A DNA stretch of 64,000 bases. Origin: an uncultured Eubacteriales bacterium. GTDB taxonomy: Bacteria > Bacillota > Clostridia > Christensenellales > Aristaeellaceae. Positions within the stretch are counted from its first letter, which is position 1; each line of letters opens with the position of its first letter. A model generated the notes under the pieces. The model did not search any database, was not told where the DNA came from, and worked only from the letters and a program-made list of their open reading frames with translations. A program made the position numbers and the translations under genes. Positions 1 through 64,000 of this stretch are shown piece by piece. The DNA lies in contig CADAPM010000005.1 in NCBI GenBank assembly GCA_902789795.1, positions 62,001-126,000 on the forward strand, read 5' to 3'.

Positions 1-627
1 GCCGGTTACATCGCCGCCCATTGGCTGTATCTGGATAAAAACATCCTCACCGCCGAAAAGCTGATGACACCGAAGCGATGGAAGCACACCCTGGGCGTGC
101 GCAGCCAGGCCGTAGAATACGCCCTGCTGCATAACATTGATCCCGTAAAAGCCGCCTTGGCCGCCATGCTGCACGACAGCGCCAAATGCCTGCCCTTCGA
201 AGTGATGCTGAGCTACGCCTACGAGGCGGGCATCTCGGAGCCCACTTTCCTGAGCAGCCCCGCCATGCTGCACGGCCCGGTCGGGGCCTGGATCGCCCGG
301 AACAAATACCACGTCTCTGACCCCGACGTGTTGAACGCCATCACCTATCACACGGTCGGCCGCGCCGATATGAGCAAGCTTGAAATGTGTATCTTTGTCG
401 CCGACGCCACCGAGCCCGGGCGTGAGCAGTACCCGGGTCTGAAGCGGCTGAGGCGGCTCGCGGAAAGAAGCCTGGAGGCCGCCGTACTGCTGAGCCTCAA
501 TCTGACCAAGCAGTATGTGCTCGGAGCCGGCAAAACGTTCAATCCCATTTCCGACGCCACCGTCCGGTGGATCACTCCACTGGTGCCTGAAGAACTGCTC
601 CCCCTCACCCGTGCGGCTCTGCCGTAA
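1..627 (+). CDS. yqeK: NadD-YqeK type protein, C-terminal part (HD-domain Ap4A hydrolase), 5' truncated
   Basis: The frame is open from the first base, so the gene continues off the left edge; 208 residues are visible. From about residue 27 there is an HD-type hydrolase of the YqeK family: KHTLGV, LHDSAK, LHGPVGAWIA, ITYHTVG and FVADATEPGR supply the His, His-Asp, His and Asp metal ligands. YqeK enzymes split diadenosine tetraphosphate symmetrically to ADP. The first residues (AGYIAAHWLY) resemble the C-terminal end of NadD, nicotinate mononucleotide adenylyltransferase, whose usual ending is YI-x3-x-LY. I therefore infer a NadD-YqeK fusion; a stand-alone YqeK starting at the ATG at 64 is the alternative. 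rsfS follows after 18 bases, the normal nadD-yqeK-rsfS order. Confidence 0.85.
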   Translation, partial: AGYIAAHWLYLDKNILTAEKLMTPKRWKHTLGVRSQAVEYALLHNIDPVKAALAAMLHDSAKCLPFEVMLSYAYEAGISEPTFLSSPAMLHGPVGAWIARNKYHVSDPDVLNAITYHTVGRADMSKLEMCIFVADATEPGREQYPGLKRLRRLAERSLEAAVLLSLNLTKQYVLGAGKTFNPISDATVRWITPLVPEELLPLTRAALP

Positions 628-645
628 ACAAGAAAGGAAAGAAGT

Positions 646-1023
646 ATGTCTGAAGAACCTATCCTGGTCAAACAGATCGCGAAAGTCCTCGACGACAAGA
701 AAGCCCTCGACATTATTGCCCTCAATGTAGGCCATTTGACCGTCATCACCGATTACATGGTCATCGCCAGCGGCCGCAGCGTCCTGCAGACGAGATCTCT
801 GGCGGACGACCTCGACGACAAGATGACCGAACTGGGCATCCCGCTGCGCACCCGCGAGGGTTATCAGGAAGGCCGCTGGATCGTCATGGATTACGGCACG
901 GTCCTGGTGCACATCTTCCATCCCGAAGCCCGCGAGTATTACCACCTGGAACGCCTGTGGGCCGACGGCACCAACGCCATCGATCTGAGCGGCGTTCTGG
1001 TGGACGACGAAAAGCAGAACTGA
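646..1023 (+). CDS. rsfS: ribosomal silencing factor RsfS
   Basis: 125 residues, the usual family size. RsfS (Iojap/YbeB family) binds ribosomal protein uL14 on the large subunit and blocks joining with the small subunit when nutrients are short. The central segment carries the family pattern: DYMVIASGRSVLQTRSLADDL, then REGYQEGRWIVMDYGTVLVHIF and a C-terminal REYYHLERLWAD. The ATG at 646 has an AGGAAAG ribosome binding site just upstream. It lies directly behind the YqeK domain, as in most Bacillota, and five bases before the next gene, so the three genes probably form one transcript. Confidence 0.95.
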   Translation: MSEEPILVKQIAKVLDDKKALDIIALNVGHLTVITDYMVIASGRSVLQTRSLADDLDDKMTELGIPLRTREGYQEGRWIVMDYGTVLVHIFHPEAREYYHLERLWADGTNAIDLSGVLVDDEKQN

Positions 1024-1028
1024 CGAAT

Positions 1029-1376
1029 ATGCCGAATATTCAGATATACTTTGTCAAGCGCAGCTTTGACGTGCAGAAGGCCGAGCGCTTTTTCAAGGAG
1101 CGCCGCGTCCCCTTCCAGTCGGTCGATATGAAGCGCCATGCGCCCGGAAAGCGGGAGCTGGAGCTCTTTGCCAGGGCCGCCGGAAGCGTGAGCGGCCTCC
1201 TGGACCGCGAAAGCACGAAAGTGCTGTCCCATCCTGCCGCCTATATGCACGATGAGAGCGCGGTCCTGGAGGAACTCATGGAGGATCCTTCCCTGCTCCG
1301 CGCGCCCATCGTGCGCAACGGCCAGAAGGTCACCATCGGTGTGCACGAAGACGTCTGGGCCCAGTGGCTCGTATGA
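1029..1376 (+). CDS. ArsC/Spx-family thioredoxin-fold protein lacking the catalytic cysteine
   Basis: 115 residues. The fold signature is ArsC-like: N-terminal strand IQIYFVKRSFDVQKAERFF, then VDMKRHAPGKRELELF, and near the end a LLRAPIVRNGQKVTIG segment like the RPI-(V)-x-(D/N)G strand of ArsC proteins. Real arsenate reductases have Cys-x5 near residue 12; this protein has no cysteine at all, so it cannot be a thiol-based arsenate reductase. ArsC-like proteins without the cysteine are known in Clostridia, with unknown role. The ATG at 1029 is chosen because it gives the normal N-terminus; an upstream in-frame start lies inside rsfS. A strong terminator follows. Confidence 0.75.
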   Translation: MPNIQIYFVKRSFDVQKAERFFKERRVPFQSVDMKRHAPGKRELELFARAAGSVSGLLDRESTKVLSHPAAYMHDESAVLEELMEDPSLLRAPIVRNGQKVTIGVHEDVWAQWLV

Positions 1377-1403
1377 TCCTGTAAACCGAATAATAAGATA
1401 CAT

Positions 1404-1443
1404 AAAAGGATTGCCACCTCAATATCTGTGGCAATCCTTTTTT
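1404..1443. terminator. bidirectional Rho-independent terminator
   Basis: The arms AAAAGGATTGCCAC and GTGGCAATCCTTTT flank a 10-base loop, with T-rich ends on both strands. It sits between two convergent operons, so it can stop both. Confidence 0.85.
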
Positions 1444-1475
1444 CAGTCCGCGCTATCGCTGCTATCTGAAAGATC

Positions 1476-2186
1476 TCACTCAGCCGTGTAGTAGTAGCGG
1501 CTCGTGATGTTCAGAAGCTCGGTGATGGTCACATACTCATAGTTCCTGTCCTTGAGGGCTTCCATCAGCTTCTTGTAGAACCCAAGGTCGTGTTTGTTGG
1601 CGTGCATCAGGATGATGGAACCGTTTTTGATCGTCTTGAGCGCCTTGTCCAGATCCTTGGTATTATCCATATCCCAGGTGATGATATGATCGAAGCCCGC
1701 GCTGTGGAGCCACCGGCCGATCTTGCCGCCGCCGCCGTCCCCGGCGCCCGCGCCGAAGGGAGGACGCACCGTCAGGAATTCGTAATGGTATCCGAGCACC
1801 TCGTCCAGTCTCTTCTGGTACCGGTTCAGGTCCGAGGTGATCTGGCCGTAGCTGCGCTCCGTCAGCTTTTTGTGCTGGAAGAAATGGGAACCGATCTCAT
1901 GGCCCGCGTCGAGGGCTGACTGCCAGAGCTCCCGGTCCTCCACCTTCAGGTTGAAGCCGCTGGGATACAGGGTCATTTTGACGCCATATTCCTCCGCGAC
2001 CGCCATGAACTGGGGCAGCCACTGTTCCGGATAGTACCAGTCATCCACCGTGATGGCGACCCTCGGCTGTTCACGGTCACCGTGCTTATAGACCCTCGCC
2101 CAGCGCGAACGGGTGGGCTCCGCGGAAGCGGTCAAAGAAACAAGGCTGATCAGGATCAGTAAAAGTGCGATCGTTCTTTTCATCAT
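1476..2186 (-). CDS. secreted polysaccharide deacetylase (NodB homology domain)
   Basis: 236 residues with a signal peptide (hydrophobic residues 5-20, cleavage near SASA). NodB motifs appear in order: VAITVDDWY (motif 1, with TVDDW replacing the usual TFDDG), GSHFFQHKKL (His-x3-His zinc site), RPPFGAGAGD (motif 3), DHIITWDMDN and SIILMHANKHD (motif 5 His). Such metalloenzymes remove acetyl groups from peptidoglycan, chitin or other N-acetyl sugars at the cell surface; the substrate cannot be read here. Its start overlaps the stop of the upstream gene by four bases (ATGA), so translation is probably coupled. It is the last gene of the degV operon. Confidence 0.85.
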   Translation of the reverse strand: MMKRTIALLLILISLVSLTASAEPTRSRWARVYKHGDREQPRVAITVDDWYYPEQWLPQFMAVAEEYGVKMTLYPSGFNLKVEDRELWQSALDAGHEIGSHFFQHKKLTERSYGQITSDLNRYQKRLDEVLGYHYEFLTVRPPFGAGAGDGGGGKIGRWLHSAGFDHIITWDMDNTKDLDKALKTIKNGSIILMHANKHDLGFYKKLMEALKDRNYEYVTITELLNITSRYYYTAE

Positions 2187-3160
2187 ACATCATCCTTCAT
2201 ATCGGGAGCATTCAGCTTGACATACACCCGGCGGTCGCTGTTCAGATCGTCAGAAGGCGCTTTGACCGTCATGGCTTCGTCCAGGTACAGCTCGTATTCA
2301 TAATCTCCGGTCGACAATGCGACCCCGTAGCCCTTGGCGCCGGTCACGGAGATCTCTTTCTCGTGCATAGTGCCCGGGTACAGCACATAGGTGACGGTGC
2401 GCGCATTCGCGCCGGTCGCGTCCAGGAACGCGGCGAGGAAGCCCACCATCTCCTTGACGTCCTGCGGCATTTCCGTATCATACAGGGCCTGCTGGGCGCT
2501 CTGGAGGTTGTCCGTGCTGAAGAGCTGATAATAGAGACCCTCGCTGAGCGGCCTTCCGTCCGCATCCAGCACCGTCTCCACATCGCTCCTGAGCTCCAAG
2601 GTCTCGCTGTCGAGCGTGTAGACCAGTTCGCAGTAGGAGCCGGCCTGGTAGCCCTCACCCCAGGCGTCCGTAAAGTCCTCCCCGGTCAGCCAGGTCGTCA
2701 GCGTCAGGACGCCGTCCTTTTCTTCGACCTTCTGCACCTTTTCCTTTGCCGTCACTTCGGTGTCGTAGAGAAGGTCGGTATTGGATCCGGCTTCGAGATC
2801 ATAATACCCGCTCTCTCCGAGACCGGAATCCAGCAGGATGAACGGCACCGGGTAGACGCCCTCAGCAAACTGCATATACATGAGCATCAGGCAGTGGTCT
2901 TTCGTCATCAGGGTCTCGCTGTCGCCTTCCCGGATGCTCTGGTCCTGGCGGTTGGCGGTATACCGGACGTCGCGGTTCACCCAGACGGCGCTTTCATGGC
3001 CGTTGATCGTCTGCAGCAGGGCCACGGAGCTGTGGCGCTTCAGCAGGTTAGCCGCGGCATTCGCTTCCATGAACTCCTCGATCGTCAGCTCCCGGGCCAT
3101 GGCGGAGGAAGCTGTCAGCAGCAGGATGCAGCAGAGAATCGCAAGGTTTTTCTTCAGCAT
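2183..3160 (-). CDS. secreted protein of unknown function
   Basis: 325 residues beginning MLKKNLAILCC, a signal peptide ending near SSAMA; the start is fixed by a GGAGGAAGGAG ribosome binding site. The mature part is acidic and beta-rich (for example GVLTLTTWLTGEDF, RSDVETVLDADGRPL, YELYLDEAMTVKAP), and looks like an all-beta extracellular domain. I recognise no catalytic motif and no family. The gene overlaps ridA upstream by seven bases and the deacetylase downstream by four, so it belongs to one operon with them. A role alongside the deacetylase at the envelope is only inferred. Confidence 0.7.
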   Translation of the reverse strand: MLKKNLAILCCILLLTASSAMARELTIEEFMEANAAANLLKRHSSVALLQTINGHESAVWVNRDVRYTANRQDQSIREGDSETLMTKDHCLMLMYMQFAEGVYPVPFILLDSGLGESGYYDLEAGSNTDLLYDTEVTAKEKVQKVEEKDGVLTLTTWLTGEDFTDAWGEGYQAGSYCELVYTLDSETLELRSDVETVLDADGRPLSEGLYYQLFSTDNLQSAQQALYDTEMPQDVKEMVGFLAAFLDATGANARTVTYVLYPGTMHEKEISVTGAKGYGVALSTGDYEYELYLDEAMTVKAPSDDLNSDRRVYVKLNAPDMKDDV

Positions 3161-3546
3161 TCTTTTTCTCCTTCCTCCAGGGCCGCGACGACCTCGATCT
3201 CGCACAGCGCGCCCTTCGTCAGATCGCGCACGGCCACGCAGGATCTGGCGGGCTTCGTCACGAAGTATCTCGCATAGACCTCGTTAAATGCGGCGAAGTC
3301 GGCCATGTCCCTGAGGTAGCAGGTGGTCTTGATTACGTGAGCGTAATCGGTCCCCGCCGCCTGCAGGATCGCGCCCACATTGCAGCAGGCCTGTTCGGCC
3401 TGGGCTGCGATATCCTCACCCTTGATCAGGCCCGTGATGGGGTCGATGGCGATCTGGCCGGACGCGAACAGGAGCCCGCAGGCTTTGATCCCCTGGGAAT
3501 AGGGGCCGATCGCGGCGGGCGCTTTGTCGGTATCGACTTTCGTCAT
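3154..3546 (-). CDS. ridA: RidA family enamine/imine deaminase
   Basis: 130 residues, normal length for YjgF/YER057c/UK114 proteins. Signature segments: KAPAAIGPYSQGIK near the N-terminus, LLFASGQIAIDPITG, NVGAILQAAG, and near the end PARSCVAVRDLTKGALCEIEVVAAL, which contains the conserved Arg of the active site and the ALCEIE strand. RidA hydrolyses reactive 2-aminoacrylate and related enamines made by PLP enzymes, protecting them from damage. It follows degV by ten bases and overlaps the next gene. The unusual point is its company: a lipid-binding DegV protein and two secreted proteins rather than an amino-acid operon. Confidence 0.93.
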   Translation of the reverse strand: MTKVDTDKAPAAIGPYSQGIKACGLLFASGQIAIDPITGLIKGEDIAAQAEQACCNVGAILQAAGTDYAHVIKTTCYLRDMADFAAFNEVYARYFVTKPARSCVAVRDLTKGALCEIEVVAALEEGEKEC

Positions 3547-3556
3547 TCTGTTATCC

Positions 3557-4432
3557 TCACCGCGGCTGATTGCTCCAGAAGAAGAGCGTCATGATGCCGG
3601 GGCCGGTATGGCAGCCGATGATCGTGCCGACGCGCTGGAACTTGATCTGCACGTCAGGGTTGATCTCGCGGACCTTCTCAGCCAGGAAGTCCGCATCCTC
3701 CGCGCAATCCCCGTGGGCGATGAACACCGTGTTCCAGCGGCTGCGATCCGCCGTCTTTTCATACCGTTCCGCCATCGCCTTCAGGGAGCGCTTGCGGCCG
3801 GCCACCTTTTCCTGGGCGATCAGCTTGCCCTCAAAGTTCACGTTCAGAACGGGCTTGATGCGCAGCATATCTCCGACCACTGCCGTGGAGCGGGATACGC
3901 GGCCGCCGCGGTACAGGTAATCGAGCTTATCCACCGTGAACCAGTGCATGATGTGCTGGCGGTTGTCGGTCACCCAGTCCGCCAGCTCCCGGGCGTTCAT
4001 GCCGTTCTTCCGCTGCTCCAGCGCATACCAGATCAGCAGGCCCTGGCCGCTGGCCGCACTCAGGCCGTCCACCACGTAAAGCTGCGCGCTGGGATTCTTT
4101 TCCATGACCATGCTGCGGGCCAGCACCGCCGTCTGGTAGGTGCCGGACAGGCCGGAAGAGAGGCTCACATACAGCACCTCATGGCCCTGGTCGGTCAGCC
4201 TGGTAAATACGGACAGATAATCGTTCAGGTTGATCTGCGCCGTCGTGGGCACAGCGCCTTCGCGCATCTGGTCGTACAGGTTTTTCAGATCCGGAGAACC
4301 ATCATAGCAGGTGAAGACATATTCCTTGCCGTTGATGGAATAATTCATCGGGAACACGAACAGGTTTTCCTGACTGTCTACGAACTCCTTGTCCAGGTCG
4401 CAGGCAGCATCCGTCAAAAGATAAAAAGCCAA
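3557..4432 (-). CDS. degV: DegV family fatty-acid binding protein
   Basis: 291 residues from a TTG start. The family pattern is complete: FYLLTDAACDL at the N-terminus, VPTTAQINLNDYL, VLYVSLSSGLSGTYQTA (lipid head-group loop) and IIGCHTGPGIMTLFF near the C-terminus. DegV (FakB-like) proteins hold a fatty acid, in some species presenting it to the FakA kinase for phosphorylation. FakA is not in the window. No ATG fits; the TTG at 4432 lies eight bases after AACGGAGG and gives the standard N-terminus. A very good promoter lies just upstream, so this is the first gene of a four-gene operon. Confidence 0.92.
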   Translation of the reverse strand: MAFYLLTDAACDLDKEFVDSQENLFVFPMNYSINGKEYVFTCYDGSPDLKNLYDQMREGAVPTTAQINLNDYLSVFTRLTDQGHEVLYVSLSSGLSGTYQTAVLARSMVMEKNPSAQLYVVDGLSAASGQGLLIWYALEQRKNGMNARELADWVTDNRQHIMHWFTVDKLDYLYRGGRVSRSTAVVGDMLRIKPVLNVNFEGKLIAQEKVAGRKRSLKAMAERYEKTADRSRWNTVFIAHGDCAEDADFLAEKVREINPDVQIKFQRVGTIIGCHTGPGIMTLFFWSNQPR

Positions 4433-4466
4433 GCAAAATACCTCCGTTCTTGTGAAAGTCCATCTT

Positions 4467-4495
4467 ATTTTATACGCTGACTGTAAAACTGTCAA
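4467..4495 (-). promoter_or_regulatory. sigma-A promoter of the degV operon
   Basis: On the minus strand TTGACA and TAAAAT are separated by 17 bases and sit about 30 bases before the degV ribosome binding site. It lies back to back with a plus-strand promoter for the zinc-ribbon protein. Confidence 0.75.
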
Positions 4496-4502
4496 ATAAT
4501 TC

Positions 4503-4531
4503 TTGCAGTTTTCCGGTGATTTTGATAAGAT
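4503..4531 (+). promoter_or_regulatory. probable promoter of the zinc-ribbon/ybaB/recR operon
   Basis: TTGCAG, 17 bases, TAAGAT. Only eight bases separate it from the divergent degV promoter, so the two could compete. The leader to the first ATG would be about 107 bases. Confidence 0.5.
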
Positions 4532-4644
4532 ATATGGGTCTTTGGACAGATTTTCAATGGATCCGTTCAAGGCCTTGCAGCAGGCGCTTTGGAGAAGCTC
4601 CGCCGCGTCTGCGCACACGAAAAACTCGGAGGTAATGGTAGCTA

Positions 4645-6462
4645 ATGAAGTGTCCCCAGTGCGGCGCCTGGAACCAGGCATCCCTGCCCAGGTGTTTCCG
4701 TTGCGGACAGCCGCTGTCCCGTAATGATTCCGTCAGTCCTGACTGGCGGAATGATTTTGCTGGAGAAGACAGCCGGGAAAAAATCATCTACGATGTCGAT
4801 AAAAGCGAAGAGGATGTAAATCTCAAGGACGAAGGCGACAAGCTGGCCCAGGAAATGCAGAGCCTGCGCGAGCGCAAGCTCCGCGGCCAGGAGATGCAGC
4901 GCGACCTGCGCGGGATGGAGACCCGGCCCTACAGCGCCAAGGTCGCGGGCCGCGTGCAGCAGTCCACCACCCGGAGACGGTATGTGGTCGAGGACATGGA
5001 CGAGATCCGGCAGCCCTCCCGCCGCCAGCGCCGCGCCAGCTTTGCGGAAAATCTGCCGCAGAAAGAGCCGGTCCAGCGCATCGATTACGACGATTATCAC
5101 GCGATGGGCAGCACGTCCTCCTACACGCCGCTCAATCACGAGGGCAAGCCCATCCACTCCCTGTACAGCGACGATCAGCCTGTGCGCGCGATCCAGCACA
5201 GGCAGTTTCGGCCCATGCGGTTTTTCAGGATCATGCTGATCTGCGTCGTTGCCCTCGGCCTGACCCTGGGCGGGCTGTACTATTTCAAACTCCCGCCCTT
5301 TTCCCTGGCTGAAACGGAGCCCCTGCAGAACCGGGTGGAGATCTCCACCTCGATCTATGACGACCTGCCTGCCCACATCATCCGCATCCCCGCGGAGGAC
5401 GGCAGCGAGATCTATATCAAGGAGCTGCATACCACCGGCATCGCCATCGGCGGCTACGCCACCTTTGAGGTGCCCGACTACAAATGGTATGAAAACCTGA
5501 CCGATATCGAGGACGCGATCTATACCGTGACCATGACGCCCTACCTCAAGACGTCCACGGGCCAGCAGCGCCTGATGGATGTGCTGCACTTCGATATCGA
5601 GATCCCGCTGTCCCCCATCACGCTGGTCACCCCCGACGTGCTGTACGTCGAAGTCAACAGCCGTCCCAAGTACCAGATCCAGTTCAAGGTAGAGCGCGGC
5701 AGCACAGTCACCATCAACGGGGAGAACTATTCCGACCTCGTCTCCTCCCAGGACGGCCTGATCTCCTACAACGCCACAGTGCAGGCCATCGGGGAAAACA
5801 AGATCGTGATCGAGTGCGCCACCAAGTATTACCGCAAGAACGTGGTGACCATGGTCCTGTACCGCGAGCCCCAAGACATCCTGCTGGAGCTGGATGATTC
5901 CATTTCCGAGCGCTGGAGCGGCGACGAGAACGTCATGGAGGTCACCGGCACCACGCTCAACAAGGCGACGATCAGGGTCCTTTCCGATCATAAGGACCTC
6001 GACACGTCCAAGTTGCTGTCCACCGGCACCTTCTCCTTCAAGGCGATCTTCAACCGCATCGGCACCAACACGATCACCATTGAAGCCTCCTACCCGGGCA
6101 AAAAGACCACGGTGGTCAACTTCGACGTTTATCACGTCCCGTCCGCCAAGAACTATACCCCCAAGGCCTGGCCCATGGACGCCTATAACTATACCCAGTA
6201 TCTGGATACCCTGGCCACCCGTGTCCGGACCACGACCATCTACGTCTGCAAGGGCACGATCACCGAGATCCTGTCGGATTCTCCTCAGCGGGCCCTGATG
6301 GAGACTGGCACGCCCACCACGTCCCGCCTGGTGCTGTTGGACAACCTGTCTAACGACACCTGGGCAGTCGGTGATACCCTGCGCGTATTCGGCGACGCCT
6401 ACGGCGCCTATGACGGCAAGCCCTGGCTGATCGGACGATACACATATTCCTATAAACCATGA
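4645..6462 (+). CDS. zinc-ribbon single-pass membrane protein with large extracellular part
   Basis: 605 residues. A zinc ribbon opens the protein (Cys 3, 6, 17 and 20: CPQC and CFRC). Residues 40-190 are charged and contain a short coiled-coil-like stretch (60-90). One membrane helix lies at about 194-213. The remaining roughly 390 residues are beta-rich, with repeats resembling Ig-like modules (for example VTINGENYSDLVS, TTLNKATIRVLSD, TITIEASYPGKKTTV), and would be outside. A cytoplasmic zinc ribbon joined to an extracytoplasmic domain suggests envelope sensing or assembly, but no function is known to me. GGAGGT precedes the ATG by about 11 bases. It heads the ybaB-recR-rmuC run, where dnaX is more usual. 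Confidence 0.8.
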   Translation: MKCPQCGAWNQASLPRCFRCGQPLSRNDSVSPDWRNDFAGEDSREKIIYDVDKSEEDVNLKDEGDKLAQEMQSLRERKLRGQEMQRDLRGMETRPYSAKVAGRVQQSTTRRRYVVEDMDEIRQPSRRQRRASFAENLPQKEPVQRIDYDDYHAMGSTSSYTPLNHEGKPIHSLYSDDQPVRAIQHRQFRPMRFFRIMLICVVALGLTLGGLYYFKLPPFSLAETEPLQNRVEISTSIYDDLPAHIIRIPAEDGSEIYIKELHTTGIAIGGYATFEVPDYKWYENLTDIEDAIYTVTMTPYLKTSTGQQRLMDVLHFDIEIPLSPITLVTPDVLYVEVNSRPKYQIQFKVERGSTVTINGENYSDLVSSQDGLISYNATVQAIGENKIVIECATKYYRKNVVTMVLYREPQDILLELDDSISERWSGDENVMEVTGTTLNKATIRVLSDHKDLDTSKLLSTGTFSFKAIFNRIGTNTITIEASYPGKKTTVVNFDVYHVPSAKNYTPKAWPMDAYNYTQYLDTLATRVRTTTIYVCKGTITEILSDSPQRALMETGTPTTSRLVLLDNLSNDTWAVGDTLRVFGDAYGAYDGKPWLIGRYTYSYKP

Positions 6463-6491
6463 CTGACCACTGATCGAAGGAGGAAGATACT

Positions 6492-6827
6492 ATGCGCAAT
6501 AACTTTGGCGGTTTCCCCGGCGGGAACATGCAGCAGCTCATGCGCCAGGCCCAGAAGATGCAGCAGCAGCTGACGGAGGCCCAGGAAGCCCTGGACGCCC
6601 GTGAGTATGAAGCCAGCAGCGGCGGCGGTGCGGTCACCTGCAAGGTGTCCGGCAAGCGGGAGCTCCTGAGCCTTACCATCAAGCCCGAAGTCGTCGATCC
6701 CGACGATGTGGAAATGCTGCAGGACCTGATCATGGCGGCGGTGAACGAAGCGCTGCGCACCGGCGAAAAGACCCGCGAGGAAACCATGAGCCGCATGGCC
6801 CCGGGCGGGATGGGCGGCCTGCTGTAA
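6492..6827 (+). CDS. ybaB: YbaB/EbfC family nucleoid-associated protein
   Basis: 111 residues: a helical N-terminus ([22 protein letters not shown]), then a central sheet ([26 protein letters not shown]) and a C-terminal helix ([25 protein letters not shown]), the usual YbaB layout. The family forms dimers that bind DNA and is nearly always encoded next to recR, as here, with only three bases between them. AGGAGGAAG before the ATG gives a clear start. The Gly/Met-rich tail ([10 protein letters not shown]) is typical. Confidence 0.95.
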
Positions 6828-6830
6828 CCT

Positions 6831-7430
6831 ATGAACCAGCAACTGGAACCCATCCAGCGCATCGCGCTGCAGCTGTCCCGCCTTCCGGGCATCGGCCAGA
6901 AGAGCGCCATGCGCCTGGCGTACCATATCGTCTCCCTGCCGGAGGACCAGGTCCATGATCTGGCCGTGGCGCTCTGGGAGGGCCGCAAGGCCGTCCACTT
7001 CTGTGTCCGCTGCGGGAATTATACAGACGGCGAGCTCTGCTCCGTCTGCTCGGATCCCGAGCGGCAGACAAACCAGCTCTGCGTGGTCCGGGACCCCAAG
7101 GATGTGGCGGCCCTGGAGCGCATGCGCGACTACCGTGGCCTGTACCATGTGCTGGGCGGCACCCTGTCGCCCATGAACGGCGTCGGGCCCGAGGATATCC
7201 GCATCCGCGAGCTGCTCGAACGCCTGTCCAGCGAGCCCATCGACGAGGTGATCCTGGCGACCAACCCGGATATCGAGGGCGAGGCCACCGCGACCTATAT
7301 CGCGCGGCTGATCAAGCCCCTGGGCATCCGGGTGACACGCATCGCCCACGGCGTGCCGGTCGGCAGCGACCTGGAGTACGCCGACGAGGTCACCCTGGCC
7401 AAGGCGCTGGAAGGGCGCAGAGAGGTCTAA
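6831..7430 (+). CDS. recR: recombination mediator protein RecR
   Basis: 199 residues, standard length. An N-terminal helix-hairpin-helix (LSRLPGIGQKSAMRLAYHIV) is followed by a four-Cys zinc finger (Cys 58, 61, 70, 73) and a TOPRIM domain (LCVVRDPKDVAALE, YHVLGGTLSPMNGVGPEDI, EVILATNPDIEGEATATYIA), ending with the conserved VTRIAHGVPVGSDLEYADEVTLAKAL. RecR forms a clamp ring that with RecF/RecO loads RecA on single-stranded DNA. It is packed between ybaB and rmuC with one to three bases on each side, suggesting cotranscription. Confidence 0.98.
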   Translation: MNQQLEPIQRIALQLSRLPGIGQKSAMRLAYHIVSLPEDQVHDLAVALWEGRKAVHFCVRCGNYTDGELCSVCSDPERQTNQLCVVRDPKDVAALERMRDYRGLYHVLGGTLSPMNGVGPEDIRIRELLERLSSEPIDEVILATNPDIEGEATATYIARLIKPLGIRVTRIAHGVPVGSDLEYADEVTLAKALEGRREV

Positions 7431-7431
7431 A

Positions 7432-8847
7432 ATGCCGGATTTGAACATGGTGATTCCCTGGCTGCCGGTGATCCTGGGCGGGATCCTCTTGATCCTGGCC
7501 ATCCTCCTGCTGGTCGGTCAGCACCGGCTGAACAAGCGGTTCATGCACCGCTTCGACCAGCATGAGCGGCTGATGATGGACGCCCTGACCGAGCTTAAGC
7601 GCATGACCGTCACCCGGGAGGAATACATCTCCCAATGGCAGGCGCTGAACCAGCAGATCACAGCCGAGAGCCACGAGCTGAACCGCACCCAGGAAGCCCG
7701 CTTCGACGCCGTGGATGCCCGGGCCGAGCGCGCGGCTCATGCCCAGGACCTGCGGGACAGCCGCCTCAGCCAGGCCATCGAGCAAAAGCTCAGCGCCCTC
7801 ACGGCCCAGGTGACCGCACAGCAGGCGCAGCAGAACAGCCAGATCAGCGACATGCGCGCCGTTCTGGACCGCAACGTCAACGCCCTCCGGGAGGAGAACA
7901 GCCGCAAGCTGGATGAAATGCGCCAGGTCGTGGATGAAAAGCTGCACCAGACCCTGGAGAAGCGGCTCACCGAAAGCTTCCGCCTGGTCTCCGAACAATT
8001 GGAGACGGTGGCAAAGGGCCTGGGCGAGATGCGCACCCTGGCCAGCGGCGTCGGAGACCTGAAAAACGTCCTGACCAACGTCAAGACCCGCGGCATCTGG
8101 GGAGAAGTCCAGCTGGGCAGCCTGCTCAAGCAGTTCATGGCTCCCTCCCAGTATGCGGAAAACGTGGAAGTCTCCCCCGGCAGCGGCCAGCGCGTGGAAT
8201 TCGCGGTGCGCCTGCCCGGACAGGGCGAGCAGCCCGTGTACCTGCCCATCGACTCCAAATTTCCCATGGAGGCTTACGAGCGGCTGCAAAGGGTCAGCGA
8301 GGCAGGAGACGCCGCAGCCGTACAGGCGGCTGAAAAGATGCTCCGCGACGCGATCCTCACGGAAGCCAAGCGCATCAGCACCAAGTATATCGTACCGCCC
8401 TATACGACGGATTTCGCGGTCATGTTCCTGCCCACGGAAGGCCTGTATGCGGAGGCCCTGCGTTCCCCCGGCCTCGCCCAGGAGATGCAGACCCGCTGGC
8501 ACATCCTGGCCACCGGCCCCACCACTCTGACCGCCCTGCTGAACAGCCTGCAGGTGGGCTTCCGGACGCTGGCCGTTGAGAAGCGGTCCGTCGAGGTGTG
8601 GAAAGTGGTCGCCACCCTGCGCAGCGACTTCGGGCGCTTCCACGAGCTGCTGGACGCCACGCAAAACCGCTTGCGTCAGGCCGCCGAAAGCCTGGACAAG
8701 GCCGCGCAGCGGACCCGCACCATCGAAACGCATCTGCGTCAGGCCCAGGAAGAACCCCTGGACACGGGCTCGGATCAGACGCTCCCCGGCCAGCAGACGT
8801 TTTCCGGTCTGCTGCCGGAGCAAATAACAGCCAACCGACAGGATTGA
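7432..8847 (+). CDS. rmuC: DNA recombination protein RmuC
   Basis: 471 residues. A membrane helix (about 9-28) is followed by a long coiled coil (about 35-190, rich in Gln, Glu and Arg), then the RmuC nuclease-like domain: KTRGIWGEVQLGSLLKQFM, VEFAVRLPG, VYLPIDSKFPMEAYERL, YIVPPYTTDFAVMFLPTEGLYAEAL and TGPTTLTALLNSLQVGFRTLAVEKRS, all typical RmuC blocks. RmuC limits recombination at short inverted repeats; its exact chemistry is unsettled. It begins two bases after recR, which supports a role in DNA repair. Confidence 0.94.
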   Translation: MPDLNMVIPWLPVILGGILLILAILLLVGQHRLNKRFMHRFDQHERLMMDALTELKRMTVTREEYISQWQALNQQITAESHELNRTQEARFDAVDARAERAAHAQDLRDSRLSQAIEQKLSALTAQVTAQQAQQNSQISDMRAVLDRNVNALREENSRKLDEMRQVVDEKLHQTLEKRLTESFRLVSEQLETVAKGLGEMRTLASGVGDLKNVLTNVKTRGIWGEVQLGSLLKQFMAPSQYAENVEVSPGSGQRVEFAVRLPGQGEQPVYLPIDSKFPMEAYERLQRVSEAGDAAAVQAAEKMLRDAILTEAKRISTKYIVPPYTTDFAVMFLPTEGLYAEALRSPGLAQEMQTRWHILATGPTTLTALLNSLQVGFRTLAVEKRSVEVWKVVATLRSDFGRFHELLDATQNRLRQAAESLDKAAQRTRTIETHLRQAQEEPLDTGSDQTLPGQQTFSGLLPEQITANRQD

Positions 8848-8862
8848 GAAGGAGGCACATCT

Positions 8863-9240
8863 ATGGATGATCAGAAAGTCACTGACAGCTTGAAGAAGAT
8901 CCTCATGGCCGGCTTCGGCGCGGTCAGCTCCGGCGTGGAAAAATCCCAGGAGATCCTGGACAACCTGGCCGAAAAAGGCGAGAGCGCGTATCAGCAGGCC
9001 GTCGCGGCCGGCAAGGAAACCGCGGACAAGCTGAAGAAAGCCTATGACGAGAGCGGGATCAAGGAGCTCTTTGACAAGGGCATCTCCTTCCGCAAGGAAG
9101 ATCTGCTGACCATGGCCGAGACCCTGCCCGTGGAGGATATCCTCTGGCTCCAGAGCCAGCTGACGGCCCTGGCGGTCAAGAAGGCCGCCGAGCAGCCGGC
9201 CGAAGAGGAAAAGGCTGAAGAACCCAAGACCGAACTGTAA
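8863..9240 (+). CDS. small phasin-like helical protein
   Basis: 125 residues, almost wholly alpha-helical: SLKKILMAGFGAVSSGVEKS at the N-terminus, amphipathic helices with many Ala, Lys and Glu, and an acidic tail (AEQPAEEEKAEEPKTEL). This resembles the phasin/PhaF-like proteins found widely in bacteria that make no polyhydroxyalkanoate, whose role is unknown. No Cys and no catalytic motif. AGAAGGAGG precedes the ATG. It is the last gene of the run starting at 4645 and is followed by a long GC-rich hairpin. Confidence 0.75.
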   Translation: MDDQKVTDSLKKILMAGFGAVSSGVEKSQEILDNLAEKGESAYQQAVAAGKETADKLKKAYDESGIKELFDKGISFRKEDLLTMAETLPVEDILWLQSQLTALAVKKAAEQPAEEEKAEEPKTEL

Positions 9241-9255
9241 GACAGTTTCACCGCA

Positions 9256-9309
9256 ATTCAGCGGCCGTTTCGGGCGTATGAGCGAATGCGCCTGATGCGG
9301 CCGCTGAAT
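9256..9309 (+). terminator. long GC-rich hairpin, probable terminator
   Basis: ATTCAGCGGCCG and CGGCCGCTGAAT form a perfect 12-bp outer stem; inside, GGCGTAT and ATGCGCC form a second stem. Only a weak T-rich tail follows (GTTCTTT), so it is not a classical terminator, but its place at the operon end and before a new promoter supports that role. Confidence 0.55.
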
Positions 9310-9329
9310 GTTCTTTCCCTGTACTTCGC

Positions 9330-9358
9330 TTGACAACCGGGAGTCGAAAGTCTATGAT
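9330..9358 (+). promoter_or_regulatory. strong sigma-A promoter of the T-box leader
   Basis: TTGACA, 17 bases, TATGAT. Transcription should begin near 9365, at the 5' side of the T-box stem I. Confidence 0.85.
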
Positions 9359-9364
9359 GTGCTA

Positions 9365-9640
9365 AACGCAATGACCGGTGTCAAGTAGGCTTTGGTCAGC
9401 CAGCACAAGAGAGCCGTCGGATGGTGCGAGACGGCGCAGCTCCAATGACGAAATACCCACCGAGAGCGTCCTGCCGAACAGCGTTCCGCCCAGTAAGCAC
9501 AGACGGCAAGCCGACCGTTATCCCGGCAGGGTATGATACGTACCTGGCAAGGGCGCAGGCCGTGAGGCTGCGCTGAACAGAGGTGGTACCGCGGAGTAAC
9601 ACACCGCCCTCTCAAGTCCGTTGGACCGGGGCGGTGTTTT
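9365..9640 (+). promoter_or_regulatory. T-box riboswitch controlling the sodium:solute symporter
   Basis: A roughly 275-base leader. It has a stem I with the AGTA bulge (near 9385), an AGAGAG motif and a distal hairpin GCCGTC/GACGGC with the loop GGATGGTGCGA. A T-box core AGGTGGTACCGCGG lies at 9581-9594. A terminator hairpin (ACACCGCCC with GGGCGGTGT, 9601-9637) and a T run come just before the symporter ATG. Uncharged tRNA binding through its ACCA end (the TGGT of the core implies a discriminator A) would favour the antiterminator. The specifier codon lies in the segment GACGAAATACCCACCGAG near 9448-9465; reading after GAA gives UAC (Tyr) or AUA (Ile), and CCC (Pro) is also possible. I cannot settle which. 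Confidence 0.9.
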
Positions 9641-9670
9641 ATTTGCTCCGATCACGAAAGGAGAAACCCC

Positions 9671-11221
9671 ATGTTCATCAAGATCCTGATGCTGGTCATT
9701 TTCTTCGCGGTCATGCTGAGCGTCGGCATCTACTGCCGCCGCCACTCCACAGACGTCAACGGTTTCGTGCTCGGCGGGCGCGCCGTCGGCCCTTGGCTGA
9801 CCGCCTTCGCCTTCGGCACCAGTTATTTTTCCGCCGTCATCTTCGTCGGCTACGCGGGCCAGTTCGGCTGGCGGTACGGCATTGCCTCCACCTGGATCGG
9901 CCTGGGCAACGCCTTCATCGGCTCGCTGATGGCCTGGGCCATCCTGGGCCGCAGGACCCGCATCATGACCCAGCAGCTGGACAGCCGCACCATGCCGGAG
10001 TTCTTCGGCACGCGCTATGATTCCAAGGCGCTGAAGATTGCCGCCTCGGCCATCATCTTCATCTTCCTGATCCCCTATACCGCCTCTTTGTACAACGGTC
10101 TGTCCCGCCTGTTCGCCATGGCCTTCAATATCGATTACACGGTCTGTATCGTCATCATGGCGGTCCTGACCGGCGTGTACGTGATCGCGGGCGGCTACAT
10201 GGCCACCGCCATCAACGACTTCATCCAGGGCATCATCATGCTGATCGGCATCGTAGCGGTGGTCGCAGCCGTGCTCTCCCAGAACGGCGGCTTCCTGGGC
10301 TCCCTGGACAAGCTGGCCCAGGTCTCCGATCCCGCTGTGTCCACGACGCCCGGCATCTTCGCTTCCTTCTTCGGGCCGGATCCCTTCAACCTGCTCTGCG
10401 TGGTCATCCTGACCAGCCTGGGCACCTGGGGCCTGCCCCAGATGGTGCAGAAATTCTACGCCATCAAGACGGAGAGCGCCATCACGAAGGGCACCATCAT
10501 TTCCACCCTGTTCGCCGTGGTCGTGGCGGGCGGCTGCTACTTCCTGGGCGGCTTCGGGCGCCTGTATTCGGACCGCATCGACATCGCGGCCAACGGCTAC
10601 GACTCCGTGGTGCCGACCATGCTGGAGAGCCTGTCTCCCTTCCTGATCGGTGTCATCGTGATCCTGGTGCTGTCCGCCTCCATGTCCACCCTGTCCTCCC
10701 TGGTGCTGGCCTCCAGCTCCACCCTGACCCTGGATTTCCTCAAAGACAACATCATCAAAAAGATGGATGAAAAGAAGCAGGTCCTCATCATGCGCCTGCT
10801 GATCGTGGTCTTCATCCTGATCAGCGTGATCCTGGCCGTGATCCAGTACCGGCAGAACGTCACCTTCATCGCCCAGCTCATGGGCGTCAGCTGGGGCGCG
10901 CTGGCGGGCGCTTTCCTGGCGCCGTTCCTGTACAGCCTGTACATGAAGCGCACCAGCAAGGCCTCCGTCTGGGTCTCCTTCATCTTCGGCGCGGGCATCA
11001 TGACGTTCAACATGCTCTTCCGCTCCGCCTTCCCTGCCTGGCTCCAGTCTCCCATTAACTGCGGCGCCTTCGCCATGCTGGCGGGTCTCGTGATCGTACC
11101 CATCGTCAGCCTGGTCACTCCGGCCCCGAACAAGGCAGCCATCGATTTCGCCTTTGCCGGGTACGACCGCAAGGTCACCGTTCAGGCGCGCGAAGCCCTG
11201 GGCGACGAAAAACCGCAATAA
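9671..11221 (+). CDS. sodium:solute symporter (SSS family), T-box regulated
   Basis: 516 residues with about 13 hydrophobic helices. SSS features include an N-terminal STDVNGFVLGGRAVGPWLTAFAFG segment (like the sodium-site helix of PutP-type carriers), FVGYAGQFGWRYGIASTWIGLGNA, and TMPEFFGTRYDSKALKI, equivalent to the LPDYF-x-x-RY region. It would import a small solute with sodium. Sequence alone does not give the substrate; control by a T-box means the cell ties its synthesis to shortage of one aminoacyl-tRNA, so an amino acid is likely. GAAAGGAGAAACCCC precedes the ATG. The gene is alone in its transcript. Confidence 0.9.
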   Translation: MFIKILMLVIFFAVMLSVGIYCRRHSTDVNGFVLGGRAVGPWLTAFAFGTSYFSAVIFVGYAGQFGWRYGIASTWIGLGNAFIGSLMAWAILGRRTRIMTQQLDSRTMPEFFGTRYDSKALKIAASAIIFIFLIPYTASLYNGLSRLFAMAFNIDYTVCIVIMAVLTGVYVIAGGYMATAINDFIQGIIMLIGIVAVVAAVLSQNGGFLGSLDKLAQVSDPAVSTTPGIFASFFGPDPFNLLCVVILTSLGTWGLPQMVQKFYAIKTESAITKGTIISTLFAVVVAGGCYFLGGFGRLYSDRIDIAANGYDSVVPTMLESLSPFLIGVIVILVLSASMSTLSSLVLASSSTLTLDFLKDNIIKKMDEKKQVLIMRLLIVVFILISVILAVIQYRQNVTFIAQLMGVSWGALAGAFLAPFLYSLYMKRTSKASVWVSFIFGAGIMTFNMLFRSAFPAWLQSPINCGAFAMLAGLVIVPIVSLVTPAPNKAAIDFAFAGYDRKVTVQAREALGDEKPQ

Positions 11222-11245
11222 CGCTTATATAAACCGCATTTTAAA

Positions 11246-11267
11246 GGGGGCTGCGTCAGCAGTCCCC
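11246..11267. terminator. short hairpin between convergent genes
   Basis: GGGGGCTGC and GCAGTCCCC pair around a GTCA loop, followed by TAATAATTT on the plus strand. It overlaps the last codons of the minus-strand amidohydrolase, so it probably ends the symporter transcript. Confidence 0.55.
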
Positions 11268-12050
11268 TAATAATTTGATGATATTTCCGCTGAAGATCTT
11301 CTTAAGCGCCGTTTCGGAGAGGCCCATTGCCAGGAGCGCCTCGATCTCCGGCCCCGCGTTCCACATGGGGAAGTCCGTGCCGAAGAGCACCCGGTCTTCC
11401 CCAAAGATGCCGATGAGCTCCTTCATCCGCTCCGGGCCGACCGCAAAGAGCGAGCTCGACGTATCCACATAGACGTTGGTGTCGGCCAGATACCGGGCAG
11501 CCTCGTCCCACTCGCTGTATCCACCGAAATGCGCGCAGATCAGCTGCAGGCGCGGATGCTTTTTGAGGATGTCCGGGATCAGGGAGGGATTGGAATTGTG
11601 GTAACGCTTGTCCCCCGTATGGAACATCATGGGACAGACGCCCTCGCAGGCCTCAAACAATCGGTCTGCGCCCTTGTCGCTCAGGCTGAAGTGCTGCATG
11701 TCCGGGTGCAGCTTGATGCCCTTCATGCCCGCTTTCAGCACCCGCTCCACCTCCGCACCGGGGTCTTCCATATCCGCGTGCAGGGTCGCGAATCCCCACA
11801 GATCGTCCGGATGCGCATGGACCGTGGAGATCAGGAAGTCATTGATATGGGACACGTGCTGCGCGTCCACAGCCACCGCCAGCGCCAGGCTGCGGCTGAT
11901 GCCGACCTCCCGCGCCTGGCGGATCAGCGTGTCCACCGTGCCGTCCCGGTCCATGGGGATCCCGTAAAAATCCCCGATGCTCCTGACCGCCTTTGCGGCG
12001 ATCTTTTCAGGATATATATGCGTATGACAGTCGATGATTTTGTATCTGGT
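11256..12050 (-). CDS. amidohydrolase-family metal-dependent hydrolase (Amidohydro_2)
   Basis: 264 residues in a TIM-barrel pattern: IIDCHTHIYP at the N-terminus (the first His-x-His metal pair), LHADMEDPGAEVERVLKAGMKGIKLHPDMQ, a His in MMFHTGDKRYH, LQLICAHFGGYSEWDEAARYL and DRVLFGTDFPMWN (metal Asp). This matches the Amidohydro_2 group that includes decarboxylases and lactone hydrolases; the substrate is not evident. The ATG at 12050 is chosen because GGAGGAATT precedes it; an earlier in-frame start has no ribosome binding site. It stands alone between convergent and divergent neighbours. Confidence 0.85.
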   Translation of the reverse strand, partial: TRYKIIDCHTHIYPEKIAAKAVRSIGDFYGIPMDRDGTVDTLIRQAREVGISRSLALAVAVDAQHVSHINDFLISTVHAHPDDLWGFATLHADMEDPGAEVERVLKAGMKGIKLHPDMQHFSLSDKGADRLFEACEGVCPMMFHTGDKRYHNSNPSLIPDILKKHPRLQLICAHFGGYSEWDEAARYLADTNVYVDTSSSLFAVGPERMKELIGIFGEDRVLFGTDFPMWNAGPEIEALLAMGLSETALKKIFSGNIIKLLGDC

Positions 12051-12186
12051 CATAATTCCTCCGCCCGAGTCAATGCCCGGCAACCGGCCTCCCGGCGCCG
12101 CGACCTATCATACACCTGATATGACCGAAAAGGCAATCACCGGAACAGCAAGAATACAGTAAAATCCTTAAATCTTTGTAATATAA

Positions 12187-12215
12187 TAGACTTTCGGAGG
12201 ATTCTTGTGTATAAT
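12187..12215 (+). promoter_or_regulatory. probable promoter of the RDD/ABC operon
   Basis: TAGACT, 17 bases, TATAAT. The rest of the 220-base gap between the amidohydrolase and this point is AT-rich; I see no gene in it. Confidence 0.55.
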
Positions 12216-12270
12216 GTTTTAGAAATATTTTGGTTTTAAGCCTGACACAAAGAGGAGGCGATCTGTCCGC

Positions 12271-13032
12271 ATGGTGTACGATCTGCAAAAGGCAAGCCTG
12301 TGGAAGAGAGCCTCCGCTTTTTTGTTTGACTTTATCATGTTGGGCATCATCGCCGTACTGTTCGCCCTGGTCCTCTCCTGGGTCACGGGCTATGACGGAT
12401 ACCAGACCACCTTTACCTCCGGTTACCAGCGCATCGAGGAAGAATACGGCATTTCCCTCAATGTATCCTACGAAGAGTATCAGGCCCTGACGGAAGATCA
12501 GATCGCCCTCCTTAACGAGGCCTATGAAGCTCTGCGTCAGGATCCTGCCGTCATGCGCGCCTATCAGATGATTCGCACCCTCTCCCAGCTCATCATCAGC
12601 CTGTCCATCCTGATCGCCGTACTGGTGTGGGAGTTCCTGATCCCCCTGAAGCTGGGCGACGGACGCACCCTGGGCAAGAAGATCTTCGGCCTCGCGGTCA
12701 TGAAGACCAACAGCGTCAGGATCAATGCCGTTTCCTTGTTCATCCGGGCCCTGCTGGGCAAATACACGATCGAGATCATGATCCCGGTCCTCATCATCAT
12801 GATGATCTACTGGGGCGCCATCGGCATCATCGCCCCGATCATCCTGGCGCTCATCGCCATCGTGGAGATGTGCGTGATGTTCTTTACCCAGACCAACTCC
12901 CTGATTCATGATCTTCTGGCCGACACCGTGGTGGTGGATTATATGAGCCAGATGATTTTTGATACTTATGACGCCATGATCGCCTACAAAGAAAAGATCG
13001 CGGCGGAATTGGCCCAGCGCGCGCCCTACTGA
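12271..13032 (+). CDS. RDD family membrane protein
   Basis: 253 residues. The N-terminal LWKRASAFLFDFIMLGII carries the Arg and Asp typical of RDD domains; a second Asp lies in the loop after KIFGLAVMKTNSVRINAVS, another RDD hallmark. Hydrophobic helices lie at about 14-34, 108-127, 168-200 and 200-216. The family is loosely linked to ion or solute transport, with no clear general role. GAGGAGG lies about 12 bases before the ATG. It opens a run that continues into the ABC transporter 30 bases later, so it may belong to that transport unit. Confidence 0.85.
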   Translation: MVYDLQKASLWKRASAFLFDFIMLGIIAVLFALVLSWVTGYDGYQTTFTSGYQRIEEEYGISLNVSYEEYQALTEDQIALLNEAYEALRQDPAVMRAYQMIRTLSQLIISLSILIAVLVWEFLIPLKLGDGRTLGKKIFGLAVMKTNSVRINAVSLFIRALLGKYTIEIMIPVLIIMMIYWGAIGIIAPIILALIAIVEMCVMFFTQTNSLIHDLLADTVVVDYMSQMIFDTYDAMIAYKEKIAAELAQRAPY

Positions 13033-13062
13033 CCCGATCTTAAAAGGAGGTACAGACCGCCC

Positions 13063-14169
13063 ATGAAAGTCGTCCTGCAGAACCTGACCAAGATCTTCCC
13101 CAGCCGCAACAAAAAATCCAATGAAGAAGTCGTCGCTGTCAACAATTTCAACTTTGAGATCCCCGACGGCAAACTGATCGGCCTCCTGGGCCCCTCCGGC
13201 TGCGGCAAGAGCACGACCCTGTACATGATCAGCGGCCTGCTGAAGCCCTCCAGCGGCAAAATCTTCTTCGGTGACGACGACGTGACCGAGCTCTCCACGG
13301 AAAACCGCGGCATCGGCCTGGTGTTCCAGAACTACGCTCTGTATCCCCACATGACCGTCAAGCAGAACATCATGTTCCCGCTTGAAAACCTGAAGGGCGC
13401 GGACCGGCCCAGCAAGGAGCAGATGCTTGAGCGCGCCTACGAGGCAGCCAAGCTGGTGCAGATCGAGCAGCTGCTGGACCGCAAGCCCAGCGAGCTCTCC
13501 GGCGGCCAGCAGCAGCGCGTCGCCATCGCCCGCGCCCTGGTCAAGATGCCCCGGGTCCTGCTCCTGGACGAGCCGCTGTCCAACCTGGACGCACGCCTGC
13601 GCCTGCAGACCCGTGAGGAGATCCGCCGCATCCAGAAGGAGACGGGCATCACCACCATCTTCGTGACCCACGACCAGGAAGAGGCCATGAGCATTTCCGA
13701 CTACATCGTGGTCATGAAGTCCGGCCTCGTGCAGCAGATCGGCGCTCCCCAGGAGGTCTATGACGATCCGGCCAACCTGTTCGTCGCCCGCTTCCTGGGC
13801 ACCCCGCCCATCAACGTATTCACCGGCAAGATCAAAGGCGGCAAGGTTTATCTCGGCGACCAGGCAGTGCTGGATGTAGGGAACCTGCCGGATCAGGAAG
13901 TCTATGTCGGCATCCGTCCGGAAGGCTTCATCGTGGACGAAAACGGCCCCATGATCTGCCAGCTCCAGGACGTGGAAGTCATGGGCCATGCCACCAGCAT
14001 CCTGACCACCCACGAAGCCTCCATGAACCCCATCATCCGCACCCTCAAGGATTCGGACGGCCCCAACCAATTCAAGGACGGCGTCGTCCGCTACTCCATC
14101 AAGCCCCATAAGATCTTCCTCTTCAAGCACGATGAGACCGAAGAACGCATCCGGGTCGAGGTGAAGTAA
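13063..14169 (+). CDS. sugar-type ABC transporter ATPase (MsmK/UgpC family), copy 1
   Basis: 368 residues. Walker A GPSGCGKST (about 43-51), Q-loop FQNYALYPHMTV, signature LSGGQQQRVAIARAL, Walker B VLLLDEPLSNLDARL and switch FVTHDQEEA, followed by a regulatory TOBE-like domain from about 240. It powers the two permeases behind it. In many Clostridia one shared MsmK serves several sugar importers; here the ATPase is inside the operon. Its first 240 residues are very close by eye to the ATPase at 26242-27354, so the two operons are paralogous. AAAGGAGGTA precedes the ATG. Confidence 0.95.
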   Translation: MKVVLQNLTKIFPSRNKKSNEEVVAVNNFNFEIPDGKLIGLLGPSGCGKSTTLYMISGLLKPSSGKIFFGDDDVTELSTENRGIGLVFQNYALYPHMTVKQNIMFPLENLKGADRPSKEQMLERAYEAAKLVQIEQLLDRKPSELSGGQQQRVAIARALVKMPRVLLLDEPLSNLDARLRLQTREEIRRIQKETGITTIFVTHDQEEAMSISDYIVVMKSGLVQQIGAPQEVYDDPANLFVARFLGTPPINVFTGKIKGGKVYLGDQAVLDVGNLPDQEVYVGIRPEGFIVDENGPMICQLQDVEVMGHATSILTTHEASMNPIIRTLKDSDGPNQFKDGVVRYSIKPHKIFLFKHDETEERIRVEVK

Positions 14170-14170
14170 C

Positions 14171-15115
14171 ATGGTCGAAAGCAAACAGCAATGGAAAGCC
14201 TGGTTATACCTTGCGCCGGCCATCGTCCTGCTGCTGGTCTTCACGGTATGGCCGATCATCAATACGGTCGTCATGGCCTTTATGGAGGATTACAGCGGAC
14301 TGGCCAGCATCGGCGGCGAGACCTCCTTCCGCATCGGCCTGGGCAACTTCACCAAGGTCGCGCAAAACGCTGATTTCCAATCGGCGCTTCGCAATACGAT
14401 GCTCCTGTGCCTGATCACCGTGCCAGTCTCCACTGTGCTCGCCCTGCTGATCGCTGTGGCCCTGCACGCCATCAAGCCTTTGCAGAAAGCCCTGCAGACC
14501 ATCTTCTTCCTGCCCTATGTCACCAACTCCATCGCCATCGGCATGGTCTTTGCCGCCATGTTCAACGTGATCGGCTCGGTTGGCACCCGCAGGCCGCTGA
14601 TCAGCAGCTACGGCATCATCAACGATGTCATCCGCTTCTTCGGCGGCAACTGGGTGAACTGGATCAACAGCGGCTCGGATTACTGGGCCAACATGTTCGT
14701 GCTGATCGTCTACATCGTCTGGAACGCCCTGCCCTTCAAGATCCTGATCCTGCTGGGCGGCCTGACCAGCATCAATAAGCAGTACTACGAAGCCGCGAAG
14801 GTGGATTCCACCCCCCGCTGGCGCGTGCTGTGGCGCATCACCGTCCCGCTCCTCTCCCCGATGCTCGCCTACGTGATCATCACCGGCTTCATCGCCGGGT
14901 TCAAGGAGTATACGAGCATCGTCGGTATATATGGCGAGAGCATGGGTCCTGTGCATGCCCCGCACCGGCTGAATACCATGGTCGGGCTGATCTATGATTC
15001 CCTGGCCAGCAACAACCAGGGGCGCGCCAGTGCTGCCGCCCTGATCCTGTTTGGCATCATCCTGGTGGTCACGCTGATCAACCTCTGGGTGAGCAAAAAA
15101 CGGGTCCATTATTGA
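14171..15115 (+). CDS. ABC transporter permease, MalF/UgpA type
   Basis: 314 residues with six predicted membrane helices (first at about 14-34). The EAA loop, which docks on the ATPase, is YYEAAKVDSTPRWRVLWRITVPLLSP. A conserved FFLPYVTNSIAIGMVFAAMFN segment and the C-terminal LINLWVSKKRVHY are shared with the permease at 25349-26245. It starts one base after the ATPase stop. With the next permease it forms the membrane channel of a family-1 (carbohydrate-type) importer; the substrate is discussed with the binding protein. Confidence 0.94.
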   Translation: MVESKQQWKAWLYLAPAIVLLLVFTVWPIINTVVMAFMEDYSGLASIGGETSFRIGLGNFTKVAQNADFQSALRNTMLLCLITVPVSTVLALLIAVALHAIKPLQKALQTIFFLPYVTNSIAIGMVFAAMFNVIGSVGTRRPLISSYGIINDVIRFFGGNWVNWINSGSDYWANMFVLIVYIVWNALPFKILILLGGLTSINKQYYEAAKVDSTPRWRVLWRITVPLLSPMLAYVIITGFIAGFKEYTSIVGIYGESMGPVHAPHRLNTMVGLIYDSLASNNQGRASAAALILFGIILVVTLINLWVSKKRVHY

Positions 15116-15128
15116 GGAGGTGAGCGCG

Positions 15129-16022
15129 ATGGCAGAGCAAACGACACGGGTCATGCAGGCCCGCGATATGCAGAAAACCTCCATACAGCAGAAGATCGCC
15201 TCCTTCCTCGGGAAAGCGGGCATCTATCTGTTCCTGTTCCTCATGGCGGGCATCGTCCTCTTCCCCTTCTACTGGATGATCAACTCCTCCCTCAAGTCCT
15301 TGGCGGAGTACCGCCTGAGCCCGCCCACCTTCTGGCCCAATCAGGTATTGTGGACCAACTATGCGGACGCCTTCACCACCGCCAATCTCGGCACCCTGTT
15401 CAAGAACACCATGATCGTGGGCATCGTGAGCACCCTGCTCTCCCTGGTGATCACCGTGCTGTCCGCGTTCGCGTTCGCACGCCTGGAGTTCAAGGGTAAA
15501 GAGCTCCTGTTCGCGGCGCTCCTGGCCACCATGATGATCCCCGGCGAGCTGTTCACGATCACCAACTTCGCCACTGTCACCAACCTGGGCTGGCGCAACA
15601 CCTACACCGTACTGATCGTGCCCTTCCTGGTCAGTGTCTTCTACATCTATCTGCTCCGGCAGAACTTCCTGCAGATCCCGAACGAACTGTACCTGGCCGC
15701 CAAGGTGGACGGCACCAGCGACATCAAGTACCTCTGGAAGGTCATGGTGCCTTTAGCCCTGCCCACGCTGATCTCCATCACGATCCTCAAGATGATGGGC
15801 GCCTGGAACAGCTACATCTGGCCGCGCCTGGTCGCGAACGACGAGGCCCACCGCCTGATCACCAACGGCTTGAGGAACGCCTTTACCGATACCACGGGCG
15901 ATGTCAATTATCCGGTGCAGATGGCCGCTGTGGCCCTGGTATCGCTCCCCCTGTTCCTGGTCTTCGTGTTCCTGCGCAAGTATATCATGTCCGGTGTCAG
16001 CCGAAGCGGCATCAAGGGCTGA
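15129..16022 (+). CDS. ABC transporter permease, MalG type
   Basis: 297 residues and six membrane helices. Typical MalG segments: FPFYWMINSSLKSLAEYRLSPPTFWP, FARLEFKGKELLFAALLATMMIPGELFTITNF, and the EAA-like LAAKVDGTSDIKYLWKVMVPLALP. The C-terminus KYIMSGVSRSGIKG is the usual MalG ending. A GTG at 15120 lies inside the AGGAGG, so the ATG at 15129, eight bases after it, is preferred. The gene follows the MalF-type permease by 13 bases. Confidence 0.94.
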   Translation: MAEQTTRVMQARDMQKTSIQQKIASFLGKAGIYLFLFLMAGIVLFPFYWMINSSLKSLAEYRLSPPTFWPNQVLWTNYADAFTTANLGTLFKNTMIVGIVSTLLSLVITVLSAFAFARLEFKGKELLFAALLATMMIPGELFTITNFATVTNLGWRNTYTVLIVPFLVSVFYIYLLRQNFLQIPNELYLAAKVDGTSDIKYLWKVMVPLALPTLISITILKMMGAWNSYIWPRLVANDEAHRLITNGLRNAFTDTTGDVNYPVQMAAVALVSLPLFLVFVFLRKYIMSGVSRSGIKG

Positions 16023-16094
16023 TCGATATCGGTATCCTGGCAAAAGCCTGATACATACAAAACAACATCCACAAATGGAAGGAAGGAAACCAAG

Positions 16095-17477
16095 ATGAAA
16101 AAGCTTGTATCCCTGCTCCTGGCGCTCATGATGCTGCTGGGCATTGCCGGCATCGCGTCCGCCGAAACCGTTCCTGCCTATGACGGCAGCGAAGTCACCA
16201 TCACCTTCTATCACACGATGGGCAGCAACCTTACGACCGTGCTGGACCAGTACATCGCTGAGTTCAACAAGCTGTATCCGAACATCCATGTGCAGTACAC
16301 CTCTGTCGGCAGCTATGACGACGTGCGCGATCAGGTATCCACCGAGATCACCGTCGGCACCCAGCCCAACATCGCCTACTGCTATCCGGACCATGTGGCC
16401 CTGTACAACCTGGCCAAGGCCGTGCAGACCCTGGACGGCTACATCGACAGCACCGCTGAAGTCACCCGTGCGGACGGCACCACCGAGATCCTGGGCCTGA
16501 CCGCGGAGCAGAAGGCCGACTTCATCGAAGGCTACTACAATGAAGGCCTGCAGTTCGGCGACGGCAAGATGTACACCATGCCGCTCTCCAAGTCCACTGA
16601 GGTCCTCTATTACAACAAGACCTTCTTCGAGGCCAACAACCTGAAGGTGCCCACCACCTGGGACGAGGTCGCTGAGGTCTGCGAGAAGATCCTGACCATC
16701 GACCCCATGTCCATCCCGCTGGGCTATGACTCCGAGGGCAACTGGTTCATCACCATGACCGAACAGCTCCAGACCCCCTACACCAGCGCCACCGGTGACC
16801 ATTTCCTGTTCAACACGCCTGAAAACCAGGCCTTCATCAAGGAATTCCGCGAGTGGTACCAGGAAGGCTATCTGACCACCCAGAAGCTGTACGGCGCCTA
16901 CACCTCCGGCCTGTTCACCTCCACCTCCGAGATCAAGAGCTACATGTCCATCGGCTCCTCCGCCGGCGCTACCTACCAGCGTCCCGCCAAGGGCGATGAC
17001 GGCAACTATCCCTTCGAAGTGGGCATCGCCACCATCCCCCAGGCCAATCCGGACAACCGCAAGGTCATCTCCCAGGGCCCCAGCGTCTGCATCTTCAAGA
17101 AGGACAATCCGCAGGAAATGATCGCTTCCTGGCTGTTCGTGAAGTACCTGACCACCACCGTGGACTTCCAGGCTGAGTTCTCCATGGCCTCCGGTTATGT
17201 GCCGGTCATCAAGTCCGTGGCCCAGAACCCCGCTTACGCTGAATTCCTGGCGAAGGCCGATGGCGGCGACTATGTGTCCGCCCTGAGCGCCAAGGTCTGC
17301 CTTGAGCAGGAAGACGCCTACTACACCTCTCCCGCCTTCAACGGCTCCTCCACCGCTCGTGACGAGGTCGCCGGCCTGCTGACCAAGTGCCTGACCATCC
17401 CCGATGGCAGCGATGTCGACGCCGAGATCCAGAAGGCCTTCAACGAAGCTGTGGAAAAGTGCAACTACAGCCTGTAA
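16095..17477 (+). CDS. extracellular solute-binding protein, family 1, without lipobox
   Basis: 460 residues. A signal peptide (MKKLVSLLLALMMLLGIAG) ends at IASA, with no cysteine for lipid attachment; most Gram-positive binding proteins are lipoproteins. The mature protein has family-1 features: VTITFYHTMGSN, FNKLYPNIHVQY, MYTMPLSKSTEVLYYNKTFFE, and ISQGPSVCIFKKDNPQEMIASWLFVKYLT. It captures the solute for the permeases just upstream. The family usually binds sugars, glycerol phosphates or similar. The following gene is a secreted nuclease, which makes nucleic-acid breakdown products a possibility. Confidence 0.92.
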   Translation: MKKLVSLLLALMMLLGIAGIASAETVPAYDGSEVTITFYHTMGSNLTTVLDQYIAEFNKLYPNIHVQYTSVGSYDDVRDQVSTEITVGTQPNIAYCYPDHVALYNLAKAVQTLDGYIDSTAEVTRADGTTEILGLTAEQKADFIEGYYNEGLQFGDGKMYTMPLSKSTEVLYYNKTFFEANNLKVPTTWDEVAEVCEKILTIDPMSIPLGYDSEGNWFITMTEQLQTPYTSATGDHFLFNTPENQAFIKEFREWYQEGYLTTQKLYGAYTSGLFTSTSEIKSYMSIGSSAGATYQRPAKGDDGNYPFEVGIATIPQANPDNRKVISQGPSVCIFKKDNPQEMIASWLFVKYLTTTVDFQAEFSMASGYVPVIKSVAQNPAYAEFLAKADGGDYVSALSAKVCLEQEDAYYTSPAFNGSSTARDEVAGLLTKCLTIPDGSDVDAEIQKAFNEAVEKCNYSL

Positions 17478-17481
17478 GGCC

Positions 17482-18741
17482 GTGAAACACCAAAAGATCT
17501 TATGTCTCGCGCTCCTGGCACTGCTGACCTTGTTCAGCTGTGCCGGAGCCGCGGCGGAAGCCGGGGAGACCGACTACGCAGCCAATGTACAGCCTGACGC
17601 TGCCGGCCGTACGCTGCAGATCGAAGCGACCGTGCTCAGCTATATCGACGGGGACACGACGCACTTTTACGTTCCCGGCTGGCCGGACGACGGCGTCCTG
17701 AAGGCGCGTTATCTCGCCTGCAACACGCCGGAGTCCACCGGGAAGATCGAGGAATACGGCAAAGCCGCGGCCCGGTTCACCCGGGAAAGGCTCGAGACTG
17801 CCGAAAAGATCCTGATCGAATCCGATACGGACGCCTGGGTCAGGGACTCTTCCGGCTCCCGCTATCTCGTTTGGGTCTGGTATCAGCCGCCCGGTGAAAC
17901 AGCTTACCGCAACCTGAACATTGAGCTACTGCAAAACGGACTGGCCATCGCCAACTCCTCCGCGCAGAACCGCTACGGCAAGACCTGCATGGATGCCATT
18001 GCCAGCGCACGGGCGCTCAAAAAGAACATCTATTCCGGTCAAAAGGATCCTGACTTCTTTTACGGCGACGCGATCGAAGTCACGCTGCGCGAGCTGCGCC
18101 TGAACCCGGAGGAATACGAGGGCAAGAAGGTCGCCTTCACCGGCGTCATCACCGCGAACCACAAAAATACGGTGTACCTGGAAAGCTATGACCCGGAAAC
18201 GGAAATGTACTACGGTCTGCCCGCCTATTATGGCTTCAACATGAGCGGCGGCGGACTGGAGGTGCTGAGGGTCGGCAACGAAGTCCGCATCATCGGCACC
18301 TTGCAGTACTATGAGGCCGGCCAGGCCTGGCAGGTCTCCGGCATGACCTACCGCATGATGAAGCCCGACGATCCCGGCAACATTCGGATCATCAGCCAGG
18401 GGCATGAGCCCGCCTGGACGCAGATCGATTCAGACGCATTCGTCAGCGAAAAGGTCATCGAAACTGATGAAGGCCCTGTGGCCTGGGATCTCGCGTACCT
18501 GATGCTGGATACTTCCGTATCCTTCAGCGGCTACGCCAACGTCGTGGACAGTGATATCGATGGCCTCAAATGCCTCGAAATGTCAGACTGCGGCGAGGAG
18601 TTCCTCAGAGTATACGCCCCCGCCCTGCCGGATCAGGAGATCGGCGACCATGTCATCCAAGTGCACGGCTTTGTGCACCAGTATGACGGCAATTACTGTA
18701 TCCGCGTCTATAACAAGGACCATATCACCTTTCTGGACTAA
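17482..18741 (+). CDS. secreted thermonuclease-like (SNase) protein with C-terminal OB-like domains
   Basis: 419 residues from a GTG start four bases after the binding-protein stop. A signal peptide ends near CAGAAAEA; the LFSC stretch could be a weak lipobox. Residues about 45-190 match staphylococcal nuclease: YIDGDTTHFYV, ARYLACNTPES (catalytic Arg and Glu), GKAAARFTRERL, SSGSRYLVWVWY (second catalytic Arg) and NIELLQNGLAIAN. This predicts a calcium-dependent secreted nuclease. The C-terminal 220 residues contain two OB-like modules (KVAFTGVITANHKNTVYLE, GDHVIQVHGFVHQYDGNYCIRVYN). The ribosome binding site is weak, so translational coupling to the upstream gene is likely. Confidence 0.82.
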   Translation: MKHQKILCLALLALLTLFSCAGAAAEAGETDYAANVQPDAAGRTLQIEATVLSYIDGDTTHFYVPGWPDDGVLKARYLACNTPESTGKIEEYGKAAARFTRERLETAEKILIESDTDAWVRDSSGSRYLVWVWYQPPGETAYRNLNIELLQNGLAIANSSAQNRYGKTCMDAIASARALKKNIYSGQKDPDFFYGDAIEVTLRELRLNPEEYEGKKVAFTGVITANHKNTVYLESYDPETEMYYGLPAYYGFNMSGGGLEVLRVGNEVRIIGTLQYYEAGQAWQVSGMTYRMMKPDDPGNIRIISQGHEPAWTQIDSDAFVSEKVIETDEGPVAWDLAYLMLDTSVSFSGYANVVDSDIDGLKCLEMSDCGEEFLRVYAPALPDQEIGDHVIQVHGFVHQYDGNYCIRVYNKDHITFLD

Positions 18742-18758
18742 CACAAAGGAGAATGAAC

Positions 18759-19739
18759 ATGAAAAAACTGTTTGCGCTGCTTCTGGCGCTGTGCCTGGTG
18801 CTGAGCATCGGCGCTGCCGTCGCTGAAGAAAACCAGGGCCTCAAAGATGCCCGCAGCTACATCAACCTCATGTACAAGAACAAGCCCCAGAGCACCCCGA
18901 AGGACTATGAACTGGTGGGTTCTGTGCCTTCTGACGGCGATCCCTACGTCGTTGAGTGGACCACTGATTCCGATACCATCACCGTGACCCGCCTCGAGAG
19001 CGGCATGGTCAAGATCGACGTGGATGAAGACAACACCAAGGAAGTGCACTATGTGCTGACCGCCACCATCACCGACGGCACCGACAGCCTCTCCATCTCC
19101 TTCGACCGCTTCGTGCCCGCCGCCATCAACCTGGACATCATGAGCGAAGAAGAGATCGTGGAAGTGGCCTACACCCTGGAAGACCAGGCCAAGCTGCCCG
19201 GCGCTACCGCGCTGCACGGCAAGGTCGTAGCCATCCCCTCCGCCTACAGCGAGCAGTACGGCAACATCACCGTCAACATCCAGGTGGGCGAGCTGGCTGA
19301 CAAGATCATCCAGTGCTACCGTCTGAAGGGCGAGGGCGTCGCCGAGCTCAAGGAAGGCGACGAGATCGGCGTCTTCGGCGTCATCAAGAACTACAAGAGC
19401 ACCATCGAGTTCGACGCCGGCTGCGTCGTCATCCCCGTGGAATCCTGCCAGAGCGCCCGCGTGGCCGGCTACGGCTACACCCTGGAGGAAGGCGCGACCA
19501 TGACCCGTGAATCCACCCTCACCGGCGTCATCTCTGCCATTCCCAGCGCCTACAGCCCCGATTACGGCAACATCACCGTCAACCTCGACGTGCCCGGCCT
19601 CGAAGGCTACACCGTCCAGGCCTACCGTCTGGCGGGCGGCGAAGATCTGGCCGTCGGCGACACCATCACTGTCACCGGTACCCTGACCAACTACAAGGGC
19701 ACCATCGAGTTCGGCAAGGGCTGCACCTACACCAAGTAA
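18759..19739 (+). CDS. secreted protein with two OB-like repeats
   Basis: 326 residues with a signal peptide ending at AAVAEE. Two tandem repeats of about 75 residues lie at roughly 150-230 and 245-326. Each reads G-(K/V)-(V/I)-x-A-I-P-S-A-Y-S-x-x-Y-G-N-I-T-V-N, then a YRL(K/A)G step and a TIEF-x-x-GC end. The pattern resembles the OB folds of YhcR-like nucleases, although no catalytic residues are present. The ATG at 18759 has AAAGGAG at correct spacing; the ATG at 18753 is too close. It follows the nuclease by 17 bases, so it may bind nucleic acid or help that enzyme. Confidence 0.78.
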   Translation: MKKLFALLLALCLVLSIGAAVAEENQGLKDARSYINLMYKNKPQSTPKDYELVGSVPSDGDPYVVEWTTDSDTITVTRLESGMVKIDVDEDNTKEVHYVLTATITDGTDSLSISFDRFVPAAINLDIMSEEEIVEVAYTLEDQAKLPGATALHGKVVAIPSAYSEQYGNITVNIQVGELADKIIQCYRLKGEGVAELKEGDEIGVFGVIKNYKSTIEFDAGCVVIPVESCQSARVAGYGYTLEEGATMTRESTLTGVISAIPSAYSPDYGNITVNLDVPGLEGYTVQAYRLAGGEDLAVGDTITVTGTLTNYKGTIEFGKGCTYTK

Positions 19740-19755
19740 TCCCACAATACAGAAT

Positions 19756-19792
19756 CGCCGCGGAGCTGCTGCTCCGCGGCGTTCTTCTTTTT
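19756..19792 (+). terminator. Rho-independent terminator of the first ABC/nuclease operon
   Basis: CGCCGCGGAGC and GCTCCGCGGCG pair perfectly around TGCT, followed by TTCTTCTTTTT. Confidence 0.92.
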
Positions 19793-19853
19793 GATCTTTA
19801 CGTTTTCTTAGGGAATCTGCGTTCTATTGAAACGCGGCTGATAGTAAACGTAG

Positions 19854-19971
19854 GTGAACACCCTCATCCGACCCGCTTTGCAGGCCACCTTCCCCCGAGA
19901 TCGGGGGAAGGCTTTTGGATGGTTCCCATTAGTGTGTGCCAAGCACAGTGAAGCGGATGAGGGCGTTCAAC
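19854..19971. repeat. palindromic element with terminal inverted repeats, MITE- or REP-like
   Basis: About 118 bases. The ends GTGAACACCCTCATCCG and, inverted, GTTGAACGCCCTCATCCG form a roughly 17-bp imperfect terminal inverted repeat. Inside lies a perfect hairpin, CCTTCCCCCGA with TCGGGGGAAGG (about 19888-19911). No coding capacity and no clear target-site duplication. Such elements with CCCTCATCCG ends occur in many Clostridia genomes as dispersed repeats. No second copy was noticed in this window. Confidence 0.65.
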
Positions 19972-20027
19972 TTGTGTTATTCTTTCTATCATTCCCTATT
20001 TTTCCGTAAAGAATTTCTTTATGTGCC

Positions 20028-21014
20028 TTACATCCAGCCCGTATTCTCTTCCTTGTATTTGCGCACCGCTTCGTCCGCTTCGCGGACCAGCTGTTCGGCC
20101 TCCTCGCGGCTGTACACCGTCGCGCCGCTGGCGCAGGCGTGGCCGCCGCCGTGATGGCGCTCCGCCAGGTGATTGATGGTCATGAAGCGGGAGCGCAGGC
20201 GCACGCGGGTCCCGTCCTCCGGATGCTCACCTTCGATAAAGGCCAGCCAGCACAGGCAGTCCCGGATGCCCTCCAGGTAGCTGATGACATTGCAGGCCGC
20301 CTCAAAGCTCAGGCCGAAGTCCTCCTGCATCTTCCGATCCACATAGATATATGCCGCGCCGCCGGGAGTCCGCTCCATGTGCTCGTACACGTAGGCCCGG
20401 AACTTCAGGGATTCATAATCCTTCAGGTACAGCTGGGCGTAGAGGGTCTCTGTGTCGATGCCCTGGTCCAGGAGCATGCCCGCCAGCCGCATGGTGCGGC
20501 CATTGATGCCGCCGAACCGGAAACGCCCCGTATCGGTGACCATGCCCATGTAGATGTAGGTGGCCGCCAGCGGGCTGATCTTCCATTCGATCCGGTTGTA
20601 ATCATACAGGGCCGCGATCATCTCGCAGGCGGAGGGGCAGTCCTCATCGACCCAGTTCAGGACGCCGTAGGCGTCCACCGGGATATGGTGGTCGATCTTG
20701 ATGACCTCCCGGCAGAGGGCGTACTTCTGGTTGGAGATCCGATCCCGGTCCGCCGTATCCACGACGATGGCCAGGGCTTTCCGGTAATCCTCATCGGCAG
20801 CCTCGGCCTCATCAGCCGGCAGGAAGCCCAGGTACTCGGACTTCTGCGCATCCACGATACGGACGGTCTTCTCCGGGTAGGTGAGGCTGAGGATCTCTCT
20901 CAAGCCCTTGGAAGCGCCGACGCAGTCCCCGTCCATGCGGATGTGACGGAAGATCATGATGCTGTCATAGCTCCGGATCTTCTCGGTGATCGCTGTCAAG
21001 ATCTCGTGATTCAT
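20028..21014 (-). CDS. DHH-family phosphoesterase (NrnA-like nanoRNase / pAp phosphatase), copy 1
   Basis: 328 residues. DHH motifs: FRHIRMDGDCVGAS (motif I, DGD), IVVDTADRDRI (motif II), EVIKIDHHIPVDAYG (DHH) and GMVTDTGRFRF; a DHHA1 domain ends with RHHGGGHACASGA. NrnA-type enzymes degrade RNA fragments of two to five nucleotides and dephosphorylate 3'-phosphoadenosine 5'-phosphate. The start overlaps the stop of the paralogue upstream by four bases (ATGA). Two such genes in tandem are uncommon. An RNA-remnant or cyclic-dinucleotide product role is inferred only. Confidence 0.88.
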   Translation of the reverse strand: MNHEILTAITEKIRSYDSIMIFRHIRMDGDCVGASKGLREILSLTYPEKTVRIVDAQKSEYLGFLPADEAEAADEDYRKALAIVVDTADRDRISNQKYALCREVIKIDHHIPVDAYGVLNWVDEDCPSACEMIAALYDYNRIEWKISPLAATYIYMGMVTDTGRFRFGGINGRTMRLAGMLLDQGIDTETLYAQLYLKDYESLKFRAYVYEHMERTPGGAAYIYVDRKMQEDFGLSFEAACNVISYLEGIRDCLCWLAFIEGEHPEDGTRVRLRSRFMTINHLAERHHGGGHACASGATVYSREEAEQLVREADEAVRKYKEENTGWM

Positions 21015-21952
21015 GCCTTCTGCCCTGCCATTTCATCCAGATCCGCCAGCATACGCTCGGCGTCGTCCCAGGTCTTCAGGGTCGCGCCGCTGGCCTTCGC
21101 GTGCCCGCCGCCGCCGTATTTGACGGCGATCGGGTTGATATTATAGGGACCGGAGCGCAGCTCGCACAGGATGCCCTGCTCCGTCTCGGTAAAGTTGACC
21201 CAGATGTCCACGCCGGTCACATCCGCCATCACCCCGACCATGCCCCGGGACGCCGTGAAGGAGTCACAGCCGAGCTTATTGAGCTCCTCCCGGGTGGTGC
21301 GGATATAGGCGACGCCATGCTCCGTGAGCTGGATCCTGTTGATGAATTCGGCCTTCAGCTTGAGCTGGCCCAGATCGACCGAATACAGATCCCGGTACAG
21401 CTTTTCGGTATCCACAGGCTGTTCCCTGAGGAAGGAAGCGAGCCGGAAGGTCCGGGCGGTGGTCGCGTCGTAGCGGAACCGACCCGAGTCCGTGACCATG
21501 CCGGTATACAGGGCCGTGGCGGCCTCCGGCGTCAGCTTCCAATTAAGCTCCAGTGCCATATGCGCAATGAGCCCACAGCAGCTCTCATAGCTGCTGTCGG
21601 TCACTTCCACGTCCGCGATCTTCTCCACGAACAGGTGATGATCGATGCGTACGGTCCGGTGCGCCTTGGTATAGCGCTCGTCGCTGATCAGCGCCCGGGC
21701 GGACGTATCCAGGATGAAGGCCAGCGCGTCAGGATACAGGCTGTCCTCCACCTGATCCATCACGGAATCCGCCATGAAGCCGTAGCGGCCGGCCTCATCG
21801 CCCACCATGTACACCGTTTTCGCCGGGAAATTGTTGAGGATCAGGTGCTTGAGCCCGATCTGGCTGCCCAGGGCGTCCCCATCCGGATGGTGATGCCGAT
21901 GGATGATGATAGTATCGTGGTTGAGTATTTCTTTGAGTACATTTTCAAACAC
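21011..21952 (-). CDS. DHH-family phosphoesterase (NrnA-like), copy 2
   Basis: 313 residues from a GTG start; AGGAG lies six to seven bases upstream and no ATG fits. Motifs: IIHRHHHPDGDALGSQ, FILDTSARALISDERY, VRIDHHLFVEKIAD, GMVTDSGRFRYD and a DHHA1 end YGGGGHAKASGA. It is closer to classical NrnA (HPDGDALGS) than copy 1, whose first motif is HIRMDGD. The two proteins align along their whole length, so one arose by tandem duplication. A terminator lies just upstream, so the pair needs its own promoter or read-through; I could not identify a convincing promoter. Confidence 0.9.
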   Translation of the reverse strand: MFENVLKEILNHDTIIIHRHHHPDGDALGSQIGLKHLILNNFPAKTVYMVGDEAGRYGFMADSVMDQVEDSLYPDALAFILDTSARALISDERYTKAHRTVRIDHHLFVEKIADVEVTDSSYESCCGLIAHMALELNWKLTPEAATALYTGMVTDSGRFRYDATTARTFRLASFLREQPVDTEKLYRDLYSVDLGQLKLKAEFINRIQLTEHGVAYIRTTREELNKLGCDSFTASRGMVGVMADVTGVDIWVNFTETEQGILCELRSGPYNINPIAVKYGGGGHAKASGATLKTWDDAERMLADLDEMAGQKA

Positions 21953-21970
21953 AGTATACTCCTATTACAT

Positions 21971-21995
21971 AAAAAGCTCCTCCCGAAGGAGGAGC
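21971..21995 (-). terminator. Rho-independent terminator after the OB-like secreted gene
   Basis: On the minus strand GCTCCTCC, loop TTCG, GGAGGAGC, then TTTTT. The UUCG-type loop and T run make it strong. It separates the OB-like gene from the DHH pair. Confidence 0.92.
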
Positions 21996-22010
21996 ATGCT
22001 TGATTGTTGA

Positions 22011-22760
22011 TTACTCGGCAGCCTTCACAGAAGTGATGTGGGGGTTCGCGCCGTCATACCAGTAGAGGAAGCCCTCCATGTCGATCACGTCGCCGACTTT
22101 CAGCGCTTCGACAGCCTTGTACACATCAGTGCCTTCGGCGCAGAGATAGGATTCCACGGTGAAGGTATAGGTAGCGCCGTTGAATTCCACATCAAAGTAC
22201 AGGTCGTTGTTGTTGCCGGCAGCACCGGAGCCGTCCCAGTTGTACAGGAAGGCCGCGTCATTGCCGTTGACATCTTTCTTCGCGACGACCTTGCCGCCCT
22301 TGAAGGAAACCAGTTCGTTCTGGTGGTCGATCAGCTCATCGGTGCCCAGCAGCGCCGTAGCATCGAAGGCCTCGGCAAAGAACGGTTCCGCTTCCAGGAT
22401 CTCGTAGGTGGCATCGATGATCTCGACTTCGCCGCTCCACTGGGACTTATAGCCGTGTACACGGATCTTGGTGCCGGGAACCAGGGCATCATACTCTTCC
22501 TGAGAAAGAGGCATATCGTAGAGGAAATAAGCGCCGTCTTCAGCTTGTGTATAAATCCTGGCTTTGTTATCCCACCAGCCCTGCTTGGCCTGCACATAGG
22601 TCTCAACAGTCACTTCCTGCTCGATGGCCTGGCCCGCTTCATCTTCGAGGGGCAGCGCAATAAACTCAGCATGGGTCAACACCTTTGCTTCTTCTTCCGC
22701 GAGAGCGGCGCAGGAAGCAAACACAGCCAGCATCAGGGCGATCGCGATCAGCTTTTTCAT
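22011..22760 (-). CDS. secreted OB-like protein
   Basis: 249 residues with a signal peptide (MKKLIAIALMLAVFASCAALA). Two beta-rich modules are visible: EVTVETYVQAKQGWWDNKARIYTQ with VPGTKIRVHGYKSQWSGEVEIIDATYEI, and ELVSFKGGKVVAKKDVNG with KVGDVIDMEGFLYWYDGANPHITSV. The lengths and the GD-x-I-x-(M/V)-x-G turns resemble OB folds like those of the protein at 18759-19739. No catalytic residues. It has its own promoter and a terminator, so it is a single-gene unit between the second ABC operon and the DHH pair. Confidence 0.72.
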   Translation of the reverse strand: MKKLIAIALMLAVFASCAALAEEEAKVLTHAEFIALPLEDEAGQAIEQEVTVETYVQAKQGWWDNKARIYTQAEDGAYFLYDMPLSQEEYDALVPGTKIRVHGYKSQWSGEVEIIDATYEILEAEPFFAEAFDATALLGTDELIDHQNELVSFKGGKVVAKKDVNGNDAAFLYNWDGSGAAGNNNDLYFDVEFNGATYTFTVESYLCAEGTDVYKAVEALKVGDVIDMEGFLYWYDGANPHITSVKAAE

Positions 22761-22786
22761 GGGTATCAGTCTCCTTTCGTGCGTTC

Positions 22787-22806
22787 AGGTACCGCATCGG
22801 TACTGA
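22787..22806. promoter_or_regulatory. palindrome at the transcription start, possible operator
   Basis: CAGGTACCG-CAT-CGGTACTG is an imperfect inverted repeat lying just downstream of the -10 box of the OB-like gene. A repressor site or a 5' RNA hairpin are equally possible. Confidence 0.4.
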
Positions 22807-22810
22807 AAAC

Positions 22811-22839
22811 ATTATACTCATTTTTCACAATGAAGTAAA
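22811..22839 (-). promoter_or_regulatory. promoter of the OB-like secreted gene
   Basis: Minus strand TTTACT, 17 bases, TATAAT. It shows that the gene is transcribed separately from the ABC operon upstream. Confidence 0.65.
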
Positions 22840-22855
22840 TAGATTTTTCCGGTTT

Positions 22856-24463
22856 TTACGAGGATTTGCGTTTTTTGAGAGCGTTTTTCAGCACGTACAG
22901 ACCCATCAGCAGCCAGACGGCCACTAGGGCCGCCAGCAGCGTCACCGCGGTGCCCGGCAGCGGGCCCATATCGGAGGCGTCCTTATCCCCCTCGCCGGCA
23001 GCCGCTCCGATCTGATCCAGGCGGTACAGGGAATTGATCTGATCATACAGCGAGGTGATGAAGGCGTCGTCCACGGTCTTCCTGCGGCGGACGCCCTTGG
23101 CCACCTCTTCGATCAGCTGGCCCGCCGCGTCGCGCAGGGAGGCGGAGCCGTTGAACACCGGCGTCACAAAGGTATCCGCGGTGTGGTCGATCAGGAGCTT
23201 GGTGGCGTCGATCTTCACATAATAATGCTCGTTGTTGTCCTCGCCGGACCGGGCCAGATAATCCTGGTATTCCGGGGTCTGCTGGGCTTTCAGTGTGACC
23301 GGCGAATAACCTTCGGTCTCCGCATAGCTGATCTGCACTTCGTTGGTGATCAGGAACTGCGCGAACAGCCAGCTGGCCAGCACCTCCTGGGGATCCTTTT
23401 TGTTGAACACGCAGATCGAGGGACCCTGGGAGATCATCTGCGGGTGTGCGGGATCGATCTGCGGGATCGGCCGGACCACCGTTTCAAACGGCACCACCTT
23501 GTCCGCTGCGATGTCCATCAGCGGCGCGTCGGTGCCCATCCAGGTGGCGCCCGCGGTGGAGTCGATGGCGAAGATGCACTGGCCGGCGTTTAAGAAGTTG
23601 CCGGGATAGCTGGAGATCTTGAAGGTGGAGAAGGCGCCGGTCTTCACGTGGGCCGCCACGGTCTTCAAATGCTCGCGGGTCACATCGTTGAAGATCTGGA
23701 TCTTCCCGTTCTCGGTGGAGTATCCCCCGCCGCTCTGGCGGAGCAGCTGGATCATCATGTTGTCGGTGGACTTGTAAATGAAGGGGATCATGACCTTCTG
23801 GCCGTTGATCAGGTAATTGCCGTCCTCCCCCTTGGCCGTCGCCGCGTCCGCGACCTCCCAGATCCAGTCCCATGTCAGGACGTCGGGCACGGTATAGCCC
23901 AGCTTTTCCACATAGGTCTTGTTGATATAGCAGGCTTCGGTGGATCGCATATAGGGCAGCGCGTAATAGTGGCCGTTGATGATGCACTCGTCCAGGAACT
24001 GGGGCACCACCTCCGCCCGGGTGGGGCCGTCGAACTTTAGCTCGCTGCCGCCCAGGCCGTAGCGCGGATCGCTGAACAGGTCGTCCAGCGGCGCCATGAC
24101 ATTGTTGCCCGTCAGGTAGGTGGCGATATGGTCCGGATAGGTGATGCACACATTGGGGGTCGTGTTGGTGGCGATGTTGGTGATGACGTCGTTATAGATG
24201 CGGCTGTAGTCCGAGTACAGACGCATATTGACCTTGATGTTCGGATACAGGGCCTGGAAATCCGCGATCGCCTTTTCATACACGGCGGTCTGGGTCTTGT
24301 TGGTATCGTTCTTCGCCCAGAAGGTCACCTCATAATTGCGCCCGGTATCGAAGGTCTGGGGGATGACGAAGGCACTGGAATCCTGGGAACCGTGGCAGCC
24401 GGTCAGCGTCAGGCACAGGACCAGCAGGAGCGCGAGCGCCAGGTATCTGATAACGTTTTTCAT
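22856..24463 (-). CDS. solute-binding lipoprotein (family 1) with extra C-terminal membrane helix
   Basis: 535 residues. The signal sequence ends in a lipobox LTGC (Cys 23). The binding-protein body shows YEVTFWAKNDTNKTQ, ADFQALYPNIKVNM, YYALPYMRSTEACYINKTYVEKLGY and ISQGPSICVFNKKDPQEVLASWLFAQFLI, matching the family-1 protein at 16095. After residue 500 there is a hydrophobic helix, TAVTLLAALVAVWLLMGLYVL, followed by KNALKKRKSS. The protein therefore seems anchored at both ends, which is unusual for a binding protein. The start at 24463 overlaps the permease stop by four bases. Confidence 0.9.
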   Translation of the reverse strand: MKNVIRYLALALLLVLCLTLTGCHGSQDSSAFVIPQTFDTGRNYEVTFWAKNDTNKTQTAVYEKAIADFQALYPNIKVNMRLYSDYSRIYNDVITNIATNTTPNVCITYPDHIATYLTGNNVMAPLDDLFSDPRYGLGGSELKFDGPTRAEVVPQFLDECIINGHYYALPYMRSTEACYINKTYVEKLGYTVPDVLTWDWIWEVADAATAKGEDGNYLINGQKVMIPFIYKSTDNMMIQLLRQSGGGYSTENGKIQIFNDVTREHLKTVAAHVKTGAFSTFKISSYPGNFLNAGQCIFAIDSTAGATWMGTDAPLMDIAADKVVPFETVVRPIPQIDPAHPQMISQGPSICVFNKKDPQEVLASWLFAQFLITNEVQISYAETEGYSPVTLKAQQTPEYQDYLARSGEDNNEHYYVKIDATKLLIDHTADTFVTPVFNGSASLRDAAGQLIEEVAKGVRRRKTVDDAFITSLYDQINSLYRLDQIGAAAGEGDKDASDMGPLPGTAVTLLAALVAVWLLMGLYVLKNALKKRKSS

Positions 24464-25329
24464 CCTTTCAGACCTCCCCGGGACACGCCGGCCATGATCT
24501 TTTTGTGGAACACCAGGAACAGGATGATGAGCGGCACGGAGATGACCACCACCGCCGCCATCATGGCTGGGATGTTCTCGCGGCCGAAGCCGTTCTCGCG
24601 GATCTCCTGAATACCGTTGGACACCAGGAAATAGTTGGGGTTGTCCGTGATCAGCCGTGGCCACACATAGGAATTCCAGCATTCGATGACCTTCAGGATC
24701 ACGATGGTCACCAGCGTCGGCTTGCTGATGGGGATCATGACGCGGGTCAGGTACTCAAAGTCCGTGGTGCCGTCCACCCGGGCGGCCTTGTACAGTTCAT
24801 CCGGGATCTGCTCAAAGTTCTCCTTGAGCAGGTAGATGTAGAAAACGGAGGTCACCGAGGGCAGGATCAGACCGGTGAAGGTATTGCGCAAATGCAGGTT
24901 GGTGATGGTCACGAAATTGGTAATGATCACCAGCTCGTTGGGGATCATCATCAGCGACAGGAAGATGGTGAAGGCCAGCTGCTTGCCCTTGAACTCCAGC
25001 CGGGCGAAGGCGAAGGCCGCAGGGATGATCACCACCATCATGAGCCCGGTGGTGACCACCGTGTAAATGATCGTGTTCAGGAAGTACCGCGCCAGGGGCA
25101 CCGCCGTAAAGGCATCCACATAGTTGCTGAGGGTCGGGTTCAGCGTAAAGAACTGCGGGATATACTCTGAGTTATACGCGCTGTAGCTCTTGAGCGAGGA
25201 GAGCACCATCCAATAGAAGGGGAACAGCACCAGGATGGCCCAAAGGACCAGGAAGCAGTAGTCCAGGCCCGTGAATACGCGCTTACGCACAGCGGCGTTG
25301 CGCTCCACGCGCTTGAAATCCAGATTCAT
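24460..25329 (-). CDS. ABC transporter permease, MalG type, second operon
   Basis: 289 residues, six membrane helices. FPFYWMVLSSLKSYSAYNSEYIPQFF, FARLEFKGKQLAFTIFLSLMMIPNELVIITNFV and the EAA-like YKAARVDGTTDFEYLTRVMIPISKP are typical; the C-terminus KKIMAGVSRGGLKG is the MalG ending. The start is uncertain. AGGAGG is followed at once by a GTG (25344), eight bases later by a TTG (25335) and 14 later by the ATG at 25329; the TTG has the best spacing. It is the paralogue of the permease at 15129. Confidence 0.92.
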   Translation of the reverse strand: MNLDFKRVERNAAVRKRVFTGLDYCFLVLWAILVLFPFYWMVLSSLKSYSAYNSEYIPQFFTLNPTLSNYVDAFTAVPLARYFLNTIIYTVVTTGLMMVVIIPAAFAFARLEFKGKQLAFTIFLSLMMIPNELVIITNFVTITNLHLRNTFTGLILPSVTSVFYIYLLKENFEQIPDELYKAARVDGTTDFEYLTRVMIPISKPTLVTIVILKVIECWNSYVWPRLITDNPNYFLVSNGIQEIRENGFGRENIPAMMAAVVVISVPLIILFLVFHKKIMAGVSRGGLKG

Positions 25330-25348
25330 CTCCAACTCCGTCACCTCC

Positions 25349-26245
25349 TCAGCGATAGACGTGCTTCTTGCTGATCAGCAGATTCACGCAGGTGATCGTG
25401 AGCACGATCACAAACAGGATCAGCGCTGCCGCAGAAGCGAAGGACGGATAGCCGCCGCTGTTGCCGTAGAGCATGTCGTACACATAACCGACGATGGTGT
25501 TCATGCCCGCCGCGTTCAGGTCCGTGCCGAACAGCGCCACGGCGTCCGAATAGGCCTTGAACGCGCCGATAAAGCCGGTGATCACCAGATAGAAGATCAT
25601 GGGAGAGATCATCGGCAGGGTGATCTTGGTGAAGATGCGCCAGTTGGGCGTCGCATCCAGCCGGGCCACGCTGTAATAATCCGGATTGACGGAGGCCAGC
25701 GCACTGGTCAGGATCAGGATCTTGAAGGGCATGACCACCCAGACGGTGTAGAAGCACAATACGAACATCTTTGCCCAGTACGGGCCGTCGATGAAGTCCA
25801 CCGACTGCCCGCCGAACCACTGGATCATCAGGTTCACCAGGCCGTCCGTGTAGGCCGTCTTTTTGAACAGGATCATAAAGACGAGGCCCACCGCCAGGGT
25901 GTTGGTGACATAGGGCAGGAAATAGATGGTCTGGAACAGGTCGCGCAGCGGCTTGATGGCATTGAGGCCCAGGGAGATCAGCAGCGCGATGCCCGTGGAG
26001 ACCGGCACCGTGATGATGACCAGCAGGAAGGTGTTGCGCACCGCTTGCAGGAAGTAGGGGTCGTGGAGCACGTAGGCGTAATTGTACAGCCCGATCCCGT
26101 GATAGGTCTGGGATGCGGAGTTGTACCCCTCCTCAAAGGAGTACACCAGCACGTCGATCAGCGGGTAGACCATGAAAACGCCTAAAAACAGGATCGCCGG
26201 CAGCAGGTACAGCCAGCCCTTGAGGTCGTTCTTTTTCATTTTCAT
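25349..26245 (-). CDS. ABC transporter permease, MalF type, second operon
   Basis: 298 residues, six membrane helices. TIYFLPYVTNTLAVGLVFMILF and the EAA loop YYSVARLDATPNWRIFTKITLPMISP parallel the permease at 14171, although the EAA residues are partly changed (SVA for EAA). The start overlaps the ATPase stop by four bases. With the MalG-type partner it forms the channel for the solute captured by the doubly anchored lipoprotein. Confidence 0.93.
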   Translation of the reverse strand: MKMKKNDLKGWLYLLPAILFLGVFMVYPLIDVLVYSFEEGYNSASQTYHGIGLYNYAYVLHDPYFLQAVRNTFLLVIITVPVSTGIALLISLGLNAIKPLRDLFQTIYFLPYVTNTLAVGLVFMILFKKTAYTDGLVNLMIQWFGGQSVDFIDGPYWAKMFVLCFYTVWVVMPFKILILTSALASVNPDYYSVARLDATPNWRIFTKITLPMISPMIFYLVITGFIGAFKAYSDAVALFGTDLNAAGMNTIVGYVYDMLYGNSGGYPSFASAAALILFVIVLTITCVNLLISKKHVYR

Positions 26246-27354
26246 TCCCCGTCCTTCAGGTCGAAGCGGATCCTCGCGCCCGTCTCCGCGTCAAAGATGA
26301 ACACCTTATTCGGATACAGGTCGAAGGTGACGTTGCTGCCGTCCTTCACCAGCTTGCTGTTGGCAGAGATGATGGAGCGGATAAAGGTGTTTCGGCTGTT
26401 GGGATGGGTGGACACGACGCTGGTGTCGCGGCCCATGACCTCCACGCGCTCAAGATGGCTCACGAACCTGCCGCCTGCCTTCGGGATGAAGCCCTCCGGC
26501 CGGATCGCAACGGAGACCGGCTGATCCTTGACGCCAGGCGTCTCCAGGATCGCCTTGTCTCCGACGTACAAAAGCCCGTCTTTCACGCTGCCGTCGAAGG
26601 TATTGATGGGCGGCGTACCCAGGAACTGCGCCACGAACAGGTTGGCCGGATCGTCATAGACCTCCTGCGGCGCGCCGATCTGCTGGATGATGCCGTCCTT
26701 CATGACCACGATCATGTCGGAGATGCTCATGGCCTCGTCCTGGTCATGGGTCACGAAGACGGTGGTGATGCCCGTCTCCTGCTGGATGCGGCGGATTTCC
26801 TCGCGGGTCTGCAGGCGCAGGCGCGCGTCAAGGTTGGACAGCGGCTCGTCCAGCAGCAGGACCCGGGGCATCTTGACCAGGGCCCGGGCGATGGCAACGC
26901 GCTGCTGCTGACCGCCGGACATCTCGCTGGGCTTGCGCTCCAGCAGACTCTCGATCTGCACCAGTCGGGCCGCCTTGAGCATGCGCTCGCGCATTTCTTC
27001 CTTGCTGAGCTTGTCCTTGCCCCGCAGGTTCTGCAGCGGGAACATGATGTTCTCCTCCACCGTCAGGTGCGGGTACAGGGCATAGTTCTGGAACACCAGG
27101 CCTACGCCGCGGTTTTCGGGCGGGAGATGGGTCACGTCGTCGTCACCGAACAGGATCTGGCCGCTGGTGGGCGGCTCCAGGCCGCAGATCAGGTTCAGAG
27201 TCGTGCTCTTGCCGCAGCCGGAGGGGCCCAGGAGGCCGATCAGCTTGCCGTCGGGAATCTCGAAATCGAAGTTGTTGACGGCGATGACCTCCCCGCCTTC
27301 CTTTTTGTTGCGGCTCGGGAATACTTTGGTCAGGTTTTTTAGGACGATCTTCAT
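26242..27354 (-). CDS. sugar-type ABC transporter ATPase (MsmK/UgpC family), copy 2
   Basis: 370 residues. Walker A GPSGCGKST, Q-loop FQNYALYPHLTV, signature MSGGQQQRVAIARAL, Walker B VLLLDEPLSNLDARL, switch FVTHDQDEA and a C-terminal TOBE-like part ending in FDAETGARIRFDLKDGE. By eye about three of four residues in the first 240 equal those of copy 1 at 13063. Gene order ATPase, MalF, MalG, binding protein is also the same, so the operon is an inverted duplicate. AGGAGGAAT precedes the ATG. Confidence 0.95.
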   Translation of the reverse strand: MKIVLKNLTKVFPSRNKKEGGEVIAVNNFDFEIPDGKLIGLLGPSGCGKSTTLNLICGLEPPTSGQILFGDDDVTHLPPENRGVGLVFQNYALYPHLTVEENIMFPLQNLRGKDKLSKEEMRERMLKAARLVQIESLLERKPSEMSGGQQQRVAIARALVKMPRVLLLDEPLSNLDARLRLQTREEIRRIQQETGITTVFVTHDQDEAMSISDMIVVMKDGIIQQIGAPQEVYDDPANLFVAQFLGTPPINTFDGSVKDGLLYVGDKAILETPGVKDQPVSVAIRPEGFIPKAGGRFVSHLERVEVMGRDTSVVSTHPNSRNTFIRSIISANSKLVKDGSNVTFDLYPNKVFIFDAETGARIRFDLKDGE

Positions 27355-27541
27355 GGGTGCGTCATTCCTCCTCGTTGATGAGCATGGTCAGTGCAGGCCT
27401 ACATTTGCGGACGGAACAGTCATCTGAAAAGCGCTGGAAAATAAAAAAGACAAGTCAGAATAATTTGCTGATTCTTCCCTGTCATAAGATAACCGCCTTT
27501 CCGTGTTCCAGAATACGCGAGTTTCCCGAATTTTCACGTAT

Positions 27542-27570
27542 ATTGAACCACAGAACGGCGGCTGTGTCAA
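27542..27570 (-). promoter_or_regulatory. possible promoter of the second ABC operon
   Basis: Minus strand TTGACA, 17 bases, TTCAAT (weak -10). It would leave a leader of about 180 bases before the ATPase. The 254-base gap here holds no gene that I can see. Confidence 0.35.
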
Positions 27571-27608
27571 GTATTTCCGCGGTATGCGGGCAAGGTTCCC
27601 GCGGCTTT

Positions 27609-28553
27609 TCAGGCCGTTTTCCTGAGCAGCAGTTCGTCCCCCTCGCGAGCCCGGTAGTCCTCGCCGATTTCCAGGATTTCTCCGTTTCTCCTGATCAGGA
27701 GCAGCGCGGCGCGGGCGTCACGCTCGACCTCCAACGCGGTCATTCCCTTCCAGCGGCTGTCCAGCTCCACGGTCACGGTCACCAGGCCTTCCATCAGGCT
27801 GCCCTTCCCCTGAGCCCGCCTGTACTGCTCCACGAAGCCCGCGGAGATGATGCCGGTGGGGATCGCCACCGCGCCCACGCCCAGGAAGGAAATGATCACC
27901 GCCAGGATCCTTCCGGTCACCGTAATCGGGTATATGTCCCCATAGCCCACTGTCAGCAGGGCGCTGACGGCCCACCACATGCCCGAAAGGGCGTTGGCGA
28001 ATTTGTCCGGCTGGGCCTCATGCTCCGCGCTGTACATGCACAGGGAGGACGCCAGCATCAGGATCAGCACGATGAACAGGGAGGACAGGATCTGATTGCG
28101 CTTTTCCTTGAGGACCGAGGTGATCACATGGAAGGAATCATAGGTGGCGTTGATCCTGAACAGGTGGAAGATGCGCACGACTCTGAGCATTCGGAACGCC
28201 ACCGCACCGCTCAGGAAGAAGAAGGGCAGGATCGTCAATATCTCCACGATACCGTCATAGGACACCATGAACCGGAGCACCGCCTCCGTCCTGGTCCTGC
28301 CCGGATAAAGGTACTCGGCGGTCCAGAGCCGCAGCGCGTATTCGACGCAGAAGATGAGCACCGTGATGCTTTCCACGGCATCAAACAGCCCTCGGTAAGG
28401 GGCCAGCTCATCAAAGGTCTCCAGGAACATGGCCAGGATGTTGGCGATGATCACCGCGACCAGAAAATAGTCGAAGGCCCTGCTGGGCCAGTCGCTGACG
28501 TTGCCCAGCTGGATGATATCGAATATGCGGCGCTTACGGCTGACCTTTTTCAT
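27609..28553 (-). CDS. voltage-gated-type potassium channel
   Basis: 314 residues. Six membrane segments: S1 FDYFLVAVIIANILAMF, S2 VESITVLIFCVEYALRLW, S3 IVEILTILPFFFL, S4 RMLRVVRIFHLFRI with regularly spaced Arg, then S5 and a pore helix with the filter TVGYGD and S6. A cytoplasmic C-terminus (VERDARAALLLIRRNGEILEIGEDYRAREGDELLL) resembles the TrkA-C/RCK ligand-binding part. It lets K+ pass, perhaps gated by voltage or a nucleotide. GTG at 28565 is an alternative start; the ATG at 28553 is preferred. It follows ftsH across a terminator. Confidence 0.92.
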   Translation of the reverse strand: MKKVSRKRRIFDIIQLGNVSDWPSRAFDYFLVAVIIANILAMFLETFDELAPYRGLFDAVESITVLIFCVEYALRLWTAEYLYPGRTRTEAVLRFMVSYDGIVEILTILPFFFLSGAVAFRMLRVVRIFHLFRINATYDSFHVITSVLKEKRNQILSSLFIVLILMLASSLCMYSAEHEAQPDKFANALSGMWWAVSALLTVGYGDIYPITVTGRILAVIISFLGVGAVAIPTGIISAGFVEQYRRAQGKGSLMEGLVTVTVELDSRWKGMTALEVERDARAALLLIRRNGEILEIGEDYRAREGDELLLRKTA

Positions 28554-28575
28554 CCGCTCCGTCACCCTTTCAATA

Positions 28576-28615
28576 AAACAGACCGCGGTTTGTTTTACCT
28601 CCCCGCGGTCTTAAA
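28576..28615 (-). terminator. Rho-independent terminator after ftsH
   Basis: Minus strand GACCGCGG and CCGCGGTC pair around a 14-base loop, followed by TGTTTTATT. The channel start lies just beyond, so partial read-through may feed it. Confidence 0.8.
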
Positions 28616-28617
28616 AA

Positions 28618-30504
<1,887 letters not shown>

Positions 30505-30508
30505 GGAC

Positions 30509-30751
30509 TTACCTCCTCTGATTACTCCGGCAACTAAACATTTCCGAAATCTGCTTGTTCAAAGCGTCGGCTGCTTTGTCGTCGTCAGTCGCCGATGCTT
30601 TGGCATCGCCTTCCTCCTCCTCCGCGCAATCCGGTGCTTTGTACGGCGCATCTTCCCGGAAACGTTTAATTGGCAGCGCAATATGTCCGATACCGGCACG
30701 GGAAAGCCCCGTACCGGTCATAAATATTATACGCTTTTCCATATCGGACAT
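30509..30751 (-). CDS. small acidic protein upstream of ftsH, uncertain
   Basis: 80 residues, starting ATG at 30751 (an in-frame TTG lies one codon upstream). The N-terminus is basic and Gly-rich (KRIIFMTGTGLSRAGIG); the middle is very acidic (EEEEGDAKASATDDDKAAD) and the end looks helical (ALNKQISEMF). No known family. Its stop lies inside the ftsH ribosome binding site, which favours a coupled gene, but the ribosome binding site of its own is weak and GC-rich spurious frames are common here. I would treat it as a candidate. Confidence 0.35.
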   Translation of the reverse strand: MSDMEKRIIFMTGTGLSRAGIGHIALPIKRFREDAPYKAPDCAEEEEGDAKASATDDDKAADALNKQISEMFSCRSNQRR

Positions 30752-30804
30752 CAACTATTTCCCGGCCTAAATCAGCCAGGAACCCGTCAAAAACGTGGCA
30801 GCGG

Positions 30805-32385
30805 TCAGAACAGCTTGACCAGCGTTCCCTCATAGAGCACGCCGGAATTTTTCGGGATGATATGGGTGATATCGCCCTGGGTGGAGATGACCGTGACCTG
30901 GGTGAAATAGTTGTTGCCGTATTCATCCACGATGACCACGCCGGTCTGCCCCATCTGGTTGTACAAGGCCCTCGTGGGCACCGTCAGGCTGTCCACGTTC
31001 TCGCCCAGCTGCACCTGACAGGAGCGGATATACAGGATGTCGCGCACGTCGCCGTCATTCACGCTCAGGCGCACCAGCAGCTCGCCACCCGCCCGGGTAA
31101 AGCTTTCCACCGTCGCGTCCACGACGGTGTTTTCAAAGGACTCGATGAGCAGCTTGTAGGTCTGGCCAGTGATCGGCGTCCAGTCGGCATCGTCGCAGAG
31201 CATCAGCACCGCCCACTTCCCATCCTTGACCAGGCGGTAGATGGCCACCGTGTTCCTGGTCGCCGCCGGGTTTTCCGGGATGTAGCCGTTGTACATGTTC
31301 CGGACCTCGCCGGGCGAGAAGTTGAGATAGGTGTTCAAATTGAGCACCGGCTCGTAGCCGTCGGTATAAAAGCTCACGATGCCATTGGACGAGGCCGCAT
31401 ACTGCTTGGTCCAGCTGGAGATGCGCTGCAGCTGGTTGTTCTCGTCGTCATAAAGGCGCGAGAGCTTCTGATCGTCCGGGTACTTCTGGCGCAGGTAGCT
31501 CTGGCGGGACTGGAGAATCTCCGTCATCATCTCTTCCTGATTGAGCAGATTTCCCCGCCCTTCCTGGATCATGGTGCGGGTGGTCTTCGCCTGCTCGCGC
31601 ACCTGGGTATCCAGGGTGGTCAGGCGCGCGTCGCGGGCCGCGCCGGAGGAAGAGATCAGGGTCTTGTGGTAGTCCTTGATCTGGTCCCGGTAGCGCTTCA
31701 GCGTGGTCAGCTCGCGGGTATTGAAGCCGGAGGTATATACCGTACAGATGACGGTCGTGCGGTCCACGTCGGTGCCTTCCTCGGCGATATAATCGATCTG
31801 CGAGATGCTCTCCTGGGTATAGACGGTCTCGTCCCGCACCAGCATGGCGCTGCCGGTATAGCGCGAAGACAGCACGCCCGCCGAGACGTAGCCGTACATC
31901 GCCTCCTGGGGCGCGAAGTGGCGGATGGCCGCAAAGGCGGTGATGCCCAGCACCGCGACCGCCAGCAGCACATAGGGCACGCTGGAGCGCTTTCTCCGGG
32001 TGACGACGCCGGTGCGCGGGACATGATAGCCCGGCTTGGCGGTTTTCCATTTCCCGGTGCCAGTCGGGTTATCCTGGGGCGGCACTTCCTCCTCGTCCGG
32101 ATCTTCCTGGAATACGGGCGGCGCCTGGCCGGCCGCGCGCTGCGGCGCGGCCCCCTGCGGGGCATAGCCGTAGCCGTTCTGATTCATGCCGGGCATGCCC
32201 GCGGGCTGCTGATATCCGCCCTGGCTGTATTCCGGGGCCGGGGTATAGACCGGCGGCCCGTCATTGCCCAGCAGGGACGGATCCAGCTGAACGGGCGGCG
32301 GCACATTGCCGGCCTGCCGCTGGTTCTCCTCCTGGGGTCCGCCCATGCGGGTAAAGAATTGGTTATCGTCCTGATACGACGGCAT
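30805..32385 (-). CDS. HlyD-like membrane-anchored adaptor protein
   Basis: 526 residues. The first 130 are rich in Pro, Gln and Gly (cytoplasmic). One membrane helix at 137-154 follows an RRKRS anchor. Outside, a lipoyl-like half (YGYVSAGVLSSRYTGSAMLVRDETVY), a coiled coil (about 240-325, RYRDQIKDYHKTL to QEEMMTEIL) and beta-barrel parts (LTVPTRALYNQMGQTGVVIVDEYGNNYFTQV) give the layout of HlyD-family periplasmic adaptors. There is no ABC or RND pump nearby. In Bacillota such proteins occur beside cell-division or wall genes. The role here is unknown. Confidence 0.78.
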   Translation of the reverse strand: MPSYQDDNQFFTRMGGPQEENQRQAGNVPPPVQLDPSLLGNDGPPVYTPAPEYSQGGYQQPAGMPGMNQNGYGYAPQGAAPQRAAGQAPPVFQEDPDEEEVPPQDNPTGTGKWKTAKPGYHVPRTGVVTRRKRSSVPYVLLAVAVLGITAFAAIRHFAPQEAMYGYVSAGVLSSRYTGSAMLVRDETVYTQESISQIDYIAEEGTDVDRTTVICTVYTSGFNTRELTTLKRYRDQIKDYHKTLISSSGAARDARLTTLDTQVREQAKTTRTMIQEGRGNLLNQEEMMTEILQSRQSYLRQKYPDDQKLSRLYDDENNQLQRISSWTKQYAASSNGIVSFYTDGYEPVLNLNTYLNFSPGEVRNMYNGYIPENPAATRNTVAIYRLVKDGKWAVLMLCDDADWTPITGQTYKLLIESFENTVVDATVESFTRAGGELLVRLSVNDGDVRDILYIRSCQVQLGENVDSLTVPTRALYNQMGQTGVVIVDEYGNNYFTQVTVISTQGDITHIIPKNSGVLYEGTLVKLF

Positions 32386-32420
32386 AGCTTTGGTCTGACT
32401 CCCTTCCTATACTCGTCTGA

Positions 32421-33416
32421 TTACTGAAAGTGGAACGCAGTAACAGAATCCTCGTCATCGTCCTCTGTCACTTCCCAGTATTCGGGATGCTCCTCCCGGT
32501 AGCGCTCCGTATACTTGAGCAGCGCCAGCTGGGTCTGCTGCCCGGCGACGCCGGTCTGTTCGATGCCCTGGGATTTCTGGAACGCGCGGATCGCCTCCGC
32601 GGTGTGGTTCCCGTAGGTGCCGGTCACATAGGTATCGCTGAGGAGGCCTACATCGTTGAGCATCTGCTGGAGATCCGTGACCTTGCGGCCTTCACAGCCG
32701 CCTTTGATCACCAGGTCCGCCAGATCGTGCACGGTGCCGTAGCCCAGGATCGTTTCCTCCGTCAGCTTATAGGCCGTTTCCTGCACGCGGTCCGGTTTGT
32801 TGCCCTCGAGGGCATAGACCAGCACGTTCCCGTCCCGATCCCTGGTGCAGAATTCAACCATGGCCACGTGGGTCGTATCGCTGGCGGAAGACTGCGAAAA
32901 GAAGGCCCAGTCCCCCGGCTGCGGGATATACCCGTTCTTGCCGATGGCCTCCTCACTGCCGCGGTACCACTGGGAGCCCCAGCCCGGCACCGTGCCGCGC
33001 CTGGCGATATAGCGCCCTTCCTTCAAAAACCAGCGCATGCCGACATTCTTGCTGCTGTACCTCGGGTAATAGACCGTCAGGATCTTCCTGCCGGTCAGCT
33101 GATCCACCTGATCCACGCACCAGCACAGGTATTCGGCGCACCATTCCGCAGCCGGATCGCCGGCCCATTTCCCGTATTTGGTGATATTGCCGCGCTCTTC
33201 CGTATAGCCCAGCTCCGCCCGGGCGATCTTCAGCAGCTGCCGGACGTGCTCGGGCACCGGCTCGACCGGGTCGATGATCGTCTCATGGGCGGCCTGCAGC
33301 TTGTTGAGCAGGTCCTGCGGCAGATCGATCCAGTCCGGTTCCGCGCCGGCGGCCGCTGTCAGCAGCACCAGCGTAATCAGCAGCGCCGCCGTATGTTTTA
33401 ACCAATGTCGCGTCAT
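32421..33416 (-). CDS. secreted CHAP-domain hydrolase with peptidoglycan-binding domain
   Basis: 331 residues with a signal peptide (TAALLITLVLLTAAAGA). Residues about 65-215 form a CHAP-like amidase: ELGYTEERGNITKYGKW, the catalytic Cys in AEWCAEYLCWC, and His in SDTTHVAMVEF. Residues about 238-300 form a PG_binding_1 repeat (VTDLQQMLNDVGLLSDTYVTGTYGNHTAEAIRAFQKSQG). It should cut peptide bonds in peptidoglycan. Its ATG lies three bases after the stop of the big SH3 protein, so the two are cotranscribed and probably act on the same wall. Confidence 0.88.
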   Translation of the reverse strand: MTRHWLKHTAALLITLVLLTAAAGAEPDWIDLPQDLLNKLQAAHETIIDPVEPVPEHVRQLLKIARAELGYTEERGNITKYGKWAGDPAAEWCAEYLCWCVDQVDQLTGRKILTVYYPRYSSKNVGMRWFLKEGRYIARRGTVPGWGSQWYRGSEEAIGKNGYIPQPGDWAFFSQSSASDTTHVAMVEFCTRDRDGNVLVYALEGNKPDRVQETAYKLTEETILGYGTVHDLADLVIKGGCEGRKVTDLQQMLNDVGLLSDTYVTGTYGNHTAEAIRAFQKSQGIEQTGVAGQQTQLALLKYTERYREEHPEYWEVTEDDDEDSVTAFHFQ

Positions 33417-33419
33417 TGA

Positions 33420-36400
33420 TCAGAATCCATCCTCGTCATAATGATTGCGGTCGGTCCTCCTCCGCCGGGTCGTTCCCGGCATGGGCGTCGGACCGGCGGC
33501 CGGGCGTTCCTGCGCAGCCGGAGTTTCAGCCTCCTCGTTCGTCACTGCAGGAGCTTTTACCGGCATGTCTGGCCGCCTGAAGGGCCGGGTGCCGTCGTCC
33601 GTTTCCCGCGCGGCGGCGGTCTTGGTCACCGGCGGCACGTATTCGCCTTCGTCCCCGGGGCCCCGCGCACCGGTAGGTGCGGGCTTCGCGAAGGATTCGA
33701 GGTCGTACCCCGCCGGTGCGTCGCGCCGATAGGTCCGCGGCCTGCGTTCATTATCGGTCTCCGTTTCAGTATGCTGCTGACGGCGGCGGATCGCCTGCGC
33801 CCGCTGCATGGCCTGGCGGCGCTTTTTGCCGCGGTAGGCCTGCCAGGCGAAGAGGGCTCCTCCGCCCACCGCCAGGACACCCGCGCCGATCAGGATCGCG
33901 CCGAAATTGATGCCGCCCGTCGCATTGGGCTGGGGCGTACGGTCCAGGTTCGTGATGATGGTCGGCTGAGGCGTCGGCGGCATGGTGACCGCTGTTGTCG
34001 GCGTCGGGGTCGTCACAGAGGCCACGGCAGCCGGCGTCACATAGGGGTTGAAGGGCTCAAAGGAAGCCGTGAGGGAAGGGTTCGTCCACTGGTTCACCAG
34101 ATAGGTCTCGTAGGACTGGATCGAGTCCGCGCCGGTCACGGTCGTTTCCGTCGTGTTGGCGGACTTAAACTCCTCGCTGGTCACCACACTCGTCAGCTCG
34201 CCCTGGGTCAGGATCTGCACATAATCCGCGCGGATATAGCCCACGAGGCCGTTATACATGACCTGGTCCCAGACCTGCTGGTCCTCGCCCAGGAAGCTGC
34301 CCTGGACCTGTACGAACTCGTTGCGGCTCATCAGGCGCAGGGAGGTACCGGAGGTCAGGCTCGCTTCCGACCGCAGGTTCGCGCGGTCCGGCTTGATGAT
34401 GCCCCAGCAGGACGCCATGGCGCTCTGGGCCCGGGGCGTGGCCGTGACCACCGGTGTCGGGGTCGGGCGGGAGTGATTCGCCTCCAGGTACGCGACGATC
34501 TCCATATCAGTCATCTGGCGCAGCATGTCCCTGCGCACGTAGCCCAGATACATGCCGTTCTGGATCAGGCACCAGCTGGCGCCGTCTTCGGCTGTGGACT
34601 GGCGCAGCACGCTCACCACATCCCCCTGGTAGAGGACGGCGATGTACTGCGCGTTGGAGTTCATCTGCTGGCGCATCGGCGCGCCATCCATCAGGATCAC
34701 CGCATAGCCCGTGAAGGGCAGCGGCGTGTTTTCCGGGGTCGGCATCGGCGTGGCGGTGGCCAGGGTCTCCAGATAGTCCTGGGCCGCTTCGTTGGACACA
34801 TGGAAGAGCCTGTCGTCCTCCACGAAGCCCGTGACGCCGCTGGACACGACGCGCACGGAATCCCAGCAGACGCCGTTGATATAGGTCTGCCCCTGCACCA
34901 TCACCAGCGTCTCCCCGTTCAGGGTCGCCAGCGCGGGATTGTCATTGCTGAGCCCGCCCCGCACCACGGCCCGGGTGTTGGTGATCGCATAGCCGGTATA
35001 GGGCAGCGGCGTGGCGGTCATGAACGGCGTGGGCGTCAGAGGCGCGAGGGTCGGCGTCGGGGTCGGGATGAAGGCAGTGGGGGTCGAAGTGGGCACCCTC
35101 GTGGCCGGCGCTGTATGGGTGGGCACCGCCGTGGGCAGGGAAAGCTGCAAATTCTGGCTCTCAGCGGCGGAGTAAATATCCACAAACTCCGACATGATAT
35201 AGCCTTCCTTGCCGTTAAAACGGACCTTGCACCACAGGGTGCCGTCCTCGTCCGTGATCTCATCCACGAATACGCGGACGTTTTTCCTCAGCTCCTGGAG
35301 CTTTTTGCCGTTAGGCGCTGCGCGGAACCAGACCTTCTTGTTGGTCTGCGCCCAGCGCTCCACATAGCCGCTGTCCCCGAAGCTGTTTTCATCATCCTTT
35401 GTGCCCAGCAGCACCTGGACATCCGCGTCCGATAGCTCGTTCACCACGCTGGCGCTCACATAGCCCTGGCGCTCGTTGACGCTGACATAGTACCATTTTC
35501 CGCCGGCGGTCGCGGTGCCCTTGATCTCGATGATGTCCGTCTTGCTGATCTTGCCGATGATATTGCTGTCGTTGGCGGTGCTCGGCGAGGAGCGGAGGTT
35601 GACGGAATCATTCTTGGACCGGGCGTAGCCGGTGGCCGGGATCACCTGGTAGCTGTCCTTGGGCTCATCCTCGGCCTTGGTCTTGCGGTAATAGAAGGTC
35701 ACCAGGTCCGCGTCCGCGTGGCCCTGATCGTCCACATTGACCGTCAGGGAGGGGGTCAGCTGCTCATAGCCTTCCTGCAGATCCACGGGCGAGGCGTAGA
35801 TGGTGTTCTTTCCGAAATCGAGGGTCGTGATCGTGGAGGTGGCGATCTGCGTCCCATCCTCCGCGAAATACTGCACAATCAGCTCCGGCATCGTGACTGC
35901 ATTGCCCTCTGGCGCATAGATGAAGGTGATCTGGTTCGGCTCCGCCCGGCCGTCTGCGTCGAGGGTGACTGTCACCTGCTCCGCAGAGATCAGCCGGTAG
36001 CCTGTGCGGATGCCGTCCGCGCCGCTCAGCACGGTGGTGCCTTCGTACACGGTGATCGGTTCAGAATAGTCCAGGGAGGAATCGCCCTGATAGACATAGG
36101 ACACCTGAACAAAGCCGACGGCGCGGGCCGGCTGGGGCGTCGCCGTGGCCTCGGGCTCCGGGGTGGCGGTGGGGGCCGCCGTCTGCGGGATCTCCAGGCG
36201 GTAACGGAAGGTGACCGATACGCTCTCTCCGCTGGCGGGCAGCGTCACCTGCTTGACCTCATCGTCGTCGAGCACGTAGTAGTCCTGCAGCTGCTCGGGC
36301 GCGCAGTACACGGTCATCTCCTGACCGGGCGCTCCGCTGAGCCAGCCCTCCTGGGCCACGTCACGGCCATCCGTATCCACATACCTGACCGATACCAGCG

Positions 36401-37301
36401 CAGGCGCGGGCGTGGCGGGTGCCTGATAAGTATAGAAGAAAATGATCTCCATGGGCTCGCCCGTCATATTCGTGGTGATCTGCTGCACGGACTCGCTGGT
36501 CGGGACATAGTTTTCCTTCAGGTCCACAGGAGAAGCATAGATCTCCTGCACGGCCCCGCCGGGGCACATAACTTCGGTATCCGACGCCACCGGCACGCCG
36601 CCGACGTCGCGGTAATGCACCGTCACTTTGACCTGAGGCGGCGGGGGCGTCGGCGTCGGACGCACATAGACGAACACCGTCTCAACGGTATCCGGTGAAT
36701 CCTCCGCGATATCCACATAAACCAGCGAATCGCCGGTCGGGATCCAATCCCCCTCCAGCGTCTTCGCATATACCGGCACGGACGAACCGCGCAGGCCCAT
36801 ATAGCTGTCGTCCTCGGCGATCGGCGTGCCGTCCGCCGTCTGGTAGTGCACGATCACATTGACCATCGAGGCCGGGGCGGCCGTCGGCTCTTCCATAGGA
36901 ACAGGAGTTTCCGCCACGGGCTCCGCAGCCGCAGGCTCCAGATAGACGTGCAGGACGGCGAAAGCGCCTTCCCCCGCGTCCCACGCAAAATCAAACTGTG
37001 TATCGCTGACGGGCGTGATCTCGCACTCGATCAACAGCCGTTCCACCGCGCCGGTCTCTTCCGAAAGCACGGTCTGGTAGATCGTCAGCGGGGGCAGAGC
37101 ATCCGCCGTCAGAGAAACAGAGAACTGGCCCTCTTCGATTTTCTCGGCATAGACCGCCTGTTCGAGGCCCGTTCCGTCCGTCCAGACGGCCATGATCTGC
37201 CCGGGCATCCACTCCGCTTCCGCAGCAAAAGCCGCCCCTGCCGTCATAAAGGGCAGGAGCAAGCACAGAAGCAGTATCCGGGAAATGATTCTCTTAATCA
37301 A
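33420..37301 (-). CDS. large surface protein with MucBP-like and SH3 repeats
   Basis: 1293 residues from a TTG start, six bases after TGGAGG and overlapping the upstream stop by eight bases. Signal peptide to about 27. Then five MucBP-like repeats of about 70 residues (roughly 130-525) with V-x-V-x-Y-x-D/T-x-DG starts. Five bacterial SH3 modules (roughly 540-1030) carry VNLRSSPS, WFRAAPNGKK and ANLRSEAS. Linkers are Pro/Thr-rich (PTPTPTLAPLTPTP). A membrane helix (ILIGAGVLAVGGGALFAW) is followed by a basic stretch and a roughly 130-residue disordered cytoplasmic tail. It likely binds wall or mucin-like glycans, and the tail may signal inside. Confidence 0.87.
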   Translation of the reverse strand: MIKRIISRILLLCLLLPFMTAGAAFAAEAEWMPGQIMAVWTDGTGLEQAVYAEKIEEGQFSVSLTADALPPLTIYQTVLSEETGAVERLLIECEITPVSDTQFDFAWDAGEGAFAVLHVYLEPAAAEPVAETPVPMEEPTAAPASMVNVIVHYQTADGTPIAEDDSYMGLRGSSVPVYAKTLEGDWIPTGDSLVYVDIAEDSPDTVETVFVYVRPTPTPPPPQVKVTVHYRDVGGVPVASDTEVMCPGGAVQEIYASPVDLKENYVPTSESVQQITTNMTGEPMEIIFFYTYQAPATPAPALVSVRYVDTDGRDVAQEGWLSGAPGQEMTVYCAPEQLQDYYVLDDDEVKQVTLPASGESVSVTFRYRLEIPQTAAPTATPEPEATATPQPARAVGFVQVSYVYQGDSSLDYSEPITVYEGTTVLSGADGIRTGYRLISAEQVTVTLDADGRAEPNQITFIYAPEGNAVTMPELIVQYFAEDGTQIATSTITTLDFGKNTIYASPVDLQEGYEQLTPSLTVNVDDQGHADADLVTFYYRKTKAEDEPKDSYQVIPATGYARSKNDSVNLRSSPSTANDSNIIGKISKTDIIEIKGTATAGGKWYYVSVNERQGYVSASVVNELSDADVQVLLGTKDDENSFGDSGYVERWAQTNKKVWFRAAPNGKKLQELRKNVRVFVDEITDEDGTLWCKVRFNGKEGYIMSEFVDIYSAAESQNLQLSLPTAVPTHTAPATRVPTSTPTAFIPTPTPTLAPLTPTPFMTATPLPYTGYAITNTRAVVRGGLSNDNPALATLNGETLVMVQGQTYINGVCWDSVRVVSSGVTGFVEDDRLFHVSNEAAQDYLETLATATPMPTPENTPLPFTGYAVILMDGAPMRQQMNSNAQYIAVLYQGDVVSVLRQSTAEDGASWCLIQNGMYLGYVRRDMLRQMTDMEIVAYLEANHSRPTPTPVVTATPRAQSAMASCWGIIKPDRANLRSEASLTSGTSLRLMSRNEFVQVQGSFLGEDQQVWDQVMYNGLVGYIRADYVQILTQGELTSVVTSEEFKSANTTETTVTGADSIQSYETYLVNQWTNPSLTASFEPFNPYVTPAAVASVTTPTPTTAVTMPPTPQPTIITNLDRTPQPNATGGINFGAILIGAGVLAVGGGALFAWQAYRGKKRRQAMQRAQAIRRRQQHTETETDNERRPRTYRRDAPAGYDLESFAKPAPTGARGPGDEGEYVPPVTKTAAARETDDGTRPFRRPDMPVKAPAVTNEEAETPAAQERPAAGPTPMPGTTRRRRTDRNHYDEDGF

Positions 37302-38694
37302 TGTTATCCTCCACAATATCACCGGCACGGAACCGGAGGACGAATTCCTCCGGCAGCCAGCCTGAAATACCTTCCGCCGTCACGGCTTCGAGCCAGCCGT
37401 TTTCTGCTTCGGAGCAGGTCAGGAGTTCGCCCTCATGGACCCGCGCGGCGGCAGCCGACGCATAATCGGCCTCGGTATACAGCACGGCTTCGCGCACCGT
37501 CACTTCGCACCGGGTGCCATACAGCACATCCTGAGACGCGGCGGAGGCTGTGATCTCGGCCATTCCGTCGCCGCTCCCGGTCAGAGCGACCCGCCAGATA
37601 TCCCCGCTGGACACATAACCCAGCTGTTCACCCACGGACACCAGGGAATACTTGCCCGCAGGCGTCTCAATATCCGCGTACACGGTCAGCTCCGTGCCCT
37701 CGTCGAGCGTGCCGACGACGGAAGCATCCGGCGCGGGGAACACATAAAGGGCCGTCGCCGATGCGGTATTCCCCTGGCAGGGCAGGGTAAGATCCGTTTC
37801 TTCACCCGCCAGAAGCGCCGCGGCTTCCACGTCATTCAGCTCTTTCATCTGGCTGTCGTGCACAAAGCCGACGGTGCCGGTCGCAAACCTGTAGATCAGG
37901 TCGAATTTCTTGCCGTCCGCGGTGACCTGGGTCAGCACCATCAGCAGCTCGTCCACGGGCGCTGCCTCCAGGATCGCGTCCTTGGGCGTCCCCACGGTGG
38001 TGCGGATGTTGGCCTTGTACGCCGTTTTTACGAAGCGGACGCCGTCCGCCTCCTGCTCTGAGAGGAAATAGGCCTTGAAGGCCTTATCCGTATCGGTCGT
38101 CATGATCCTGACGTTGTCTTTTGCCATGAAGAACGTTTCACCGGCGACGCGGATGCAGGCATACTCCCGGTTGGCGGGCTGGCAGGTATACAGCACGAAT
38201 ACTTCCGTATCGGCCGCCAGCTCTCCGGCTACTTCAGCCGTGCTCATGGGCTCGGTCAGCAGCGCGGCCGTCCGGGTCACGCGCCCCCACTTGCCCTGCG
38301 CGCGCATCGCGCGGTAGCTCGGCTCCGCTTGAGGCGCATAAGCGGCATGGCTCGCATACAGGCGGATCCTGCCGCTTTCGTCCGCGCTTTCGATCACGAT
38401 ATATCCGGCATCTGTCGTGACAGCCCCCGCGTCCGGCAGAGACAGAGCGGTCCCGTCGGCGGGCGTAAAGGCGGAATCTTCCTGACCGGCCAGCCGCAGC
38501 ACGAGCCCGTCAAAGCCGCTTCCTTCGGGCAGCCGGGCCCACCATGCCGTTTCGTCATCTATCGTGAAGGACGTCATTTGGGCGGCCTGACCGTTGGCGT
38601 CAACGATCTCCACCTGCTGTCCTTCAGCGGCCGCGCCTGCCGCGGCCATCAGACCCGCCGCGGCCAGCGCGGCTATCCTGCGTAACATGCTCAT
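37294..38694 (-). CDS. secreted SH3-domain protein
   Basis: 466 residues with a signal peptide (MLRRIAALAAAGLMAAAGAAAEG). The ATG at 38694 has GGGAG ten bases upstream; longer frames have no support. SH3-like units are visible at GKWGRVTRTAALLTEPMSTAEVAGELAADTEVFVLYTCQP, AALYVFPAPDASVVGTLDEGTELTVYAD and VREAVLYTEADYASAAAARVHEGELLTCSE, each ending with an aromatic. There is no catalytic motif. It overlaps and is coupled to the big SH3 protein, and together they make an envelope module. Its promoter at 38729-38757 is probably the head of a long run towards ftsH. Confidence 0.8.
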   Translation of the reverse strand: MSMLRRIAALAAAGLMAAAGAAAEGQQVEIVDANGQAAQMTSFTIDDETAWWARLPEGSGFDGLVLRLAGQEDSAFTPADGTALSLPDAGAVTTDAGYIVIESADESGRIRLYASHAAYAPQAEPSYRAMRAQGKWGRVTRTAALLTEPMSTAEVAGELAADTEVFVLYTCQPANREYACIRVAGETFFMAKDNVRIMTTDTDKAFKAYFLSEQEADGVRFVKTAYKANIRTTVGTPKDAILEAAPVDELLMVLTQVTADGKKFDLIYRFATGTVGFVHDSQMKELNDVEAAALLAGEETDLTLPCQGNTASATALYVFPAPDASVVGTLDEGTELTVYADIETPAGKYSLVSVGEQLGYVSSGDIWRVALTGSGDGMAEITASAASQDVLYGTRCEVTVREAVLYTEADYASAAAARVHEGELLTCSEAENGWLEAVTAEGISGWLPEEFVLRFRAGDIVEDNID

Positions 38695-38728
38695 ACATGA
38701 ATCACTCCCATTGAAATGAATCATGTCA

Positions 38729-38757
38729 ATTCTATTACGAAAACCACATTTCGTCAA
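38729..38757 (-). promoter_or_regulatory. strong promoter of the SH3/CHAP/ftsH cluster
   Basis: Minus strand TTGACG, 17 bases, TAGAAT, about 35 bases before the SH3 gene start. Divergent from the promoter at 38872. Confidence 0.75.
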
Positions 38758-38765
38758 TAAAGATG

Positions 38766-38779
38766 AAAAAACGTTTACA
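38766..38779. promoter_or_regulatory. cre-like sequence (possible CcpA site)
   Basis: Minus strand TGTAAACGTTTTTT fits the catabolite-responsive element pattern TGWAANCGNTNWCA at all but the last two positions. It lies upstream of both divergent promoters; the match is imperfect. Confidence 0.3.
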
Positions 38780-38871
38780 GTCTCCATGACATTTGTGATT
38801 TACTGTGTTGATATTGTCACTTTAATTTGTAAGAAACGGTGATTAATCATCCACAAAAATCATTATTTGTA

Positions 38872-38900
38872 TTGACATTCTTATGGCTTTTTGGTATATT
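38872..38900 (+). promoter_or_regulatory. strong promoter of the AT-rich cassette
   Basis: TTGACA, 17 bases, TATATT. The leader to the binding-protein ATG is about 100 bases, AT-rich. The 306-base gap between 38699 and 39005 holds this, the divergent promoter and the cre-like site, but no gene. Confidence 0.8.
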
Positions 38901-39005
38901 GATTACAGTTATTAGTAAGATGCGTAAAATCAGTGAAGTTCTATTGTGTTGTATAGTGGTTTCTTGCTAAAGAAACTCATTATAAAAAAGAAAGGAGACA
39001 TCCAC

Positions 39006-40088
39006 ATGAAGAAACTCGTTGCTCTAATCCTGGTCCTCGCGCTCTCTGTTCCCTTCTTTGCGTTAGCTGATGATGCAGTTGATTTCGACTCAATGACTTT
39101 TGATGAACTACTTGCCGGTGCAGGCGGATATATGCAAACCGCCGGTCTTCCGGACTACTGGACCGACTGGGGCCATAGCTTCGAGGTTATCAAAGAAAAA
39201 TATGGCATCGAACGCAACGTTGACCCCGACCTTTCTTCTTCCGACGAAATTGCTCTATTCCTCGCCGAAAAAGACGATCCCACCATGGACGTTGGTGACA
39301 TCGGCTTTGCCTTTACTGTAACTGCAGTAGAAAAAGACTGCCTGCAGCCATACACCGTTGATGTATGGGATCAGATCCCGGATTGGGCCAAAGATCCAAA
39401 CCATCTTTGGGCTGTTTCTTACACCGGCACCTCTGCTTTCATCTTTAATGATGCTGCAATCGACGAAGAACTGCCCACCACTTGGGCTGGCATCCTTGAC
39501 GCCAAATTCCCCGTCAGCTTTGGCAATGTAACCACAGCAGCTAATGCTCAACAGTGCCTTGTGGCTCTGAACTTTGCCATGGGTGGTGACTGGGATAACG
39601 TACAGCCCGCTATCGACTTCTGCAAGAAGCTTCTTGAACAGGGCCGTCTGCAGCGTAACGAAGCTACCCAAACCGACTTTGAAACTGGCGAGTGTGTTGC
39701 CTGCCTCTGCCGTCTGGATTTCACTGGTACCCTTTGGGGCGCTCAGTTCAACGGCAAGATGGATGGTCTGCATTATACCACCATTATCCCGCAGGACGGC
39801 GCTGTAACGACCGGATATGCACTGGTACTCAACAAGTGGGCGCCTCATCCCTATGATGCCCGTGTGGTGCTGAACTACCTGTTCAGTGATGAAGGCCAGA
39901 TTGACCGCGCCCGTGGCGGTGCCCGCCCCATCCGCGCTGAGTATATTGATATTCCCGAAGACTGCCCGGTTCTTGGCAATGAATGGTATACCAACACCAT
40001 CTCTGCTGATAACGCTGAGATCCTGAACAAAACCTGCAGACTGATTGCCGACGCCTGGGAAGAGGAAATTGCTCCGTTCATGGAGTAA
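39006..40088 (+). CDS. periplasmic-type binding protein of an iron/polyamine-like ABC importer
   Basis: 360 residues. Signal peptide MKKLVALILVLALSVPFFALA, again without a lipobox cysteine. The mature part resembles the PotD/AfuA/FbpA group: DVGDIGFAFTVTAVEK, DPNHLWAVSYTGTSAFIFND, LPTTWAGILDAKF, ALVLNKWAPHPYDARVVLNYLFSDEGQ and a final AWEEEIAPFME. These proteins bind spermidine, Fe(III), thiamine or phosphonates such as 2-aminoethylphosphonate; the residues here do not decide. AAAGGAGACATCCAC before the ATG fixes the start. Codon use is more AT-rich than the neighbours to the left. Confidence 0.88.
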   Translation: MKKLVALILVLALSVPFFALADDAVDFDSMTFDELLAGAGGYMQTAGLPDYWTDWGHSFEVIKEKYGIERNVDPDLSSSDEIALFLAEKDDPTMDVGDIGFAFTVTAVEKDCLQPYTVDVWDQIPDWAKDPNHLWAVSYTGTSAFIFNDAAIDEELPTTWAGILDAKFPVSFGNVTTAANAQQCLVALNFAMGGDWDNVQPAIDFCKKLLEQGRLQRNEATQTDFETGECVACLCRLDFTGTLWGAQFNGKMDGLHYTTIIPQDGAVTTGYALVLNKWAPHPYDARVVLNYLFSDEGQIDRARGGARPIRAEYIDIPEDCPVLGNEWYTNTISADNAEILNKTCRLIADAWEEEIAPFME

Positions 40089-40110
40089 CGCTCTAAGTCT
40101 GACATGTTCC

Positions 40111-40151
40111 GGAGGGGGAGGAAAGATCTCCCCCTCCATTCTCAGTTTTTT
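40111..40151 (+). terminator. attenuator-like hairpin after the binding protein
   Basis: GGAGGGGGAG and CTCCCCCTCC pair around GAAAGAT, and a T6 run follows after eight bases. This would cut down transcription past the binding-protein gene, as is common in ABC operons, or protect its mRNA. Confidence 0.6.
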
Positions 40152-40183
40152 GTCCCCAAATCTATACAAGGGGGTATGCTTTA

Positions 40184-41050
40184 GTGAGAACGATCAAAAA
40201 AATAACACACAGAATACTCCAACTCGCACCGACACTCCCTTTTTTCATCCTGGCAGTATGCTTTCTTGTTCTACCATTTATCAGTATGGTGAGCCGTAGT
40301 CTCACGGATGAAAACACAGGCGCTTTCACTTTCAATAATTATACGCTTTGTTTTACCAAAAACGTATATAAAGTAACGATTACCAACAGTTTGCGTATTT
40401 CATTTATCGCCACATTTGTCGCAATGATAGTAGCATTTTTTGTTGCTATGGCGATTTACAGCACCGGATTACGGACTCGCAAATGGTTTATGCCAGTTAT
40501 GCACATGTCCCAGAATTTTGCCGGCTTTCCACTTTCCTTTGCGTTTATTTTGATGGTCGGCAAGCAGGGCTTCATACGACTTTCATTGGAAGCTGCCAAT
40601 ATTGGCATTCTGAAAAACTATAATCTGATGACTTACACCGGCGTCATTCCTGTGTATGTCTGGTTCGGCATTCCGTTGGGTGCACTGCTTCTTCTCCCCG
40701 GATTTGAAGCCGTAAAAAACGAATGGAAAGAAGCGTCTAAGTTACTCGGATGTTCCAATGTCGGATTTTGGTTTAGAATTGGAATTCCAAATCTAATGCC
40801 TACGCTACTGGGTACTCTGAGTATTGTATTCGCCGATTCGATCACCACATATACTACATCCTATATTCTTTTCGGCGGTACAGCACTTCTGTTACCCATT
40901 AAAATTGCCAACATGTTCTCAGGAGACTTAAAGGCTTCTGAAGAAGTCGGCTGCGCTCTTTCAGTCATCCTGATCCTTATAATCCTGCTGGTAATGATTA
41001 TTTGCAACATCGGCAAAAGAATCAGCGCGAAAAGAGGTGTTACCGCTTGA
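40184..41050 (+). CDS. ABC importer permease 1 (PotB/AfuB type)
   Basis: 288 residues, six membrane helices, GTG start (AAGGGGG nine bases upstream). The EAA-like loop EASKLLGCSNVGFWFRIGIPNLMPTLLG marks a type-I importer permease. The proline/isoleucine-rich N-terminal helix ILQLAPTLPFFILAVCFLVLPFISMV and the PVYVWFGIPLGALLLLP pair resemble the PotB/CysT group. It follows the binding protein through an attenuator and overlaps the next gene by four bases. Confidence 0.9.
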   Translation: MRTIKKITHRILQLAPTLPFFILAVCFLVLPFISMVSRSLTDENTGAFTFNNYTLCFTKNVYKVTITNSLRISFIATFVAMIVAFFVAMAIYSTGLRTRKWFMPVMHMSQNFAGFPLSFAFILMVGKQGFIRLSLEAANIGILKNYNLMTYTGVIPVYVWFGIPLGALLLLPGFEAVKNEWKEASKLLGCSNVGFWFRIGIPNLMPTLLGTLSIVFADSITTYTTSYILFGGTALLLPIKIANMFSGDLKASEEVGCALSVILILIILLVMIICNIGKRISAKRGVTA

Positions 41051-41850
41051 AAAAGAGTAATGCACTCCATTATGTCGTGCTTATCGTGGCGACGATCATC
41101 TTCATCGCTCCGCTGTTGTTCGTGCTGATATACAGTTTCTCCAACGGCTGGATGAATCTGCTGCCAAATGAGTTTCCTAATACTCAGTTTTGGCACGAGC
41201 TGTTTTTCGAATCAGAAACCTTCTGGGAAAACGTCGGGCGAAGCATTATTCTGTGTATCGTTCCAATCATTATCAGCCTGTTGTGCATGATTCTTGCCAT
41301 GTACACGATTGTCATGCATTTTCCACAGCTCGATGGCATTGTTCAAACAATCTCTATGCTCCCCTACACCTTGCGAGGCGTTGTGCTTGCTATTTCCATC
41401 CTGACGCTTTATGCAGGCAAGGGCACCATCTTTTCGGATCGCATCGTAATGCTATTCTGCGTATATGCAGTTATCATACTCCCCTTTGTATACAGAGGTT
41501 TGCGTAATAATCTGTATGCAATCAATACAAAACAGATCGTAGAAGCAGCTGAGCTATTAGGAGCGAGCGGCCTTTACACATTCTTCCGAATCATTGTCCC
41601 TAATATGCTGACTGGTATAGCTGTTTCCGCTCTGCTTTCCTTCGGCGCAATCTTCACAGACTATTCCATCGTTAAGCTCATAGGTGGCAATCGTTTTGAA
41701 ACGGCCCAAACATTCTTGTATTACCAGCAAAAATCAGGGTATGGTCCAAAGACTGCCTCCTATATTATCATGGTGTTCATTATAATCTTCAGCATAGCCA
41801 TAATATCCTACCAGCTGCAGAAACGAAATGACAAGGATCAATCCAAATAA
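41047..41850 (+). CDS. ABC importer permease 2 (PotC/AfuB type)
   Basis: 267 residues from a TTG start that overlaps the previous stop (TTGA). GAGGTG lies about seven bases upstream. Six membrane helices; the EAA loop is VEAAELLGASGLYTFFRIIVPNMLTG. The sequence YTIVMHFPQLDGIVQTISMLPYTLRGVVLAIS is typical of PotC-like permeases. Two separate permease genes agree with the phosphonate/polyamine/iron branch of importers. An upstream ATG in another start region has no ribosome binding site, so TTG is preferred. Confidence 0.9.
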   Translation: MKKSNALHYVVLIVATIIFIAPLLFVLIYSFSNGWMNLLPNEFPNTQFWHELFFESETFWENVGRSIILCIVPIIISLLCMILAMYTIVMHFPQLDGIVQTISMLPYTLRGVVLAISILTLYAGKGTIFSDRIVMLFCVYAVIILPFVYRGLRNNLYAINTKQIVEAAELLGASGLYTFFRIIVPNMLTGIAVSALLSFGAIFTDYSIVKLIGGNRFETAQTFLYYQQKSGYGPKTASYIIMVFIIIFSIAIISYQLQKRNDKDQSK

Positions 41851-41865
41851 TTAAAGGAGCTTATC

Positions 41866-42879
41866 ATGGCGTACATTCATTTTGAAAAAGTTAATAAGTT
41901 TTTCGGTACAAACCATGTACTGAAAGATATCTCACTGGACATTGAACAGGGCCAGTTAGTATCTTTTCTCGGTCCTTCTGGATGTGGCAAATCCACATTG
42001 CTTCGCTGCCTTTCTGGCCTTGAAAGCGTTACAAGTGGACAGATCTTCCTTGATGGTAGAGACGTGACCGATGTTGACCCACGCCGCCGCGGATGTAGCA
42101 TGGTGTTCCAGCAGTACAGTCTGTTCCCAAATCTAACCGTGCGTCAAAATGTAGCATTTGGTCTAAAAATGCAGAAGGTTCCGAAGCATGAGATTGACGC
42201 TAAAGTCACTGAAATGCTCCAAATGGTCGGCCTGTCTGAAAAAACCAACCAGTATCCCCGTGCACTTTCCGGCGGTCAGCAGCAGCGTGTCGCCCTCGCC
42301 CGCGCGCTTGTAGTACGTCCCAAGGTTTTGTTGTTGGATGAACCTCTGAGCGCCATTGATGCGCTTCTGCGCAAAAACCTCCAAATCGAAATTCGCAAGC
42401 TGCAGAAAGACTTGGGGATCACCACTCTTTTCGTCACCCACGATCAAGATGAAGCCATGGTCATGTCTGATAACATTTTCCTGTTTAATACCGGATCGAT
42501 AGAACAGACAGGCTCCCCCATTGAAATGTATACCAAACCCGCGTCCAGATATGCCGCCTCATTTATTGGCCATTATAATATCATCGAACGTGATTCATTC
42601 AACGCTAAAACCAGGTTGGGCCTCACTTGCCAAACTATCGCCATACGTCCCGAGATTATGGATATCACAGCCGAGCCGCCCAAAGATACAGACGGACTGA
42701 TCGTGATGAAGGGAAAAGTGAATACATCTATTCCTCACGGTAACATCATCCGCTTTACAGTCGATATGGGAGATTTCAATCTGGATGTTGATATCCTCTT
42801 TGATGCTACAAAGACTTTTGCGACTGGCGATACAGTATATGTATCCGTGCGGGAAATGGATATATTAAGAATTGATTGA
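41866..42879 (+). CDS. ABC importer ATPase (PotA/FbpC type)
   Basis: 337 residues. Walker A GPSGCGKST, Q-loop FQQYSLFPNLTV, signature LSGGQQQRVALARAL, Walker B VLLLDEPLSAIDALL and switch FVTHDQDEAM; the C-terminal part from about 240 is a TOBE-like domain (TSIPHGNIIRFTVDMGDFNLDVDILFD). PotA-type ATPases serve polyamine, iron, sulfate and phosphonate importers, which agrees with the two permeases and the binding protein before it. AAAGGAGCTTATC precedes the ATG. Confidence 0.94.
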   Translation: MAYIHFEKVNKFFGTNHVLKDISLDIEQGQLVSFLGPSGCGKSTLLRCLSGLESVTSGQIFLDGRDVTDVDPRRRGCSMVFQQYSLFPNLTVRQNVAFGLKMQKVPKHEIDAKVTEMLQMVGLSEKTNQYPRALSGGQQQRVALARALVVRPKVLLLDEPLSAIDALLRKNLQIEIRKLQKDLGITTLFVTHDQDEAMVMSDNIFLFNTGSIEQTGSPIEMYTKPASRYAASFIGHYNIIERDSFNAKTRLGLTCQTIAIRPEIMDITAEPPKDTDGLIVMKGKVNTSIPHGNIIRFTVDMGDFNLDVDILFDATKTFATGDTVYVSVREMDILRID

Positions 42880-42894
42880 TCATCTTTTTCAAAT

Positions 42895-42923
42895 GCGATC
42901 CTGAGCAACCGGGACCGCTTTTT
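42895..42923 (+). terminator. possible terminator or attenuator before the SGNH gene
   Basis: GCGATCC and GGACCGC pair with one mismatch around an 11-base loop and are followed by TTTTTG. Read-through would carry on into the esterase and phosphodiesterase genes. Confidence 0.4.
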
Positions 42924-42967
42924 GTCGCGATTGCCCTACTGCTAATCACATTTTATGGAGGGATGAC

Positions 42968-43597
42968 ATGAAAACCATTCTGTGCTATGGCGATTCAAAT
43001 ACATGGGGTTATATCCCAGCTTCTGCCGAAGAACGGTATCCACGAGATATCCGCTGGACGGGGATTCTGCAGAAAATGCTGGGAGAAGACTATTATGTGA
43101 TCGAGGAGGGACTTAACGGCAGAACAACCTGCTTTGACGACCCCACATGGCCGAACAGAAATGGGTATGCACAATTCTATTCCGCACTAGAAACTCATTT
43201 TCCCATTGATCTTGTCATTTTTATGCTTGGAAGCAATGATGCCAAGCATATATTTCCCGGTAAACCATATGCTTGCGGCAGGGCTCTTGAGCAGTACTAT
43301 AAACAAATCCACGGCGGTGGATACGGTCCGGATAAAAGTGATCCACAATTCCTGGTTATATCTCCTCCATTGATCAAATCATGCGTTGTCAGTGATTCCT
43401 TTGACTCAATCACCAGCGTAAAGTTTGTCAAACAACTGAGCAGCGTATATAAGCGCTATACTGATATGCTGGGAATCCATTATATGGATGCCGCTCCTCT
43501 TGTTGAAGCGGACGAAGCTGACGGCCTTCACTTGAATCCTCAGGGGCATTCAGTACTTGCCAACGCTATATGCAAAGAAGTGCAGAGAATACTGTAA
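42968..43597 (+). CDS. SGNH-family hydrolase (esterase)
   Basis: 209 residues, no signal peptide, so cytoplasmic. Block I CYGDSNTWGY (nucleophile Ser 10), block II GLNGRTT (oxyanion Gly), block III MLGSNDAKH (Asn), block V DGLHLNPQGH (Asp and His). It is nearest to the GDSL/SGNH group that includes the arylesterase of Mycobacterium smegmatis and multifunctional TesA-like enzymes. The substrate is an ester or thioester that cannot be read here; being in the importer cassette it may act on the imported compound. TATGGAGGGATGAC precedes the ATG. Confidence 0.88.
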   Translation: MKTILCYGDSNTWGYIPASAEERYPRDIRWTGILQKMLGEDYYVIEEGLNGRTTCFDDPTWPNRNGYAQFYSALETHFPIDLVIFMLGSNDAKHIFPGKPYACGRALEQYYKQIHGGGYGPDKSDPQFLVISPPLIKSCVVSDSFDSITSVKFVKQLSSVYKRYTDMLGIHYMDAAPLVEADEADGLHLNPQGHSVLANAICKEVQRIL

Positions 43598-43657
43598 GTT
43601 ATATAGTATCATTGACTACACGACATTCTTGTAAAGGAGCAGTTCGAGAACAGTATT

Positions 43658-44491
43658 ATGGGAAAACTTATATTCATCCTGGTAGACGCATTGGGTTTCG
43701 ACGTTGCCACAAAACACTTTGGTTTTCTCGAACATATGGCAGAAACAGGACAAGCGGCGAAATATCGTTTGTATGGTGAACTACCGTCTCTTTCCCGACC
43801 CATGTATGAAACATTACTAACGGGTCTGCCCGTATGGCAGCACGGCATTACTGCTAATGAGGTTTGCCGCAAAAGCCGAGTTGAAAACATATTTTCCATG
43901 ACCCGTAAAGCATCACTGACTAATGCCTGTGCAGGTTACAGTTGGCTATTAGAGCTTTATGGCGATCGTTCTCTCCCTTTTGATCTATACCGTGACCGCT
44001 ACTGCTTGGATGGCAGCGGTGATATTATGCACGGCATATTCTATTGCTCAGATGATTATCCCGATTCTCACCTGTATTCAGACGCAGAATTCTTACGCAG
44101 ACAATACAAACCTGACTTTCTCATGATTCATCCCATGGGCGTGGATTTTGCCGGGCACCGTTTCACTGCATTATCGAAGGAATATGCTATGCAGGCAGCT
44201 CATAGTTGTGTGCAAATCGCAACGCAATGGGAAAACTGGGTGCGGGATGGTTACCAGATTGTTGTAACTGGTGATCACGGAATGGATCATCTTGGCTTGC
44301 ATGAAGGCAACGAACCCATTCAACGCGAAACACCGCTTTATATTATTTCTGATCGAGTCAAGTATGGAGATTTTTCTGGCGGCGAACCAGTGCTGACAAG
44401 CTTGGATGTATGTCCGCTCCTTTGTGCTTTGCTCAATATACCCACCGTGCCAGGCATGATAAAAACAAAAGTCCTCTTCAGAGGTAATTAA
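43658..44491 (+). CDS. alkaline-phosphatase-superfamily enzyme, phosphodiesterase/pyrophosphatase-like
   Basis: 277 residues, no signal peptide. Metal ligands fit the NPP/phosphonoacetate hydrolase group: FILVDALGFD (Asp 10), HPMGVDFAGHRF, VVTGDHGMD. Where NPP enzymes have P-S/T-x-T-F-P-N-H-Y this one reads LPSLSRPMYETLLTG, so the likely nucleophile is Ser 46 in place of Thr, and the transition-state Asn is a Met. It may hydrolyse phosphomonoesters or phosphonates rather than diesters. The ribosome binding site (AAAGGAG) is unusually far (about 19 bases) from the ATG; no better start is in frame. Confidence 0.82.
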   Translation: MGKLIFILVDALGFDVATKHFGFLEHMAETGQAAKYRLYGELPSLSRPMYETLLTGLPVWQHGITANEVCRKSRVENIFSMTRKASLTNACAGYSWLLELYGDRSLPFDLYRDRYCLDGSGDIMHGIFYCSDDYPDSHLYSDAEFLRRQYKPDFLMIHPMGVDFAGHRFTALSKEYAMQAAHSCVQIATQWENWVRDGYQIVVTGDHGMDHLGLHEGNEPIQRETPLYIISDRVKYGDFSGGEPVLTSLDVCPLLCALLNIPTVPGMIKTKVLFRGN

Positions 44492-44536
44492 CAACATATA
44501 ATTGCTTATAATAATAGCCTTTTTCACAAAAACCTC

Positions 44537-44565
44537 TTGCATGATCCCGAAAAATGTGCTATATT
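44537..44565 (+). promoter_or_regulatory. promoter of rpsB-tsf
   Basis: TTGCAT, 17 bases, TATATT. The leader to rpsB is about 110 bases, GC-rich and able to form hairpins, so feedback by S2 is possible; I could not assign a known leader family. Confidence 0.75.
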
Positions 44566-44679
44566 ATGCCCCGACTATGCGCGTGCGCTGATCCGCTGCT
44601 TGTGCCGACGTCTTTCTCACGGACGCGGTGAAAGGCGGAGATGAGGCGTACGCCAGGTAAAAACAAGGAGGAGAAACCC

Positions 44680-45390
<711 letters not shown>

Positions 45391-45423
45391 TTCTTAACCG
45401 ATTGATAGAGGAGGATACCTACG

Positions 45424-46080
45424 ATGGAAGTTACCGCTGCAATGGTGAAAGAACTGCGCGAGCGCACCCAGGCCGGCATGATGGATTGCAAAAAGGCCCT
45501 GGTCGCCAGCGATGGCAATATGGAAAAGGCTGTTGAATACCTGCGCGAGAAGGGCCTCGCCGCCGTCGCCAAGAAGGCCGGCCGCGTCGCTTCCGAGGGC
45601 ATGGTAGACAGCTACATCCACATGGGCGGCAAGATCGGCGTTCTGGTGGAAGTCAACTGCGAGACCGACTTCGTTGCCAAGACCGACAAATTCAAGGAGC
45701 TCTGCCACGACGTCGCGCTGCAGATCGCTGCTGCGAATCCCCTGTACGTGACCAAGGAAGAAGTCCCCGCCGAGGCTCTCGAAAAGGAAAAGGAGATCCT
45801 CCGCGCCCAGGCTCTGAACGAGGGCAAGCCCGAGAAGATCGTTGAGCGCATGGTGGAAGGCCGCATCGCGAAGTACTACAAGGAAGTCTGCCTGATGGAG
45901 CAGGATTTCGTCAAGAATCCCGACATCACCGTGGCGACCCTGGTCAACGAGTGCACCCTGGCTTCCGGCGAGAAGATCTCCATCCGCCGTTTCGTCCGCT
46001 TTGAGTGCGGCGAGGGCATCGAGAAGAAGGAAAGCAATCTCGCTGATGAAATCGCTGAAATGACTGGCAAGAAGGATTGA
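45424..46080 (+). CDS. tsf: translation elongation factor Ts
   Basis: 218 residues, the short form usual in Bacillota. The N-terminal UBA-like domain shows [20 protein letters not shown]. The core motif [12 protein letters not shown] contains the TDFV residues that push on EF-Tu to release GDP. It ends with a charged EMTGKKD tail. AGGAGGATACCTACG before the ATG. Ends at a strong terminator, so rpsB-tsf form a unit of their own. Confidence 0.99.
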
Positions 46081-46096
46081 TCCTTAAGCCCCTCTG

Positions 46097-46122
46097 CCCC
46101 GCTCATATGAGCGGGGTTTTTT
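46097..46122 (+). terminator. Rho-independent terminator after tsf
   Basis: CCCCGCTCAT and ATGAGCGGGG form a perfect 10-base palindrome, followed by T6. Confidence 0.92.
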
Positions 46123-46182
46123 CTGGACTGATACTATATTTCATCTATTTCAGATGGGATTCAGCATAAACTGGAGGAAACC

Positions 46183-46881
46183 ATGAGTAAACGCATCATC
46201 ATCAAGCTGAGCGGCGAAGCCCTGGGCGGCAGCGGCCAGGTGTTCGATTTCAATCAGGCCGAAACGGCTGCGAAGGTGCTGGTCCAGGCCGCCCAGGCCG
46301 GGAATCAGGTAGGCGTCGTGATCGGCGCGGGCAACATCTGGCGCGGACGCCAGGGCCAGGACATGGACGCGGTCACCGCTGACCAGATGGGCATGCTGGG
46401 CACCGTGATCAACTGCCTGTACATGGCGGACGCCGTGCGCCGTCACGGTGCGAAGGCCCGGGTCATGAGCGCCATCGAGATGCCACGCGTGGCTGAGGTC
46501 TTCCACGCGGGCCGCGCCATCGAATACATGGAAAAGGGCGAGATCGTTTTCTTTGCGGGCGGCTCCGGCAACCCCTTCTTCACCACCGACACCGCGGTGG
46601 TGCTGCGCGCAGTGGAGACGAAGGCCGATATCATCCTGCTGGCCAAGAACATCGACGGCGTCTATACCGCGGACCCGCGCAAGGATCCCACCGCGACCCT
46701 GATCAAAGATATCACCTATGAGGAAGCCGAAGCGAAGAAGCTGCGCGTGATGGACACCGCCGCTTTCACCATGTGTGCCGAGCAGAAAGTGCCCCAGGTG
46801 CGCGTGTTCGGCCTGGACGATCCCGAGAACATCCTGAAGGTTCTGGCGGGCGACATGATGGGCACGGTCCTTCATCCCTGA
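46183..46881 (+). CDS. pyrH: UMP kinase
   Basis: 232 residues. Amino-acid-kinase fold: IIIKLSGEALGG (ATP phosphate loop), GVVIGAGNIWRGRQG, ADQMGMLGTVINCLYM, KGEIVFFAGGSGNPFFTTDTAVVLRAVE and AKNIDGVYTADPRKDP. It converts UMP to UDP and is a hexamer regulated by GTP and UTP. The start follows CTGGAGGAAACC. In most bacteria frr follows pyrH at once; here frr is absent from the window and prfC follows after a new promoter. Confidence 0.98.
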   Translation: MSKRIIIKLSGEALGGSGQVFDFNQAETAAKVLVQAAQAGNQVGVVIGAGNIWRGRQGQDMDAVTADQMGMLGTVINCLYMADAVRRHGAKARVMSAIEMPRVAEVFHAGRAIEYMEKGEIVFFAGGSGNPFFTTDTAVVLRAVETKADIILLAKNIDGVYTADPRKDPTATLIKDITYEEAEAKKLRVMDTAAFTMCAEQKVPQVRVFGLDDPENILKVLAGDMMGTVLHP

Positions 46882-46932
46882 ACATCTGAAAGCATTTGCG
46901 ATGATTTTCAGTGATTTTCGCCCTCGCAAACA

Positions 46933-46960
46933 TTGACAAGCCCCGCACATCTGCTATAAA
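46933..46960 (+). promoter_or_regulatory. promoter of prfC-typA
   Basis: TTGACA, 16 bases, TATAAA, some 80 bases before the TTG start of prfC. Confidence 0.7.
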
Positions 46961-47042
46961 ATAATCTGCTGTCCGGTCCCCTGACGGTGTCCAGACAGCA
47001 TTTCCAGTTACAGAACTTCCCACCTATCAGGAGGCACATTTC

Positions 47043-48638
47043 TTGTCCAATCTTCAGCAGGAAGTCGAACGCCGCAGGACGTTCGCGATCATCAGCCACC
47101 CCGACGCCGGCAAGACCACGCTGACCGAAAAGCTGCTGCTCTATGGCGGCGCGATCCGCCAGGCGGGCAGCGTCAAGGCGCGCCGCGCCGAGCGCTTCGC
47201 CACCTCGGACTGGATGGAGATCGAGAAGCAGCGCGGCATCTCCGTCACGTCCAGCGCGATGCAGTTTTCCTATAACGGGTATCATATCAACATCCTGGAT
47301 ACCCCTGGCCACCAGGACTTTTCGGAGGATACCTACCGCGTGCTGGTCGCCGCGGACAGCGCGGTCATGCTGATTGACGCCGCGAAGGGCGTCGAGGAGC
47401 AGACGGTCAAACTGTTCAAGGTCTGCCGGATGCGCGGGATCCCCATCTTCACCTTCGTCAATAAGATGGACCGCGCGGCCAAGGATCCCTTTGAGCTGAT
47501 GGAAGAGCTGGAGCGCGTGCTCGGTATCCGCTCCTGCCCGGTCAACTGGCCCATCGGCGTGGACGGGGACTTCCAGGGCGTGTGCCACCGCGACGAGCGC
47601 GCTGTGGAACTGTACTTCTCCGGCGATCACGGCCGCACCCAGGCCCAGAAGACGGTCATCGGGCTCGACGATCCCGCCCTCGAAGGCGCGCTGAGCGAAC
47701 GCTACCGCAAGCGCCTCCAGGACGAGCTGGAGCTGCTGGACGAAGCGGGCGACCCCTTCGACCTGGACGCCATCCGCAAGGGTGAGCTGACGCCCATGTT
47801 CTTCGGCAGCGCGGTCACGAATTTCGGCGTGGAGCCCTTCCTGGACCGCTTCCTGCGCTACACCCTCTCCCCCTCGCCCCGCGAGAGCGACCAGGGGATG
47901 GTGGAGCCGACGGACGAGCATTTTTCCGGCTTCATTTTCAAGATCCAGGCCAACATGAACCCCGCGCACCGCGACCGTCTGGCCTTCCTGCGCGTGGTAT
48001 CCGGCACCTTCACCAAATCCATGACCGTCTGGCACTCGGGCACCAACAAGGATATCCAGGTCAAGCAGCCCCAGCAGTTCATGGCGGACGAGCGCGAGAG
48101 CGTGGAAGAAGCCTACCCCGGCGACATCATCGGCCTGTTCGACCCCGGCATCTACCGCCTGGGCGACACCCTCTGCGTGGGCCGCAAGCTGCGGTTTGAA
48201 AAGATCCCCGTCTTCGCCCCGGAGCGCTTTGCCCGGGTGCGGCCCCTGGACAGCATGAAGCGCAAGCAGTTCCAGAAGGGCATTTCCCAGCTCTCCGAGG
48301 AAGGCGCTATCCAGACCTTCCGCCGGGACGAGACCGGCCTCGAGGAGTTCATCGTCGGCGTCGTCGGCGAGCTGCAATTCGATGTGCTCAGCTACCGCCT
48401 GAAATCCGAGTACGGCGTGGACCTGGTCATGGACCGCCTGCCCTACCGCTATGTGCGCTGGGTCGTGAGCCCGGACACGGATGTGGACAATCTGAGCCTG
48501 ACCAGCACCACCGCGCGCGGCTATGACGCGCACGAAAACCGCGTGCTCTTCTTTGAAAACGACTGGTCCATCCGCCTGGCCGGTGAAAAGAACAAGAACC
48601 TTGAACTGGCGGAGATCGCGCCCCGGGAAACCGCTTAA
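47043..48638 (+). CDS. prfC: peptide chain release factor 3
   Basis: 531 residues from a TTG start eight bases after AGGAGG; no ATG is available. The GTPase has [17 protein letters not shown] (G1), [12 protein letters not shown] (switch I/G2), [15 protein letters not shown] (G3) and [12 protein letters not shown] (G4). The RF3-specific N-terminus [13 protein letters not shown] and the insert [17 protein letters not shown] are diagnostic. RF3 is a GTPase that removes RF1/RF2 from the ribosome after peptide release. It is followed by typA after 15 bases, both with TTG starts. Confidence 0.97.
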
Positions 48639-48653
48639 GGAGGAATGAATCCC

Positions 48654-50480
48654 TTGATCCGTGAAGATATCAGAAACATTGCCATCATTGCCCACGTCGA
48701 CCACGGCAAGACCACCCTGGTGGACCAGATGCTCAAGCAGGGCAACGTGCTGCGCACCAACCAGCAGATTGCTGACCGCGTTATGGACTCTAACGACCTG
48801 GAGCGCGAACGCGGCATCACCATCCTGGCCAAGAACACCGCCGTGCACTACGGCAACACCAAGATCAACATCGTGGATACTCCCGGCCACGCCGATTTCG
48901 GCGGCGAGGTGGAGCGCATCCTGAAGATGGTGGACGGCGTGCTGCTGCTGGTGGATAGCTTTGAAGGCCCCATGCCCCAGACCCGTTTCGTGCTCTCCAA
49001 GGCGCTGGCGCTGCAGCTGCCGGTGCTGCTGGTCATCAACAAGGTCGACCGCCCCGACGCCCGCTGCGACGAGGTCGTGGATGAGATCGTGGACCTGCTG
49101 GACGACCTGGGCGCGGACGCGGATACCCTGGACCGGCCGATCATGTACGTCTCCGCCCGCAAAGGCACGGCCACCGATGACCTGAGCAAGCCGGGCACGG
49201 ACTTAAAGCCCCTGTTCGACACCATCCTCAAGTACATCCCCGCACCCGAAGGCGACGACGAAGGCCCCGCGCAGGTGCTGATCTCCACCATCGACTACAA
49301 CGATTACGTGGGCCGCATCGGCATCGGCCGCATCTCCCGCGGCAAGCTGACCGACGGCATGATGGTGGTGCGCACCAACGCCTCCCATCCCGACCAGGTC
49401 ACCCAGCCCTGGCGTCTGACCGCCCTGAGCGTGTTCGACGGCCTGAAGCGCGTACCCGCGCAGGAAGTCTCCATGGGCGATATCGTGGCCCTGACCGGCC
49501 TGCAGGACATCTCCATCGGCGACACCGTCTGCGATCCGGAGCATCCGGATCCCCTGCCCTTCGTGGCGATCACCGAGCCCACCGTCACCATGACCTTCTC
49601 GGTCAATGACTCCCCCTTCGCCGGCCGCGAAGGCGCTTACGTGACCTCCCGCCACCTGCGCGCGCGCCTGTACCGCGAGCTGGAGACGGACGTCTCCCTG
49701 CGCGTGAAGGACGGCGATACCCCGGATTGCTTTGAAGTCTGGGGCCGCGGCGAGCTGCACCTGTCCATCCTGATCGAGACCATGCGCCGCGAGGGCTATG
49801 AGTTCCAGGTCAGCAAGCCCGAGGTGCTGTACAAGACCATCGACGGCCAGCGCTGCGAGCCCATCGAGCGCATGGTGGCCGACGTGCCCCAGGCCTATGC
49901 CGGCGCGGTCATTGAAAAGATGGGCCGCCGTCACGGCACGCTGGAGCACATGAGCGGCCTGGACCGCGTGCGCCTGGAGTTCCTGGTCCCCAGCCGCGGC
50001 CTGTTCGGCTACCGCAGCGAGTTCATGACCGATACCCGCGGCGAGGGCGTCATGTCCTCCGTGTACGATCACTATGAGCCCTTCAAGGGCGATATCCCCC
50101 ACCGCAACGTGGGCGCGCTGGTCTGCTTCGAGACCGGCGAGACCACCCAGTACGGACTCTTCTACGCCCAGGACCGCGGCACCCTGTTCGTCACCTCCCA
50201 GACCCCCGTCTACGCGGGCATGATCTGCGGCCAGAACAGCCGCCCCGGCGACATCGTGGTCAACGTCTGCAAGCAGAAGCACGTGACCAACATGCGCAAC
50301 GCCTCCGCCTCTGAGGACAGCCTGCGCCTGGTCAGCGTCCACCCGCTGACCCTGGAGGAATGCCTGGAGTTCATCGACGACGACGAGCTGCTGGAGATCA
50401 CCCCCAAGTCCCTGCGCATGCGCAAGCGCGAGCTCTCCCACGAGCAGCGCGCCAAGGCGGCAGCCAGGGCGAAGCAGTAA
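48654..50480 (+). CDS. typA: ribosome-associated GTPase TypA/BipA
   Basis: 608 residues. TTG at 48654 lies ten bases after AAGGAGG and gives the canonical N-terminus [23 protein letters not shown]; the ATG at 48645 is too close to that ribosome binding site. GTPase motifs: [48 protein letters not shown]. The C-terminal BipA part shows [24 protein letters not shown] and [26 protein letters not shown]. It helps ribosome assembly and growth under stress. Confidence 0.98.
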
Positions 50481-50495
50481 GGATAATGGAATAGT

Positions 50496-50528
50496 GAAAC
50501 AGGGATGCCGAGATGGCATCCCTGTTTC
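50496..50528. terminator. perfect palindrome between convergent operons
   Basis: GAAACAGGGATGCC and GGCATCCCTGTTTC pair over 14 bases around GAGAT. It is convergent with the membrane-protein gene and can act in either direction, although the T tail is short. Confidence 0.7.
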
Positions 50529-50633
50529 ATATTCAGAGCGTTTTCCAGCCCTTTATTTCTAAATAATGTTGAAGAGGAAATATCCTCCTATTCGTAATAT
50601 CAGGCAAATCGAATTCATATCAAATCACGATCA

Positions 50634-51428
50634 TCAACCCTGACCGATCACGTCATTATGGTCATTCTGCTTGATGGTCTTCCACTGGTAGTGGGGCTGC
50701 TCAGGCTGTTGGGCAGGCTGGCCCAGATGGATGGCCGTGCGGTCGGGCACCGGCTGCTCCATGCGCCGGGCGGGAGCTGGCGGCTGCTGGCGGACCTCCT
50801 GCACTGCCGGGGCCGTCGCGTTGGGCAGCATCCGGGTGGCTCCCGGAGCGTCGCGGTATTGGCGCGTCTTTTCCGGCACGGTCCGCTTGACCGGCGGCGC
50901 GAACCTGTTGGGCCTGCGCGGAGTTCCGGGCCGCTGATACTGGGGGCGCGCATTGGCGAGCCGTACCGCATGGGCGATCTGCAGGACGCATCCCACCGCA
51001 ACCAACAAGAGCGGCAGCCCCACCACGAAGCGGATCAGATCACTCGGCTCGAGGCTGTACAGCCCCAGCAGGCACCCGGCCCAGTACGTCAGCCCGCACA
51101 CCGGCAGCGCGATCACACAGGCCGCCGTCTTTTTCCTCTGACCGATGAGGATGAAAGAGAGGATGACCAGCCCCAGCAGGAACATGAGCCTGGCCGCCAG
51201 CTGGCGCACCGGCTCGCTCTCATTGAACATCGTGAACAGGTACTGGAATACCGGGATGCCCATCTTGCGGTTCGTTTTGATGATCCCGTCCAGGAAGGCG
51301 CGGCTCACATCGATCTGCATATAGGCGGCAAACCCGCTGGTCAGGATCAGGGCAAAGGTCCCGTACAGGATCAGTCGGCTCCCCCAGGTCGGGGAAGCCG
51401 GCTTCATTGTCGTCATCGTCCGGCGCAT
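50634..51428 (-). CDS. four-helix membrane protein with Pro/Gln-rich tail
   Basis: 264 residues. Membrane helices at about 17-38, 80-96, 101-122 and 130-150; then a basic, Pro/Arg/Gln-rich tail (about 155-264) without structure. AACAGGAGGCTCT fixes the ATG at 51428, 11 bases after the clpC stop, so it is in the ctsR-clpC operon. In the classical operon radA or disA may follow clpC; this protein belongs to no family I know. It may be an unusual passenger or a proteolysis partner at the membrane. Confidence 0.75.
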   Translation of the reverse strand: MRRTMTTMKPASPTWGSRLILYGTFALILTSGFAAYMQIDVSRAFLDGIIKTNRKMGIPVFQYLFTMFNESEPVRQLAARLMFLLGLVILSFILIGQRKKTAACVIALPVCGLTYWAGCLLGLYSLEPSDLIRFVVGLPLLLVAVGCVLQIAHAVRLANARPQYQRPGTPRRPNRFAPPVKRTVPEKTRQYRDAPGATRMLPNATAPAVQEVRQQPPAPARRMEQPVPDRTAIHLGQPAQQPEQPHYQWKTIKQNDHNDVIGQG

Positions 51429-51439
51429 AGAGCCTCCTG

Positions 51440-53929
51440 TTACTGATCGATGAGCACTTCTTCAGCCTCCGGCAGACAGACCGGAGTCTCGTTAGTAAGC
51501 ATGATCATGCCCTCCGGGGAAACGTGGGCGGACACATGGTCGCCCAGGTGGATCTCCCCCTTCAGGAGCGCTTCGCTCAGGGTGTCCTCCAGCTTCCGCT
51601 GGATCACCCGGCGCAGGGGCCGCGCGCCGTAGGCTTCATCATAGCCTTCTTCTGCCAGCATGGCGATGACATCCTCGCCGCAGGTCAGACTGATGCCCTG
51701 CTCCTTCATCCGCGCTTCCACCTCGCGGGTCAGCAGCGCGGAGATATTCAGGATGTCCTCCCGCGTCAGGGAGTGGAAGACCACCGTCTCATCGATGCGG
51801 TTCAGGAACTCGGGGCGGAAGCTGTGCTTGACCTCCGAGAGCACCTTTTCGCGCATCTGCGGGTAGCTGTAGGCCCGGCCTTCCCCGCCGCCGAAGCCGA
51901 TGCCGCCGGAGCGGATGGCCTGGGTGCCGGCGTTGGAGGTCATGATGATGACCGTGTTCGCAAAGGAGGTCACATGGCCCATGTTGTCTGTGAGCCTGCC
52001 GTCCTCCAGGATCTGCAGGAGCACGTTAAACACGTCGGGATGCGCCTTTTCGATCTCGTCGAACAGCACCACGCTGTAGGGCTTTCTGCGCACCGCTTCG
52101 GTCAGCTGGCCGCCGTCCTCATAGCCCACATAGCCGGGCGGTGAGCCCACCATCCGGGCTGCGGTGTGCTTTTCCATATATTCGGACATATCCAGGCGGA
52201 TCATGGCGCTTTCGTCCCCGAACAGGGAAGCAGCCAGGGCCTTGCACAGCTCCGTCTTGCCGACGCCCGTCGGGCCCAGGAACAGGAAGGACCCCATGGG
52301 CCGGCGCGGATTCTTGAGCCCCGCCCGGGAGCGGCGGACGGCCCGGCTCACGGCGCTGACGGCCTCCTCCTGGCCCACCACCCGGCGGTGGAGCTCCTCC
52401 TCCAGCCGCATCAGCCGGTCGGCCTCCTGCTCCGTCAGGCGCGACGTGGGAATGCCCGTCCACAGGGCCACCACGTTGGCGATATCCTCCGCCGTGACCT
52501 GGCCGCACACTTCGCGCTTTTTATCCTCCCAGGCCACGCGCTCTTCGCTCATGGCCGATTCCAGATGGGCCTCCTGATCCCTTAGCCTCGCCGCGTGCTC
52601 ATAATCCTGGAGGGTGATGGCCTCGTCCTTTTCATCCCGGATCTGGCGCAGCTCTTCCTCCTGGGTGCTCTGGTCCAGGGGCATGGGCATGCGCATGCGC
52701 ACCCGGGACGCGGCCTCGTCCATCAGGTCGATAGCCTTGTCCGGTTCAAACCGGTCCTGGATATACCGCCGGGACAGACGCACAGCCGCCTCCAGCGCCT
52801 CATCTGTGATCTTCAGGTGATGATGCTCCTCGTACAGATGACGGATGCCCTCAAGGATCCTGAGCGTCGTCTCGTCGTCCGGCTCCTCCACCGTGATGGG
52901 CTGGAAGCGCCGGCACAGGGCGGCGTCCTTCTCGATATACTTGCGGTAATCCTCCCTCGTGGTCGCGCCGATCATCTGGATATCGCCCCGGGCCAGCGCG
53001 GGCTTCAACATCGAGGCGGCGTCCATGGAGCCGTCGGTGCGCCCCGCGCCCACCAGCTGCTGCATCTCGTCCACGAACAGGATCACGTCGCCTGCTTTCT
53101 TCGTGTCCTCGATCACGGCATGGATGCGCTCCTCCAGGTCGCCGCGGAACTTGCTGCCCGCGATGATCCGGGATACATCCAGGCTGATCAGCCGCTTATC
53201 CTTGAGCACGGCGGGGCTCTGGTCGCTGACCATTAGCTGGGCGAGGCCTTCCGCGACGGCGCTCTTGCCGACGCCCGGCTCGCCGATGAGCACGGGATTG
53301 TTCTTGGTCCTCCTCGAGAGGATCTGGATGATGCGGTCGATCTCCCGCTCCCGGCCCACCACCGGGTCCAGCTTGCCCTCCCGGGCTTCCTGGGTCAGGT
53401 CGTGGCCGAACTGCAGGAAGGCTTCGTCCTCTTTCTGCTTGGCCGTCTCCCGCTGCTCGCCCCGGGCGACGGGCTGGACATTGATCTGCACGGTCGCCTG
53501 CTGCTCCCGATCGAAGGTGACGGACTGCCTCAGCTCATCAACATTGCAGCCCATCCCCGTGAGGATCCTGACGGCGCTGCTGTCATCTGCGTCCAGGAGG
53601 CTGGCCCACAGGTGGGCGCAGGTCACCAGGGCCTCGCCCTTCCGGGCCGCGCTGATGATCGCCTGCTCCATGATGTGCTTCAGCTGCTCGCTCAGCTCCA
53701 GCTTGGAGGGCAGCTCTTTTCCCTCGCCCAGGATCTGCAGCATGGCGTCCGTCACGGATTTCACGTTCACCGTCGGCGGCATGGCAGGCACAGCGCTGCG
53801 GCCCACTGTCAAAAGGCCCAGCAGCAGGTGGTCAGAATCGATATAATGGTGCTTAAAGCGCATCGCGGTCTGGCGAGCCACGTTGATCGCGCTTTGAGCC
53901 CTGTAATCCAAACGTCCGAAAATTGCCAT
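51440..53929 (-). CDS. clpC: ATP-dependent Clp protease ATP-binding subunit ClpC
   Basis: 829 residues. N-terminal Clp-N double repeat (DYRAQSAINVARQTAMRFKHHYIDSDHLLLGLL), AAA1 with GEPGVGKS, a UVR-type middle coiled segment (EEELRQIRDEKDEAITLQDYEHAARLRDQE) typical of ClpC rather than ClpA, and AAA2 with GPTGVGKTELCKALA. It unfolds proteins for ClpP. It lies three bases after ctsR, controlled by CtsR, but the usual mcsA and mcsB between them are absent. ClpP is not in the window. Confidence 0.97.
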   Translation of the reverse strand: MAIFGRLDYRAQSAINVARQTAMRFKHHYIDSDHLLLGLLTVGRSAVPAMPPTVNVKSVTDAMLQILGEGKELPSKLELSEQLKHIMEQAIISAARKGEALVTCAHLWASLLDADDSSAVRILTGMGCNVDELRQSVTFDREQQATVQINVQPVARGEQRETAKQKEDEAFLQFGHDLTQEAREGKLDPVVGREREIDRIIQILSRRTKNNPVLIGEPGVGKSAVAEGLAQLMVSDQSPAVLKDKRLISLDVSRIIAGSKFRGDLEERIHAVIEDTKKAGDVILFVDEMQQLVGAGRTDGSMDAASMLKPALARGDIQMIGATTREDYRKYIEKDAALCRRFQPITVEEPDDETTLRILEGIRHLYEEHHHLKITDEALEAAVRLSRRYIQDRFEPDKAIDLMDEAASRVRMRMPMPLDQSTQEEELRQIRDEKDEAITLQDYEHAARLRDQEAHLESAMSEERVAWEDKKREVCGQVTAEDIANVVALWTGIPTSRLTEQEADRLMRLEEELHRRVVGQEEAVSAVSRAVRRSRAGLKNPRRPMGSFLFLGPTGVGKTELCKALAASLFGDESAMIRLDMSEYMEKHTAARMVGSPPGYVGYEDGGQLTEAVRRKPYSVVLFDEIEKAHPDVFNVLLQILEDGRLTDNMGHVTSFANTVIIMTSNAGTQAIRSGGIGFGGGEGRAYSYPQMREKVLSEVKHSFRPEFLNRIDETVVFHSLTREDILNISALLTREVEARMKEQGISLTCGEDVIAMLAEEGYDEAYGARPLRRVIQRKLEDTLSEALLKGEIHLGDHVSAHVSPEGMIMLTNETPVCLPEAEEVLIDQ

Positions 53930-53932
53930 CGT

Positions 53933-54448
53933 TTATTTCCTTTCCCGAATGATCAGAGCGGTGGTCCCCCGGTGCTCAGACTGGATGCGGCGGATCACCG
54001 TCAGGAGCATGTTCCGCATGATCTTGGCCCTCAAGGCGGATTTCATTTCCTCCGGAATGGGCACCGCCAATGACTGGGGCGACAGCGCCGCAGCGATCAT
54101 GGACGCATCCGCGGCGGTGATCGTGTTGCTGACCGTCAGCTGGCGCAACAGCAGCCGCGCCTCCGGCTCCGTCAGGCTGGTGCCGACCCGCTCGCGGATC
54201 AGGTAATCCACATGATCCGTCGGGCTCGTCTCCACATGGATGATGCGGATGCACCCGCCCCCGCCGCGCCGGGATTCGATCATATACCCATGCTCCGGCG
54301 TGAACCGGGTGGACAGCACATAATTGATCTGCGAAGGCGCGCAGTGGAAATACTCCGCCAGCTCGTTCCTTCGCAGCTCGATCCCGTCGTCCTCCGCCGC
54401 GCCGATCATCTCTTTGATAAAGCTCTCTATCGAATCACTCAGTCTCAT
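53933..54448 (-). CDS. ctsR: transcriptional repressor CtsR
   Basis: 171 residues. N-terminal winged helix: LSDSIESFIKEMI, RRNELAEYFHCAPSQINYVLSTRFTPEHGYMIESRRGGGGCIRI, with the Gly-rich wing that reads the operator. The C-terminal part (ADASMIAAALSP, MLLTVIRRIQ) is the dimerisation and McsB-control domain. It represses clp genes until heat or arginine phosphorylation inactivates it. The operator lies at 54494-54511, so it regulates its own operon. The start near 54448 leaves about 50 bases of leader. Confidence 0.95.
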   Translation of the reverse strand: MRLSDSIESFIKEMIGAAEDDGIELRRNELAEYFHCAPSQINYVLSTRFTPEHGYMIESRRGGGGCIRIIHVETSPTDHVDYLIRERVGTSLTEPEARLLLRQLTVSNTITAADASMIAAALSPQSLAVPIPEEMKSALRAKIMRNMLLTVIRRIQSEHRGTTALIIRERK

Positions 54449-54493
54449 ATCTCTCGCCCGCTTTCCGGTCTTGTCATTGAAGCTGTCAAAGTG

Positions 54494-54511
54494 TTTGACC
54501 TACTTTGACCT
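54494..54511 (-). promoter_or_regulatory. CtsR operator
   Basis: On the minus strand AGGTCAAAGTAGGTCAAA: two GGTCAAA heptads in tandem, three bases apart, exactly the CtsR consensus. It covers the transcription start, just downstream of the -10 box at 54518. Confidence 0.93.
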
Positions 54512-54517
54512 ATATGG

Positions 54518-54546
54518 AGTATAGCACAGGTTTTGACGGAATGCAA
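54518..54546 (-). promoter_or_regulatory. promoter of ctsR-clpC
   Basis: Minus strand TTGCAT, 17 bases, TATACT. Its start point falls inside the CtsR operator. Confidence 0.8.
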
Positions 54547-54592
54547 GTTCATATATCAGGGTTTTACAACTATGACAAATTTTTGGCAATAC

Positions 54593-54621
54593 TTGCATTT
54601 GTATTTTTTTCGTGTTATAAC
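54593..54621 (+). promoter_or_regulatory. promoter of the CobW operon
   Basis: TTGCAT, 17 bases, TATAAC, about 60 bases before the first ATG. I saw no obvious Zur or Fur box overlapping it. Confidence 0.65.
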
Positions 54622-54680
54622 GTCTTTGTTCCTGGCCGAAAGGCGCAGGCTCATTGTAATGTAAAGGAGCATCAGTATAC

Positions 54681-55820
54681 ATGGTCAAGATCAATGTCAT
54701 TTCCGGCTTTCTGGGCGCCGGCAAAACGACCCTTATCAAAAAACTCCTGACCGGCCGTCTCCGCAACGAGAAGGTCGTGCTGCTGGAGAATGAATATGGC
54801 GAGATCGGCGTGGACGGCGCGTTCCTGCAGGACGTGGGCATCACCGTGACTGAGCTGAACGCCGGCTGCATCTGCTGCACCCTGGCCGGAGACTTCCAGG
54901 CCGCCATCGATCAGCTGATCGACACCTACCATCCGGAGCGCATCCTGATCGAGCCCACCGGCGTGGGCAAGCTGTCCGAGATCCTTTCCGCCGTGGAAAA
55001 GGCGAAGCAGCGCCATAACGACATCGAAGTCGGCGGCAGCGCCACCGTGGTGGACGCCGGCAAGTGCCGCATGTACCTGAAAAACTTCGGTGAATTCTTC
55101 ATCGACCAGGTGAAGAGCGCTTCTACCGTCATCTTCAGCCGCACCCAGCTGCTCTCCGCCGAGCGCGTGGAAAAGAGCCGCGCCTTGATTGCCGAGACCC
55201 ATCCGGACGCCCGCATCATCACCACCCCCTGGGACGACATGGAGCCTGACTTCATGCTGGACGTGATCGAGAACGGCAAGCCCATCCAGTTCGAGGCCAT
55301 GGAGGATGAGGACGAGGATGAGCATGAGCATCATCACCACGATCATGACGAGCACGATGAGCATGACCACGAGCATGAGCATCACCACCATGATCACGAT
55401 GACGACGATGACGATGAACACGAGCATGAGCATCATCATCACGAGCATGATGAACATGACCACGATGAGCACGAACACCATCATGATCATGACGAGCATG
55501 AGCATCATCACCACCACCATCATCATGAGGGCGAGCATGATGCCGACGAGGTCTTCCAGAACATCGGCGTGGAGACCGCGCAGCGTTACACCCGTGAGGA
55601 GATCAAAAAGATCCTCGATCAGCTGGGCGACGAAGAGGAATACGGCCGCATCCTGCGCGCCAAGGGCATCCTGCAGGATGAAGAGGGCAAGTGGTTCCAG
55701 TTCGACTATGTGCCCGGCGAGTGCGACTTCCGTGACAGCGGCGCTGACTACACCGGCCGCTTCTGCGTGATCGGCACCCAGATCGACGAAAAGGCGCTGC
55801 GGGAGTTGTTCCACGTATGA
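54681..55820 (+). CDS. CobW/COG0523 GTPase with long His/Asp-rich metal-binding region
   Basis: 379 residues. Walker A SGFLGAGKTTLIKKL, a metal site CICC (at about 63-66), and Walker B-like EPTGVGKLSEI; the base-recognition loop is SRTQ. Residues about 206-290 are almost only His, Asp, Glu and a few Tyr-free spacers, with many HEH and HHHHDHD runs, able to bind tens of zinc, nickel or cobalt ions. A CobW-C domain follows (YGRILRAKGILQDEEGKWFQFDYVPGECD). COG0523 proteins deliver metals to target enzymes. The GTG/ATG start follows AAAGGAGC. Confidence 0.92.
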   Translation: MVKINVISGFLGAGKTTLIKKLLTGRLRNEKVVLLENEYGEIGVDGAFLQDVGITVTELNAGCICCTLAGDFQAAIDQLIDTYHPERILIEPTGVGKLSEILSAVEKAKQRHNDIEVGGSATVVDAGKCRMYLKNFGEFFIDQVKSASTVIFSRTQLLSAERVEKSRALIAETHPDARIITTPWDDMEPDFMLDVIENGKPIQFEAMEDEDEDEHEHHHHDHDEHDEHDHEHEHHHHDHDDDDDDEHEHEHHHHEHDEHDHDEHEHHHDHDEHEHHHHHHHHEGEHDADEVFQNIGVETAQRYTREEIKKILDQLGDEEEYGRILRAKGILQDEEGKWFQFDYVPGECDFRDSGADYTGRFCVIGTQIDEKALRELFHV

Positions 55821-56770
55821 GCGAACAGGAATTCATCCCGGTCTATATGCTGACCGGCTTCCTCGAGAGCGGCAAGACCACCATGGTCAAATCCATGCTG
55901 GCGGACGAGGGCTTCTCCTCCGGGCAGAAGACCCTGATCATCTGCTGCGAGGACGGCGAAAACGAGTACGAACCGGAGTATCTGAAAAAGTACAATGCCG
56001 AGCTGGCCATGTTCGACGAACAGGAGGAGATGACCAGCCTGAAATTGAAGGAGCTGAACCGGAAAGTCCGCCCCGAGCGCGTGATCATCGAGTTCAACTC
56101 CGTGTGGGGCATCGATTTTATCGGCCGCCTGCGGCTGCCGCCCCTCTGGGAGTGGGTGCAGGTCATCACCCTGGCGGATGCCACCACCTTTGAAAACTAC
56201 ATGACCAACATGCGCAACATCATGACCGATCCGATGAAGGAAGCGGATCTGATCCTGGTCAACCGCTGCCAGCCCGATTTCCGCAAGAGCTACTGGCGCA
56301 AGCAGATGCGGGCCATGAACAATTCCGCCACCATCCTGTTCGAGAATCCGGACGGGACCACCGAGGACGGCGTGACGGACGAGGACCTGCCCTACGACGT
56401 GAACGCGCCGGTGATCGAGATCAGCGATGATCACTTCGGCGTCTTCTACCTGGACGCCATGGAGCACCCGGAGCGCTACGACAAGAAGGTCATCCAGGCC
56501 GTCGGCCAGCCCTTCCCCCATGCGCGGCTCTCCAAGGGCTTCTACTTCTTCGGCCGCTACGCCATGACCTGTTGCGCCAACGACATCCAGAAAGCGGGCT
56601 GGATCTGCAAAGGCAGTCAGACCCCCAGCGCCAGCGCCTTTATCAAGCTGACCGCCCGGTGTGAAAAAGCCACCGATCCCGACGGGCAGACCGCGCTCAT
56701 CCTGCGCGAAATGAAGGCCGAAAGCGCTCCCGCGCCCAAGGACAAGTACGTATCTTTCATGAACATCTGA
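55817..56770 (+). CDS. second CobW-type GTPase, without CxCC and His-rich region
   Basis: 317 residues, overlapping the first by four bases. Walker A TGFLESGKTTMVKSML; the ICCEDGENEYEPE segment replaces the CxCC metal site. VIIEFNSVWGIDF and NRCQPD stand at the Walker B and base-recognition places. The C-terminal part (FHARLSKGFYFFG-like, then YAMTCCANDIQKAGWICKG) resembles the OB-like end of related permease-associated GTPases. Paired CobW genes suggest a metal chaperone and a regulatory or target-specific partner; no metal enzyme is adjacent. Confidence 0.82.
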   Translation: MSEQEFIPVYMLTGFLESGKTTMVKSMLADEGFSSGQKTLIICCEDGENEYEPEYLKKYNAELAMFDEQEEMTSLKLKELNRKVRPERVIIEFNSVWGIDFIGRLRLPPLWEWVQVITLADATTFENYMTNMRNIMTDPMKEADLILVNRCQPDFRKSYWRKQMRAMNNSATILFENPDGTTEDGVTDEDLPYDVNAPVIEISDDHFGVFYLDAMEHPERYDKKVIQAVGQPFPHARLSKGFYFFGRYAMTCCANDIQKAGWICKGSQTPSASAFIKLTARCEKATDPDGQTALILREMKAESAPAPKDKYVSFMNI

Positions 56771-56780
56771 GCAGGTATTT

Positions 56781-57572
56781 ATGGACCGTGTGATCCCCAT
56801 CTGGCAGGATACCCCGCCCGGCTTTGAAGAAAGCTATGGCCAGGCAGCGCCCAGCATGACCCTGTACCCTGTGGAAAACGCCAAAGGCGCTGTGCTGGTG
56901 CTGCCCGGCGGCGGTTATGAGCATAAAGCCGCCCACGAAGGCGCACCTATTGCCCGGCGTCTGAACGAGGCCGGCATCTTTGCCGCCACGCTGGATTATC
57001 GCGTCGCGCCCTATGCCGCGCCTGTCCCCCAGTGGGACGCCATGCGGGCGGTGCAGCGGCTCAGAAAACTGGCGCCGGAGTACGGGTATCAGGCGGATAA
57101 AGTCGGGATCCTGGGCTTCTCTGCCGGCGGACATCTGGCCGCCAGCGTTGCCTACATCCCGACCGCGCTCCCGGACGCGGAGGACGAAAGCCTTTTTGAA
57201 GGCCTCTCGCCCGTCCCGGACGCCGCCGTCCTCTGTTACCCCGTCATCACCATGGGCAGCTATACCCACGCGGGGTCCAGGGACAACCTGCTCGGCCCGA
57301 ACGCGGACGAAGCGTCGATCCGCCATTGGTCCGTCGAGCAGCAGGTGAGCGACGGGGCCTGCCCCGCCTTCATCTGGCATACGTCCGATGACGGAGCGGT
57401 CCCGGTCAGGAACAGCCTGCTGATGGCCTCCGCCCTTGCGGCCCATCAGATCCCCTTCTCCCTGCACATCTGGCCCCATGGCCGGCACGGCCTGGGACTG
57501 GCGGAAGACGTCCCGGACGTGAGCCGCTGGCCTGAACTGGCCGCCGAATGGCTGCACGACCTTGGCTTCTGA
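56781..57572 (+). CDS. alpha/beta hydrolase (BD-FAE/Aes-type esterase)
   Basis: 263 residues, no signal peptide. PGGGYEHKA gives the oxyanion loop, ILGFSAGGHLAASV the nucleophile Ser, HTSDDGAVPV the Asp and WPHGRHGLGL the His. The LYPVENAKGAVLVLPGGGYE start resembles the bacterial xylan/pectin acetylesterase-like and BD-FAE group, which act on small esters or deacetylate sugars. It begins ten bases after the second CobW gene; a functional tie is not evident. Confidence 0.88.
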   Translation: MDRVIPIWQDTPPGFEESYGQAAPSMTLYPVENAKGAVLVLPGGGYEHKAAHEGAPIARRLNEAGIFAATLDYRVAPYAAPVPQWDAMRAVQRLRKLAPEYGYQADKVGILGFSAGGHLAASVAYIPTALPDAEDESLFEGLSPVPDAAVLCYPVITMGSYTHAGSRDNLLGPNADEASIRHWSVEQQVSDGACPAFIWHTSDDGAVPVRNSLLMASALAAHQIPFSLHIWPHGRHGLGLAEDVPDVSRWPELAAEWLHDLGF

Positions 57573-57617
57573 ACGATATGAATTGCAAACAGTTTTCTTA
57601 AAGAAAGGGTGATCAGC

Positions 57618-58043
57618 TTGGTACGCACCGGTAAAGTAGTGAGCGCCGGTCCGGATGCCATCGAAGTGTGCTTTGAGCGTCCCGAGATGTGCGCGCAGTG
57701 CGGCGCGTGCATGGGCCACAAGCCCCATGAAACCACCGTCAAGATCCAGGGAACGGCCGAGATCGGCGATACCGTCGCGGTGGAAATGCCGGACGCCAAT
57801 ATCGTCAAGGTCTCCCTGATCGCCTATATCATTCCGGTGATCGGGCTTCTGCTCGGTCTGATGATCGGCCAGATCGTTCTGAAAAACGACGTCTGGGCCG
57901 CTTTGGCCGGGATCGTGGGTCTGACCGCAGGCATCCTGATCGCCCGCGTGTTCGATAAAAAACTTGGTTCCCAACCGAACTGGAAGCCCAAGCTTCTGGC
58001 TGTACATCACCCAACCGAAGAAATCAAGGAGGAAAAACCATGA
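57618..58043 (+). CDS. RseC/SoxR-reducing-system-like membrane protein
   Basis: 141 residues. TTG at 57618, eight bases after AAAGGG, is preferred over a GTG at 57609. The N-terminal part carries C-x5-C-x2-C-x2-C in CFERPEMCAQCGACMGH, the cysteine cluster of RseC. Two membrane helices follow (about 68-88 and 92-112), then a soluble tail. RseC proteins are linked to the Rnf electron-transfer complex and to iron-sulfur maintenance. It overlaps thioredoxin by four bases, which supports a redox role. No rnf genes are in the window. Confidence 0.85.
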   Translation: MVRTGKVVSAGPDAIEVCFERPEMCAQCGACMGHKPHETTVKIQGTAEIGDTVAVEMPDANIVKVSLIAYIIPVIGLLLGLMIGQIVLKNDVWAALAGIVGLTAGILIARVFDKKLGSQPNWKPKLLAVHHPTEEIKEEKP

Positions 58044-58354
58044 GCGAGATCACTTTGACGTCCGATAACTTTGAAGAAAAGGTCCTGAAGGCGGATAAAC
58101 CCATCCTGGTGGACTTCTGGGCAGTATGGTGCGGCCCCTGCCGCATGATGGCGCCCATCGTCTCCGAGATCGCCGAGGAATATGCCGGCAAAATGTACGT
58201 CGGCAAGCTGAATGTGGATGATGCGGGCGACATCGCTGCCGAATACGGCATCAACTCGATCCCCTGCTTCATTCTGTTTGAAAACGGCGAAGAAAAAGGC
58301 CGCGCCGTGGGTGTGCAGGACAAAGCCCGCCTGCTGGCTGCCCTGAACGCGTAA
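58040..58354 (+). CDS. trxA: thioredoxin
   Basis: 104 residues. The active site WCGPC lies in ILVDFWAVWCGPCRMMAP, with cis-Pro in INSIPCFILF and a C-terminal VQDKARLLAALNA helix. A further Cys follows the cis-Pro (SIPC), a position that is Thr in most thioredoxins and may modify its redox behaviour. It reduces protein disulfides with NADPH via thioredoxin reductase. Coupled to the RseC-like gene. AAGGAGGAAAAACC before the ATG. Confidence 0.96.
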   Translation: MSEITLTSDNFEEKVLKADKPILVDFWAVWCGPCRMMAPIVSEIAEEYAGKMYVGKLNVDDAGDIAAEYGINSIPCFILFENGEEKGRAVGVQDKARLLAALNA

Positions 58355-58401
58355 ATTTTTGTAAAAATTAAAAATTTTTCAAAAAAAATTTGCGAAAACG
58401 C

Positions 58402-58430
58402 TTGCGAAAAAAGCAGAATCGTTCTATAAT
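58402..58430 (+). promoter_or_regulatory. promoter of the structured RNA
   Basis: TTGCGA, 17 bases, TATAAT. Its start point (about 58437) matches the first paired base of the RNA. Confidence 0.85.
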
Positions 58431-58434
58431 AGTC

Positions 58435-58640
58435 CCCGGTTAGACAATCGGGTCTGTGGTTGTAAGCCGATGCCAGTCGCAGGCAAAGCGGTCCACGTAA
58501 GTCGTCCAAAGCGTCGATGAGCATGGTGCGGTTTAGAAGTAAGTCCGACCGGGATTCCCGAGAGAGCAGCGTGAGGGCGCTATAGCGCAGAGCAAAGCTC
58601 CTGTCGGCGAGTGTGGGGTCAAAGACCAGGTCAGCCGGTT
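58435..58640 (+). ncRNA. structured noncoding RNA of about 205 nt, family not certain
   Basis: The 5' CCGGTTAGAC and the 3' GTCAGCCGG (58630-58638) close a long-range stem. Inside lie hairpins CGGG-ATT-CCCG, GCGCTATAGCGC, GGTC-AAA-GACC (58616-58626) and a GCC...GGC stem near 58475. There is no open frame of note, a dedicated near-consensus promoter before it and an AT-rich run after it. The pattern is that of a large conserved RNA. It is not tmRNA, RNase P or SRP RNA by the motifs I know. The raiA/ARRPOF type and 6S RNA are the first candidates to test. Confidence 0.7.
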
Positions 58641-58682
58641 ATCACCAAATTATTTATTTTTATTCAGGGGGTCTAGTTTACC

Positions 58683-58958
58683 ATGTATCAGGACAAGACG
58701 CTGGTGTGCCGTGACTGCGGTAAGGAATTTGTGTTCACCGCTGGTGAGCAGGAATTCTATGCTGAAAAGGGTTTCCAGAATGAGCCGTCCCGTTGCCGTG
58801 AGTGCCGCATCGCTAAGAAAACTCAGCGTGGCGGTCCCCGCGTGATGTATGACGCAATCTGCGCTCAGTGCGGCGCGCCCACCAAGGTGCCCTTCGAGCC
58901 CAAGGACGATCGTCCGGTGTACTGCAGCGAATGCTACGCGAACATGCAGCGTCGGTAA
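58683..58958 (+). CDS. small zinc-ribbon protein
   Basis: 91 residues. Two C-x2-C pairs (CRDCGKEF and CRECRIAKK) in the first half, like the zf-Tbcl / probable zinc-binding domain family, and two more pairs (CAQCGAPT and CSECYANM) in the second, so two zinc ribbons. The spacing between is FTAGEQEFYAEKGFQNEPSR, the family core. The function is unknown; such proteins are small, cytoplasmic and often stress-linked. A GGGGG run lies about 12 bases before the ATG. It follows the structured RNA directly and may be read from the same promoter. Confidence 0.88.
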   Translation: MYQDKTLVCRDCGKEFVFTAGEQEFYAEKGFQNEPSRCRECRIAKKTQRGGPRVMYDAICAQCGAPTKVPFEPKDDRPVYCSECYANMQRR

Positions 58959-58985
58959 TTCATCAGTAAAACCTGACAACAACGA

Positions 58986-59013
58986 GGGAGGTGCTAATAG
59001 CACCTCCCTTTTT
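58986..59013. terminator. bidirectional terminator after the zinc-ribbon gene
   Basis: GGGAGGTGCT, loop AAT, AGCACCTCCC, then T5. Convergent with the DUF4340 gene. Confidence 0.92.
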
Positions 59014-59031
59014 ACTGCGCTTTTTTCCGCC

Positions 59032-60537
59032 TTATGGGCAGGCCAGCAGGGCGTCCGCCCACGCCTGGGGCACAGTATAAACCGAAGTCCCGTCCACAGT
59101 CAGGTACAGCCGCCCCATCGCGCCGGAGTAGAGCGCTGTCGTGATGGTGCCGGTGCCGTCCTCCGGAGTCACGCTGACCGTGACCACCGGCACATCCTCG
59201 CTGGACGGATGCCATACGGCCCCCTCCTCGGACGATTCAGTCCGCGTCAAGGCGCTGTCCAGCGCCATCAGCTGCGCGTAGTATTCGCTGAAAGCGTAGG
59301 CATCCACATCCTGGCCGTTCTTTCTGACGCGCATCTCATACACGATATTCCCGTATTCGTCCGTTTCAAACTGGTTGTTGGGCAGCACGCGCTCCACGTA
59401 GCGAATCTGGTATTTCTTCTCCGTTCCCTCCGATACGACCGTCACTTCCGACAGGTTGTTCTGCTCATAGACGAAGGGGTTCGGGGATGCATAATTCTGC
59501 CAACTGAGCCTCCTGACCGCGCTGAAGGTCACGGTCGTGCCCACCAGGATGTCTCCATTATAAATATAGTAGTCCGCCGTCTCCGAATACGCCCGTCCGA
59601 GGAGGATCGTGATATTGCTGGCAGGGATCTCGAAGGTCTGGTCCCTGCCCTCCTCGTCCGGCACCGTCAGCACAGAGGGCGCAAAGTCCAGCGACAGACG
59701 CCGCATTGCCCCTTCCAGGCGCAGCTTGTGCCGGTTCCGTTCCGTATCTTCCCCCGCCCAGGTCGCGAATCGCAGCTTTTCAAGGCTCGACAGCAGGCTT
59801 TCCACCTTGTCCGCGGCCACCGGATAACGGAACGGCGCGCTCAGCATCCAGCCCGCGGATGTCCGTTCGATAGCGAACTCCGTTTTGCCTTCTTCGTCCT
59901 CCACGGCGATCCGGTCGATCAGCTCCGCGTCGATCGCCAGGGCCGGCACGGGGTGCAGGGTCGTGAACTGCACGTTCAAGGCATCCATCACGTCCGAGGT
60001 CACCGTATATACGTTCCCCCGGCCGCTGACGGCGGCGTAGTAGCGGATCTCGTCCATCGGCGCGGCGTTGCCCAGGAGGATCGTGTACTCCTCCCCCGTC
60101 GTCAGCGCCACATCCACCGAGCAGGTGGGCTGCTCAAGTCCGTAATCGCTCATTTCAATCCGGCCCGCATGGCTTTTCCCCGACTCGGCGACCAGTTCTT
60201 CCGCGGTCAGATGGCTCGCGTTATACAAGAGCACCTGCACTGTCTGCTCCCGGAGCGGATAATCGGGATCGTTTTCCAATGCGGCTGTGCCTTCGTTGAC
60301 CACGAGGGTATAGGCCTCGGTCCTGCTCGGGTGCACCGTGATCCGGCTGATCAGGCTCTCGTCATGATCCAGGAGGGTCAGGGACGCAGCCTGATCCTCG
60401 TCCGGCGGTTCCACCGTCTGGGCCGGGCGCAGCAGGAAATACAGCGCCGCGCCGACGGCGATGAGCAGGGCCAGCAGGATCAACAGCAGGGCCGGTCTGC
60501 AAAGGCCGGTCTTCTTTTTCGTTCTGACCGGCTGCAT
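59032..60537 (-). CDS. DUF4340 domain membrane protein
   Basis: 501 residues. One N-terminal membrane helix (about 16-36, LLLILLALLIAVGAALYFLL) and a large outside part of repeated DUF4340 beta units (ISRITVHPSRTEAYTLVVNEG, ELIDRIAVEDEEGKTEFAIERTSAGWMLSAPFRYPVAADKVESLLSSL). The family is known beside GldG-type ABC subunits in Bacteroidota and Clostridia and has no proven activity. The start overlaps the GldG-like stop by one base, so the four genes up to 63672 form one operon. Confidence 0.87.
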   Translation of the reverse strand: MQPVRTKKKTGLCRPALLLILLALLIAVGAALYFLLRPAQTVEPPDEDQAASLTLLDHDESLISRITVHPSRTEAYTLVVNEGTAALENDPDYPLREQTVQVLLYNASHLTAEELVAESGKSHAGRIEMSDYGLEQPTCSVDVALTTGEEYTILLGNAAPMDEIRYYAAVSGRGNVYTVTSDVMDALNVQFTTLHPVPALAIDAELIDRIAVEDEEGKTEFAIERTSAGWMLSAPFRYPVAADKVESLLSSLEKLRFATWAGEDTERNRHKLRLEGAMRRLSLDFAPSVLTVPDEEGRDQTFEIPASNITILLGRAYSETADYYIYNGDILVGTTVTFSAVRRLSWQNYASPNPFVYEQNNLSEVTVVSEGTEKKYQIRYVERVLPNNQFETDEYGNIVYEMRVRKNGQDVDAYAFSEYYAQLMALDSALTRTESSEEGAVWHPSSEDVPVVTVSVTPEDGTGTITTALYSGAMGRLYLTVDGTSVYTVPQAWADALLACP

Positions 60538-62021
60538 TACAGGTGCCTCCTCGGCAGCAGGACGATCAGCGCCGCCGCCAGGATCACCAGCGGCAGCAGC
60601 ACGGCCGCCCAGACCGCCCAGTCAAGCGGCTTCAGCCCCAGCCCGGCCCGGGCGGCGCTCTTCACGCTGATATCCAGGGATACCGGCTGCCGGGTGCCCA
60701 GGGCCTTCATGAGCGCCCGTAAAAACGCATCCGTATAGGTGTTTGTATAGATCCATTCTTCGGTGAACATGGCGGAGCAGCCTACCGCGATCACGGTGCC
60801 GGAGGTCCGGTCCTCGTCATAGCGCCGCGCCAGGGCCGCCAGGTCAAAGTACCCGGTCTCGTCCCCGTCCTGGCGTTCCAGGGTCTCCAGCCCGTCCTCA
60901 TAGGCCCGGATATAGGCCTCGCCGCTCTTCAGGAGCGACCCGGTATAGATCGAGATGTCCCGGTCCTCCGAGATCGTGACGGCCCGGGCGCCTGGCATCA
61001 GCAGGATGTCCTGGCGGCTGGCGAGCAGCTCCTGGGTCTCCGGCGCGGCCTGCATATAGGGCAGCAGGGAGACAGGCGAATCTCCGTAATAGCTGGTCTG
61101 ATCCGTCCCGGTGGCGACCACGACGCCCGGACGGAAGCCCAGCCCAAACTCCCCGAGCAAGGCGTTGAAGCGCTGCAGATCCACGGGCGAGGTATAGCCG
61201 GTGATATACAGGATCCCGCCATCCGCGGCCAGGTATTCACGAAGCCAGGTGAGCTCCTGCTCCGTCAGGTCGAAGCGCGGGCAGAGGATCAGCAGAGGCT
61301 GGTCTACGTCCAGGCTGCTCTGATCGTGCAGACTGACCCGGACCGTCTGATAGCCCGCGTCATGCAGGTGGGATTCCAGGGCGGCGGTCTCCCCTGCCCC
61401 CAGTTCCCCGTGGCCGGTCAGGATCTGCACCGTGGGCGTCTCCGCGTCGGACACGTAGATGATGCCTTCCGTCAGCGCCTTCTCGACAGCGTAGCCGGAT
61501 ACGGCATAGCTCTGGCTGTCCAGGTCGTACTGCAGCCGGAGGAAATTGTCCGACGTCAGCATCCGGGCGTGATCCGTTCCCGGGCAGTAGACGATCACGC
61601 AGTCGGTAGTGACCTCTTCGCCGTTCAGCTGTTCGGAAAAGCGCGTCGACCAGTTCGGGGAGCGGAGCAGACTCTCCTCCCGGAAGCTGATCAGCGGGTT
61701 CAGGCTCTGGTAGCGCTCCAACAGGGTCCTCAGGTCAGAGCGCAGCAGCGGCGAATCGCCAAAGGTGTCCGCCGTGACCGCCGTCAGCAGATACAATTCG
61801 ATGGGCTGTTTCAGGCTCGAAAGGGTCTCTTTCGTCGCCGCGGACTGGAGCGTCAGCGAATTGAAGGACAGGTCCGCGCTCAGGGCGTACCGGTGCTCCA
61901 GGGCCGTCGCCAGCCAGTTGACACCGATGAACAGCAGCAGCACCACCACCGTCAGGACGGCGGTCATGGCCAGGGCATTGCGTTTCCTGCGCAGGGAGGG
62001 ACGGACATTATTCTTGCTCAT
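60537..62021 (-). CDS. GldG-like ABC-type protein (uncharacterised ABC-2 subunit)
   Basis: 494 residues; ATG at 62021 after GGAGGGTGGGCTT. A membrane helix at about 18-40, then a GldG-like part: SFNSLTLQSAATKETLSSLKQPIELYLL, VQILTGHGELG, and LLILCPRFDLTEQELTWLREYLAADGGILYITGY, and a second helix at the C-terminus (WAVWAAVLLPLVILAAALIVLL) followed by PRRHL. GldG is a subunit of the Gld ABC system needed for gliding in Flavobacterium, but homologues occur in non-gliding Clostridia. The start overlaps the permease stop by four bases. Confidence 0.84.
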   Translation of the reverse strand: MSKNNVRPSLRRKRNALAMTAVLTVVVLLLFIGVNWLATALEHRYALSADLSFNSLTLQSAATKETLSSLKQPIELYLLTAVTADTFGDSPLLRSDLRTLLERYQSLNPLISFREESLLRSPNWSTRFSEQLNGEEVTTDCVIVYCPGTDHARMLTSDNFLRLQYDLDSQSYAVSGYAVEKALTEGIIYVSDAETPTVQILTGHGELGAGETAALESHLHDAGYQTVRVSLHDQSSLDVDQPLLILCPRFDLTEQELTWLREYLAADGGILYITGYTSPVDLQRFNALLGEFGLGFRPGVVVATGTDQTSYYGDSPVSLLPYMQAAPETQELLASRQDILLMPGARAVTISEDRDISIYTGSLLKSGEAYIRAYEDGLETLERQDGDETGYFDLAALARRYDEDRTSGTVIAVGCSAMFTEEWIYTNTYTDAFLRALMKALGTRQPVSLDISVKSAARAGLGLKPLDWAVWAAVLLPLVILAAALIVLLPRRHL

Positions 62022-62728
62022 AAGCCCACCCTCCAGCGCCGGAGCTCCAGGGAGCGCACGCACAAAAACAGCATGAGCGCGATAAAGGACAGATCGAAGA
62101 TGAGGTCGCTCAGGCCGATCCGCCCGCTCATGAATGGCGAAAGCCGCCGATACAGGCTCACGGCTTCGCCGACGCTGCTGAGCACCGGCACGCTGACTGC
62201 CTTCCACAGCAGGTCCGAAAGCCAAATGAACAGGTTCACGCCGAAGCCGGCCACCAGGGCGATCGCCGGCGTTTTCGTCAGCGACGCCACCAGCAGGTCC
62301 ACCGCCAGGAAGGCGGAGCCCAGCAGGAAGAAGCCCAGGTAACCCGCCAGCGTCTCCTGCCAGTACAGCGTGCCCGTGAGCGCAATGATCAGCGGGTACA
62401 GCCCGCTCAGAAGGATGGCCGCCAGGAGTACGGTCACAGCGGCCAGGTACTTGCCCAGCACGATGCCCGCGATCGGCAGCGCGGAGTTATACAATAGCTG
62501 GTCTCCCCCCGCGTCCCCCGCGGACAGCAGGCGCATCGTCAATACCGGCGTCAGCAGCATCCACAGATAGCTCATGCTGGAAAGCAGGCTCAGCATATCA
62601 GAAGAACGGGCAGCGATGTTGCCGATCACAAAGAATACGCTGCTCAGGCCCAAATAGACGATCAGAAATATATACATGACGGGAGTATAGAAATACCCCT
62701 GCATTTCCCGTTTCCAAACCAGGCTCAT
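62018..62728 (-). CDS. ABC-2 type permease, GldF-like
   Basis: 236 residues with six hydrophobic helices (first at about 14-38). MQGYFYTPVMYIFLIVYLGLSSVFFV and SMSYLWMLLTPVLTMRLLSAGDAGGDQLLYNSALP match the GldF/ABC-2 permease family. It lies between the ATPase and the GldG-like gene and overlaps both by four bases, giving a compact ABC export unit. The substrate is unknown. Confidence 0.88.
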   Translation of the reverse strand: MSLVWKREMQGYFYTPVMYIFLIVYLGLSSVFFVIGNIAARSSDMLSLLSSMSYLWMLLTPVLTMRLLSAGDAGGDQLLYNSALPIAGIVLGKYLAAVTVLLAAILLSGLYPLIIALTGTLYWQETLAGYLGFFLLGSAFLAVDLLVASLTKTPAIALVAGFGVNLFIWLSDLLWKAVSVPVLSSVGEAVSLYRRLSPFMSGRIGLSDLIFDLSFIALMLFLCVRSLELRRWRVGL

Positions 62729-63672
62729 GTCTCTCCCTCCTCCGGCGTTCCTTCCGTCAGGGCCGACAGGAAGAGCTCCTCCAGTTCGCTTTTGACCGGA
62801 CTTAAGCGCATCAGCACCGTTCCCGTCTTCGCCAGCGCCTGGGAAAGCTCCCGCTCCATGGGCGCGTCAAAGCTGCCGGTGATCAGCGCCCCGGTGATGC
62901 CCGGCGTCCGGGCGGGCAGCAGCTCCGCCCGAGTGACCGAGGGCAGATGCTGAAACAGCTGTTCCGCCGCCTCCCGGCCCATGGCGATCTCGGCCCGCAG
63001 CGTCCGTTCCGACTGCCCTTCCTCGCTGATCCGGAGGTCCTTGATGAGCCTTCCGTGCTCCAGCATCAGCGCCCGGGTGCACAGGCCGTCCAGGTCCCTC
63101 AGGATGTGGGTGGACAGGATCACCAGCTTTTCCTTCGCCAGGTCATGGATCAGGCTGCGGATTTCCCGGATCTGCACCGGGTCCAGACCGGTGGTGGGCT
63201 CGTCCAGGAGCACCACCTCGGGATCCCCGGCCAGGGCGGCGGCGATGCCTACGCGCTGGCGGTAGCCCTTGGAAAGGTTACCGACCCGGCGATGAAGCAC
63301 GTCAGCGATACCCGTTTTTTCAGCCAACTCGCCCAAATGCCGTTCCTCATCCTCCGGCACGACACCCTTTAAGCGGCAGACGAACTTCAATTGCTCTCCG
63401 ACCGTCATCTCATCATACAGCCCCGGCTTTTCCGGCAGGTAGCCGATCAGGGGCCTGGTCTTTTCCGGCTCCCACAATACGTCACAGCCGTTGACCTCCA
63501 CCGTCCCGGAAGACGGGGCCAGCCGTCCCGCCAGGATATTGAGCAGCGTCGTTTTCCCCGCGCCGTTCTGGCCGATCAGGCCCACCAGCTCCGCGCTGCC
63601 GCAGGCAAAGCTCACGTCCAGGAGCGCCTGCTTTTCCCCGTATTTTTTACTGACCGCATCTACTGACAGCAT
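62725..63672 (-). CDS. ABC-2 type transporter ATPase, GldA-like
   Basis: 315 residues. Walker A GQNGAGKTTLLN, Q-loop YLPEKPGLYDEMTV, signature LSKGYRQRVGIAAAL, Walker B VVLLDEPTTGLDP and switch STHIL. The C-terminal part from about 220 is typical of GldA/NatA-like ATPases. GGGAGG sits directly on an ATG at 63678; the ATG at 63672, six bases after it, is taken as the start. It energises the permease downstream and is the first gene of the four. Confidence 0.93.
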   Translation of the reverse strand: MLSVDAVSKKYGEKQALLDVSFACGSAELVGLIGQNGAGKTTLLNILAGRLAPSSGTVEVNGCDVLWEPEKTRPLIGYLPEKPGLYDEMTVGEQLKFVCRLKGVVPEDEERHLGELAEKTGIADVLHRRVGNLSKGYRQRVGIAAALAGDPEVVLLDEPTTGLDPVQIREIRSLIHDLAKEKLVILSTHILRDLDGLCTRALMLEHGRLIKDLRISEEGQSERTLRAEIAMGREAAEQLFQHLPSVTRAELLPARTPGITGALITGSFDAPMERELSQALAKTGTVLMRLSPVKSELEELFLSALTEGTPEEGET

Positions 63673-63686
63673 GTCCATCCTCCCGG

Positions 63687-64000
63687 TCATTGCAGCGCCG
63701 CTTTCAGGAGCCACAGGATCAGCAGATGGCCCGGATAGGCGATATAGCTGAGCCAAGCCGGGTGCCGCCTGGACCAGCCGATGGGGAACAGGATCAAGGG
63801 CAGGCTCAGCACCGCGAAATTCTGCAGCCGGAACACGGCAGAATAGAACGAAGAGGAATAAGCAGTCAGCGTCTTGAGCCCCGTAAGGTCGAGCCCGAAA
63901 AGATGATTGAGCAGGGAGGTGCCCTCGCCCCAGAACAAGCAGAAGGCCACCATGGTGCCGATCAGCGCATGTTTCGTATCCTTGGCCAGGTAAAGCAGGA
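63687..64000 (-). CDS. TraX-family membrane protein, C-terminal part (5' end off the window)
   Basis: 104 residues are visible and the frame is open to the right edge, so the N-terminus is missing. Hydrophobic helices with an end reading PIGWSRRHPAWLSYIAYPGHLLILWLL fit TraX-like proteins, whose C-terminus has (F/Y)YP-x-H-LL-x-L-x-L. TraX was first seen as a pilin N-acetylation factor of the F plasmid; chromosomal copies in Clostridia are probable acyltransferase-like membrane proteins. It stops 14 bases before the ABC ATPase, so it may be in the same transcript. Confidence 0.72.
   Translation of the reverse strand, partial: LLYLAKDTKHALIGTMVAFCLFWGEGTSLLNHLFGLDLTGLKTLTAYSSSFYSAVFRLQNFAVLSLPLILFPIGWSRRHPAWLSYIAYPGHLLILWLLKAALQ

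Follow-up and report, generated by a model that had tools for sequence, protein, structure and literature searches.

In the window, which is the whole analysed stretch of 64,000 nucleotides from an uncultured Eubacteriales bacterium, a full-length raiA RNA stands directly upstream of a gene for a small protein with two treble-clef zinc domains, and the same tight pairing, almost free of terminator-like sites between the RNA and the gene, recurs in related genomes. The reading that we favour, with a probability of roughly 0.6, is that one transcript gives rise to both a raiA RNA acting in trans and the small zinc protein, and that the two probably act in the same growth-transition pathway. The RNA family itself is known; the new part is its conserved, terminator-poor link to the zinc protein gene.

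The Rfam model RF03072 matched the RNA over model positions 1-209 with 176.4 bits (gathering score 101.3; E 9.4e-45), this being the sole at-threshold Rfam match in the window. Thus, the RNA is an ordinary member of the known raiA family (ModT in C. difficile), and one copy was found in the source genome, an assembly of 2.59 Mb in 64 contigs with 88% completeness. The first-pass annotation had described an RNA of about 205 nt, closed by a long-range stem and devoid of a coding frame, preceded by TTGCGA-17-TATAAT and situated between a thioredoxin gene and a gene for a two-ribbon zinc protein, and it had named raiA first among the candidate families. All of this was borne out (Table 1): the RNA matches the family model at full length and is closed by the P1 stem, and none of the window's plus-strand ORFs of at least 60 aa overlaps it. 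Of the two roles proposed at that time, a member of a large noncoding RNA family or a cis-regulator of the zinc gene, the former is supported by the RF03072 match, and the latter is still relevant given the conserved tight leader position. The Rfam type label of RF03072 is that of a cis-regulatory riboswitch. The phage records searched contained no match to raiA RNA.

Table 1. Features of the locus, and leaders of the lower-scoring zinc gene type in other loci (positions there are those of the locus named).
Feature	Position	Strand	Basis or remark
Two CobW-family GTPase genes	54681-56767	+	some 2-4 kb before the zinc gene
Thioredoxin gene	58040-58354		upstream of the raiA RNA
Promoter-like site, sigma-70-type, TTGCGA-17-TATAAT	58402-58430	+	10/12 consensus matches
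raiA RNA (RF03072), full length, 201 nt, P1-closed	58443-58643	+	176.4 bits; covariation
A/T-rich gap, 39 nt, without terminator-like site	58644-58682	+	sequence and terminator scan
Shine-Dalgarno-like AGGGGG in the gap	58666-58671	+	sequence
Zinc protein gene, 91 aa, two treble-clef domains (PF13451 + PF23477 / TIGR04272)	58683-58958	+	Pfam
G+C-rich 11-bp hairpin, then TTTT, 3' of the zinc gene; possible terminator	58985-59013	+	sequence reading
Lower-scoring-type leader, L224	670-803	+
Lower-scoring-type leader, L226	334-471	-
Lower-scoring-type leader, L228	676-803	+
Lower-scoring-type leader, L270	361-485	-
Lower-scoring-type leader, L271	516-635	+
Lower-scoring-type leader, L272	486-610	+
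Lower-scoring-type leaders, L231, L266, L274, L276

If the stretch were merely intergenic DNA that folds by accident, with no real RNA behind it, a single sequence would be expected to fold no better than its shuffled versions, and this is what was observed: there was no extra stability (z -0.81 for the RNA alone and +0.38 when flanks were added). Hence the raiA structure here rests on comparison rather than on energy. The alignment comprised 44 raiA RNAs preceding zinc genes, taken from the 55 linked RNAs of 225 nt or shorter; outside it were 10 longer RNAs, including that of genome G040, and 11 more, including the low-scoring one of G034. Scored on the Rfam structure (56 of its 57 pairs), the alignment yielded a covariation of 0.280 vs 0.115 (sd 0.006) after shuffling, a value reached by none of the 500 shuffles, while slid controls gave at most 0.112. 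The covariation that the first-pass annotation had proposed to look for in homologues is thus present, and together with the E-value of the family match it refutes an accidental fold, the probability of which is practically negligible.

The same tendency was seen in the individual counts. The share of paired cells was 77.0% vs 67.2% in shuffles, 289 cells had changes on both sides vs 115.4, and 29 pairs changed on both sides vs 24.9, the last value being matched by 3 of the 500 shuffles. Columns 34-40 with 89-95 were paired in 93.5% of cells, three of the seven pairs having changes on both sides; in our reading these columns are pk-1, linking the P3 hairpin loop to the downstream pk-loop, which the cryo-EM structure of the raiA RNA shows as seven consecutive pairs (PMC11751092). 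The P3 stem GCC/GGC is present in all 44 linked RNAs, and many core columns are invariant. Five helices, mostly in the variable outer part, were paired in just 36-65% of cells, which was tentatively taken as alignment noise.

The linkage to the zinc gene was assessed in three overlapping samples of 60 genomes of relatives, 200 of the order and 291 of the class, where raiA was found in 37, 68 and 57 genomes, respectively. The absence of raiA in the others is soft, since in samples of more than 40 genomes the filters were stricter and only some candidates per genome were scored. Pooled, the samples gave 143 distinct raiA-bearing genomes with matches at E <= 0.001, G040 alone lying under the family cut-off. 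A gene with both zinc domains (zf_Tbcl and zf_Tbcl_2) directly follows the RNA on the same strand in 79 of them, at a distance of 28-50 nt in 68 genomes and of 113-120 nt in 11, all of the latter belonging to family f46. For the unlinked genomes (n = 64), a two-domain copy was found only elsewhere in 18 and not found in 46, one of which (G001) has its sequence broken off 6 nt past the RNA. These counts cover two-domain matches only (about 114 bits and more) in linkage-relevant genomes, single-domain ones being excluded.

By hand count, 14 of the 26 raiA-bearing families show linkage, ten belonging to the order of the window and four to the rest of the class; f2, f6, f22, f25 and f75, which are among these 14, are represented by one genome each, as is f62. 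The linked RNAs include low-scoring ones (G034, 108.5 bits; G040, 96.4 bits, below the cut-off). In named genomes, among them an uncultured Christensenella, Candidatus Onthenecus intestinigallinarum and Candidatus Aphodomonas merdavium, RF03072 scored above the cut-off 29-62 nt 5' of the zinc gene in all 20 loci tested, which had been chosen as raiA-like in appearance from about 27 such among 76 listed.

In most linked loci the RNA and the zinc gene appear to lie on one transcript that starts at the promoter of the RNA. The promoter-like site of the window ends 12 nt 5' of the RNA, and the region 58340-59060 contains two such sites vs 0.5 (sd 0.7) in shuffles. Among 104 loci drawn from the 143 genomes (65 of the 79 linked and 39 of the 64 others), 95 have a -10-like hexamer no more than 45 nt from the RNA, vs a mean of 18.8 (maximum 29) in shuffles preserving base composition only. 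In the same set, which excludes L002 because of its broken contig and has among the unlinked loci L027, with only 6 nt of sequence after the RNA, a terminator-like site lies within 130 nt of the RNA 3' end in 2 of 65 linked vs 18 of 39 unlinked loci (Fisher p 1e-7, relatedness not corrected for). Both linked sites are weak and extend into the coding start. The terminator rule was our own, a hairpin of -6 kcal/mol or better followed by a T-run, and it misses unlinked RNAs whose P1 runs into T. The gaps of linked loci contain a Shine-Dalgarno-like sequence, often GGGGG. Since terminator-like sites are nearly absent and such a sequence lies in the gap, the promoter of the RNA should also serve the zinc gene. 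As for the stem following the zinc gene of the window, the scan reported it on the minus strand only, and gave one site in the whole region vs a shuffle mean of 1.0.

The raiA RNA has been published as flanked by comFC upstream in 74% and by the raiA/hpf gene downstream in 66% of cases (Soares 2024, quoted in PMC11706538). Within flanks of mostly 1.5 kb, some being shorter, comFC preceded the RNA in 13 linked loci and hpf lay past the zinc gene in 12 (the two together in 6, neither one in 46; n = 65), and for the unlinked loci the numbers were 18 with comFC and 20 with hpf (both in 9, neither in 10; n = 39). Locus L029 has the whole order comFC - RNA - zinc gene - hpf - secA, and from these neighbours it follows that the zinc gene stands between the RNA and hpf. 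The pair also persists where the classical neighbours comFC and hpf are not seen in the flank. Pfam confirmed the search seeds for hpf and secA; the comFC seed had a sub-threshold phosphoribosyltransferase match only, one relative having a double zinc ribbon and a phosphoribosyltransferase domain above the cut-off. In the source genome, contig C3 has the hpf match and contig C5 the raiA RNA. Upstream of the zinc gene of the window there are two genes of CobW-family GTPases, the first with a long His-rich stretch in its product; these and the zinc gene possibly form a metal-handling neighbourhood.

The short spacing also fits a different arrangement. In this clade, the RNA could have turned into a cis-regulatory leader or could be one in addition, its fold or ligand state controlling the translation or decay of the zinc mRNA. 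A leader-like distance, 28-50 nt, separates the RNA and the gene in 68 of the 79 linked genomes, and this and the near absence of terminator-like sites after linked RNAs (2/65) agree with such a role; on the other hand, the near absence also means that no terminator-like site is available there as an expression platform. CCTCC, a complement of the Shine-Dalgarno sequence, occurs in 16 of 65 linked raiA leaders, above the 5.9 (maximum 13) of shuffles preserving base composition only. Its frequency in unlinked raiA RNAs is 9 of 39 (2.8 in shuffles), and it occupies the same place in both groups, about 77% along the RNA. Thus, CCTCC seems to belong to the raiA core and gives no sign of a platform dedicated to the zinc gene, and a ribosome-binding-site complement special to linked raiA was rejected. 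In six of seven f46 loci, the longer stretch between the RNA and the gene (113-120 nt) contains a complement of its own, ATCCC, which faces GGGAT in the ribosome-binding site, as if regulation there were separate from raiA. By eye, a GAAC/GTTC hairpin was noted in the same stretch of the f46 loci L041, L042, L043, L045, L047, L049 and L056.

Zinc genes without raiA show what other leaders may look like, and several copies have structured-looking ones behind a -10-like hexamer, which again agrees with control in cis. One case is a lower-scoring type of the two-domain gene, represented by 26 leaders (the window's family providing 24 and family f17 two) with a -10-like hexamer and a length of 112-154 nt, the ATG included. 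CCTCC is present in 18 of the 26, vs 3.6 (maximum 9) in shuffles. It pairs with the ribosome-binding site in the minimum-energy fold of four of the seven leaders folded and not in the other three, and the consensus of six leaders contains the same pairing, with invariant pairs and without covariation. An RNA model (R1) built from these six matched seven places in 60 genomes, the six training leaders and a new one (G029), all directly before a zinc gene. This leader is a candidate for a new cis-regulatory RNA.

Several further elements were noted by eye 5' of zinc genes. TRNA-like elements stand just before the gene in L080, L090, L135, L160, L166, L185 and L194; that of L080 scored 33.2 bits with the Rfam tRNA model, the sole match in an Rfam search of raiA-less zinc-gene leaders. 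ARAGORN called no tRNA gene at these elements, so they were rejected as such, and it found tRNA genes in 4 of 14 loci (tRNA-Gly in three, tRNA-Leu in one). A small hairpin GCG..CAGC-loop-GCTG..CGC recurs in L145, L149, L167, L170, L173, L176, L192 and L196. In L068, L070 and L076, the 330 nt upstream of the gene contain a long, similar and structured-looking sequence; it had no Rfam match, and no raiA was found in those genomes. The raiA-less leaders hint that leader-based control of the zinc protein is common, raiA RNA perhaps being one of several ways to achieve it.

For the raiA family, complementation in trans has been reported, and its authors exclude a riboswitch function in cis (PMC11706538). 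With the core position of CCTCC in unlinked RNAs, no platform special to linked RNAs being seen, and the separate complement of f46, this makes a cis-acting leader unlikely.

A further possibility is that the zinc gene is simply kept behind a strong, growth-regulated RNA promoter, with no joint function of the two products. The gene is indeed found elsewhere behind other genes, such as that of a sigma-70-family sigma factor in L173, and behind the other leaders described above; moreover, 46 raiA-bearing genomes have no two-domain zinc gene that we found. In the class sample, the zinc protein profile, single-domain relatives included, matched 163 of 291 genomes vs the 57 with raiA. There is also G375 (L238:195-371, plus strand), where the promoter-like site and the zinc gene are kept and the RNA has decayed to a raiA-like remnant of only 101 nt, directly before the gene, with the 5' part and the TGTGGGG..CAGGTC end retained and the middle gone. 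Its pairwise alignment score was 80.6 vs at most 22.1 in the control when the promoter and the gene start were included, and 60.0 vs at most 26.2 in 500 shuffles preserving base composition only for the RNA part alone; the Rfam search gave no match for it at E <= 0.1. Thus, the zinc gene does not need an intact raiA RNA. Against promoter sharing stand the occurrence of the pair in 14 families and the 46 of 65 linked loci that have neither comFC nor hpf in the flank, and we regard it as quite improbable.

The zinc protein of the window matches PF13451 with 89.9 bits (cut-off 24) and PF23477 with 70.9 bits (cut-off 27), and its cysteines C9, C12, C38, C41, C60, C63, C81 and C84 are invariant in 29 relatives. 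The AlphaFold2 model has a mean pLDDT of 89.1 and a pTM of 0.46. A fold search with this model against solved structures returned 265 matches at E <= 10 and none at E <= 0.001, so RNA binding by the protein is unsupported. A sequence search of solved structures was uninformative, the best match (E 0.0018) being to eukaryotic zinc fingers and LIM proteins. No paper on the function of the protein was found by its family names (zf_Tbcl, CxxC-x17-CxxC). A stronger version of the functional tie, which we consider tentative and rather doubtful, would make the protein a dedicated partner of raiA RNA: in the 14 families of one class, a single transcript would encode both parts of an RNA-protein particle, originally within the cluster comFC - raiA RNA - zinc gene - hpf - secA, the protein binding or maturing the RNA and setting its level when growth slows.

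We therefore return to a trans-acting RNA sharing a transcript with the zinc gene, which is favoured because of the reported complementation in trans, the fact that no platform specific to linked RNAs was seen, the own complement of the f46 gaps and the remnant in G375. Transcription would start at the RNA's own promoter, just a few bases 5' of P1, and, as no terminator follows the RNA, would read through into the zinc gene and probably stop at the hairpin downstream. The mature trans-acting RNA would arise by processing near the edge of P1, while the full-length transcript would be the mRNA of the zinc protein. The RNA and the protein would hence be made together, and the protein would probably belong to the growth-transition pathway of the RNA, perhaps binding it.

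Reports of raiA RNA cover more than 2,500 species, its abundance in C. difficile rivals that of ribosomal RNA (PMC11706538), and its structure has been solved (PMC11751092). Its gene neighbourhood has been judged a poor guide (PMC11706538), and the word zinc does not occur in that paper. In the literature searched, no paper joining raiA RNA with the zinc gene was found, and earlier synteny tables (Soares 2024, Weinberg 2017) may already list this gene. With the zinc gene within 50 nt in most linked genomes, across 14 families, the link offers a direct lead to a partner or target of raiA RNA.

Compared with known systems, the protein agrees with the zf_Tbcl / zf_Tbcl_2 family (PF13451, PF23477; TIGR04272, CxxC-x17-CxxC), both domains being well above the cut-off, although in many genomes with relatives of the protein no raiA RNA was found. 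A large structured bacterial RNA forming a particle with a protein is exemplified by OLE RNA (PMC11706538). Setting OLE RNA and OapA beside raiA RNA and the zinc protein gives a working analogy only. The two pairs consist of different RNA and protein families. With raiA/ModT (RF03072), the RNA described here shares the sequence, the length, the closure by P1, the P3 hairpin with the loop-loop pseudoknot, and a promoter-like site of its own; the features of the family also include pk-2 (two pairs) and a non-canonical core. It differs from the published raiA/ModT neighbourhood in that the next gene, no more than 50 nt away, encodes a two-treble-clef zinc protein and seems to share the transcript, with no terminator-like site in between.
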